Source: a virus. From it: a DNA stretch of 35,345 nt. Shown piece by piece: positions 1-35,345 of the stretch. Position 1 is the first letter of the stretch; every line of letters begins with the position of its first letter. The notes beneath the pieces were generated by a model, which had not been told where the DNA came from, ran no database searches, and saw nothing but the letters and a program-made list of their open reading frames with translations. The stretch is taken from the IMG/VR virus record IMGVR_UViG_3300028654_000005, positions 1 through 35,345 of that record; one strand, 5' to 3'. The translations under genes were made by a program, and so were the position numbers.

Positions 1-127
1 CTAATTATACCGCTACGTTTATACAAAGCTACTGAGTTGTCCACAGTTAAAAACGTGGGTCTTTTATGGTCTCTTTCTTAAATGCTCCGTGATCGTAACC
101 CCACAATTCGCTCGGTATGAATAGGTC
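1..127. repeat. terminal direct repeat, left copy (circularity signal)
   Basis: These 127 bases are identical to 35219-35345. An exact repeat at both ends of a contig, with a gene running across the join, is what an assembler leaves when it walks around a circular or circularly permuted molecule. The unit genome is therefore 35,218 bp. A length of exactly 127 suggests an assembly k-mer overlap rather than a biological terminal repeat, although a true short direct terminal repeat cannot be excluded from sequence alone. Confidence 0.95.
37..45 (+). promoter_or_regulatory. DnaA-box-like 9-mer TTGTCCACA (part of P1)
   Basis: TTGTCCACA differs from the consensus DnaA box TTATCCACA at one position. 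It lies upstream of promoter P1 and is repeated at 35255-35263 in the redundant end. The same 9-mer stands at almost the same distance from the -10 box of P2 (4090-4098), so it may be an activator or DnaA site shared by both promoters. Confidence 0.45.
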
Positions 128-358
128 GTTTGTAAGGAAGAATGTTTTTATCTTGTGTCTCCTGGCCGACATGTTTGACATGCTCGTGTACTGGATGAAT
201 CTGAGCTCGTTTGTCTTGCCTCTTTTCGCGGCAATACAATCGAAGATTCCGAATATATCGGAACTTTGATACATCGCTTTTGCGCCACTCCAAAAAACAT
301 ATCCCTCATCAGCGAGTATCAATTTTACTTCTCTTTTTATTATTGATTCTTGTGCCAT
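47..358 (-). CDS. small protein resembling a PD-(D/E)XK / resolvase-like nuclease fold
   Basis: This 103-residue protein resembles a family of small phage proteins with an arrangement like Holliday-junction resolvases. After an N-terminal helix and a strand (about 14-28) comes SDIFGIFDCIAAK (33-45), with an Asp followed by a strand, then LRFIQYTS (52-59) and a basic SARRHKIKTF stretch (64-73). In active enzymes the second strand carries (E/Q)xK; here it reads IQYTS, so the catalytic Lys is not evident. It is the last gene before the contig join and follows the small membrane protein gene by one base. A role in DNA processing is inference; it could be a catalytically dead relative. Confidence 0.5.
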   Translation of the reverse strand: MAQESIIKREVKLILADEGYVFWSGAKAMYQSSDIFGIFDCIAAKRGKTNELRFIQYTSMSNMSARRHKIKTFFLTNDLFIPSELWGYDHGAFKKETIKDPRF

Positions 359-359
359 T

Positions 360-539
360 TTATTTTAATAATTTCTCGCGACTTAATTCAAACGTAATAA
401 AACCTGCGATTGCTATAAAAGCACCAATCAAACTCAATCCGATATCCATAATTTGAACCGAAAAAAATTCGCAAAGTGCACCAAAGCACATCATAAAAAA
501 CCCGAACCATTTTGTAAAATTATAAATCAATATCTTCAT
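360..539 (-). CDS. small two-helix membrane protein, unknown function
   Basis: This is a 59-residue reading frame. Its ATG overlaps the stop of the helicase gene as ATGA, so translational coupling is likely. The protein is very hydrophobic, with one probable membrane segment at about residues 11-27 and a second at about 34-50, and ends in a short basic tail (SREKLLK). Nothing identifies a function; a holin-like or membrane-anchoring role would fit its size but is not supported further. It ends one base before the start of the 103-residue gene downstream. The tight fit between two genes on the same strand is the main support that it is real. Confidence 0.6.
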   Translation of the reverse strand: MKILIYNFTKWFGFFMMCFGALCEFFSVQIMDIGLSLIGAFIAIAGFITFELSREKLLK

Positions 540-1723
540 TTTCTATTCAATGGTACTCCCGACAATTGTCTTTTCCCATTGTGTATTATCCATCCTCTCC
601 CTGGTACTTCTAAATATTTTATATTTTCTATCTTTCCGAACCTCTCTAAATTTCCACACATGTCAACTACTGCACAATCATTCTTTCCCGGATGTAGTCT
701 GATTCCTCTTCCGACCATCTGCATAAAAAGTGCAAGAGACATTGTGGGCCGAGCAACTATGATCGTATCAAGTGCAGGAAAATCGAACCCTATTGTGAGC
801 ACTCCGACATTAAAAACTGTTTTAATTTTTCCTGCCCTAAAGTCATCAAGTATTCTCGTTCGTTCTTTTTTCTTTGTCTCTGCATGCACACATGCACTAT
901 CCGGTATCTTCTGACTTAAAAATATTGCATCCGTCACGTTCTTCACAAAAACAATTCTATGTTTTCTTCCTTTTTCGATTGATTGTTTTATCATATCCGG
1001 GATCCTCTCATGTACCAATTGTTTTTTGAGTGACTCATCCATCGATGTATCTGTATATTCCGCGCCTGTTGAGTTAACTTTTAGATCTCCATTACTCCAC
1101 ACCATCTCAATATATTTTATCGGACACAAAAATTTCTTTTCGTACAATTCACTTATCTGAGTTATAAAAAGAAACTTGTTGAATGACTTCGGCCTTGTTC
1201 GTGTAAGCATACTGATCATCGTATATGGTTGATGTGTGAATGGATCAGTATATTTTTTCAATCTGAACGGTGTTGCTGTGAGTCCAATAACTTTGATTTT
1301 TTTAGACACGGATTTCAAGTTGTTTAAAAATCCCATAAACATTGAACTCTTACTCGGTGGTACAAGATGACATTCATCGATAATCACGCATTTCACATGT
1401 GCAAAATCTCCTGCAATTTTCTTCACACTTCCAATCATCGCAAACGTAACATCTCCAATTTCTTTTATTCCAACTGATGCAGAATATATACTTGCCTTTC
1501 CTCCATACAATAAATATTTATTATAATTTTGCTCAAGAATTTCTTTTGTTGGTTGTAATACCAACACTCCACCTTTCAATTCATTTGCAACATTGGCAAT
1601 GTAAATACTTTTTCCACTACCAGTCGGCGCGACTATAATCGGAATATCTTTTACTTTTCCACTTTTAAAGTGTTTGAGTATCGCATCCACTCCATCTTTT
1701 TGATAATCTCTTAGTTTGATCAT
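536..1723 (-). CDS. DEAD/DEAH-type superfamily 2 helicase
   Basis: A 395-residue SF2 helicase, probably a DNA helicase used in phage replication or recombination. The order of motifs is complete: an N-terminal LRDYQ (Q-motif-like, 4-8), Walker A APTGSGKS (32-39), motif II DECH (116-119), motif III-like GLTATPFR (147-154), and in the second RecA lobe TIGFDFPALD followed by motif VI QMVGRGIRLHPGK. The architecture resembles UvsW/RecG/SSL2-like phage helicases without extra domains. The ATG overlaps the stop of the upstream HExxH gene by 4 nt, and its own stop overlaps the next start. It lies in the early operon from P2 with ssb. Confidence 0.93.
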   Translation of the reverse strand: MIKLRDYQKDGVDAILKHFKSGKVKDIPIIVAPTGSGKSIYIANVANELKGGVLVLQPTKEILEQNYNKYLLYGGKASIYSASVGIKEIGDVTFAMIGSVKKIAGDFAHVKCVIIDECHLVPPSKSSMFMGFLNNLKSVSKKIKVIGLTATPFRLKKYTDPFTHQPYTMISMLTRTRPKSFNKFLFITQISELYEKKFLCPIKYIEMVWSNGDLKVNSTGAEYTDTSMDESLKKQLVHERIPDMIKQSIEKGRKHRIVFVKNVTDAIFLSQKIPDSACVHAETKKKERTRILDDFRAGKIKTVFNVGVLTIGFDFPALDTIIVARPTMSLALFMQMVGRGIRLHPGKNDCAVVDMCGNLERFGKIENIKYLEVPGRGWIIHNGKRQLSGVPLNRK

Positions 1724-2112
1724 CGTAAGTCGCTTAGTGCTTTATTGAAATCTACCATCCTATAATGATCTTCCATTGCTCGTGCAACTGACATCTTGAT
1801 TCTGTACTGACTATTTTTATCCTTGTATGTGATTTTCAACATGTCGTATTGTGCCTGATAAGCCGGTAGTTCCTGGGAGTATCTAAATTTTGCATCTACG
1901 CAGTATCTCATCCACCAATAAATGGCTACAAACCAATTCTTTTGTTGTTTCACGTGAACCATTTCGTGTGCTACAAGGTCCGCAGTGATCCCGATATTCT
2001 TCGGCATATATATCCATTTCCCGAACGTGCACCACATCTCATCCATTTTCACAGTCGGAAAAAAGATTTTTAAAATGTAACAAAGTTTTGTTTTTCTGAT
2101 TTTAATATTCAT
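1720..2112 (-). CDS. small HExxH zinc metallopeptidase-like protein
   Basis: A 130-residue protein with the zinc-protease signature HEMVH at 49-53. A downstream Glu (E81, in SQELPAYQAQY) is well placed to be a third zinc ligand, as in gluzincin-type folds. It has no signal peptide or membrane helix, so it would act in the cytoplasm. The family resembles small phage and bacterial proteins of the SprT or minigluzincin kind, but I cannot assign one. The start ATG overlaps the previous stop as ATGA, and its stop overlaps the helicase start. A role in removing host proteins or DNA-protein crosslinks is speculation. Confidence 0.65.
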   Translation of the reverse strand: MNIKIRKTKLCYILKIFFPTVKMDEMWCTFGKWIYMPKNIGITADLVAHEMVHVKQQKNWFVAIYWWMRYCVDAKFRYSQELPAYQAQYDMLKITYKDKNSQYRIKMSVARAMEDHYRMVDFNKALSDLR

Positions 2113-2378
2113 ACAAATAATAATTTTAAGTCTGCCATTATCGATTCTTTTCCTATCAAGTCCTCCCGGCCGTGTGAGTAAAATAATTCTCGCATCTTTT
2201 TTTCTATCTCCTGCTCAGTTCCTCTTCTCATGTCTGACATTGACTTTGCAAGTGCACTACATTTTTTACAATAATTTCCATTCACTGGAAAGTCTTTTTG
2301 TGCCAACCCCTCTGCGCAAGAAACACAGTTTGTCTTTGCATACTTCCAATCTTCCTCTGTCATCTGCAATTTTATCAT
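2109..2378 (-). CDS. small zinc-binding (CxxC...CxxC) protein, unknown function
   Basis: An 89-residue protein with two CxxC pairs (C18/C21 and C37/C40), spaced like a small zinc ribbon, followed by a helical region rich in Met, Arg and Glu. Such proteins often contact nucleic acid or partner proteins, but nothing more specific is visible. It is coupled by 4-nt overlaps both to the gene before it and to the HExxH gene after it, which places it firmly in the early operon. Confidence 0.65.
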   Translation of the reverse strand: MIKLQMTEEDWKYAKTNCVSCAEGLAQKDFPVNGNYCKKCSALAKSMSDMRRGTEQEIEKKMRELFYSHGREDLIGKESIMADLKLLFV

Positions 2379-2593
2379 TTTTTACATTTCTTGCATGGCT
2401 TTTCTCCGACCTTTTGTTCTCCGTAACATACATCACACACCTCATTCACATTCCAATTGCCCATAAATATTCCTGGTGCTTTTGGATAACCATATACTTT
2501 TCCACTTTCTACTCTCTCGGCTATGAACCTGAGCTCTTCGGCTATATCGAATGCCGAGTCTCCGGTCAAATTAAGTTTGATTTCTTTTGCCAT
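2375..2593 (-). CDS. small protein with DnaJ-type zinc-finger-like CxxC pairs
   Basis: This 72-residue protein has an N-terminal half (KLNLTGDSAFDIAEELRF) that should form a strand and an amphipathic helix. Its C-terminal tail carries C53xxC56 and C67xxC70 in a CxxCYG...CKKC context, resembling one half of a DnaJ central zinc finger. It sits in the early operon between two other small genes and shares a 4-nt overlap with the next. Function unknown; zinc binding is a reasonable inference. Confidence 0.6.
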   Translation of the reverse strand: MAKEIKLNLTGDSAFDIAEELRFIAERVESGKVYGYPKAPGIFMGNWNVNEVCDVCYGEQKVGEKPCKKCKK

Positions 2594-2603
2594 TACACTT
2601 TTA

Positions 2604-2864
2604 TTATTCTTGATAAATATATTCTTTTATTGCGATGGCCAAACTTTCAGCATCTCCGTACGTACCCCACCGCGCACATGTACCATTTCTATTTATAACT
2701 GTTGATCCTTGAGTATGATACCAGTCCCAGAATGTGTCCGTCTCTTCATGACTTATTCGCAACTGGTACCAATTCATCCTTTGAATTTTCAGACTGTATC
2801 CACTTTCAAAAAGTTCCGTGACTTTTTTCTCATCTATGAAAAACTTTCTTTTCTTCTTCGCCAT
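2604..2864 (-). CDS. hypothetical early protein, 86 residues
   Basis: Not recognised. The product starts with a very basic stretch (MAKKKRKFF) followed by a mixed region rich in Trp and Tyr (WYQLRISHEETDTFWDWYH) and ends in a predicted helix. No membrane segment or cysteine motif is seen. It lies between ssb (5 bases upstream) and the zinc-finger-like gene, on the same strand, with no other plausible frame, so it is very likely a real early gene. Confidence 0.6.
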   Translation of the reverse strand: MAKKKRKFFIDEKKVTELFESGYSLKIQRMNWYQLRISHEETDTFWDWYHTQGSTVINRNGTCARWGTYGDAESLAIAIKEYIYQE

Positions 2865-2869
2865 GGATT

Positions 2870-3292
2870 TTAAAATGGGATGTCTTCAGGGTTTATTTCT
2901 TCGGTTGGATACTCTATCTCATCTTCTTTCTTCTCGGCAGGTTTTTCTTCTGAAGTCCCTTTTGCTTTTGCTCCAAGTTGGAAGTTCTCGACGACTATCT
3001 CGGTTGCGTATGCTTTTCCAGTTCCGTCTTTTTTATCCCATGATCTGTATTCGATTCTTCCATCAACGTAAAGTTCAGCACCCTTTTTGGAGTACTGTGA
3101 GATTATTTCTGCTGACTTTCCGAACACTACGATGTTGTGGAATGATACATTTTCTACTTTCGTTCCATCCTCTTTTTTATAACTATGATTTGTTGCGAGA
3201 CCAAATTTTGCGACTTTCGCTCCGCTTGGTAATGCTTTTAATTCCGGGTCCTTTGTAAGTCTACCTATCAACTGCACTTTATTTAAGTTCAT
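2870..3292 (-). CDS. ssb: single-stranded DNA-binding protein
   Basis: A 140-residue SSB. The N-terminal OB-fold begins MNLNKVQLIGRLTKDPELK and continues with the usual FxLATNxxYKK and VEYRSWDKKDGTGK elements to about residue 110. It then has a Lys/Glu-rich linker and the classic acidic tip ending EDIPF, which recruits partner proteins. It would coat single-stranded phage DNA during replication and RecT-type annealing. The start is preceded by AAAAATCATG, with no Shine-Dalgarno sequence. It is the third gene of the P2 operon. Confidence 0.96.
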   Translation of the reverse strand: MNLNKVQLIGRLTKDPELKALPSGAKVAKFGLATNHSYKKEDGTKVENVSFHNIVVFGKSAEIISQYSKKGAELYVDGRIEYRSWDKKDGTGKAYATEIVVENFQLGAKAKGTSEEKPAEKKEDEIEYPTEEINPEDIPF

Positions 3293-3306
3293 GATTTTTA
3301 TGTTGT

Positions 3307-3762
3307 TTATTTAGTCGGTGGCAGGCCGAGTTTTTTTGTACATGCAGGAAACTGTTGCCTGAAGTCTACTGCTTTGTCGAGCACCATGTATTCGACGATC
3401 TCTCTTTGTATCTCATTGCTCTTCATCAACTCCATTATTTTTTCGTTCGTAAGTTTCTTTTCTATAACCGAGTACATTTCTCCATAGTATCTGAATGTCT
3501 CCGGTTTGAATTGAAAACTGTAATAACTTGGAGTACCGTCTTTATCTTTTGGGTTTACGGCTCCCGGGTTTCCGTTTGATTCACACCATTCAAGTGCTGA
3601 TATCCATGTGGCCTGTCTGTGGCTCACGATTGATTCTTGCACTGCAACTTTTAACTGTTCCGGTTTGTTTTCTGCTGTCGCATGTCTTGTCACGATGATT
3701 GCTCCTACTAACATCGCGCAACTTACAAACCCTCCGATCCACTTATATGTTGTCTGTTTCAT
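3307..3762 (-). CDS. exported lysozyme-like (transglycosylase-type) protein
   Basis: A 151-residue protein with an N-terminal hydrophobic segment (about 8-25, then HATA at 27-30) that could be a signal peptide or signal anchor. Next comes a lysozyme-like domain: ALEWCESNGNPGAVNPKD (57-73) holds the likely catalytic Glu61, followed by SYYSFQFKPETFRYYG, typical of small muralytic domains that I associate with CPR and actinobacterial-type phage proteins. It should act on peptidoglycan outside the membrane. It lies in the early operon just upstream of ssb and not in the late lysis region, so entry, host-wall remodelling or superinfection control are options besides lysis. Confidence 0.7.
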   Translation of the reverse strand: MKQTTYKWIGGFVSCAMLVGAIIVTRHATAENKPEQLKVAVQESIVSHRQATWISALEWCESNGNPGAVNPKDKDGTPSYYSFQFKPETFRYYGEMYSVIEKKLTNEKIMELMKSNEIQREIVEYMVLDKAVDFRQQFPACTKKLGLPPTK

Positions 3763-3768
3763 TTTTGA

Positions 3769-4011
3769 TTATAAAACCGTAGCATCTATTTTTATCCCGT
3801 GGGCTTTGCACTGTTCGTCTTGCCATTTCGTGATATAAAATCCTGTTTGAGTTTTTTCGTTGTATCTTTCGTACTCCTGTGTTTGCTTTTCCCACTTGTT
3901 GCAATCTGCGACCTCCTGTTTGTCTGCTCCTGATGTGAGCAACCATCCGAGACCTGCTATGCAAAAAATAAATACTATTACTATTAAGATTTTTTCTATA
4001 GTTTTATTCAT
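3769..4011 (-). CDS. small membrane-anchored protein, first gene of the P2 operon
   Basis: An 80-residue protein with one strong N-terminal membrane helix (about residues 7-26, IEKILIVIVFIFCIAGLGWL). The polar C-terminal domain has two conserved-looking cysteines (in VADCNKWEKQ and DEQCKAH). The KWxxEQCxxHGI pattern reminds me of small proteins common in CPR and CPR-phage metagenomes, but no function is known to me. It is the first gene after promoter P2, with a leader carrying GGTCGAATTTATCAA and the start context AAAAATCATG. Confidence 0.6.
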   Translation of the reverse strand: MNKTIEKILIVIVFIFCIAGLGWLLTSGADKQEVADCNKWEKQTQEYERYNEKTQTGFYITKWQDEQCKAHGIKIDATVL

Positions 4012-4023
4012 GATTTTTAAAAC

Positions 4024-4133
4024 TTGATTGATAAATTCGACCTCTCCTTGGTATTATTATACTCCTTTCTTTTACACATATCTACGTAGTTGTCCACAGG
4101 TGCCTTTCTTCCTGGTTTAACCCTTAAAAACGT
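4024..4133 (-). promoter_or_regulatory. P2 early promoter with conserved leader element
   Basis: On the minus strand, in order: ACGTTTTTAA (4133-4124), the DnaA-box-like TGTGGACAA (4098-4090), a GTAG-containing stretch, a perfect -10 TATAAT (4061-4056), and the leader element GGTCGAATTTATCAA (4042-4028), which ends 16 nt before the ATG at 4011. No good -35 lies 16-18 nt upstream of the -10, so activation by a bound protein is plausible. The same blocks in the same order and nearly the same spacing form P1 at the contig join. Confidence 0.65.
4090..4098 (+). promoter_or_regulatory. DnaA-box-like 9-mer TTGTCCACA (part of P2)
   Basis: One mismatch to TTATCCACA. It lies 28 bases beyond the -10 of P2; the equivalent spacing in P1 is 27 bases. 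Together with the repeat array at 4171-4238 it marks this non-coding region as a candidate origin or control region. Confidence 0.45.
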
Positions 4134-4170
4134 ATATGTGTATTCTATTGTGTAATCTATGTATAGAGCA

Positions 4171-4238
4171 TTGGTCACTTTGTCGCATATCGATTGGTCA
4201 CTAAGTTACCAATCAATTGGTCACTTTGTTACCAATTG
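4171..4238. repeat. iteron/operator-like array of TTGGTCACT and inverted AGTTACCAAT half-sites
   Basis: TTGGTCACT occurs at 4171, 4194 and 4217, exactly 23 bases apart. Inverted copies, TTACCAAT, lie in between (about 4206-4213) and after the last copy (about 4229-4236). Five half-sites spaced by about one helical turn form a regular protein-binding array. Such arrays are typical of replication iterons or of repressor operators. The array lies upstream of P2 and downstream of the late-region terminators, in the largest non-coding stretch of the genome. Confidence 0.7.
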
Positions 4239-4281
4239 AAATCGCACTTGTCCTCAGGATGTCCACAGTATTTTCACAAGC

Positions 4282-4298
4282 AAAAACCGCCCTGGCGG
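4282..4298 (-). terminator. rho-independent terminator (second, downstream of the moron)
   Basis: On the minus strand CCGCC-AG-GGCGG is followed directly by TTTTT (4286-4282). It lies about 110 bases after the terminator of the small gene at 4433 and before the repeat array, so late read-through would be blocked before reaching P2. Confidence 0.6.
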
Positions 4299-4400
4299 AC
4301 GGCTTTGCAGGTATAGACGAATCTATAACCAAAGTAACGGATCATTGAGGAATTATCATGAAACCTCTCCCCGTCATGAAAAGTATAACACCATTTTTTT
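4299..4400. other. non-coding stretch between two terminators; nothing further identified
   Basis: This forms part of the roughly 420-base gap between the gene starting at 4011 and the gene ending at 4433. Besides the two terminators, repeat array and P2 listed separately, I see no convincing gene here. A 14-codon frame on the plus strand (4358-4402) is noted under rejected items. Confidence 0.5.
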
Positions 4401-4434
4401 AAAAACAAGAGGTCCTCGCAAAATGCAAGGACCT
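4401..4434 (-). terminator. strong rho-independent terminator after the moron-like gene
   Basis: On the minus strand AGGTCCTTGC-ATTTT-GCGAGGACCT forms a 10-bp stem (one G-U pair) with a 5-base loop, followed by CTTGTTTTT. The stem overlaps the stop codon of the gene ending at 4433. It closes both that gene and the late operon. Confidence 0.85.
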
Positions 4435-4630
4435 ACTCGTATTCTCTTCGATGTTCTTCAGCCCACTTTTTTGCTCCGCCATTTTTGGCGTAGTGTTCGA
4501 GTAGCCAATCGGGATGATGATACAAGTCTTCATCCGTGCATTCGTGCTCGACCCTTGTCGCGTGACGATTCAAGGGACAGAGCAGTGCATCAATAATCTG
4601 CGCTACATTGTACCCTTTGAGATCAAACAT
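4433..4630 (-). CDS. moron-like small protein with its own promoter, Shine-Dalgarno site and terminator
   Basis: A 65-residue soluble protein beginning MFDLKGYNVAQIIDALLC, with a His/Glu-rich middle (HECTDEDLYHHPDWLLEHYAKN) and a basic/acidic C-terminus. I do not recognise the family. The start at 4630 is preferred over an in-frame ATG at 4654 because a perfect AGGAGGTG lies four bases before it. Base composition is clearly more GC-rich than the neighbours, and this is the only gene with a textbook ribosome-binding site. With its own extended -10 promoter and strong terminator, it has the hallmarks of a recently acquired autonomous cargo gene, expressed independently of the phage program. Confidence 0.75.
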   Translation of the reverse strand: MFDLKGYNVAQIIDALLCPLNRHATRVEHECTDEDLYHHPDWLLEHYAKNGGAKKWAEEHRREYE

Positions 4631-4634
4631 TTTG

Positions 4635-4642
4635 CACCTCCT
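4635..4642 (-). promoter_or_regulatory. perfect Shine-Dalgarno AGGAGGTG deciding the start at 4630
   Basis: AGGAGGTG is followed by CAAA and then ATG. It is the only full-length Shine-Dalgarno sequence I found upstream of a gene in this genome, whose other starts use an A-rich AAAATCATG context. Confidence 0.85.
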
Positions 4643-4658
4643 TTCTACTTCCAATATT

Positions 4659-4686
4659 ATTTTAGCACTTTATTTTTGGTCGACAA
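4659..4686 (-). promoter_or_regulatory. extended -10 promoter for the moron-like gene
   Basis: On the minus strand: -35 TTGTCG (4686-4681), a 16-base spacer ending in TGC, and -10 TAAAAT (4664-4659), that is, an extended -10 of the form TGnTAAAAT. The -35 overlaps the 3' end of the holin-like gene. The expected start of transcription is about 4652. Confidence 0.6.
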
Positions 4687-4864
4687 CAGATACTCCTCCA
4701 ACTGTCTGAACTGTTTGTGGTTGACCGAAGTAAAAACCTGCGATCAACATTGCAAGTGAAACAAATGCCTCAGGTTTTACTATACCGAATGCTGTTAGAC
4801 CAATCATGGCCAACACCACAAGGATGAGACACAATTTTGCCGGGGTTAAATTTTCTAATTTCAT
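4670..4864 (-). CDS. holin-like protein with two membrane segments
   Basis: A 64-residue protein starting MKLENLTPAKLCLILVV. It has hydrophobic segments at about 9-26 and 30-45, separated by a short turn with Lys and Pro, and a polar tail. Size, topology and position directly after the endolysin gene fit a holin, though this cannot be told from another small membrane protein by sequence alone. I chose the start at 4864 (context AAAAAATCAAATG) over the upstream in-frame ATG at 4906, because the longer version adds a polar N-terminus overlapping the endolysin gene. A variant GGTCGAAT leader element lies upstream at about 4883-4893. Confidence 0.6.
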   Translation of the reverse strand: MKLENLTPAKLCLILVVLAMIGLTAFGIVKPEAFVSLAMLIAGFYFGQPQTVQTVGGVSVVDQK

Positions 4865-4895
4865 TTGATTTTTTGTTTGGTTATTATTCGACCTT

Positions 4896-5951
4896 TTATA
4901 ATGCAAATCTTTTATTTAGACTTGCTCTCGTTTTTGGTCCTGTATTATTTTTTGATGTTGGAGATATTCTATTTGCAATCTGATATTTCAAGTTTGCGGC
5001 CGCAGTCTTTGGTCCGTATATTCCAAGTTCCGATGCCGGGACTGGCGCAAGATATCCGAGTATCATATATGCTATTTGTAAAAACTTGACATCGTCGTTT
5101 CTATCTCCAAGTTTTAAATCTGTCGTCCATGCATAATGAAAATCTGATGCGCTTGGAAGTGCTTTTAGATACTCTACAAGGTCCTCAGGCAAGTCAGCAA
5201 TGGCCCATGCCTCCACTATGAAAGGCAACCATGCTTTCGCATCATATCTAACTTCTCCTTTGTTGCCCCATTCTATACCCCATTCATTTCTTAATTTATT
5301 ATATATCGCATCCACCCAGCCCTTGCCAGTCATCTGATGTCCTCCAGTTATAACAGTCGTGGTCCTTAGTGGATCTGTATCTTTTGCGCTCCATGATGGC
5401 ACCCACAATGTATCTCCTATTCTGAAAAGTATTGATATCGCGTTGTAATAATATGTTGCTTGTCTCAAGTTTTGAAAATCTACGGGGATCTTCACATATC
5501 CCGGTATCTTATATTTTTCTGCCTCTTTGAAAACTTCATCTGTCAATAGTGAATCGTTTCTGTATTCTAAAGTTGGAAGTGATGAATCATTTGGAAGTGT
5601 TTTTGTTGTGGCACATCCATATTGTGCCAATAGTTTCATGACCATACTTGGGTATGTACCCGCGTGCGAACGATCTTGTCCATCATATCTTTTTACTAAA
5701 GTATCTAAAAATCTTGGAGAAAAATCTACCCATTCGCCGTGATTTTCGAACCACCATTGTTTTAAACATTCTACTACTGAAAATGAAACACACGCCGGTT
5801 CTTTATTTTGGTCCATGACTGGCCCGAGTTGTGTATCGAGTATATCAGGAAGTTTAAATGTAGTTGTTGCCGGTGCGAGTGCAGATGCAATTTCTTGTCT
5901 ATAATCTATTGGCGATGTTAACGCTCCCATTTCTCTTGGTTGTTTTTTCAT
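4896..5951 (-). CDS. endolysin-like protein: papain-fold cysteine peptidase plus peptidoglycan-binding domain
   Basis: A 351-residue protein with a C1A (papain-like) peptidase domain. It shows oxyanion-hole Gln48 and catalytic Cys54 in MDQNKEPACVSFSV, His205 in GGHQMTGKGW, and Asn222 in NEWGIEWGNKGE. The C-terminal 70 residues form a PG_binding_1-type repeat (LKLGDRNDDVKFLQ...GIYGPKTAAANLKYQ, about 280-348). No signal peptide is visible, so release through a holin is likely. It probably cuts peptide bonds in the cell wall at lysis. The order (tail hub, membrane coiled-coil protein, this gene, holin-like gene) is a late lysis cassette. Papain-type endolysins are unusual, and I associate them with phages of CPR bacteria. 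Start context is AAAATCATG. Confidence 0.8.
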   Translation of the reverse strand: MKKQPREMGALTSPIDYRQEIASALAPATTTFKLPDILDTQLGPVMDQNKEPACVSFSVVECLKQWWFENHGEWVDFSPRFLDTLVKRYDGQDRSHAGTYPSMVMKLLAQYGCATTKTLPNDSSLPTLEYRNDSLLTDEVFKEAEKYKIPGYVKIPVDFQNLRQATYYYNAISILFRIGDTLWVPSWSAKDTDPLRTTTVITGGHQMTGKGWVDAIYNKLRNEWGIEWGNKGEVRYDAKAWLPFIVEAWAIADLPEDLVEYLKALPSASDFHYAWTTDLKLGDRNDDVKFLQIAYMILGYLAPVPASELGIYGPKTAAANLKYQIANRISPTSKNNTGPKTRASLNKRFAL

Positions 5952-5955
5952 GATT

Positions 5956-6366
5956 TTATTTTTTAGGCAAACGCTCTTCTAAAATTGTAAATATTCTTGT
6001 AAAATTTGCTGTATTATTTTTGTCCATGTCTGCCACTCTAACTGTAAGTGCATCTACTTTTACATCAACCGTATGTGTATGATTTTCTGCGAGAGTTAAT
6101 GCTTTATCCATTTTACATCCAATATCAGCAAATCTCTTTTCAGTCGCCTCTTTTTCTTGCTGAACTTGTTGAGCCAATAGAAGTGCTTTAGTTTCTACTT
6201 CTTTTTGTGACAAAATTGTCGCCTTGTCTTTTAAATCTTCCTCTGATTTTATTTGTTCTTTCTCTAATTTAATTTGAGGATTTTTAAAAGAATTATAAAC
6301 AGTAAAAATTACACCACCGATTCCGAGTATTCCTACTATCAATGATATTATATCTTGAGTATCCAT
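5956..6366 (-). CDS. membrane-anchored coiled-coil protein (lysis-associated, XhlA/spanin-like topology)
   Basis: A 136-residue protein with one N-terminal membrane helix (about 7-26, ISLIVGILGIGGVIFTVYNS). A long charged helical region rich in Lys, Glu and Gln follows, likely a coiled coil (about 33-125). The topology resembles haemolysin XhlA-type or Rz-like lysis accessory proteins. It sits between the tail hub and the endolysin, 4 bases before the latter, which supports a role in lysis or in membrane attachment. A perfect DnaA box lies just upstream of its start. Confidence 0.6.
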   Translation of the reverse strand: MDTQDIISLIVGILGIGGVIFTVYNSFKNPQIKLEKEQIKSEEDLKDKATILSQKEVETKALLLAQQVQQEKEATEKRFADIGCKMDKALTLAENHTHTVDVKVDALTVRVADMDKNNTANFTRIFTILEERLPKK

Positions 6367-6394
6367 ATATTTATTTTATTATAGAACGAAAAAG

Positions 6395-6403
6395 TTATCC
6401 ACA
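6395..6403 (+). promoter_or_regulatory. perfect DnaA box TTATCCACA in a short intergenic gap
   Basis: TTATCCACA matches the bacterial DnaA consensus exactly and lies in the 43-base gap between the tail hub and the membrane coiled-coil gene. A single perfect box can occur by chance; three one-mismatch copies (37, 4090 and 15837) occur elsewhere, two of them in promoters. Confidence 0.4.
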
Positions 6404-6409
6404 CAAGTT

Positions 6410-7570
6410 TTATACTGTGTAGTCGGTTGGTGTTCCGTCTGATGAAAGCTGATCAGTATTCTTTGCACTCTGATCTTGCCATTCAAGTATACCGAGATTT
6501 CTTGGATCTATCGTAAGTTCCACCCTGTCAGGATAATAAACGACTTCGGTTATGAGCATATTGTCTTGTAAATATCTTCCACGGAATCCGTCTGTAAACC
6601 CGACAAATCTACAAGTGTTTCCTGGTTGAATACTTTCAATATCGTATCCGAATCCTTGTATATTTTTTTGGTTGTCCATGACCTGCACATTGATTACAAT
6701 TTCAGGGTCTTTGTTTTCATTTAAAAATGAAAGCGCCAATGCATCTGCAGTTGGAACATCTGTGAGTCCATAGTCATCTACTTTTGTCGCACGTCGACCA
6801 TAAAGTGCGATTGAGTTTGAGTCCTCATATTTTTTGTACACAGTTGCAGGATTTTTTCCGTCCCATAAAAGTAATGAGTTTTTTATTTTCTCTACTCCTC
6901 TTTGAACACTGATACTCGAGAAATGTTTACCGAGTGTGAATGTGTGCGTTGGTGTAGTTGGTTTTGGTTTAAAATTTACAGTGTTATTTTCATCTATATA
7001 AAAATAATAATTTGCCGGAGCTATCGAACGCATTTTGTCTATTGCATCTTGATACGTTGATCTCTTGAATGTATATGATGCAGTTTCACTTACTACAGGA
7101 ATTGAAATTACACTTGCATTTATTTTTGTTGTCGGATTGTTTGTTATAAAAAGATTGACAATATTTAAAATAATTGTACCGATATCTGTCGTTGTAAATA
7201 CCTGTGTTGTTGTAGTTCCACTTCTTAAAAAATCAAGCGACAACATCGTGTTGTATCCAAGCAAATGAACTTTTACACCCTCATTTCTACTCTCAATTTT
7301 ACCCTCTACCATTGAAATATATCCCGAGTAAATTACTCGTGTCGTTCCTGGTGTAAGATCTGCATCTATCACACTTATTTTGACATCGTTTCCCTCGGCT
7401 ATATCAGTCCCGTAATAATCAAATGGATCGGGCAATTCTATTACACATTCAGAAAAACCTCCGTTTATTTTTTTACGGAAGCTCTGAATATTTGCATTTG
7501 ACCACGTTGTTATTTTTGCAAGTGTAAGTGGATCAAACACTTCGATAATAAATTGCTTTTCTATAGCCAT
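6410..7570 (-). CDS. tail hub / baseplate protein (tail-associated Gp37-like or Tal N-terminal-like)
   Basis: A 386-residue structural protein. It has the organisation of siphophage tail hub proteins: an N-terminal FIIEVFDPLTLAKITTWSNA strand pattern, a middle domain with GYNTMLSLDFLRS and KRSTYQDAIDKMRSIAPANYYFYIDE, and a C-terminal segment with PGNTCRFVGF...LITEVVYYPDRVELTI. These features are typical of Gp37-like or gp27-like hub rings below the Dit protein. It lacks an obvious C-terminal receptor-binding or peptidase extension. Its start overlaps the Dit gene end by 10 nt. It would close the tail tip and probably anchors fibres. Confidence 0.75.
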   Translation of the reverse strand: MAIEKQFIIEVFDPLTLAKITTWSNANIQSFRKKINGGFSECVIELPDPFDYYGTDIAEGNDVKISVIDADLTPGTTRVIYSGYISMVEGKIESRNEGVKVHLLGYNTMLSLDFLRSGTTTTQVFTTTDIGTIILNIVNLFITNNPTTKINASVISIPVVSETASYTFKRSTYQDAIDKMRSIAPANYYFYIDENNTVNFKPKPTTPTHTFTLGKHFSSISVQRGVEKIKNSLLLWDGKNPATVYKKYEDSNSIALYGRRATKVDDYGLTDVPTADALALSFLNENKDPEIVINVQVMDNQKNIQGFGYDIESIQPGNTCRFVGFTDGFRGRYLQDNMLITEVVYYPDRVELTIDPRNLGILEWQDQSAKNTDQLSSDGTPTDYTV

Positions 7571-8883
7571 GTTTTTGTATAACTAACTCTTAGTCTCACG
7601 GAGTGACTTGATGCTCCACCCGAACCCATGTATGTGATGAATGCAAATTCAAAATCTCCGGTTGTAACTCTTCCAGGAGATACCTGAGAATCTGATGCGC
7701 CATTTATCCATGCACTTGCTGACGTTGCCCTTGCCATAGCTTTTCCTGTTGGATATCTCGTGAGTCCATTCGCATAATACCACCCCACAAAATTACTTAT
7801 GTCAGTTCCGCTAATAGTTCCTGGATTTTTTACTAACCAATATCTCGTTCCTGCTGTAAGAAATGGTTTTGTACCTGATGTCCATGTCACAGCATAAAAT
7901 GATTTTGATGTGACAGCAGATGCCGCGATATTATATCCACCTCCACTCAAGTTTACTCCTGGCGCATTATTCACATCGCTAAATATTAAAAATTGTACTG
8001 TACCTCCTGGCGAACCATCTTTATCAAGAGTCACTTCAAAATAATCAACATATCCTGATTCGGCAGGTATGAATGATTGTGCATCCCATGGTATTCCTGT
8101 TCCATAATCGTATGTCACACTTCTGTTTCCGTTATCGTAATATTGTGTTTGGTCTATAACTGAACCTCCTCCGATTATTGTCATCGAGAATGAGTTACCT
8201 CCTATATAAAAAAGTGGTAACACTCCGCGGAATGTTATTGCAGTTCCATTTTTTGTGACAGTCAAAGCATTGCAGTCCACGATAAGAACATCTGATCCTG
8301 CAAATGGTCCATCTATTTTTATGAATTGCCCGGTATCATTGTTGATGAGTTTTACCACTTGGGCCGAACCCACTGTGCTCATGTTTACTGTGATGACTGG
8401 TTTTGGTTGAGCAGACCCCGCAAATGTCAAAGGATTTATTGTAGTCGTATCTGCAGTCAATGCTGATGTATCGTACAAACTTGTTGCTGATGTGTCTGTT
8501 CCAACTCCAAGCGGTATCATAAATTCTGCACTCCAAGGACAGAATGCAATATTGTAGTGGTCTCTATCAAAATTATGTTTTGTACATGTTGCGACATATC
8601 TTCGAGTTCCTCCGTTCCAATCTATATCAAGATTTTTGTCCTGGCGTGAAAATAATTCTTTCATGATATCGATTTTACTTTCCAAGTCGGCCATACTTGT
8701 ACCTGTAATTATTCCCTCGAGCGTTATTGTTTTTTCTCCGTATCTACTTGAGATTTTTACGGACCCATTTTGTCTTGTAATAGGCAAAGTCACGATCTCC
8801 CTGTCCGGTGACGATTCGTGTTTTGCATACCTTGGTGTGTATGTCGTATTTACTAATTCTACTGTGTCAAATTTTATACTCAT
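7561..8883 (-). CDS. distal tail (Dit-like) protein with C-terminal beta-rich extension
   Basis: A 440-residue protein. Residues 1-135 look like a Dit core: an N-terminal strand segment, RQNGSVKISSRYGEKTITLEG, an SKIDIMKELFSRQDKNL helix, and the WSAEFMIPLG end. The remaining 300 residues form a beta-rich, Gly/Ser/Thr-rich extension. It includes AQSFIPAESGYVDYFEV and LDKDGSPGGTVQFLIFSD, resembling carbohydrate-binding or choice-of-anchor modules. Dit proteins carrying such insertions ('evolved Dit') can contribute to host binding. The gene follows the tape measure by 4 bases and overlaps the hub gene, the normal siphophage order. Confidence 0.72.
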   Translation of the reverse strand: MSIKFDTVELVNTTYTPRYAKHESSPDREIVTLPITRQNGSVKISSRYGEKTITLEGIITGTSMADLESKIDIMKELFSRQDKNLDIDWNGGTRRYVATCTKHNFDRDHYNIAFCPWSAEFMIPLGVGTDTSATSLYDTSALTADTTTINPLTFAGSAQPKPVITVNMSTVGSAQVVKLINNDTGQFIKIDGPFAGSDVLIVDCNALTVTKNGTAITFRGVLPLFYIGGNSFSMTIIGGGSVIDQTQYYDNGNRSVTYDYGTGIPWDAQSFIPAESGYVDYFEVTLDKDGSPGGTVQFLIFSDVNNAPGVNLSGGGYNIAASAVTSKSFYAVTWTSGTKPFLTAGTRYWLVKNPGTISGTDISNFVGWYYANGLTRYPTGKAMARATSASAWINGASDSQVSPGRVTTGDFEFAFITYMGSGGASSHSVRLRVSYTKTWL

Positions 8884-8887
8884 TTTT

Positions 8888-10225
8888 TTATGCTCCTATT
8901 TGAACCAACGATGCCGACCTGTCCAACATCGATTTGATGTTTTTCATAAGTGCATTTTGGTCATTTACGTCTCCGTTGAAATTAAATTGATATGATGTTC
9001 CTCCTTTTGGCGCGAGTGGTCCTATCGATGCCGGTGTTGATATCGGTTGAGAAACTCCTCCGGGTATCATATTCAATCCTGATTTTACCACACTACCAAC
9101 TGTACTTCCTATCTTTCCAAGCACTCCGAATATTCCTTTCCATCCGTCTACTATCATGTTGAATAAATCAACGAGTGGTTGAAAACCTTTTATCATTATA
9201 TTGATTCCATCCATAAAACCTTTTTTAAAATTCCCCCATATGATTCCGAGTTCTTCCATTGCTCCTTTCCAGTTTTTCACGATAAAATATACAGACACTC
9301 CGATGACTGCAAGTAATCCGATGACTGCAAGTATTGGCAAACTTATTAACCCGAACGCCGCACCGATTGTTGTCGCTCCTGCGACGATCGCTGGCATAAC
9401 TACTCCGAGTGTTCCAAGTGCCGCAACAAGTCCCGTGACCGCGGCCGCAACTAATAAAATGTTTTTTGTAAGTTCAGGATTCTTTGAAACCCAATCAGAC
9501 ATTTTCAATAATACTGGTTCTATTTTTTTCAATAGGTCTGTAAGCACTGGCAAGAGTGCTCCACCGATTGCCTCTTTCAAGTTATCGGTTTCTACTGTCA
9601 TGACTTGCATTTTTCCTGCGAACGTATCTGCGAATGCACTTGCCTGGCCACCTACCTTTTGTTGCAAAATAGCAAGGGCCTCGAGCGGTGTTGCCGAGTC
9701 CTTGATTATGATTCCATATTGTAGCAATGCTCTCCCAGATCCTGAAAGTGCAAGACCGATAGCATTTGTAGCTGTCGTTAGGTCGATGTTTTTGGCCCTG
9801 GCGAGGTCCATTGCAAGATTGTTAAGCTTTATAGCTTGAGTAACATCTCCCGTCCTCTGATACATTTTTGCGAGTGAGTTTGCTGTATCCTCATCATCGA
9901 ATCCGAGTTTTACTGCGGCATTTGATGCGGCAATTAAGGCATCTTTTGCTTTGATTCCTGCTTTTCCCATGCTATCCATGGTCGTATTGAACTGCGCCAT
10001 TTTTGCCTCTGCCTCCGCGGCCGCCTTGACTGTAGTTATGATCACTCCCGATATTGCGGCAAAAGCGACAGTCCCTGCGACTGCCGCGATTTTTGACGCG
10101 TCTGCGAATGTTTTTAGTTTGTCATTTGTCGTTTTAAGTGAGTCATTGACCTGTTTAAAAACGGCATCAGATTTATTTTCCGCCTCTATGACTATCGATA
10201 ATTTTGTTGATGTATCATTTCCCAT
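8888..10225 (-). CDS. tail tape measure protein (short)
   Basis: A 445-residue protein with an N-terminal coiled coil (KLSIVIEAENKSDAVFKQ, 8-25), long Ala-rich helices, and a central hydrophobic cluster (about 245-320, with KNILLVAAAVTGLVAALGTL and LPILAVIGLLAVIGVSVYFI). The C-terminus contains GGTSYQFNFNGDVNDQNALM. This is the layout of phage tape measure proteins. With about 0.15 nm per residue as the usual rule, the tail would be only about 65-70 nm long. It follows the frameshifted chaperone gene, which ends inside the first codons of this gene. Confidence 0.9.
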   Translation of the reverse strand: MGNDTSTKLSIVIEAENKSDAVFKQVNDSLKTTNDKLKTFADASKIAAVAGTVAFAAISGVIITTVKAAAEAEAKMAQFNTTMDSMGKAGIKAKDALIAASNAAVKLGFDDEDTANSLAKMYQRTGDVTQAIKLNNLAMDLARAKNIDLTTATNAIGLALSGSGRALLQYGIIIKDSATPLEALAILQQKVGGQASAFADTFAGKMQVMTVETDNLKEAIGGALLPVLTDLLKKIEPVLLKMSDWVSKNPELTKNILLVAAAVTGLVAALGTLGVVMPAIVAGATTIGAAFGLISLPILAVIGLLAVIGVSVYFIVKNWKGAMEELGIIWGNFKKGFMDGINIMIKGFQPLVDLFNMIVDGWKGIFGVLGKIGSTVGSVVKSGLNMIPGGVSQPISTPASIGPLAPKGGTSYQFNFNGDVNDQNALMKNIKSMLDRSASLVQIGA

Positions 10226-10705
10226 TTTGTTTTTTTATTTGCTTTGCCTCGCGTTGTAATTCCTTGATGATTATTTCCACGAAGAAACTGGGTTGTTGCA
10301 TATAGGTCCAGTAGTCCCAACCCATCTCCCGGCAGATATAAAACATGTTTAAATGAGTCAGGTTACCTATTTTTTTTTTAGGAGTTTGTTGATCTCCTCA
10401 ATGACGAAGTCCGTATCATCCTTGTGCATGTTTAGAACTTCATCGATGACTTTTTCAACTACTCCGTTCACTGATACCACCATGGTTTCAATCGTTCTAT
10501 GATTGCTTTCTGTAATCGCAGAAGTTTTGAAGTCTGTCATTTCTGCTGTTGGATTTCCTGCCATGAGTCCCGCTTTAAATGAGGCGGCATTCATAATCGG
10601 TTCCTGGATATATTCCTGTTCTCTTCCGGTTATCCATTCTTTCAAAACAACTTTTTTGCTTTGAACTGGTGTGACTATTTCTTTTGTTGGTCTTTCTATG
10701 TTCAT
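10215..10705 (-). CDS. frameshifted tail assembly chaperone (gpG-gpT-like fusion)
   Basis: The 112-codon frame starting at 10705 ends CTCCTA-AAAAAAAAA-TAG. A run of ten A residues (10379-10370) directly precedes the stop. A -1 slip there opens a frame of 51 more codons: it begins IGNLTHLNMFYICREMGWDY, ends in KKQNGK, and stops (TGA, 10217-10215) inside the start of the tape measure gene. The product would be about 163 residues. Position before the tape measure and the aromatic extension match the lambda gpG-gpT type of programmed frameshift, which tail assembly usually needs. Confidence 0.8.
10367..10705 (-). CDS. tail assembly chaperone, unshifted form (gpG-like)
   Basis: A 112-residue protein following the tail tube gene. 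It is mostly helical and acidic in the C-terminal half, ending VIEEINKLLKKK at the slippery A-run. It should be made in excess over the frameshifted form and coat the tape measure during tail assembly, as known for gpG. Start context is AAAAAATCATG. Sequence alone identifies the family only weakly; the identification rests on the synteny and the frameshift. Confidence 0.8.
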   Translation of the reverse strand: MNIERPTKEIVTPVQSKKVVLKEWITGREQEYIQEPIMNAASFKAGLMAGNPTAEMTDFKTSAITESNHRTIETMVVSVNGVVEKVIDEVLNMHKDDTDFVIEEINKLLKKK

Positions 10706-10721
10706 GATTTTTTATTTAATT

Positions 10722-11930
10722 TTAATAAACTGTTCCTGCTGTTCTGTTGACGACTGTGATCTCGACTGCCTTTCCGTCTGCTGAGTCGTATAGTGCCTCG
10801 AGTTTTTCTTTGTCATAGATGTATCCTCCGACTTCAAGTGGCTCTTCGTTATCAGTCATCTTTGCTTTGTGGAATTTTATTGTTAGGAGTTCGCTTGTTG
10901 TAAGATCTGACTTTATAAATCTTCCGGTTGCAATAACTGTGATTGCTTGTTTTACATTTTCAATCCATTTCTGATATTGACTTGGCGAATCGAACAATCT
11001 TGATACTTCGAGCGATGCCTCTTTTGTTTGATTCAAAAGTATTGCAGGACCTGTTGATCCGGTTGCCGGTGCATCAAGTAAATTGTTTTTAAATTCCATC
11101 GCTAAGTTATAGCAAGGAGTTGCTGTTGATTTTGTTGCGGCCGCAGTATCTGCAAGTGCTGATGTATCTGCTACTCCGACAAGTGTGTTTCCAAAATATA
11201 AAGGTTCTGCAAGTGATGCATAACTTGGTGTCTGTGCTTTCAAGTAAACTTGTTTTCCAACGGCCGCAGTGATTGCAGTTGATGCGAATGTAACTGTCTT
11301 TCCGTCTGCGTTGACTGTTAACAAAACAACTTCTACAACTGTTCCGGCGGTCTCTACTATTTTTATTGTGTCTCCGGCTACGAGTCCATCTGTTGGTCTT
11401 AGATCGTAATCAGTTGAGAATACTGCTGTTGTCATTCCCGCGCCCGTGAGTGCAAGTGCAAGTGATGATGCGAAGAATTGACCGAGTCCTTTTATTGCAA
11501 TTGTTGCCTTTAATTTATTATCTTCGTACTCAAGTTTTAGATTGTCTCCTCTTACTCCATAAACTCTTTGTGCGTATGCGCCTCTTGAGATTTCAATTGT
11601 ATAACTCTTTCCGTCTCCGACTGTGAATGGATGTGTGTATCCGTCTCCTGCGTTTCCGGTTGATGAACCCTTTGCATATGTCATGTTCAAAAGGTGGCCG
11701 ATGTTATCAGGATCTCCGTATATTACAAGGTCTCCTTCGATTTTTCTTGGTCCTTTCAAAAGTTCATCTGACTTCCAATCGAGTCCTTTCATTCTACGAT
11801 CTGCCGTAAAACTTGGATTGACTCTGATACTCTCGCTTATAAGCGGAGTGAATATTGTCGGTATTACAGGAGTCGTTGCGACTGCTTGTGGTTTGACTGC
11901 TAAGTAACTTTGATCTGCTAAATAATTCAT
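10722..11930 (-). CDS. major tail tube protein
   Basis: A 402-residue protein beginning MNYLADQSYLAVKPQAVATT. Its internal features fit phage tail tube proteins of siphoviruses: SFTADRRMKGLDW, PRKIEGDLVIYGDPDNIGHLL, then GGYIYDKEKLEALY near the end. It is rich in Thr, Ala and Val with a beta pattern. The central part (about 175-260), with GDTIKIVETAGTVVEVVLL, may be an inserted Ig-like or decoration domain, since it makes the protein longer than minimal tube proteins. It precedes the chaperone gene by 16 bases. The start context is AAAAACATG. Confidence 0.82.
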   Translation of the reverse strand: MNYLADQSYLAVKPQAVATTPVIPTIFTPLISESIRVNPSFTADRRMKGLDWKSDELLKGPRKIEGDLVIYGDPDNIGHLLNMTYAKGSSTGNAGDGYTHPFTVGDGKSYTIEISRGAYAQRVYGVRGDNLKLEYEDNKLKATIAIKGLGQFFASSLALALTGAGMTTAVFSTDYDLRPTDGLVAGDTIKIVETAGTVVEVVLLTVNADGKTVTFASTAITAAVGKQVYLKAQTPSYASLAEPLYFGNTLVGVADTSALADTAAATKSTATPCYNLAMEFKNNLLDAPATGSTGPAILLNQTKEASLEVSRLFDSPSQYQKWIENVKQAITVIATGRFIKSDLTTSELLTIKFHKAKMTDNEEPLEVGGYIYDKEKLEALYDSADGKAVEITVVNRTAGTVY

Positions 11931-11952
11931 GTTTTTATTTTAAATTTTGTTA

Positions 11953-12153
11953 TTAAATTTCGACTTCTTTTTTTTCTTCCTCTTCGACTTTTTCCTCTTC
12001 CTCCTTTTTTATTTTCTTCTCTTTGACTTTTACAAAGTTCGCATTGTTGAATCCCTCGGGCATCTCTTTTTCTTCTCCTGCTTTCACTATCCCGATGCCT
12101 GGAATAGTCAGGTCTTGATTTGAAATATTTTTATGTCTATAGTTCTTCATCAT
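11953..12153 (-). CDS. small tail-region protein with Lys/Glu tail
   Basis: A 66-residue protein. The first 45 residues resemble a short beta domain (SNQDLTIPGIGIVKAGEEKE) seen in small phage proteins near tail genes. The last 24 residues are almost only Lys, Glu and Val. Two start codons are adjacent (12153 and 12150). Role unknown; the position between tail terminator and tail tube suggests a structural or assembly function. Confidence 0.6.
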   Translation of the reverse strand: MMKNYRHKNISNQDLTIPGIGIVKAGEEKEMPEGFNNANFVKVKEKKIKKEEEEKVEEEEKKEVEI

Positions 12154-12172
12154 ATGTATAAAAATTATAACA

Positions 12173-12610
12173 CTAATAATTTAGTACAACAACTCTCGCC
12201 TCGACCTGATAAGTGGCGAATACGTATGTCCCGGCCGCTACCTTGAAATCGTAATTGAATTTTATAACCTTGACATTCTGAATTTGTCCACCGAGGTCTT
12301 TGTCCTGGTCGAACATGATCGTGACCAAGTCGGCCGCCTTTATCATTTTTTCGTTTGCATCTGCTTTATCTTTCCCGGCGTTTGTTTGCTCCTGGTATAG
12401 TGTGACGTCGAATGTGAATGTCCTCTCGTTTCTGTGAGTATCGATTTCTATTCCTGATCCGCCAGTTGGTCTGACGACTGCTACTGGATATTTTGAAAAT
12501 TCTCCCTGGCCATATGGAAACACTTCGCCGAATACTACAACGGTTCCAATCTTTAACGCTTGGAGTTTTGCTACTATGAGGTCTCTGATTTCTTCGGCTT
12601 TTGTTTTCAT
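12173..12610 (-). CDS. tail terminator-like protein
   Basis: A 145-residue alpha/beta protein. An N-terminal helix (KAEEIRDLIVAKLQAL) is followed by strands (PVAVVRPTGG, RTFTFDVTLYQE) and a C-terminal strand pair (ATYQVEARVVVLNY). This layout fits tail terminator or tail-to-head joining proteins (lambda gpU-like). It follows the HK97 gp10-like gene and precedes the tail tube, the canonical location. It should cap the tail tube and fix its length. Confidence 0.7.
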   Translation of the reverse strand: MKTKAEEIRDLIVAKLQALKIGTVVVFGEVFPYGQGEFSKYPVAVVRPTGGSGIEIDTHRNERTFTFDVTLYQEQTNAGKDKADANEKMIKAADLVTIMFDQDKDLGGQIQNVKVIKFNYDFKVAAGTYVFATYQVEARVVVLNY

Positions 12611-12624
12611 GTTTTTATTATATA

Positions 12625-13086
12625 TTACTTTGGAAATATTTTTAAGACGTTCTTTATCGCTGTTGTGAAGAAGTCCTCTATCTTGCTACCGGAATTTCTG
12701 ATTGCTCGAGTGAAGAATGGATTTGGTTTTGTCCCGGGATGGTGTACTACCTTTCCGAAGAATTGCCCGGTCCTAACGTTTGCAAGCACACTTGCATTTT
12801 TTGCTCTGATGATGTGCGGTGCAGTTCCCTCATGAACCCAGAATGAGTACGGTGCGAGTGCCTCAATTATTCCTGACAGTTTCGTTTGCATTCGCGCCTT
12901 GATATTCTGCCTCAAGTTTCCTCCTCCGAATGATTTGTTTACCGGTGCCTCTTTCATGGACTCGTTCTGTATCTGTAATATGCTTTTTTGAATGGCCTTG
13001 GATGTTTCGTTGATTACTTGTGTCGGCGCTTTTGCAAACGCATCTTTTAAAGTTTCTATTCCTTTGATCTCGACATTTATAATCAT
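12625..13086 (-). CDS. HK97 gp10-like neck / tail-completion protein
   Basis: A 153-residue protein matching the HK97 gp10 pattern. An N-terminal VEIKGIETLKDAFAKA is followed by an amphipathic helix with NESMKEAPVNKS, then GGGNLRQNIKARM, YSFWVHEGTAPHII and PFFTRAIRNS. These proteins take part in joining head and tail. The start ATG overlaps the stop of the head-closure-like gene as ATGA. Confidence 0.85.
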   Translation of the reverse strand: MIINVEIKGIETLKDAFAKAPTQVINETSKAIQKSILQIQNESMKEAPVNKSFGGGNLRQNIKARMQTKLSGIIEALAPYSFWVHEGTAPHIIRAKNASVLANVRTGQFFGKVVHHPGTKPNPFFTRAIRNSGSKIEDFFTTAIKNVLKIFPK

Positions 13087-13397
13087 GAGTTTGACATCCT
13101 TATTCTCAACTCAAGATGTGAATTTCGTCTGTCATTTTCGAACTTCTCGACCCCGGACACTTTGTATTCGTCGGCGCCATCGATTATTTTATCTCCCTCA
13201 AGTATGTCAAGCACATCGCAAAACATGAGATAGTCTTTTCCAAAGTTTCCATCAAGGTCCTCGCTGAATGATTCATCGAGTGGTTGGATCATGCAATCTA
13301 CATCCAAAATATTATCCTGATATGATTCTGTGTTACCACTGTCATCATACAGTCTCTCGGTCTTTACTATTTTGTTGTAATTTCTTTCGATAGACAT
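13083..13397 (-). CDS. head closure / head-tail joining protein
   Basis: A 104-residue, mostly beta protein. It has the short-strand pattern of small head-closure proteins (VDCMIQPLDES, EGDKIIDGADEYKVSGVEKF, LELRIRM), similar in layout to SPP1 gp16-type stoppers. The gene lies between the connector adaptor and the gp10-like gene, where the stopper is usually found. Identification rests on size, beta pattern and synteny. Confidence 0.7.
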   Translation of the reverse strand: MSIERNYNKIVKTERLYDDSGNTESYQDNILDVDCMIQPLDESFSEDLDGNFGKDYLMFCDVLDILEGDKIIDGADEYKVSGVEKFENDRRNSHLELRIRMSNS

Positions 13398-13401
13398 GTT
13401 T

Positions 13402-13986
13402 TTAAAATGTAAATTTTCTATAGTATTTTAGTATCTCTCCGACTCTCTCGAAGTCCTGCCATTGTTTTTCATCCTTGTATGAAACTGTGTATCTTCCAAT
13501 AGTTTCACTTGCAACTTCTCCATCTGCATTGAGTGAGTAGTTTATTATTCCGGCCACAAGTATTGTCGCGACTGTTGTGATGTCTTTTGGAATTGCTGAA
13601 CTGTATCCCCACTTTGCTTTTACTGAATTTATTTGCTCAGGGTATTTTGGAAACGTGGACCCGATGAGTTTTATTTTTGTTATTGGTATTCCTTTCACAA
13701 TCGCGTTCTCCGGGTAGAGTGTATATTGGTCCGTTGCGATTACATCTGCATCGATTTTTAATTCTGTGATTGCTACACAGTCATCTATCAATAATTCTCT
13801 TGTGTTGGTTCCATCATAAAGTCTTGCGCTTGCAGTTGAGTCAGCAAGAAAATTACGACCTGTTTTTTTGTCGATATAACTTTCTATCTCCTCAATCCAT
13901 TCATTGATCTGATTATAAAATCCAGAATCTATTGTGATGAGTAAATAGTTTTCGATCGCTGGTCTTGTTGTGTATCCTTTAAGCAT
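13402..13986 (-). CDS. head-tail connector adaptor protein (gp6/gp15-like)
   Basis: A 194-residue, mostly helical protein. It contains NEWIEEIESYIDKKTGRNF (27-45), typical of phage head-tail adaptors that sit below the portal, then a strand-rich middle (DGTNTRELLIDDCVAITELKI) and a C-terminal helix with the AGIINYSLN region. The adaptor ring would bind the portal and receive the stopper. It is the first of the four neck genes. Confidence 0.8.
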   Translation of the reverse strand: MLKGYTTRPAIENYLLITIDSGFYNQINEWIEEIESYIDKKTGRNFLADSTASARLYDGTNTRELLIDDCVAITELKIDADVIATDQYTLYPENAIVKGIPITKIKLIGSTFPKYPEQINSVKAKWGYSSAIPKDITTVATILVAGIINYSLNADGEVASETIGRYTVSYKDEKQWQDFERVGEILKYYRKFTF

Positions 13987-14024
13987 AGTTTTGTTTTCTA
14001 AATTATAACACCTAATAAAAATAT

Positions 14025-15806
14025 CTACAATTTTGAGTATGGACTCTTCTTTTTTGAATATGGATATACCCTGTGAATGTTTATCGCATACGTCATACTC
14101 TTTGTTTTAACATGTCCTCCCTTGACCGTGTATCGAAGAGTTTTGGTGACTTTTGGTTTCGCCTCAATCTCATAAACAAGCCCCTTGGTGGTCTTATTTA
14201 CGTTCCTAATGGCGTAATGGAGACCTTTTGTCTTTGCTGTAGGGGTCTGAATCACAGTATATTTCAATGTTTTCGTTTTATCCTTAGGCGCCTTGACTTT
14301 ATATATCAAGTTTTTTGTTATATTTACTCTTTCAACAACTATGTAAATAAGACCAAGTGTGATCGCGGCCGGTGTGCTTGGCACAGTATATTTCAGACTC
14401 TTTGTTTTCTTTATGCTTGGAATTACTTTGTAAATCAATCCTTTTGTCTTTGGAGTTGGCACTGTTATTATTCTGTATTCCAATCCTTTTGTGATTGGCG
14501 ACACATTTGTTTTTATCGTGTACTTTAATGATTTTGATTTTGTACCCTCTACTTCTATCTCGTACTGCAAAGATTTCGTTGTTGATTTTGGAGATTTTAC
14601 ATCGTAAATAAGTCCCTTTGTTTTTGGGGATGGTGCACTTTTTGTTTTATAAATAAGTCCTTTAGTCTTTGCACTCGGTGTCAATACAACATGATAAATA
14701 ACTCCTTTTGTTTTTGCGCTTGGAGTTATAGTGACAGTATATTTTAATGTTTTAGTCTTTGCAGATGGTGTACTTGGAACTGTATATTTTAATGATTTTG
14801 TTTTAGCGGTCGGTGCTGACTTTGTTGTATATTTTAAACTCTTTGTTTTTGCCGCAGGAGTTCCACGAACTTTGTAAATCAATCCTTTTGTTGGTGCGTA
14901 ATCTGTCTTGGTTGTGAATGTTACATCTGATCCGTAACTGGTCCCAATTGAGTTTATCGCGTACGCCCGTACGTGGTACAAAGTTCCTTTTGTAAGAGTA
15001 TCTATTGAAGTTGTAAAAGCTCCGGTCGTTCCGGATGCAGTATCTTTCGTGTCTGATGTGGTTGGGTTTGCACTTGTTGAATAAACAGTTCCTCTCTCTG
15101 TGACTGTATCTCCTCCATCTGCTGTGACGTTTCCGTTTCCAGTTGCGGTTGTTTTATCTATATCTGAAACTGCTTGAGTCGTGACTGTTGGTGCTGAAAG
15201 AAATGGATATTGTCCACTGGTGGAAACTGTAAGAACTTCTGCCGCAGTTAATTCTCCAGTACAGATAAATATTTCATCAAATTTTCCGTTATACCATTCA
15301 TTATCTGGTGGAGATGCACCGATAACCATTCCTGATGAAGAATTTATAGTAAGAGCGTAACCCCCCGTCATCGCAACAGCGTATCCATCTACATAAATAA
15401 TAGTTTTATTTGTTGCACTACTCGTAACGACAACGTGATGCCATGCTCCTGTCCCAATTCCACCAGTAGAATATGCCACATGTGATCCATCATCAATATA
15501 AACATTTCCTGCGGTTTGACCAAATCTAAATATCCATGGAGTATATCTGAAAAGTGTTGAGTGATTATTCCAGTTGTTTGCATATACCCATCCTCCTGCT
15601 GACCAGGTTGTTGTCCCTGAGTTTGCTGTATTCGCACTTCCAACAGAATTGCTACCATTGAATGAAGCACAGTATCCAACTTTTCCGCTTGCATCATGCG
15701 TGACATTTGTATTTGATATAGTTTTTCCTGCAATTATATCAACATAGTTACCTGTTGTTTCATCAAGTTTCCAATAATATTTAAATTTGTCTGTTAGGGC
15801 TGACAT
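14025..15806 (-). CDS. LamG/ConA-lectin protein with about 19 basic KTK-LxY repeats (putative virion fibre)
   Basis: This 593-residue protein has three parts. Residues 1-205 form a LamG/concanavalin-like lectin domain (KYYWKLDETTG, CASFNGSNS, WHHVVVTSS, IIYVDGY, KFDEIFI). Residues 206-300 resemble a fibronectin III-like domain (TVTTQAVSDIDKTTATGNG, LYHVRAYAINSIGTSYG). From 302 to about 585 there are about 19 units of 13-16 residues with consensus KTK-(S/G)-L-x-Y-x-(V/I)-x3-P, extremely rich in Lys, Thr and Tyr. It ends in a Lys/Tyr-rich tail. It lies among head genes, between the capsid operon and the connectors, so a head or neck fibre that binds polysaccharide is the best guess. The basic repeats may form a beta shaft or bind acidic glycan. 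Not recognised as a known family. Confidence 0.75.
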   Translation of the reverse strand: MSALTDKFKYYWKLDETTGNYVDIIAGKTISNTNVTHDASGKVGYCASFNGSNSVGSANTANSGTTTWSAGGWVYANNWNNHSTLFRYTPWIFRFGQTAGNVYIDDGSHVAYSTGGIGTGAWHHVVVTSSATNKTIIYVDGYAVAMTGGYALTINSSSGMVIGASPPDNEWYNGKFDEIFICTGELTAAEVLTVSTSGQYPFLSAPTVTTQAVSDIDKTTATGNGNVTADGGDTVTERGTVYSTSANPTTSDTKDTASGTTGAFTTSIDTLTKGTLYHVRAYAINSIGTSYGSDVTFTTKTDYAPTKGLIYKVRGTPAAKTKSLKYTTKSAPTAKTKSLKYTVPSTPSAKTKTLKYTVTITPSAKTKGVIYHVVLTPSAKTKGLIYKTKSAPSPKTKGLIYDVKSPKSTTKSLQYEIEVEGTKSKSLKYTIKTNVSPITKGLEYRIITVPTPKTKGLIYKVIPSIKKTKSLKYTVPSTPAAITLGLIYIVVERVNITKNLIYKVKAPKDKTKTLKYTVIQTPTAKTKGLHYAIRNVNKTTKGLVYEIEAKPKVTKTLRYTVKGGHVKTKSMTYAINIHRVYPYSKKKSPYSKL

Positions 15807-15807
15807 T

Positions 15808-15924
15808 TTATTTTAGTGCAATTATTACAAACAAAATTGTCCACACAATTATAACTGGTATTGCAATGATAATTTCCAAGTGCCAGTATGGTGAGAAGTT
15901 TATTTTTTCTAAAAGTTTTTTCAT
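15808..15924 (-). CDS. 38-residue membrane peptide between head genes
   Basis: This short frame starts MKKLLEKINFSPYWHLEIII, with one hydrophobic helix of about 20 residues (17-37). Its ATG overlaps the stop of the 145-residue gene as ATGA, and it stops one base before the start of the lectin gene. Function unknown. The coupled overlap supports it, but a spurious short frame cannot be ruled out. A DnaA-box-like TTGTCCACA lies inside it (15837-15845). Confidence 0.5.
   Translation of the reverse strand: MKKLLEKINFSPYWHLEIIIAIPVIIVWTILFVIIALK
15837..15845 (+). promoter_or_regulatory. DnaA-box-like 9-mer TTGTCCACA inside a short frame
   Basis: A fourth TTGTCCACA/TTATCCACA-type site, inside the 38-residue membrane peptide frame. 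It is not accompanied by a -10 box or by the leader element, so it may be chance. Confidence 0.25.
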
Positions 15925-16358
15925 ATATTGAAATGTGTAAAATCTATGTTGTCCTCGTTACTTAGTATAATTCTATCATCCGGCAGAACATATGTGTAGT
16001 GATGAATGTCTCCGATTTTATAACCAATGACATAAATTCTTTTTGTTTCCTGGATATCTTCCCAATCTGCGTGATGAAAATTTATATACTTGTGAATCAA
16101 TTTCATTCCTATTTGAAATGGCATATCGATTCTTTTTGTCATGTCATCAAACTTATAAAGTGTAAACATCTTTACTTCTTCCTGGTTGATTTCTCCTATT
16201 CTGTGGAATATTCCATCGTCTCCGAACTGATGCAACTCTGTGTCATTTTTATAAACTACTCCCCATACCCATCTCTCCGGTAGTGCCTCAATTTCTTGTA
16301 TTGAAAATCCTGCTGTGCATTCTTTATTCTCTATTTGTTTTTTGTATATATATTTCAT
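15921..16358 (-). CDS. hypothetical protein in the head region, 145 residues
   Basis: Not recognised. A soluble, mixed alpha/beta protein with many aromatics and His (RWVWGVVYKND, FHHADWEDIQ, IGDIHHYTYVLPDD). The start context is AAAAAATCATG, just below the terminator at 16372-16409. It sits between a probable head surface protein and the lectin fibre, so a structural or assembly role is possible. Confidence 0.6.
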   Translation of the reverse strand: MKYIYKKQIENKECTAGFSIQEIEALPERWVWGVVYKNDTELHQFGDDGIFHRIGEINQEEVKMFTLYKFDDMTKRIDMPFQIGMKLIHKYINFHHADWEDIQETKRIYVIGYKIGDIHHYTYVLPDDRIILSNEDNIDFTHFNI

Positions 16359-16371
16359 GATTTTTTTTTAA

Positions 16372-16409
16372 ATAAAAACCCCGGGCTCATGCGCGGGGTC
16401 TTTATTTTT
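16372..16409 (-). terminator. terminator after the capsid genes (possibly bidirectional)
   Basis: On the minus strand ACCCCG (16399-16394) and CGGGGT (16383-16378) form a 6-bp stem around a 10-base loop, followed by TTTTATTT. The other side is A-rich, so it could act in both directions. It should lower expression of the connector and tail genes relative to capsid genes, since no clear promoter follows it. Confidence 0.75.
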
Positions 16410-16462
16410 ACGCATTGAGTTGCTTGTATGAACGCTCATTGAGTTGAGCTTTTTCTTTTCGA

Positions 16463-16969
16463 TTACGCTGTCTCGTCGTACTGGTAGTTCATCGTTGATG
16501 TTGAACCTGCGACATCGGATGCGTTTGTTTGGATCTGATGTACCAAGTAGTCTGATGACCCTGCGGCGGTCAAACTTCCTGTCAATGATCCTCCTATTCC
16601 GAGGTTGGTTGCTGGCAAAGATGATGGCATTGTGTTTATTGCAACACTTGATGTCGTTGCAACTGGAGCCACGTATGATGGTGCTCCTGCATATGCTGAT
16701 GTCTTTACGTTGGCCAAGTGGACTGCGGCACCTCCGAGTGCTCCTGTTCTCCATATCTTTATGGCATCAATTTTTGATGAGGTTCCCATACTTGTCACTT
16801 CGAGTTGTTGATACTTCTCATAAGTGTTGTTTCCGGGCGTAACTGGATATGCTACTGGGTCAAGATTGACTGCATCTGTCGAACCCATGTTTGAGTTCGT
16901 GATGTTTGAGTTCAATGTACCTGATCCTGCACCATTTCTTTCGTTTATTTGAATTGTTGCGGCGCTCAT
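16463..16969 (-). CDS. probable head decoration / minor structural protein
   Basis: A 168-residue protein rich in Ala, Ser, Thr, Asn and Gly, with a beta-strand pattern (QQLEVTSMGTSSKIDAIKIW, VHLANVKTSAYAGAPSYVAP). It starts MSAATIQINERNGAGSGTLN. It lies directly after the major capsid gene and just before a terminator, a position often held by decoration or cement proteins. The composition and place suggest a virion surface protein; no family is recognised. A strong hairpin and a GAGTCGAATTTA leader element lie upstream of its start. Confidence 0.6.
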   Translation of the reverse strand: MSAATIQINERNGAGSGTLNSNITNSNMGSTDAVNLDPVAYPVTPGNNTYEKYQQLEVTSMGTSSKIDAIKIWRTGALGGAAVHLANVKTSAYAGAPSYVAPVATTSSVAINTMPSSLPATNLGIGGSLTGSLTAAGSSDYLVHQIQTNASDVAGSTSTMNYQYDETA

Positions 16970-17021
16970 AGTTATTAAAGATTAGTTTTGTTTTTAAATT
17001 CGACTCGTAAGGGTCTGAATT

Positions 17022-17044
17022 GTGAGCCGGGTTTACCGGCCCAC
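17022..17044 (-). promoter_or_regulatory. 9-bp RNA hairpin between capsid and decoration genes
   Basis: On the minus strand GTGGGCCGG-TAAAC-CCGGCTCAC pairs over nine positions with one G-U. No U-run follows directly, so it is not a standard terminator. It may protect the capsid mRNA 3' end or act as a processing site. Confidence 0.55.
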
Positions 17045-17065
17045 TGTCAGGCCCCTACAATTAGG

Positions 17066-18364
17066 TTAGCTTTGTGTTGCTTGTGCCTCCAAAACGGTCA
17101 TTGCTTTTGGAAGTGCTACAACGTATCCGACTCTCTCGACGATTCTCAATGCTACCATGTCTTGCTCTGCAAGATTGATAACTGTTGAACCATCATCATC
17201 TGTGACTGTAGCTTGGTCGAGTAATTTTACTCTCAACTGTTGCTTGTCTCCGAATACTGCACCTTGCTTTAGGTTACCGAACAATACGTACTGATCTCCT
17301 GTTCCTACGCTTGAAAGTTCTGGGAATGCATCTGATGTTTCAACTGGGTAGTTCCAAATTGTTGCTGGAAGTACTCCGCTTGGTTGTTGATAGATGTATT
17401 GTCCTTGCTTATCTTTCAATTTTCTGATTACAGAAAGGATTGATCTGTGCATATAGAACTTTGCTCCGTTTAATGAACCTGTTGGGGTTGCATCAATCAT
17501 GTCTAACAAATCATCAGCTGTGATCTGAGTAGCATCTCCGGATGCTTGTGTAACTTTGTTGACACTTGAATTGTTCAATATACCTGTCCATGGTGAACCT
17601 GTACCTGCGAAGAATTGGATATCTTCTTCCTTTGCTACTGCCTCTGCAAAAAGTTGACCTAACAATGCGACAATGTCGATTGCTGAATCTTCCAATATTT
17701 CTTCTGTCATTGGAACGATTGCGGCCAATTTCTTAAGAGTCTGTGTGACTATTCCGAATGTTGGTGTTGTACCTTGCTTTTTCTCGCCCTCTCCTGTCCA
17801 TTTTACTGATACAGAAGTTCCAAGTGTTGGAATAATTCTTGAGTTACCTGCTCCTGAAAATGGCAAGTACATCATGTCTCTTCGTGCGAGACCGAATTGT
17901 GTTTGTGCAATTCTCAATACTTCGTTTCTAAGTTCTACTGGAATTGTCAAACCTCCCTTTGAATCATCCAAAGATGAATCTGTGATGGCTTTGGTTTTTT
18001 CCATTGCCTTAAGTGATGCGACATCTCCTGAAAGTAATGCTTTCATAAATGCTCTTGTTTCTGCACCCTTAACTTCTTTCTTATCAGCAATTTTTGTATC
18101 AATTGCTTTTGCTCTTGCATCTTCTACTCCTTTCATGAACTTGCTTACAATTTCTGCTGATGCTTTTTCAGTCATAGCGGCAATTGCGGCACCTGCCTCC
18201 TTTGACAAAAGAGTTTTTAACGCATCTACATCCATTTCTTTTTCTTCAAGAACAGATGCAAATTTTGTTTTCTCTTCAGCAGATAGTTCGATTGTCTTTA
18301 AAAAGGCAATCTCTCCGACTGTCAATTCTGCTACTTCTTTTCCTACAATGTTTTCTTTTTTCAT
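17066..18364 (-). CDS. HK97-type major capsid protein with N-terminal delta (scaffold) domain
   Basis: A 432-residue HK97-fold capsid protein. The first 115 or so residues are charged and helical (SAEEKTKFASVLEEKEMDVD and so on), as in the delta/scaffold domains cut off by the prohead protease. The capsid core follows with KGGLTIPVELRNEVLRIA, RDMMYLPFSGAG, TVPMT-like IVPMTEEILEDSAIDIVALL, EEDIQFFAGTGSPWTGIL, and ending NLAEQDMVALRIVERVGYVVALPKAM. It lies 21 bases after the protease gene. The mature form should begin in the region of residues 105-130. Confidence 0.95.
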   Translation of the reverse strand: MKKENIVGKEVAELTVGEIAFLKTIELSAEEKTKFASVLEEKEMDVDALKTLLSKEAGAAIAAMTEKASAEIVSKFMKGVEDARAKAIDTKIADKKEVKGAETRAFMKALLSGDVASLKAMEKTKAITDSSLDDSKGGLTIPVELRNEVLRIAQTQFGLARRDMMYLPFSGAGNSRIIPTLGTSVSVKWTGEGEKKQGTTPTFGIVTQTLKKLAAIVPMTEEILEDSAIDIVALLGQLFAEAVAKEEDIQFFAGTGSPWTGILNNSSVNKVTQASGDATQITADDLLDMIDATPTGSLNGAKFYMHRSILSVIRKLKDKQGQYIYQQPSGVLPATIWNYPVETSDAFPELSSVGTGDQYVLFGNLKQGAVFGDKQQLRVKLLDQATVTDDDGSTVINLAEQDMVALRIVERVGYVVALPKAMTVLEAQATQS

Positions 18365-18385
18365 AGTAAATTAGTGATTAAATTA

Positions 18386-19120
18386 TTAAATTGATTTCTT
18401 CACTCCGAGCAGTTCCCTTATGGCACTGTTCAAAAGTTTTACTGAGACTTTCTTTTGTCCGCCCGTTTTTGCGGGGTGTTCGACCTGTGAACCAACTTTG
18501 TTATCGGTTTCCGTGTTGACTTTCAAGACCTCAGTTAGTGTCTTTATCGCCACACGTATGGTTTCTATATTTGATTTCGACAACGTCTCTATCGCCTCCG
18601 TCCCGGTGTCGATTGCTTTTTCCTCTAAAGCTTTTACATCTATTCCTTTATTTTTTGCAAGTGCTAATTGATTGGCCGGTATTGGTACTACTGAAACTTC
18701 AAGTAATTCGTTTTCTACTAAATATGTAACGTTGGTATCCTGGTCTATCTGATATTTGTTATTCATAAACCCTGCAGAGAACGCACTCAAGAATCCTCCC
18801 TTGATAAGTGCGAATGCAGTGGCCGCAAATTCGTATTCGTCAACTGCAAATTGCATCTTCCCGGATAGTTCGTTGTTTCCATCTACTCCGATTGCAAGCA
18901 TCTTTGCTATTGGGAATGTATCGTGTTGATGAGCCCACATAACGACTGGGTTTTTTAAATAGTTTGCAAGGATCCATCCATTTTGCACGACTACTTCTCC
19001 GTGTCTATCTTCATTCTGTGCAGAAAATACTCCCTCCACAATATGATTGACTTCATCGACAGATTTTATTCTGAATGCGAAGTTTTGTTTTTGATTAAGT
19101 GATGTAAGTAATGTTTTCAT
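18386..19120 (-). CDS. HK97-like prohead protease (U35 family)
   Basis: A 244-residue protein. The core starts with AFRIKSVDEVNHIVEGVFSA and contains NPVVMWAHQHD (58-67), which holds the catalytic His (H64 or H66), and GGFLSAFSAGF (108-118) with the catalytic Ser (S112 or S115). LLEVSVVPIPANQLAL follows, which is typical of the family. It should cleave the capsid delta domain during prohead maturation. The C-terminal 70 residues are charged and probably removed. The gene lies between portal and major capsid protein, as usual. Confidence 0.93.
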   Translation of the reverse strand: MKTLLTSLNQKQNFAFRIKSVDEVNHIVEGVFSAQNEDRHGEVVVQNGWILANYLKNPVVMWAHQHDTFPIAKMLAIGVDGNNELSGKMQFAVDEYEFAATAFALIKGGFLSAFSAGFMNNKYQIDQDTNVTYLVENELLEVSVVPIPANQLALAKNKGIDVKALEEKAIDTGTEAIETLSKSNIETIRVAIKTLTEVLKVNTETDNKVGSQVEHPAKTGGQKKVSVKLLNSAIRELLGVKKSI

Positions 19121-19158
19121 AATATTAGTGTATCATTAAAATTTTTTGTCAACAAGAT

Positions 19159-21339
19159 TTATTCGAGGAATGCTGGACCTATCACACATCTGCAGTTTGG
19201 TTCTTGCGGATATTTTAATCCGTTTGAGAATGTGCCCTCGAGCCCCACTATCTCTCCGCCGACTCCTATCACATCTGCATGTTCATCTCTTACTCTTGAG
19301 TCTCCGGCGTTGATCCATTCCTTTCCTGTGGCAACTGTTGACTGTTTGAATCCCTCTAATAACCCCTCGTTGTTTGCGGCCGTCGCCTCGGTACGCGCAA
19401 CAAGTTCGCTCCTATACGTTGGGAATGTGTCATACATCTCGCTGACTCTTTTTGTAAGGTCTGCGATTCCCTCCGCATTTGAAATACCCTCTGAAAGAGT
19501 TGATCCCAATTTTTCGAGTGTCGTACTATTTACCGACTCTGCAAAAAACTCGGCTCTCTTTTCTACTAACTTTTGAATCCTTGCTTGTGTCTCATCGAAA
19601 GTCTCTGCTGGTGCAATCATTGAAAGTGCATCTTTTGCTGATGCCTTAATAAACTCATCGATGAATGGAGTTATAAACTTTATCGCAACTTTTCCCTCAC
19701 TTGCTTTGTTGAATATTTCCGTGACTGTTACTGTGACGTCTTTTATTTTCATTCCTCCGATATCTTTTTGTTTTTCTAATTTTGCAAGGACTCTTTCTGA
19801 TTGTTGTTTGAAAAATTCATCTGTCGCATCTTTTAATTTTACTGATTTGACATCAATTTTTTTATTGATGTAATTTGCGTATGCTGTTTTTGAACCCTCG
19901 GTCAAGAACATAGGTGTACCCTTTTTTTCTTTCTTTGATTTTTTATTTTTCTTCTGAGATAACTTTGCTTTTATAATTTTCTCTGCCTCTTCGTATATCT
20001 CGAGTTTCTTTTTGAATATTCCACGGCCTTTGAAATTGTAAAGTTTTGGTGCCTCGTTTTTCTTTGCCTCACTTATAAGTTTTTCATTCTTTTTACTGTC
20101 AGCAATTATTTCTTCCATAGTAAATCCTTTTGTACCATTCTGTGGAAGTCCTCCAACTGCTGTAAGTGCGATTGACATATAAATACTCCATCCACCGTTT
20201 ATTGGCGGTCGTCCCTCCATCTGTCTTGCTTCATTTATTAAAAGATAATTATTTTGCAAACCACTTTCGTATTCTTTTATTTCCATGTCTCTATTCTCCG
20301 GGGTTGGATCTTCGAAGTCCAACACAAACTCTTCGCCGAAATCCTCGTATGTCATCTCTTCATTGATCTTGTCTACAATTCTTTTTATTTCAGGTTGAAT
20401 GGTCTCAGATAGGAAAATAAACATAGCAGTTTCGCTATTCGCTCTATTTACGTCGTCTACGATTGCCAACAAGGGCTTTGGAACTTGAAAGGCGACCAGT
20501 ATGTCGTCTCTTGTGAATCTCATCGATTCGATGTAGTCCATCTCCTTTTGGGATATTGAAATAAGTTGATATTCAAGTCCTCCGTCAAGTACTGCAACTT
20601 TTGAACTGTTACCAACTCCTTTGTGTCTTTTATTAAATCCATCTCTGATATCTAATTTCTGTTCTGCAGTCAATTCGCTACCTGAGTTTTTTATTACTGC
20701 ATCCGGTCTTGCACTATTCAAAAAGAAATCTCTTTGAAATGATGTTGCAAAATCTTCCGTCTGTACTCTTTTTGATGCAGGGTGTAATGGTCCCATTCCT
20801 GTATATGCAGAAAGTGGATCAGGATATTTAAAATGTATTATATCTTCCGGCATAAAGTTTGCAGTACTACCATCTGATTTTGAAAATATATATCCCTTTA
20901 TAAATTCTTTTGCATCAGCGACGATCGTCATCAAGTCTGGTCTTAGGTTCCAAAGTTCTACAACTTGTCCGTTATCATTTCTAACCTTATACCAAAATGC
21001 ATCGCCAGTACATTTTAAATTTATGATTGTCGTTTCAAAAAACTCCGCCTTTGTTTGGAACGGATTTGGTTTGTATAGTAAGTCAAGGAGTGGGTGATTT
21101 ATTATTTCCACAGTTTCTCCTTTTGAGTTTGCAACTTTATACATTTCTAAATCTATCGATGCGGTCTTTGTTGCGATTTTATTTATACACGCAAAAACAT
21201 ACAAAGATTTTCTGTATGTTTCAAGCATTCCTGTCTTTGATAGTTCGGGCGAAATCAATCTTGATAAAATATCCAATCCCCCTGACACTGTAGAGGAACC
21301 ATAATCTTTTTTCTTAAAAATATTTGATAGTATTCCCAT
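19159..21339 (-). CDS. portal protein fused to a MuF-type head morphogenesis domain
   Basis: This single 726-residue frame starts MGILSNIFKKKDYGSS. The first ~420 residues are an HK97-family portal (YVFACINKIATKTASIDLEM, FKYPDPLSAYTGMGPLHPA, FNKRHKGVGNSSKVAVLDGG, VPKPLLAIVDDVNRANSETA, DFEDPTPENRDMEIKEYESG). A Lys-rich linker (about 440-480) follows. The C-terminal ~180 residues match MuF/SPP1 gp7 proteins (YRSELVARTEATAANNEGLL, KEWINAGDSRVRDEHADVIG, EPNCRCVIGP). Portal and MuF are usually two genes. The fusion puts one MuF domain on each of the portal subunits. The transcript is probably leaderless. Confidence 0.92.
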   Translation of the reverse strand: MGILSNIFKKKDYGSSTVSGGLDILSRLISPELSKTGMLETYRKSLYVFACINKIATKTASIDLEMYKVANSKGETVEIINHPLLDLLYKPNPFQTKAEFFETTIINLKCTGDAFWYKVRNDNGQVVELWNLRPDLMTIVADAKEFIKGYIFSKSDGSTANFMPEDIIHFKYPDPLSAYTGMGPLHPASKRVQTEDFATSFQRDFFLNSARPDAVIKNSGSELTAEQKLDIRDGFNKRHKGVGNSSKVAVLDGGLEYQLISISQKEMDYIESMRFTRDDILVAFQVPKPLLAIVDDVNRANSETAMFIFLSETIQPEIKRIVDKINEEMTYEDFGEEFVLDFEDPTPENRDMEIKEYESGLQNNYLLINEARQMEGRPPINGGWSIYMSIALTAVGGLPQNGTKGFTMEEIIADSKKNEKLISEAKKNEAPKLYNFKGRGIFKKKLEIYEEAEKIIKAKLSQKKNKKSKKEKKGTPMFLTEGSKTAYANYINKKIDVKSVKLKDATDEFFKQQSERVLAKLEKQKDIGGMKIKDVTVTVTEIFNKASEGKVAIKFITPFIDEFIKASAKDALSMIAPAETFDETQARIQKLVEKRAEFFAESVNSTTLEKLGSTLSEGISNAEGIADLTKRVSEMYDTFPTYRSELVARTEATAANNEGLLEGFKQSTVATGKEWINAGDSRVRDEHADVIGVGGEIVGLEGTFSNGLKYPQEPNCRCVIGPAFLE

Positions 21340-21347
21340 TTGAGTTT

Positions 21348-21376
21348 ATTATAGCACCGTAATAAATTGTCAACAA
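21348..21376 (-). promoter_or_regulatory. late promoter with extended -10, giving a near-leaderless portal mRNA
   Basis: On the minus strand the -10 is TATAAT (21353-21348) preceded by TGC, a perfect extended -10. A weak -35 (TTGTTG, 21376-21371) lies 17 bases upstream; a TTGACA also lies 14 bases upstream. Only eight bases separate the -10 from the portal ATG at 21339, so the transcript should begin at or within two bases of the start codon. Confidence 0.75.
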
Positions 21377-21401
21377 GTTAACAGGTGCTGTTGATAACTT
21401 G
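21374..21401. promoter_or_regulatory. palindromic operator candidate over the late promoter -35
   Basis: CAAGTTA (21374-21380) and TAACTTG (21395-21401) are perfect inverted arms. Within them ACAG-GTG-CTGT forms a second, inner palindrome. The outer left arm overlaps the -35 of the portal promoter. A dimeric regulator bound here would control late transcription. The regulator is not identified. Confidence 0.5.
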
Positions 21402-21500
21402 CATTGACTATTTACTAACATCATACATCATTATCTTGTTGCCGAACAGCATCCCCGTTAGTTTTTCTGGGTTACGTAAAACACAATTGTAAAAGTTCAG

Positions 21501-21531
21501 AAAAAAACCACCTTGAGCAAGTGGTTTTTTT
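21501..21531 (-). terminator. terminator after terminase large subunit
   Basis: On the minus strand ACCACTT-GCTCA-AGGTGGT (7-bp stem with one G-U) is followed by TTTTTT, directly after the TAG of the terminase gene. The other side of the hairpin is also A/T-rich. It separates early/middle transcripts from the late operon. Confidence 0.85.
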
Positions 21532-23040
21532 CTATACCCAACTGACACCTGGCACCGGCATCTTTTTCATCTGCCATGCGATTGATCGTGATAAAACTCT
21601 GTCATCATGTTTTCCTTTCGGCGCCTCTGCCTTGTTGTTGTCGTTGTAAATCATGTTTATGAGCTCATCCTGGGCCTCCGGGTATGATTCTATCAAGTCT
21701 CCCTTTCGGTACATCTCCTCGAGGTTTGATATCATGATGTTTCTGTTCTCCCCGGTGTTCCATTCCCGGTGTTTCACATGTAACTCTTTCGCCTTTTGAA
21801 TGTGCGCTACTCCGAGTCCGTTCTTTTCTATCGCAAGAAGTATATTGAACTCCTTACAAATCTTTGCAACCCTGGACCAGAAAACATCTATCGGGTCCGT
21901 GCATGTGATCTCGAATATGACTGCCGACTTTCCGGTATCCATATCTGAATCAATGACTGAGAAACAATGATTGTCTCCTCCCTCGTTTCCCTCTGCACAG
22001 TCTACCGCTCCGTATAATCTTTTCTTTTTAAATGCAATTTTCTTTTCATTGTCCCATTTATTTCGTATGCACCATGCATCGAAATCATCCAGTCTGATTT
22101 TTCTACTCGTATCAAGTATCACTCCCGAGAATACAGTCCTGCCAGTCTTTAAGAAACAACTGACATCGTCCTCCGGGTATTCCTGATAAAAGTTTTGTCC
22201 CTTGTCCCATATTTTATATCGTCTCCATTTGAGCATGCCGACTGTTACATCGATATCCCATTCTTCCTTTGCTCTTTTTAAAAGTCTTTTTTCTTCTTCT
22301 GTAATTATTTTATTAAAATCTTCATCACTCATCTTGACCATTTCCTGCACGCTCACGGAAAGCCCGGCGCGTTCTTTTTCATTAAAATGTGTCACATCAA
22401 ATTCATCGTTCATAAACCAAGGTATAAAAATTGGAGTGTAAGATGATAGTCCTGCTTTTGCTTTTTGCCATCTATCGTAAAACTCTCCACGTCCGTTCGG
22501 TGTAGTCTCAACATCTATCTGTCCGAACTCTGTTGCCTCTTCGATACCATTTAAAATTCTTTCAAGTTCTGCATAAAACGCGGCCTCAGATAAATGCGCC
22601 CGGTCGATTGTATCTCCACGGCCAAATGCTTTTGATCCTGCAGTACCTACGAAGTATGAGCTGTTCGTTCTTGGAAATCCTATCTCGGTCTTTGAGTTTA
22701 TTGATATCGTTGGCTTGGGTTCCATGTTCTCTGCAAACGCTCTCACGCTCGCAAAAAGTCTCTTAGTCGCCTCCTTTTCGTGAGAAATGATAACCGCATT
22801 GGTTGGCTTTCTCAAGCAGTCTACAGTCTGATCTGCATCTATAATTTTACTTAGTCCCCCCTGGCGAAACTTGAGTATCAGATTTCGTCTCGTTCTTTTC
22901 ATCCAGTAATAAAGTTGCACCCGGTTCAATACGAACGGGACCGTCTGTCCCCTCTTGTTTCTTATCTTGAAGTTCCTCTCTATTATTGTCCTTGAGTTCC
23001 ACTCCTGTTTTTGTTGTGTCGATGATTTCATATAATTCAT
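21532..23040 (-). CDS. terL: terminase large subunit
   Basis: A 502-residue DNA-packaging motor. The N-terminal ATPase has an RGQTVPFVLNRVQ entry (30-42), a Walker A-like LKFRQGGLSKII (56-67) and a Walker B/catalytic Glu region DRAHLSEAAF (146-155). The C-terminal RNase H-like nuclease shows Asp347 in YGAVDCAEGNEGGDN, EKNGLG (404-409) and the final Asp pair in KHDDRV (477-482). The start at 23040 (or ATG at 23031) lies 194 bases inside the terminase small gene. Conserved N-terminal sequence begins before the next internal Met, so the overlap is real. A terminator follows the stop codon. Confidence 0.95.
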   Translation of the reverse strand: MNYMKSSTQQKQEWNSRTIIERNFKIRNKRGQTVPFVLNRVQLYYWMKRTRRNLILKFRQGGLSKIIDADQTVDCLRKPTNAVIISHEKEATKRLFASVRAFAENMEPKPTISINSKTEIGFPRTNSSYFVGTAGSKAFGRGDTIDRAHLSEAAFYAELERILNGIEEATEFGQIDVETTPNGRGEFYDRWQKAKAGLSSYTPIFIPWFMNDEFDVTHFNEKERAGLSVSVQEMVKMSDEDFNKIITEEEKRLLKRAKEEWDIDVTVGMLKWRRYKIWDKGQNFYQEYPEDDVSCFLKTGRTVFSGVILDTSRKIRLDDFDAWCIRNKWDNEKKIAFKKKRLYGAVDCAEGNEGGDNHCFSVIDSDMDTGKSAVIFEITCTDPIDVFWSRVAKICKEFNILLAIEKNGLGVAHIQKAKELHVKHREWNTGENRNIMISNLEEMYRKGDLIESYPEAQDELINMIYNDNNKAEAPKGKHDDRVLSRSIAWQMKKMPVPGVSWV

Positions 23041-23533
23041 TTGTGTCTTTCCATTCTCCCTCTAATATTAAATCCTCTATACTTTTTTCTCCGGCTTTCG
23101 GAGCCACGACCTTTATTTTCGGCATGTAGAGAGGATGTCTCCTATCTAAAAAATATCTGATTGCGCTCACGTCTCCTTTTAATACTGCCTGATTGAGTTG
23201 CTGTTCTACATCATTCAATTTGTCTTCAAAACTTGCCCTTATTTTTTGATTAAAAACTGGGTCTCTTTTTAACCATTCATAGTATGTATCCCTACTGATA
23301 TCTACCTTGTCGCATGTCGCTCCTATTGAGCCAAGTGTTTTCTTGTAGAATGTAATAAACAAGTCTTTTTTTACTCTCGTTCTCTCTTGCTCTTTCTGTT
23401 CCGGGGTTGTAATGTTTGAGCCATCTAATAACTCTTTTTTGTCGGATTTTGTCGGATTTAGTAAGTCATTTTTAACCCCAGTGTCTGCTGAGGTTTTAAC
23501 TGCGTATGTCATTGTCTTTTCTATTTTGCTCAT
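22847..23533 (-). CDS. terS: terminase small subunit (helix-turn-helix type)
   Basis: A 228-residue protein. Residues 55-95 form a phBC6A51-like helix-turn-helix (RVKKDLFITFYKKTLGSIGA, then CDKVDISRDTYYEWLKRDPV), followed by a helical oligomerisation region (NDVEQQLNQAVLKGDVSAIR, RYFLDRRHPLYMP). The C-terminal ~64 residues are low-complexity and charged, and are encoded in the same DNA as the start of terL in another frame. It should recognise packaging sites and recruit the large subunit. The start overlaps the upstream stop as ATGA. Confidence 0.85.
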   Translation of the reverse strand: MSKIEKTMTYAVKTSADTGVKNDLLNPTKSDKKELLDGSNITTPEQKEQERTRVKKDLFITFYKKTLGSIGATCDKVDISRDTYYEWLKRDPVFNQKIRASFEDKLNDVEQQLNQAVLKGDVSAIRYFLDRRHPLYMPKIKVVAPKAGEKSIEDLILEGEWKDTNELYEIIDTTKTGVELKDNNREELQDKKQEGTDGPVRIEPGATLLLDEKNETKSDTQVSPGGTK

Positions 23534-23835
23534 TGCCTTGAATCAATTAAATAACTATTTTCTCCTTGATTGTTTACCCTGAAACCTGTGCTTTTTAATT
23601 CATCCCTGATTCTGTCTGACACTATGTAATCTTTCAGTCTCCTTGCCTCTACATATTTCTGAAACAACCTATCTGCATTTTCTCTTCTCTCTTTTAGTAT
23701 CATCTCTATCCTTTCCTTGTTTGCCTTTACGTATTCATCTGCTTTTCTCCGGGCATTTATATTATGCGGGATGTTTTTGATATCTCTTATTTTATTCAAC
23801 CACCACCATTTTGTGAAATACCATTGTATTCTCAT
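23530..23835 (-). CDS. small basic protein with cysteinyl-tRNA-synthetase-tail-like motif
   Basis: A 101-residue, highly basic helical protein. Residues ~65-90 (EARRLKDYIVSDRIRDELKS, then TGFRV) closely resemble the C-terminal helical motif of cysteinyl-tRNA synthetases (ARxxKD--xADxIRDxLxxxGI), which also occurs as a stand-alone module in small phage proteins. No synthetase catalytic domain is present. I chose ATG 23835 instead of an in-frame GTG at 23844, because the latter lies inside the tRNA-like element that ends at 23837. The motif may bind RNA, and the adjacency to a tRNA-like element is striking. Function unknown. Confidence 0.65.
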   Translation of the reverse strand: MRIQWYFTKWWWLNKIRDIKNIPHNINARRKADEYVKANKERIEMILKERRENADRLFQKYVEARRLKDYIVSDRIRDELKSTGFRVNNQGENSYLIDSRQ

Positions 23836-23836
23836 G

Positions 23837-23997
23837 TGGCCCACTTGGGAATCGAACCCATTATCTCCCGTTTACAGTCCCAAGGTCGTTGGGCGGGTGC
23901 TCTTGATACAGTTGGGCGCTTATCTTCCTTAGGTGGAGGGGGCGTTTTAAACTCCCTATTCACTACCACTGAATCGTTACCATTGAGCTACTGGGCC
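23837..23997 (-). tRNA. composite tRNA-like element, non-canonical (decayed, nested or intron-containing)
   Basis: On the minus strand the element starts GGCCCAGTAGCTCAATGGTA and ends with a normal T-arm, TGGG-TTCGATT-CCCA (23860-23846), and TGGGCC-A. The 5' GGCCCA (23997-23992) pairs with this TGGGCC. GCTC (23988-23985) pairs with GAGC (23902-23899) as a D-stem, but 82 bases lie between, and CCCG/CGGG (23897-23894, 23870-23867) encloses 23 bases ending CTGTAAA, a Tyr-GUA-like loop. The large insert holds a D-arm-like ATTCA-GTGGTAG-TGAAT and an anticodon-like GGGAG-TTTAAAA-CGCCC (Leu UAA-like). At 161 nt it is twice a normal tRNA. It abuts small genes on both sides. Whether it makes a functional tRNA is open. 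Confidence 0.45.
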
Positions 23998-24000
23998 ATA

Positions 24001-24078
24001 TTATTTTACCTCCGCCCTGCACTTCTTACAAATACCTTGCTTAGTTTTCCTATCTCTTTTGCATTTGATACATCTCAT
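24001..24078 (-). CDS. 25-residue zinc-knuckle-like peptide
   Basis: A short frame starting MRCIKCKRDRKTK. It has two CxxC pairs (C3/C6 and C17/C20) separated by a basic loop, exactly the shape of a minimal zinc ribbon. Its ATG overlaps the stop of the 78-residue gene as ATGA, and it ends three bases before the tRNA-like element. The paired cysteines and the coupling make it likely to be a real gene despite its size. Nucleic-acid binding is plausible from the charge. Confidence 0.55.
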   Translation of the reverse strand: MRCIKCKRDRKTKQGICKKCRAEVK

Positions 24079-24311
24079 ATTCTTCGTCCGTGTGATTTTT
24101 CTAAATAAAATCTTGACTCCATTTCTACATATGCATCAAGTATAAATCTATCCATTTTATAAACTGAAAGCATATATAGTTTTGGTATTATTCCCTCAAC
24201 ACTGATTGTGTACTTTAAAAGTTCGTCAACTACTTTTCCACTCCAGTCTTTTACATGTTCCGGGTTTTTTATAGTCTCTATTTTTTCTACTGTGTAATTT
24301 GGTACTATCAT
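24075..24311 (-). CDS. hypothetical protein, 78 residues
   Basis: Not recognised. A mixed alpha/beta soluble protein starting MIVPNYTVEKIETIKNPEHV. It is coupled by 4-nt overlaps to the C5-like methyltransferase gene before it and to the 25-residue peptide gene after it. No motif seen. Confidence 0.6.
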   Translation of the reverse strand: MIVPNYTVEKIETIKNPEHVKDWSGKVVDELLKYTISVEGIIPKLYMLSVYKMDRFILDAYVEMESRFYLEKSHGRRI

Positions 24312-24967
24312 TTGTTTGTTTTAAAAAATGCTCGAGCAAATCCCTCAGGGGTTATTGCTCTTACTGCGGCACGTCTTTCGCCCGTCGACTTCAAGCGTTC
24401 TTTTATGTATTCCGGGATAACTGGATTGGTCCATCTTCGGTCTATTTCTGCATGGTCCACATCCGGCTTTATTTTTACTGTTGGCGTTGGATAGTTGAAG
24501 TGTCCCCATATGTCCGTTGACTTCACATGGTATCCGCCAAATTGCCATTGATAAAATCTGAATGTTGGCTTTCCTATAAATCTTCTTAGATGCCCGGTTG
24601 GATTTTCCATGGCCCAGAATTTCAAGCCCCCCCCTATGACACATGCGCGTATGATCTGCTCACATGCTGATATTATCTCCATTGCGCCTTTATAATCTCT
24701 CGGAGTCTTTGCTGTCGTCCGGGCGAATGAGAATTGCGTACAAGGTGGCGCGGCCAGGATTCCGTAAACGTCTTTAATTTTTATATGTGATTCGTGATAT
24801 TTATTTTCAGGCCTACCAGTGAATATTATCTTGTTTTTTTCTATGTATGTTTCAAGGATATTAAAATCCGGTAGTGTAATGTTTATCACTTTATATCCGG
24901 CATCTTCGTATGGTTTGCTCCATGCTCCTGTGCCACCGCATAAATCTAAAATGATTTTTTTCTTCAT
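24308..24967 (-). CDS. C5-cytosine-methyltransferase-like protein
   Basis: A 219-residue SAM-dependent methyltransferase. Motif I is LDLCGGTG (7-14). The catalytic PPC loop is AAPPCTQFSFART (72-84, Cys76), and ENPTGHL (121-127) corresponds to the ENV/ENP motif. The end (ITPEGFARAFF) resembles the SAM-closing motif X region of C5 enzymes. It is short, with almost no target-recognition domain, so it may need a partner or act on modified pyrimidines or other substrates. I chose ATG 24967, which overlaps the upstream methyltransferase stop as ATGA, rather than the upstream in-frame start at 25003. Probably modifies phage or host DNA. Confidence 0.8.
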   Translation of the reverse strand: MKKKIILDLCGGTGAWSKPYEDAGYKVINITLPDFNILETYIEKNKIIFTGRPENKYHESHIKIKDVYGILAAPPCTQFSFARTTAKTPRDYKGAMEIISACEQIIRACVIGGGLKFWAMENPTGHLRRFIGKPTFRFYQWQFGGYHVKSTDIWGHFNYPTPTVKIKPDVDHAEIDRRWTNPVIPEYIKERLKSTGERRAAVRAITPEGFARAFFKTNK

Positions 24968-26283
24968 ATCTTTACTGCTTTCTCTCCCGTGAGTTTCTCC
25001 CATCGGTTGATTATTACTTGAACGTACTGCGGATCCAGTTCCATGCCATGACAGATTCGACCTGTTTCTTGTGCGGCAATCAACGTGCTACCGGACCCGA
25101 GGAAAGTATCAAGTACGATTCCACCCCTCAAGCTCGATGCTTTTATTCCTTTCGCACATAACTTAAGTGGTTTCATTGTAGGATGTTCGGCGGATTTTGT
25201 TGGTTTGTTTTCATGCCATATATCTACGCTATCATTTTTTCTGCAAACTTTTCCCTCTACTTGGCCTTTGAGTTTCAAATGATACCCGCCGATTTTTATT
25301 GTGGTCTCTACTCCGTCATACTGCGGTTTCATTTTCTGTAAGTTCTCCCATACGTTGCCCTCGTCTCTCATCCCGGCGAAGTAATGATTTACCAAGTCTC
25401 CATTCCATCCGTAAAGTATCGGCTCATATTGATTCTGCCAGTCTGATCGTGAAAGTGTGAATGTGTTTTTTACCCATATGATAAAACTCTGCCAGTGTCC
25501 GCCGTTCTTTTCGAATACGTCTTTGAGTGAGGCAAGTTCCTTACTCGACATGCAAATGTAAAATGCTCCTACTGTGTTGTCGAGCAAATTCTTTATTGCT
25601 CTATCCATAAAAGTATAGAATTGCTCTGTGCTCATCTTGTCGTTCTTGATGCCCTCGCGCTTGTTTTGATTCTCCGAGTTCATTGATCCTTGATAGTCGA
25701 CGTTGTAAGGCGGATCTGTAAAAACCATGTTTGCTTTTACCCCCCCCATGAGTTTTTTTACATCTTCTTCTTTAGTTGCATCTCCGCACATGATCGTGTG
25801 TTCTCCGAGTTTGTACATCTCTCCGTACTGTATTTTTGTACCGGATGTTTTTACAAGTTCGGTTTCCAAATCAAAATCTTTGTCCTCGACGTTCACACCA
25901 TCGAATATGTCTGTGAGTTCTTCCTTACTGAATCCTACGCCCTCGAGCAGTTCCGGGTCCCATTCCAAAAGTTTTGAGTCATCCCATTCTCCGGTATTTT
26001 TATTCAAGCGAATGTTGAGTCTCATCTCTTCTTCGAGATTCAAATTTCTTGATGGTACACGCACGTCGATTTCTTCAATCTGTAAGTCTGCATATATTGA
26101 AACTCTTTGATGTCCTCCGATGAGTTTGTTGTCGGTGTTTATTACTACTGGTTCGACTTCTGAAAATTCTTTGATTGATGCTATCAAGTCCGCCCGGGCT
26201 TTCTCGGATAGTTTTCTTGGGTTGTATTCTGCAGGAATGAGGTCAACAACTTTTCTTTTTTCTGTTCGCCAGGTTATCTTCAT
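24964..26283 (-). CDS. ParB-N domain fused to N4/N6 DNA methyltransferase
   Basis: A 439-residue protein. Residues 1-100 carry a ParB/sulfiredoxin-type domain (AEYNPRKLSEKARADLIASI, VINTDNKLIGGHQRV). The rest is an amino-methyltransferase of the beta order: TDPPYNVDY (189-197) comes first, and the SAM-binding LDTFLGSGSTLIAAQETGR lies near the C-terminus, followed by ELDPQYVQVIINRW. The target would be adenine N6 or cytosine N4. This fusion is widespread in phages and is thought to help evade host restriction. It is coupled to the C5-like gene, so both marks may be installed together. Confidence 0.92.
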   Translation of the reverse strand: MKITWRTEKRKVVDLIPAEYNPRKLSEKARADLIASIKEFSEVEPVVINTDNKLIGGHQRVSIYADLQIEEIDVRVPSRNLNLEEEMRLNIRLNKNTGEWDDSKLLEWDPELLEGVGFSKEELTDIFDGVNVEDKDFDLETELVKTSGTKIQYGEMYKLGEHTIMCGDATKEEDVKKLMGGVKANMVFTDPPYNVDYQGSMNSENQNKREGIKNDKMSTEQFYTFMDRAIKNLLDNTVGAFYICMSSKELASLKDVFEKNGGHWQSFIIWVKNTFTLSRSDWQNQYEPILYGWNGDLVNHYFAGMRDEGNVWENLQKMKPQYDGVETTIKIGGYHLKLKGQVEGKVCRKNDSVDIWHENKPTKSAEHPTMKPLKLCAKGIKASSLRGGIVLDTFLGSGSTLIAAQETGRICHGMELDPQYVQVIINRWEKLTGEKAVKI

Positions 26284-26285
26284 TT

Positions 26286-26663
26286 TTATTTGATTTTTAA
26301 TAGTTGCTTAAGCAATCCGATTGTAGTGTTGAGCGCATCCATAACTTTTGTTTGCAAAAATGTGACTGCTTTTTCTACGACTCCGATTCTTGTTTCTACC
26401 GCCTGGACTTTTATATCCGTGTTGGTTATTTGACTCTGCAAAGCACTCACAGTTTCTATCTGTGGTTGTAAATTTTGCACGTTGTTGATCTGCGCTTGCA
26501 GTTGTCCGTTCAATGTTTTTAAATCATCTATCTGCTTTTGCATTGCAGACATCTGCCCATTGATTACGTTTACACTTGTTAGGAGTTGGTCGATGGTCCC
26601 GGCATGTGCTGTGCCTGTCATCAAAAACGTTAATAAAACTATTACGCCAGTTATTTTTTTCAT
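26286..26663 (-). CDS. secreted coiled-coil protein with signal peptide
   Basis: A 125-residue protein. MKKITGVIVLLTFLMTGTAHA is a typical signal peptide with an AHA cleavage site. Residues 26-110 form repeated heptads rich in Gln, Leu, Val and Asn (MSAMQKQIDDLKTLNGQLQA and so on), a probable trimeric or dimeric coiled coil. The start is at 26663, not at the upstream in-frame ATG at 26717, because the -10 promoter box lies between the two and the downstream start has the AAAAATCATG context. It would be exported from the host cell. A role in superinfection exclusion or surface modification is speculative. Confidence 0.7.
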   Translation of the reverse strand: MKKITGVIVLLTFLMTGTAHAGTIDQLLTSVNVINGQMSAMQKQIDDLKTLNGQLQAQINNVQNLQPQIETVSALQSQITNTDIKVQAVETRIGVVEKAVTFLQTKVMDALNTTIGLLKQLLKIK

Positions 26664-26700
26664 GATTTTTGTTTGATAATTAACCTTTACTAATATCCTT

Positions 26701-26729
26701 ATTATATACCCTTTCATATAGGAAGTCTA
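26701..26729 (-). promoter_or_regulatory. sigma70-type promoter for the secreted protein and methyltransferase operon
   Basis: On the minus strand: -35 TAGACT (26729-26724), 17-base spacer, -10 TATAAT (26706-26701). Expected transcription start is about 26694, giving a leader of about 30 nt to the ATG at 26663. It starts a transcription unit of the exported protein, methyltransferases, small genes, tRNA-like element and terminase. Confidence 0.7.
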
Positions 26730-26730
26730 C

Positions 26731-27624
26731 TCAGTCAAGTTTCCACAAACCCCTTAGTTTTGGCTCGTCTTTTAGTTCCTCAATTACGTCTGCAGTGATG
26801 ATGTCTCCTGGGTTAAATGTCTTGGACCCGTGTATAAATGTTTTGATTGCGTGATATCTCATTTTTTGCATACTACGTCCGGGAAGTGTCCACTCTCCTT
26901 GGCCCTCATCCATTTCGAACACTGATGGCTTTGTAAATTTCCTACCTACCCATTCTCTAAAATCATCCTCGGCCACCAGTCCGTCGTTTATCGACATGAT
27001 CTCCCGATTCTCTTTTACTTGATATGCAAATTCTGCGATATTCATCGCTTTAAAATCTATTACTTCTTTTGGTTCAAGATGCATCATGTTTCCATAGCAA
27101 CTTCGAAGTGAGAACGCTCTACTACTATTTTCTTCTAACATTCCCATAACTGTGAGTAATTTTTCTTTGTTGAATACCATTGGCGCATGTATTTCAAAAT
27201 CTATCGGGTCCTCGAATCCGAGACTAAATAATTTATTTTTTGTATCTATAAGCGACTTGTAATAGTATCCACTTTTTGATGGATGTTTTTCTATCATGTC
27301 TCTCATCATTCCGCGACTATAATTTTCTACTACATCAATCTGTTTTAAAAAGAAAAAGTCATCATTCATCAATACAAAATTTTCGCTTATTCTTTTGTCC
27401 ATACATGCGATCTTATACTTCTTCCTGGCGTTCATGAGTTTGTTTGGAAATGGGTCATCTGCTTTAATGTGAATCACTCCTGTCATCCACTCCGGCTTTT
27501 CTCCTATTATAAAAATGTGTCTATAATTAAAATATCTTTCTACACTTCGAAGTGAGAACCGAATTTCATTGTCGGCCCATCGACTCCCTTTTCCTAATAT
27601 ATAAACTAAGTCTATTTTTTCCAT
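26731..27624 (-). CDS. Stealth-like sugar-phosphate transferase / glycosyltransferase
   Basis: A 297-residue protein starting MEKIDLVYILGKGSRWADNE. Features match the Stealth family (hexose-1-phosphate transferases of capsule synthesis): the initial IDLVYILG (CR1-like), then RSVERYFNYRHIFIIGEKPE and a WMTGVIHIKADDPFPN stretch (CR2-like), and FVLMNDDFFFLKQ. It probably transfers a sugar phosphate or sugar onto a glycan in the cytoplasm. The C-terminal ~50 residues (RYHAIKTFIHGSKTFNPGDI) form a separate small domain. It is the last of four consecutive glycan genes and overlaps the pyruvyl transferase gene by 13 nt. Confidence 0.72.
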   Translation of the reverse strand: MEKIDLVYILGKGSRWADNEIRFSLRSVERYFNYRHIFIIGEKPEWMTGVIHIKADDPFPNKLMNARKKYKIACMDKRISENFVLMNDDFFFLKQIDVVENYSRGMMRDMIEKHPSKSGYYYKSLIDTKNKLFSLGFEDPIDFEIHAPMVFNKEKLLTVMGMLEENSSRAFSLRSCYGNMMHLEPKEVIDFKAMNIAEFAYQVKENREIMSINDGLVAEDDFREWVGRKFTKPSVFEMDEGQGEWTLPGRSMQKMRYHAIKTFIHGSKTFNPGDIITADVIEELKDEPKLRGLWKLD

Positions 27625-28304
27625 GGTAATGCTTTTATTAAATTCTCTTGTATCTCTGCAAGATTTTTTATCGGTTCAATGTCAGTAAAATATTTCTGCT
27701 CGGCTCTTCCGGTACCGAGAAAATAGTCCTGAAATTTGAACTCTCCGCCAATAATGTTATCACTGTATTTTGACCATACTGCCGGGATCCCGTATGCCTC
27801 TGCAATTATTATCCCGTGCAAACTTGATGATATTATTTTCTCACAAGATAGAATTTCGTCAATCACATTTTTCCAGTTTGTCTGTATGTCTATGAAGTGT
27901 TCTCCCTCTTTTACTGGCGCGATTTTTTTATCTACGTAGTGGGGAAGTATCCCGACTTTATATTTCTTTTCAATCTTTGGATTGTATATAAGTGGCAACA
28001 GTAATGCAGGATCTCCGTACACTTCCGGCACGACTGCATTCGATATCAATGCCCTTGTCCTTGGCCCACGTACTGCGAGAAACTTCACGCCTGGTCTTGC
28101 TACTATTTTTTTATTACGTATGCATCCTGTTCCCCACACAAAATCATTTCTTCTTAGTGCTGACATCACACTTCCGACTGCCAACAATTTCCCGGTTTCT
28201 TTTCTTCCGCATAGTTCTACTGGTATTCCAAAATGCTCGAGTATTGGTTTGCTCAATGTGTCTCCTACGTTGTTATTCAAATCATCTAAAAAAAATGTTT
28301 TCAT
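27612..28304 (-). CDS. polysaccharide pyruvyl transferase family protein
   Basis: A 230-residue protein with the family signature: N-terminal NNVGDTLSKPILEHFG (11-26), the GTGCI region, a central FLAVRGPRTRALI, YGDPALLLPLIY, and C-terminal ISSSLHGIIIAEAYGIPAVW (about 155-180), where the SSLHG motif is diagnostic. These enzymes add ketal pyruvate to sugars of surface polysaccharides, giving an acidic group. The start overlaps the previous gene as ATGA. In a phage it could alter the host surface or decorate virion glycans. Confidence 0.85.
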   Translation of the reverse strand: MKTFFLDDLNNNVGDTLSKPILEHFGIPVELCGRKETGKLLAVGSVMSALRRNDFVWGTGCIRNKKIVARPGVKFLAVRGPRTRALISNAVVPEVYGDPALLLPLIYNPKIEKKYKVGILPHYVDKKIAPVKEGEHFIDIQTNWKNVIDEILSCEKIISSSLHGIIIAEAYGIPAVWSKYSDNIIGGEFKFQDYFLGTGRAEQKYFTDIEPIKNLAEIQENLIKALPWKK

Positions 28305-28954
28305 GAGCTTTTTCTACCTTGAAGATGTCTAATCGTTGCAGGATAATTTTGTCCTCCATATTGGCAACCTATCAATTCTTTCTTCGTTAAGTTTCCCTCG
28401 ATGCCTCTTGATCCGGGGAGCAGTCCTATTCGTTCCATTAAATTTTCGAGATAATATTTTCTATCGATGATGTGCGGATTGTTGCTCAAGTTGTCTGTCT
28501 CGCAATACTTCATTCCGTTGCATTCTTTTTCTTCCATCTTAGTTTGCCATTTCATAAGTTCCGGCACGATTTTGTTTTCGTGTTTGCTGAATCTAAAATG
28601 ATACAGTCCTTTTTCTTTCATGACTTCTATGATTTCGTTGAGTGAATGTTTTATCAGGTCACTATGAAATTCCCAATCGTGCTCGAGTTGAAAAAGATAA
28701 TCGGCATCTGATTCGCGTATTGATTTTATATATCCGTCTGACAGACTTTCTGTTGCAATTATTTCGCATTTGAATTGTCTCACAAGATTTCTCCTGTATT
28801 CAGCATGGTTCCTTACGTTTGGATGTGGATCAAGATATATTTTCATCGATACCTGCCCGAATGTTTTTACAAACGACTCATATGTCGCTTTTATTATTTC
28901 TATTTTTGGCGCCGACTTTGTGGCGTTTGAAAAAATTGATAGTTCGATTTTCAT
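28301..28954 (-). CDS. glycosyltransferase-like protein (GT-A, EHDW motif)
   Basis: A 217-residue protein with GT-A features: MKIELSIFSNATKSAPKIEI as the first strand, SIRESDADYLFQLEHDW (78-94), where EHDW takes the place of a DxD motif, and HFRFSKHE. The rest fits a family 2-like transferase lacking membrane segments. ATG overlaps the previous stop (ATGA), and its stop overlaps the pyruvyl transferase start. The acceptor is unknown. Confidence 0.7.
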   Translation of the reverse strand: MKIELSIFSNATKSAPKIEIIKATYESFVKTFGQVSMKIYLDPHPNVRNHAEYRRNLVRQFKCEIIATESLSDGYIKSIRESDADYLFQLEHDWEFHSDLIKHSLNEIIEVMKEKGLYHFRFSKHENKIVPELMKWQTKMEEKECNGMKYCETDNLSNNPHIIDRKYYLENLMERIGLLPGSRGIEGNLTKKELIGCQYGGQNYPATIRHLQGRKSS

Positions 28955-29580
28955 ATCTCTTTGTCGCTTGATTTTATTTTAGTCGAGTCATTCTTTCCGT
29001 GAATCGCCATCATCACAAATCCCTCCGGGACCACTATAACTTTTTGCGCAACCATTGGCATTCTCAAGTGGCTTGTATGGTATGCAAATTTATAATCATC
29101 GAGGTTCGGTTGATAAAAAGCAAAAATTGGACTGCCTCTTTTTTCACTGTACTGGTCCATCTTGTATTTTTTCTTTGTAAAAATATCAAATTTTACAGGT
29201 TGAAAACTCATCTGTATTGATTCCTGGCCGACAGATAATTTTGTGACTTCTTCCACAAAGTTTGGCTCGATTAAGTCATCGCTATCGAGTCCCATTTGCA
29301 CATTGTATTTTTCAAGTCCGGCAACATTTTCCCATGCAGTATAATCTATGAATAAATGTGAATCTCTTTTTTTGTATTCTGCCTGGAATATTTTTATTTT
29401 GGGACTTAGTGATTTGAATATTTCCTCATGGTGCTTTTCACACCATATTGCTATATCAAAATTCTGATCTGTCTGTGCGAGTATTCTTGGTAATACTTCC
29501 TTTTTAAAAAATTCAAAGCGCCACTCGAATTGTGGATTGTCTTTTGCATAATGAAATCTTATAACGAAAGTTTTTGTCAT
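28951..29580 (-). CDS. rhamnosyltransferase-like glycosyltransferase
   Basis: A 209-residue protein resembling the putative rhamnosyl transferase family: KTFVIRFHYAKDNPQFEWRF at the start, EVLPRILAQTDQNFDIAIWC, and the metal-binding MGLDSDDLIEPNFV (97-110) with its DxDD core. SFQPVKFDIFTKK and the MAIHGKND end follow. It likely transfers a deoxyhexose in the cytoplasm. First gene of the glycan cassette; both ends overlap neighbours by 4 nt. Confidence 0.78.
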   Translation of the reverse strand: MTKTFVIRFHYAKDNPQFEWRFEFFKKEVLPRILAQTDQNFDIAIWCEKHHEEIFKSLSPKIKIFQAEYKKRDSHLFIDYTAWENVAGLEKYNVQMGLDSDDLIEPNFVEEVTKLSVGQESIQMSFQPVKFDIFTKKKYKMDQYSEKRGSPIFAFYQPNLDDYKFAYHTSHLRMPMVAQKVIVVPEGFVMMAIHGKNDSTKIKSSDKEI

Positions 29581-29792
29581 TTTTCTTTTTTATGATTTAC
29601 TACAACCGCTTTTATTACAGCAATGTATGTTTCAACAGATTCAATCGGAATAGAAATTGTATCATATTCATGTTCAGTTTTTCCGATTTCTCCAACCCGT
29701 ATCTCTATACACTCATTTGATCCATGCACCATCGCTGAAACTTCCTGATAGCCACCGAGATATGGATTTCTTTGTGTAAATTTTATATTCAT
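29577..29792 (-). CDS. hypothetical protein, 71 residues
   Basis: Not recognised. A soluble beta-rich protein starting MNIKFTQRNPYLGGYQEVSA. The start at 29792 is chosen because it overlaps the upstream stop as TAATG; an in-frame ATG at 29834 lies inside the upstream gene. It is coupled to the rhamnosyltransferase-like gene downstream by a 4-nt overlap. Confidence 0.6.
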   Translation of the reverse strand: MNIKFTQRNPYLGGYQEVSAMVHGSNECIEIRVGEIGKTEHEYDTISIPIESVETYIAVIKAVVVNHKKEK

Positions 29793-29971
29793 TATTTTTT
29801 TATATTTATAAAAAACCCAAGCGCCCATATCCACAAGTCCATTGGTATATATTTTGGTTTTGGTTTTATAATTTTTGCATTCTCTACAACAAATTTATGG
29901 AAGTCCTGGCGACTCTCTTCCATCTGATCTCTCAATATTCTTCTTGCTCTTTTTTCTTGGCTTTGGCTCAT
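29792..29971 (-). CDS. hypothetical basic protein, 59 residues
   Basis: This frame starts MSQSQEKRARRILRDQMEES and ends in a hydrophobic segment (MDLWIWALGFFINIK). It is a charged helix followed by one possible membrane-contacting segment. The start has the AAAAAATCATG context and overlaps the stop of the replication gene as ATGA. The stop TAA overlaps the next ATG. The double coupling supports it as a gene; function unknown. Confidence 0.6.
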   Translation of the reverse strand: MSQSQEKRARRILRDQMEESRQDFHKFVVENAKIIKPKPKYIPMDLWIWALGFFINIKK

Positions 29972-30720
29972 GATTTTTTTATTATAAATTTTCCTTTAAA
30001 ACTTTCTCTTATTTTTGCGAGGTTATCATTTATCTTTTTTTGCTCCTCCGGTGTCCTGGTCTCGCGTGTATCTTTTTCTGCAGGTGTAAGTGGTCTACTT
30101 GGTTGTTGCACTATTTTTCTTCTCTTCTCCGGGTGTTTTTCCAAGTCGCCTTTGATGAAGTTCATAAGTGCGGCTTTATAGTTAGTGTACTTCTTTCCTT
30201 TGGATTCGCAATATGTGATCACGTTGTCCGCATTCGATAGCACAGTTCTTTTATCGACCGAGTATTTTTCCATGATCTCTTTCATATCCTCGTCTGATAT
30301 TTTTTTCAACCATTCCATCGAGTTATATGATTTTAGTTCTTTTGGAATTGCAGGGACTTTTCCGATGAAGTTTTCTTCAGGATTTTGTTTCAAAAAGTTT
30401 CCGATGACTTCAATCGTTCGCTCGTAATTCACTCGGAAATGTACTGTTGGCGGTGTACCTCGTACTTCGCTATCAAGTATTCCAAGTTTCATTCCGAGTT
30501 CCCTGGCAGTTTCGATTTCTTTTCTACTCATTCCAAGTTCATCGTATAATTCCTGTCGAGATTTATAAATCCAACCATTCGGGTCTTTGGTTTTGTCTTT
30601 CCAATATTCTATTTGTCCCCATAACACCGCAAGTTTCACTGACCCAGTGGCCTTTGCAATAATTCCGTGGTATGAAGTTGATCTCCTTATAAGAGATTTA
30701 ATGATCGCCAGCTCATTCAT
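29968..30720 (-). CDS. replication initiator / DnaD-like winged-helix protein
   Basis: A 250-residue protein. The N-terminal half is a winged-helix region like phage replisome organisers (VLWGQIEYWKDKTKD, SRQELYDELGMSRKEIETAR, GILDSEVRGTPPTVHFRVNY). The C-terminal half is a helical DnaD-like segment (DNVITYCESKGKKYTNYKAA, ALMNFIKGDLEKHP), with a basic tail. It probably binds the origin and helps load a helicase on phage DNA. No separate DnaB-type helicase was found, so it may recruit the host enzyme. A candidate extended -10 lies just upstream. Confidence 0.72.
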   Translation of the reverse strand: MNELAIIKSLIRRSTSYHGIIAKATGSVKLAVLWGQIEYWKDKTKDPNGWIYKSRQELYDELGMSRKEIETARELGMKLGILDSEVRGTPPTVHFRVNYERTIEVIGNFLKQNPEENFIGKVPAIPKELKSYNSMEWLKKISDEDMKEIMEKYSVDKRTVLSNADNVITYCESKGKKYTNYKAALMNFIKGDLEKHPEKRRKIVQQPSRPLTPAEKDTRETRTPEEQKKINDNLAKIRESFKGKFIIKKS

Positions 30721-30737
30721 AATTTTTTGTTTTCTCT

Positions 30738-30746
30738 ATTTTATCA
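30738..30746 (-). promoter_or_regulatory. candidate extended -10 (TGATAAAAT) before the replication gene
   Basis: On the minus strand TGATAAAAT ends 17 bases before the ATG at 30720. No good -35 is visible at the right distance. The 71-base gap here is one of the few non-coding stretches in the early region, which supports a regulatory role. Confidence 0.35.
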
Positions 30747-30791
30747 TTTTGTAAAAAAACTTCCTATCAATTTCTGTTCGCAACCTGTTGA

Positions 30792-31244
30792 TTACTGATA
30801 CTCAACTTCGTTTGGTTCCGGGATCACGAGTCCCATTTCGCAAATCTTTCCCGGTGTTGCGGCCCACATTCTGACTCTCTGACAGTACTCTGCAAATTCT
30901 CCGCCACTCATCTCGCTCGTTCCTATTGGGATAACTGTCTTGTCCGGCATTCCTTTGACGTTTCCTACGGCAATTTGGGCCCAACCGTGCACGTTGTCGA
31001 GGTCGAGTTCTCCTATCTCATCCGCGATTATTTTGTACACGACTCCCCACAGATATCCGTTGAAGTTCGTCTCTTCGTCAGGTAGTCCTGATGTTCGTCT
31101 TTTATATTTCGGCCCGACTGTTATCTCAAGTTCTTTTCCGTCTTTGAATTTCTGCATGTATGCATCGTATCCTTGCTTTTCTCCTGGTAGAAAAACCATC
31201 TTGCCTCCTATTGCTTTTCCGTAAAATTTAGGTTTGAGTGCCAT
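30792..31244 (-). CDS. NinB-like recombination protein (tentative)
   Basis: A 150-residue basic protein. The middle and end (FNGYLWGVVYKIIADEIGEL, VHGWAQIAVG, then GTSEMSGGEFAEYCQRVRMW and WAATPG) resemble lambda NinB-type and YqaN-like proteins, which help ssDNA annealing in RecT- or Red-like systems. Its presence in a region with RecT, an exonuclease and an HNH-like protein fits. The family assignment is from pattern only. Confidence 0.55.
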   Translation of the reverse strand: MALKPKFYGKAIGGKMVFLPGEKQGYDAYMQKFKDGKELEITVGPKYKRRTSGLPDEETNFNGYLWGVVYKIIADEIGELDLDNVHGWAQIAVGNVKGMPDKTVIPIGTSEMSGGEFAEYCQRVRMWAATPGKICEMGLVIPEPNEVEYQ

Positions 31245-31248
31245 GATT

Positions 31249-31416
31249 TTATATTTCTACTTCTACTAAAAAATAGTGCCATACTAACCAACAATCACAC
31301 AACTTTTCATTATTTTTATCCAAGAACTGTTCTTGTTTCACAGTTGAAAGATAAATTGCACCCTCTGGTATTTCTTGCCCTGTTCCATACTTGAAAACTT
31401 TTTTTACTTTTTTCAT
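31249..31416 (-). CDS. hypothetical protein, 55 residues
   Basis: A small frame starting MKKVKKVFKYGTGQEIPEGA. It is basic at the N-terminus, then has PEGAIYLSTVKQ and a C-terminal CDCWLVWHYFLVEVEI strand pattern. It looks like one of the short phage proteins that carry a beta hairpin ending in VWHYFLVEV. Its ATG overlaps the stop of the HNH-like gene as ATGA. Function unknown. Confidence 0.6.
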   Translation of the reverse strand: MKKVKKVFKYGTGQEIPEGAIYLSTVKQEQFLDKNNEKLCDCWLVWHYFLVEVEI

Positions 31417-31796
31417 ATATATTTTGCGATTATTTTTTCTCTGACCTTTTTCTTATCGTACTTTGAATTGAGATATGCCCGGTGCTTTATCAGGTCAAGA
31501 CATTTGCTATATTTTTTCAATGTCTCATCTGTTGCTCTGTTCAGCATAACCCAGTTAATCAAGTCTCTTACTTCACTTATTTTTTCTTTGTCGTGGATTT
31601 CTTTCAGTAGTGGAAGTATGCACCACTTTTCATTCAGTCTGCCTTTATTTCCGTACTGGTATGTTATGAATCCGTGGTGCCACTCGATTTTATTTTTTGG
31701 ACTTCGGATCTTCCCGGTTATACAACATGCTTGATAAAATTGGTCTTGTTCCATTTCATCTCTCAGACTTTTTGGTATTGGTTTTGTGAGACTCAT
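31413..31796 (-). CDS. HNH-nuclease-like protein
   Basis: A 127-residue protein. CCITGKIRSPKNKIEWHHGF (24-43), together with WCILPLLKEIHDK (58-70), gives a Cys-x2-Gly ... E-W-H-H ... H arrangement reminiscent of HNH/His-Me-finger nucleases that process recombination intermediates (NinG/Rap-type). C24/C25, H40/H41 and H68 would be the metal and catalytic residues. The second Cys pair usual in zinc-stabilised HNH folds is incomplete. It lies between RecT-type genes and the replication protein. Confidence 0.6.
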   Translation of the reverse strand: MSLTKPIPKSLRDEMEQDQFYQACCITGKIRSPKNKIEWHHGFITYQYGNKGRLNEKWCILPLLKEIHDKEKISEVRDLINWVMLNRATDETLKKYSKCLDLIKHRAYLNSKYDKKKVREKIIAKYI

Positions 31797-32068
31797 ATTC
31801 GTCCATCATTTTTAATAATTTCTAAATCAATCAATGTTTCTCCAACTGTATCAAACAGTCCCAAGTCATCCATCTCATCATACTTTCTACATGCCTCAAT
31901 CACTTCTTCTTGATTGTCTAACAATCTTTTTATATCGTATTTTCCTGCCATATATCCGAGTGCAAAAACATCATCATGTGTAAGAAAATAATCTTTTTCG
32001 TATGCTTTTTTACTTATCTTTCTCAAATCATTATACAATTCTTGTTTTGTACATCTATTTTTTTTCAT
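31793..32068 (-). CDS. hypothetical acidic protein, 91 residues
   Basis: Not recognised. A helical, acidic protein starting MKKNRCTKQELYNDLRKISK. I use ATG 32068, which lies just inside the end of the upstream 50-residue gene; an in-frame ATG at 32083 would lengthen the overlap. It is coupled to the HNH-like gene by a 4-nt overlap. Confidence 0.6.
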   Translation of the reverse strand: MKKNRCTKQELYNDLRKISKKAYEKDYFLTHDDVFALGYMAGKYDIKRLLDNQEEVIEACRKYDEMDDLGLFDTVGETLIDLEIIKNDGRI

Positions 32069-32207
32069 GTTTTGCTTTATCAATTATCTCTATAAAATCT
32101 TTCATGTGCAACCAGTTTGTTTTTTTGAAATGTTCCATGACCTGTTCGATGACACTCATGTTTATTTCAATCTTTTTTACCAATTCCAACTGTTCTTTTT
32201 CGTTCAT
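32055..32207 (-). CDS. hypothetical helical peptide, 50 residues
   Basis: A small frame starting MNEKEQLELVKKIEINMSVI, a charged amphipathic helix throughout. Its ATG overlaps the stop of the 109-residue gene as ATGA. It overlaps the next gene start by 14 bases. Function unknown; probably a real member of the early operon because of the coupling. Confidence 0.55.
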   Translation of the reverse strand: MNEKEQLELVKKIEINMSVIEQVMEHFKKTNWLHMKDFIEIIDKAKHEKK

Positions 32208-32533
32208 AGAAGTTTCGCTTGAAGTGTGTCAAACATCTCGACCGCTTTTTCCATTCCCCTTACTGCCTCAAGTATCTTCACTGCACGTCCGCGCAATGCC
32301 TCCGTGTTTTCTATGAGTTCCGATTTTGTTGTTGCGTACCAGTATCCTCCGGTGTCTGAAAGTATTGGATATCCCATTTGTCTGAGTGAGTTTATTACGT
32401 GTCTGAGTCCGGCGCCTTTTTTACTTACTGGATCCGCAACTTGTATCTGTGATCTGATTCCTCCGTCGTATATTTTATTTTTTGCATCGTGTTTTCGGAT
32501 TATTCCGAGCACGATTTCTTCTGTCTCTGTCAT
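32204..32533 (-). CDS. winged-helix-like protein, 109 residues
   Basis: The first 75 residues fit a small winged-helix domain: TEEIVLGIIRKHDAKNKIY, GGIRSQIQVADPVSKKGAGL, RHVINSLRQMGYPILSDTGG, then YWYATTKSELIENTEALRGR. This last pattern is common in short phage early proteins, and a C-terminal helix follows. It may bind DNA. The start context is AAAATCATG, overlapping the upstream stop as ATGA. Confidence 0.65.
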   Translation of the reverse strand: MTETEEIVLGIIRKHDAKNKIYDGGIRSQIQVADPVSKKGAGLRHVINSLRQMGYPILSDTGGYWYATTKSELIENTEALRGRAVKILEAVRGMEKAVEMFDTLQAKLL

Positions 32534-32730
32534 GATTTTAAATCTTCTTTAATTACTTGATAAATTTCTTGCGACCATTTTTTGATATCAATGTCTATGC
32601 TTTTTTTTATTCCCGCTATAAGAACTTCTCCGACTCCGATGCCTTTTAAAAACTCTGTCGAGTCGGTGTTCTTTTTTAGGATGAGATATATTTTATTCAA
32701 CATCCGCATCTCGTTTAGTTCTTGTTTCAT
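32530..32730 (-). CDS. hypothetical protein, 66 residues
   Basis: Not recognised. A helical, basic/acidic protein starting MKQELNEMRMLNKIYLILKK. I choose ATG 32730 because it overlaps the exonuclease stop (ATGA); the in-frame ATG at 32769 lies within the exonuclease gene. Coupled to the winged-helix gene. Confidence 0.6.
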   Translation of the reverse strand: MKQELNEMRMLNKIYLILKKNTDSTEFLKGIGVGEVLIAGIKKSIDIDIKKWSQEIYQVIKEDLKS

Positions 32731-33335
32731 AGCAATTCTTTTTCGGTTATTTCTTCTATCCGGGCCCACGCTTTTTTCATGCGTACGAGCATGTTCAGCA
32801 CTTGGCTCATGGTTCTGACTGTCTTGTACCTCTTTATCTCTCCTGTAGCCCTTAATTTTGAGTCTAACGACTCCATGTTCTCCTTTTCGGTCTCTATGTG
32901 CACCAGTTCGATATCTTGAGGTATTTTGCCCGTTTTCAAGAACATACCTGTCGTGTAAAAAGTTACCTGTCCATTGTTATCTACTTTCTTCTGACTCCAT
33001 GCCTCCTGACCAGTCTTGTACTCTTTGAATGCCGACATATCTTTTTTCATCGTGTCCGGCCTGCAATGTATCTGTATTATTTTTTTTCCTACTTTGAGAT
33101 CTGCCGTAAATGGTTGATCCATGATTTCAAACTTTGGAATCCTCTCGATTGTGAGGTCAAGCATGATGTCTCCGCTTGCCTCACTTGTTTCGAGTGAATC
33201 TGCCATAACTTTTCCAAAGGCCATACCACGATTGATCCTATTTCTTTTTCCATAGATGTACTGCTCGATCCATTTCTCCTCGCTCCTTTCGAGCAGATCC
33301 ATACTACTCCATGATAAATATTCCCTTGGTGACAT
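32727..33335 (-). CDS. PD-(D/E)XK exonuclease (Cas4/RecB-like), partner of RecT
   Basis: A 202-residue nuclease. The active-site string is CRPDTM (D94), EYKTG (E105 and K107) and QVTFYTTG (Q123-Y127), exactly the spacing of RecB/Cas4/AddB-type PD-(D/E)XK enzymes. MAFGKVMAD (38-46) precedes it. No iron-sulphur cysteines are visible, unlike true Cas4. It should chew one strand of duplex ends to provide ssDNA for RecT. It follows RecT by two bases and so forms a RecET-like pair with it. Confidence 0.82.
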   Translation of the reverse strand: MSPREYLSWSSMDLLERSEEKWIEQYIYGKRNRINRGMAFGKVMADSLETSEASGDIMLDLTIERIPKFEIMDQPFTADLKVGKKIIQIHCRPDTMKKDMSAFKEYKTGQEAWSQKKVDNNGQVTFYTTGMFLKTGKIPQDIELVHIETEKENMESLDSKLRATGEIKRYKTVRTMSQVLNMLVRMKKAWARIEEITEKELL

Positions 33336-33337
33336 GA

Positions 33338-34189
33338 TTATTTTTTATTTAGTTCCTCTATTTTCTTGTCGATAGTTTCTGAAAATTGTTTTTTCTGCTC
33401 ATCCGTATATTTATCTGACTTCATCATTTTTTCTTTATATGATGAAAGTTCTTCCGGCTTACATTTTTCAATTGCATTTAAAACAAAATCAAATCCTTTC
33501 TTTTGCTTTTCTGCATCATCTCGTTGTTGGTTCGAATTGTCCATCTCTTCCTGCGCATACATTCCACTCAATAGTTTTGGAAATGCTTTGCGAAGTGCTA
33601 ATGCCTCAGCACATTTTCCAAGCATCAAGAATGGTCTAATGTGCCACTGAAAACCCATCTTTGCTCCTGGATAATATTCACTCCATCTTGCTGTGGCCGT
33701 GAACTCACATCTTTGTCCACCCACCATTTTAAATACTGAAACAGTTGCCTTTGTTGGTACACTCAACATCTTTCCCTCTTTTGTATCGAGTTTTATTTTA
33801 TCCTCTCCTACAAAGACAGCATCATTATTTCCTGCATAGTTTCCACTCTCTTCTGCTATCGCTCTCAATCCATCTATCGATACTTGAATTGTTCTGACTT
33901 CTTTTCCAGTCTTGTTATCCCATCTTGGCACTAAAAATACCTGCTTTAAAAATGGGTTTAATTTTGCTCCCGCACATACCTGTAAAAACATTTTCAACTC
34001 ATCATCCGATGCGCCTTTTGCAATTGTATTTTTTATAAGATCCAATTGTGCCTTGTTTAATTTTTGGAATACTTCACTTGGTGCGATCTCTTTTGATTCT
34101 ATAACTTTTACAATCTGAGTTTTCGTTTCCTCATTCACTTCTTCCTGCTTAACCACCTTTGGTTTTTTTTCTTTTTTTATTTCAACCAT
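33338..34189 (-). CDS. recT: RecT-family single-strand annealing protein
   Basis: A 283-residue protein. The RecT core runs from about 45 to 215: LDLIKNTIAKGASDDELKMF, FLQVCAGAKLNPFLKQVF, VPRWDNKTGKEVRTIQVSID, GLRAIAEESGNYAGNND, YYPGAKMGFQWHIRPFLMLG, CAEALALRKAFPKLLSGMYA. The N-terminus is Lys-rich, and the C-terminal helical tail probably binds the exonuclease or SSB. It pairs complementary single strands during recombination-driven replication. The start has no Shine-Dalgarno sequence. Confidence 0.94.
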   Translation of the reverse strand: MVEIKKEKKPKVVKQEEVNEETKTQIVKVIESKEIAPSEVFQKLNKAQLDLIKNTIAKGASDDELKMFLQVCAGAKLNPFLKQVFLVPRWDNKTGKEVRTIQVSIDGLRAIAEESGNYAGNNDAVFVGEDKIKLDTKEGKMLSVPTKATVSVFKMVGGQRCEFTATARWSEYYPGAKMGFQWHIRPFLMLGKCAEALALRKAFPKLLSGMYAQEEMDNSNQQRDDAEKQKKGFDFVLNAIEKCKPEELSSYKEKMMKSDKYTDEQKKQFSETIDKKIEELNKK

Positions 34190-34190
34190 G

Positions 34191-34361
34191 TTATTGTTTT
34201 GGTTCTGATAATCTTTTTATTGCCTCGGCCTTTAATGCTTTTACTATTGGACTATCCTTTGCCTCGATACTCGCATACTTTGCTATCGCATGAATAAGTC
34301 TGACACTTTCCATTTGTGCAATTATAACTACCTCTCCCTTTTCGTTTGTATAAGTTTCCAT
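34191..34361 (-). CDS. hypothetical protein, 56 residues
   Basis: A frame starting METYTNEKGEVVIIAQMESV and ending KALKAEAIKRLSEPKQ. One strand pair and a helix are predicted. It lies between the coiled-coil gene and RecT with start context AAAAATCATG, on the same strand and with no overlap. Not recognised, but the start context and fit support it. Confidence 0.6.
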   Translation of the reverse strand: METYTNEKGEVVIIAQMESVRLIHAIAKYASIEAKDSPIVKALKAEAIKRLSEPKQ

Positions 34362-34366
34362 GATTT

Positions 34367-34969
34367 TTATCTTGACCCGGCGCTTGTCTCCTCCGAGATC
34401 ACTACTCCCGGAATTTGTTCGAGACCGCCCTTGTCTCTTAATAATGCCTCTCTTCTAACTCTCACTTCGTCGATAACCCAATAGATGTCCGGTATAAGTT
34501 CCGGGTTTACTATCGTCGCCTTTTTAACTTTGGCAAAACTTAGTTTAGAATTGTTGTCTGTTCTGACAGTCTTCTGAACTTCGGGTAGTGCCTCAATTTT
34601 GGTCATCGCCGTCTCCGTCTTAATATATCCTGACTCGGCTTTTTTAGCTATCTTATCTTCTTCGATTTTTCTTTCTTTCTCAATTTTGTCGTGGTACTTT
34701 ACCGCTCTGTCTTTCAAAGTGATTTCTGCATTCTCACACATCTTGATGTATGGGTCGTAATCTGTTTTTGCAGTTTCTATGATCGCCTTGGCCGGTGCCA
34801 CGTACTCATCCTTTTTTTGCTTGATAAACTTCCCGAGCATTTTTACTTCCTTGATTTTGTCCGCCACAAGTTCCATGCTCTTGTCATCCACAACCTGAAA
34901 CTTTTCGAGCATCTTGCTCATTCCCTCGGCCTTGGTTTTTATAACCGATAGACCTTTTTCTTCTGCCAT
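34367..34969 (-). CDS. coiled-coil protein of the recombination operon
   Basis: A 200-residue protein with a long central helix (about 30-125) rich in Lys, Glu and Ala (KIKEVKMLGKFIKQKKDEYV, DKIEKERKIEEDKIAKKAES). A short C-terminal beta segment, PDIYWVIDEVRVRREALLRD then IPGVVISEE, resembles the ending of a coiled-coil phage protein often found beside recT. It likely belongs to the annealing/replication machinery. Upstream it carries the GTCGAATTTATCAA leader element, shared with P1 and P2, and start context AAAAATCATG. Confidence 0.65.
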   Translation of the reverse strand: MAEEKGLSVIKTKAEGMSKMLEKFQVVDDKSMELVADKIKEVKMLGKFIKQKKDEYVAPAKAIIETAKTDYDPYIKMCENAEITLKDRAVKYHDKIEKERKIEEDKIAKKAESGYIKTETAMTKIEALPEVQKTVRTDNNSKLSFAKVKKATIVNPELIPDIYWVIDEVRVRREALLRDKGGLEQIPGVVISEETSAGSR

Positions 34970-34989
34970 GATTTTTAAAAAATTAAACT

Positions 34990-35003
34990 TTGATAAATTC
35001 GAC
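34990..35003 (-). promoter_or_regulatory. third copy of the GTCGAATTTATCAA leader element
   Basis: On the minus strand GTCGAATTTATCAA begins in the stop codon of the 57-residue gene and ends 20 nt before the next start. No -10 box accompanies it, so the element seems to act in the RNA leader rather than as part of the promoter. Confidence 0.5.
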
Positions 35004-35176
35004 TATCCCTGTATCTTTCCGATGAGCGCCTCTGTCTCTAAAAATGAATGTTTTACTTCATCTCTTGCTACGCTCAATGATTCACTGCTCTTCATCATCT
35101 TTTTAAGTTGCACTTTGTAAAGTTGCAATCCCATTATGATGATTCCAATTTCTTTCGCACTAAATTTCTTAGGCAT
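35003..35176 (-). CDS. 57-residue protein, first gene of the P1 operon
   Basis: A short frame starting MPKKFSAKEIGIIIMGLQLY, then a basic, Ser-rich helix (KKMMKSSESLSVARDEVKHS) and a C-terminal LIGKIQG. It lies directly after promoter P1 with the conserved leader and the AAAAAATCATG context. The overall helical and charged pattern suggests a small regulatory or structural protein, but it is not recognised. Confidence 0.65.
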   Translation of the reverse strand: MPKKFSAKEIGIIIMGLQLYKVQLKKMMKSSESLSVARDEVKHSFLETEALIGKIQG

Positions 35177-35190
35177 GATTTTTTTTATTG

Positions 35191-35274
35191 GTTTGATAAA
35201 TTCGACCTTTTCTATGTCCTAATTATACCGCTACGTTTATACAAAGCTACTGAGTTGTCCACAGTTAAAAACGT
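35191..35274 (-). promoter_or_regulatory. P1 early promoter with conserved leader element (continues at 1-56)
   Basis: On the minus strand: ACGTTTTTAA (35274-35265), the DnaA-box-like TGTGGACAA (35263-35255), GTAG, a perfect -10 TATAAT (35227-35222), and leader GGTCGAATTTATCAA (35207-35193), ending 16 nt before the ATG at 35176. The part beyond 35218 is the redundant end and equals 1-56. Block order and spacing match P2. As with P2, no standard -35 is found, which suggests an activator-dependent promoter. Confidence 0.65.
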
Positions 35275-35345
35275 GGGTCTTTTATGGTCTCTTTCTTAAA
35301 TGCTCCGTGATCGTAACCCCACAATTCGCTCGGTATGAATAGGTC
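35219..35345. repeat. terminal direct repeat, right copy
   Basis: Identical to 1-127; see the left copy. Any annotation in this stretch duplicates the start of the window, including the truncated tail of the nuclease-fold-like gene (47-358). Confidence 0.95.

Follow-up and report, generated by a model that had tools for sequence, protein, structure and literature searches.

A 161-nt tRNA-like element located directly ahead of the packaging genes of an uncultivated phage appears, from comparison with two homologues, to be a tRNA-derived, non-decoding structured RNA, a reading for which we regard the balance as about level; most probably we are dealing with a functional RNA and not with a defunct tRNA. 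The element lies on the minus strand of the window, by which we mean the whole stretch of 35,345 bases analyzed, a complete phage-type record with a 127-bp terminal direct repeat. Nearly all genes of the window are carried by the minus strand, and PHROGs matches were obtained for the small and large terminase subunits as well as the portal, major head and tape-measure proteins. Two close relatives were identified via the large terminase, L002 (94% identity) and L003 (81%), and both contain a homologue of the element at the same locus (L002:735-895 and L003:4379-4532), giving a set of three sequences, two of which stem from one metagenome. The element is flanked by ORFs of 25 and 101 codons and sits shortly before the small terminase gene; its surroundings are as follows.

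24004..24078, minus strand: 25-aa Cys-rich (zinc-ribbon-like) ORF, which stops just before the element and is present in L002 too
23837..23997, minus strand: whole tRNA-like RNA element (RNA position p corresponds to coordinate 23998-p; 210 bits with covariance model R1)
23530..23835, minus strand: 101-aa ORF, whose ATG begins 2 nt past the acceptor stem
22847..23533, minus strand: terminase small subunit gene (PHROGs), downstream of the element
21532..23040, minus strand: terminase large subunit gene (PHROGs)

The 101-aa ORF exhibited a weak resemblance to the C-terminal tail of CysRS (cysteinyl-tRNA synthetase; PDB E 0.064, NCBIfam E 0.0058) and was without counterpart in L002 and L003.

All pairings that a preliminary description had proposed for positions 23837-23997 were located, with the RNA on the minus strand. 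The acceptor stem, D-stem and T-arm pair as in one tRNA, as had been suggested, and these pairs are kept by compensatory change in L002 and L003. The large insert seen at the D-loop was likewise recovered: GCTCAATGGTAA is followed by 74 extra nt and then by the 3' D-stem strand, which places the insert at the D-loop/D-stem junction, and its length ranges from 70 to 76 nt across the homologues. At the anticodon position, the stem CCCG/CGGG closes the expected 23-nt loop containing CCCAA-CGACC-TTGGG and CTGTAAA. The tRNA-like body comprises the following parts.

23992..23997, minus strand: acceptor stem, 5' strand GGCCCA
23985..23988, minus strand: D-stem, 5' strand GCTC (GCTC/GAGC in the window, GTTC/GAAC in L003, GCTT/GAGC in L002)
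23977..23984, minus strand: D-loop AATGGTAA with the elbow GG
23903..23976, minus strand: 74-nt insert between the D-loop and the 3' strand of the D-stem, at about tRNA position 21/22
23899..23902, minus strand: D-stem, 3' strand GAGC, covarying with the 5' strand
23867..23897, minus strand: elongated arm at the anticodon position, CCCG/CGGG plus CCCAA-CGACC-TTGGG, without a 7-nt anticodon loop
23846..23860, minus strand: T-arm TGGG-TTCGATT-CCCA with a canonical T-loop
23838..23843, minus strand: acceptor stem, 3' strand TGGGCC, followed by A (N73) at 23837 and C at 23836

The acceptor stem of the window element consists of 6 bp, with a G-G mismatch at 7-66, and a further mismatch was observed at 49-65; in L003 only GGCT/AGCC remains, with four sound pairs. 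Folding energy was ordinary for both the window element (z = -0.5) and the L003 homologue (-1.3), and neither default ARAGORN nor Rfam called a tRNA in the window, so the case for the element rests on comparison. The missing calls, the two mismatches and the short L003 acceptor would all suit a decayed tRNA or a fused tRNA cluster without function; this is hardly credible, being contradicted by the covariation and the conservation of the insert core described below. With only the window and L002 as input, a covariance model retrieved the L003 copy at 77.3 bits (E 8e-18) and scored an insert-free tRNA-like neighbor in L002 at 18 bits. The Rfam tRNA model aligned to the L003 copy at 22.9 bits, its best score and below the RF00005 cut-off of 29 bits, and placed insertions of 70 nt in the D-loop and 13 nt in the anticodon loop. 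Together with the location of the homologues at the same locus and the strong covariation, this score indicates that the element is more than a chance resemblance.

Free drift of the pairings across the relatives did not occur. On the alignment of the three sequences fitted with the covariance model, 20 of the 35 pairs displayed two-sided changes, compared to a mean of 7.3 in shuffles, none of 500 of which reached this number, and 94.2% of cells paired, as against at most 52% when the partners were slid. Two-sided changes affected four of the six acceptor pairs, three of the four in the D-stem, all four of the stem at the anticodon position, and four of eight and one of four, respectively, in two stems of the insert (P1 and P2). 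This alignment (A7) is fitted to the structure, which biases the pair counts towards it, and pairs were recounted on a structure-blind MAFFT alignment, in which the acceptor, anticodon and T-arm columns are misaligned while the D-stem, P1 and P2 are paired in L003 at every position for which both letters exist, including swaps between the window and L003 from C-G to T-A in the D-stem and from A-T to C-G in P1.

Conservation was distributed very unevenly along the element. Between the window and L003, 31 of 33 positions of the insert core (94%) and 16 of 17 elbow positions (8-9, D-loop and T-loop) were identical, whereas the tRNA-body stems matched at 19 of 46 positions (41%) and the anticodon arm at 13 of 31 (42%). 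The sequences of the latter arm in the window and L002 are unrelated to that in L003, and both form a long bulged hairpin with a 5-nt loop. With respect to canonical tRNA features, the D-stem, the D-loop GG and the T-loop TTCRANN elbow were present, while neither a conserved anticodon nor a 7-nt anticodon loop containing U33 was; the conservation of the tRNA scaffold without that of an anticodon fits a non-decoding tRNA-like RNA or pseudo-tRNA. Since the core and elbow are conserved while the body stems and anticodon arm have diverged, selection seems to keep the elbow and insert and not the anticodon, which speaks against decay and makes an intron in a decoding tRNA unlikely. The fused decayed tRNA cluster considered in the preliminary description is contradicted by the covariation as well as by the 3' half of the element, in which the window and L002 share 66 consecutive identical bases even though four-fold synonymous sites in the neighboring genes differ at 24-39%; recent recombination could be a partial source of this identity.

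The same pattern bears on an intron-bearing tRNA gene, in which removal of the D-loop insert and of a 10-16-nt anticodon-loop insert would yield a functional tRNA, a scheme suggested for some tRNAs of Lak megaphages. The insert sits where the D-loop closes normally once it is removed, CTGTAAA would provide a normal Tyr-type anticodon loop in the window and L002, and ARAGORN, with introns allowed and a relaxed threshold, reported a tRNA-Pro(UGG) with an 84-nt intron in both of these genomes. A decoding tRNA assembled from two exons around an intron should exhibit the opposite conservation pattern from the one observed, in which the supposed exons (the tRNA body) are 55% identical between the window and L003 and the insert core 94%. 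Furthermore, the window and L003 have no anticodon in common, no insert-free homologue was found in the searched collections, no Rfam match to group I or II introns was obtained and no bulge-helix-bulge was apparent by eye at the junctions. Introns in phage tRNAs, including tRNA-Tyr(GTA), have been reported for Lak phages (PMC6784885), and because of this published precedent and a second tRNA-like RNA in L002 (element D, below) we retain the intron reading as unlikely and yet of some weight; as one of the options first raised for this element, it is disfavored. Several specific versions were rejected. The tRNA-Pro(UGG), with its good-looking loop CTTGGGA, does away with the covarying D-stem and has no equivalent in L003. 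For the window and L002, and not for L003, a tRNA-Tyr carrying two small inserts can be drawn; the GTA triplet behind the Tyr-like reading is not conserved. A group I or II intron was dismissed for want of an Rfam catalytic-core match; 74 nt would not accommodate a group I core.

Only part of the insert's inner fold is known, with support for the stems P1 and P2; these stems and the two conserved strands are as follows.

23968..23975, minus strand: insert stem P1, 5' strand GATTCAGT, also paired on the structure-blind alignment
23905..23912, minus strand: insert stem P1, 3' strand ACTGTATC, pairing with GATTCAGT
23960..23967, minus strand: insert core, first conserved strand GGTAGTGA, invariant in all three sequences
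23954..23957, minus strand: insert hairpin P2, 5' strand AGGG (G-C swapped to C-G in L002, ACGG/CCGT)
23937..23940, minus strand: insert hairpin P2, 3' strand CCCT, pairing with AGGG
23912..23936, minus strand: insert core, second conserved strand CCACCTAAGGAAGATAAGCGCCCAA

The part of the second strand that is invariant in the window, L002 and L003 reads CCACCTAAG.AA.ATAAG.GCC.AA. This fold differs from the inner tRNA arms originally drawn. In both relatives only about 3 bp of the D-arm-like hairpin ATTCA/TGAAT are left, and P1, which covaries, competes with this hairpin; the stem of the Leu(UAA)-like hairpin is conserved and corresponds to P2, its loop being without a fixed UAA. Covariation of the kind expected for tRNA arms is absent from the inner arms, which argues against a tRNA nested within a tRNA. 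A coding role of the insert was disfavored because of a one-base gap between the window and L002.

Each of the three genomes contains a tRNA-like acceptor stem separated by exactly 2 nt from the start codon (ATG) of the gene that follows: that at 23835 in the window, that of TerS at 1308 behind element M in L002, and that of TerS at 4532 in L003. The ORF finder had opened the L003 frame earlier; with the start at 4532, the N-terminus of the small terminase equals those of the window and L002 in length. In the L002 array, the homologue of the window element is followed by two additional tRNA-like RNAs. Element D (L002:946-1084) has as its centroid fold a cloverleaf with an insert of about 75 nt in the anticodon loop, which lends some support to an intron. 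Element M (L002:1236-1307) is a CAU-type tRNA-like RNA with C33 and no D-arm insert, and shares 77% identity with tRNA-Pseudo-CAT of Aeromonas phage Akh-2 over 65 nt. The exact spacing, the single shared locus in 3/3 genomes and the gene behind the window element, which is without the A-rich leader that precedes most other genes, would be consistent with an element that acts in cis on the packaging operon as a leader or processing signal, its tRNA-like fold serving as a cleavage site or regulatory fold ahead of the next start codon and the released RNA having no role of its own. We consider this rather unlikely, as the insert-bearing copy of L002 is not beside the start codon, with D and M intervening, mere punctuation needs no highly conserved insert core, and phage genes are usually tightly packed. 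Another possibility is that a DNA site for the terminase (a pac or cos region) is the main cause of the conservation and the tRNA likeness is inherited. The position of the element right before the terminase genes in the window, L002 and L003 would fit such a site; two-sided compensatory changes indicate RNA pairing, which is unexpected for a protein-DNA site, and most relatives are without the element, leaving this explanation very improbable.

A tRNA mimic with a regulatory role was the best fit among the four options originally listed, and the non-decoding structured RNA that we prefer is close to it. We tentatively propose, at somewhat less than even confidence, a new class of phage noncoding RNA in which the tRNA elbow acts as a scaffold displaying a conserved functional core of about 33 nt in an expanded D-arm, before the packaging genes. 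Under this proposal the core might be a protein-binding site, a sensor or ribozyme-like, a prediction we make with similar reserve. On the preferred reading of a non-decoding RNA, the element would be transcribed with the operon and would fold into an L via contact between the D-loop and T-loop. Host RNase P and a 3' tRNase, cutting at or close to the next start codon, would separate the RNA from the mRNA behind it, which would then start at the AUG or one base before. The D-arm domain would constitute the functional module, most likely as a putative site for a host tRNA-handling protein or a phage packaging or regulatory protein, while the tRNA body would provide the scaffold and a stability or processing tag. 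Phage tRNA genes that programs miss are usually dismissed as relics; here the elbow and the inserted domain appear to have been selected and the anticodon discarded, suggesting that phages recast tRNAs as structural RNAs. The conserved core offers a definite handle for the pull-down of a partner, and if one were found, it could tie tRNA mimicry to packaging-gene control or to the takeover of host tRNA enzymes.

The tRNA cluster of phage T4 also includes two non-tRNA stable RNAs, C and D, which resemble the element by description only. The tRNA-Pseudo-CAT of Akh-2, similar to L002 element M, lacks the D-arm insert, and its likeness to the window element goes no further than being tRNA-like. In Lak megaphages, tRNA genes including tRNA-Tyr(GTA) are interrupted by conserved inserts, one of which may encode a tRNA (PMC6784885). 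They share with the present element a phage tRNA gene with a conserved insert; by description they differ in that our insert, placed at the D-loop/D-stem junction, is more strongly conserved than the body, and in that the element leaves no ordinary tRNA with a shared anticodon. Bacillus cereus tRNA-Other, a bacterial pseudo-tRNA reported with a Trp anticodon (PMC3399842), is similarly a tRNA-derived RNA outside translation, as the phage element would be, but the latter has an extra domain of 70-76 nt and no anticodon loop. The human tRNA-like structures mascRNA and menRNA are processed by RNase P (PMC11693755) and are alike in design only, a tRNA fold adjoining another transcript as a processing mark; they are without a D-arm domain and no relation is claimed.

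On sequence evidence the element matches no Rfam family and no known phage record. Neither Rfam nor ARAGORN produced a match to tmRNA, riboswitch or ribozyme families, and blastn against annotated phage records returned nothing for the window region or the L003 element. A scan of 2.9 million viral contigs with five DNA patterns, together with covariance searches at 121 loci, recovered the element in L002 and L003 only, the remaining DNA-pattern matches being rejected due to their situation in unrelated sequence, and one DNA pattern run over bacterial and archaeal genomes yielded no further homologue. The TerL alignment and ParB-methyltransferase searches likewise revealed none beyond L002 and L003, the element was absent from all 15 relatives with 51-62% TerL identity, and the TerL alignment search detected no prophage relative.

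Several features of the surrounding sequences were also noted. Ahead of the L003 element, two noncoding stretches without an Rfam match, L003:3967-4131 and L003:4144-4272, fold strongly (z -3.6 and -2.7), and behind the second a hairpin and T run may form a terminator. In two more distant relatives, inspection by eye of the gap before TerS revealed a stretch (L042:3142-3268 and L043:5430-5556) that is closed by ACGTCTT/AAGACGT, precedes ACCA and has a T-arm-like hairpin, possibly another tRNA-like RNA. Within the window, Shine-Dalgarno sequences are almost absent (5 of 50 genes) and many starts carry AAAATC-ATG or similar. The leader GTCGAATTTATCAA ... AAATCATG is repeated before three genes, near 35200, 35000 and 4040 on the minus strand, and a gene-free region at about 4160-4240 (minus strand) contains a GTGACCAAT-type repeat in three nearly identical copies, which may be iterons or operator sites.
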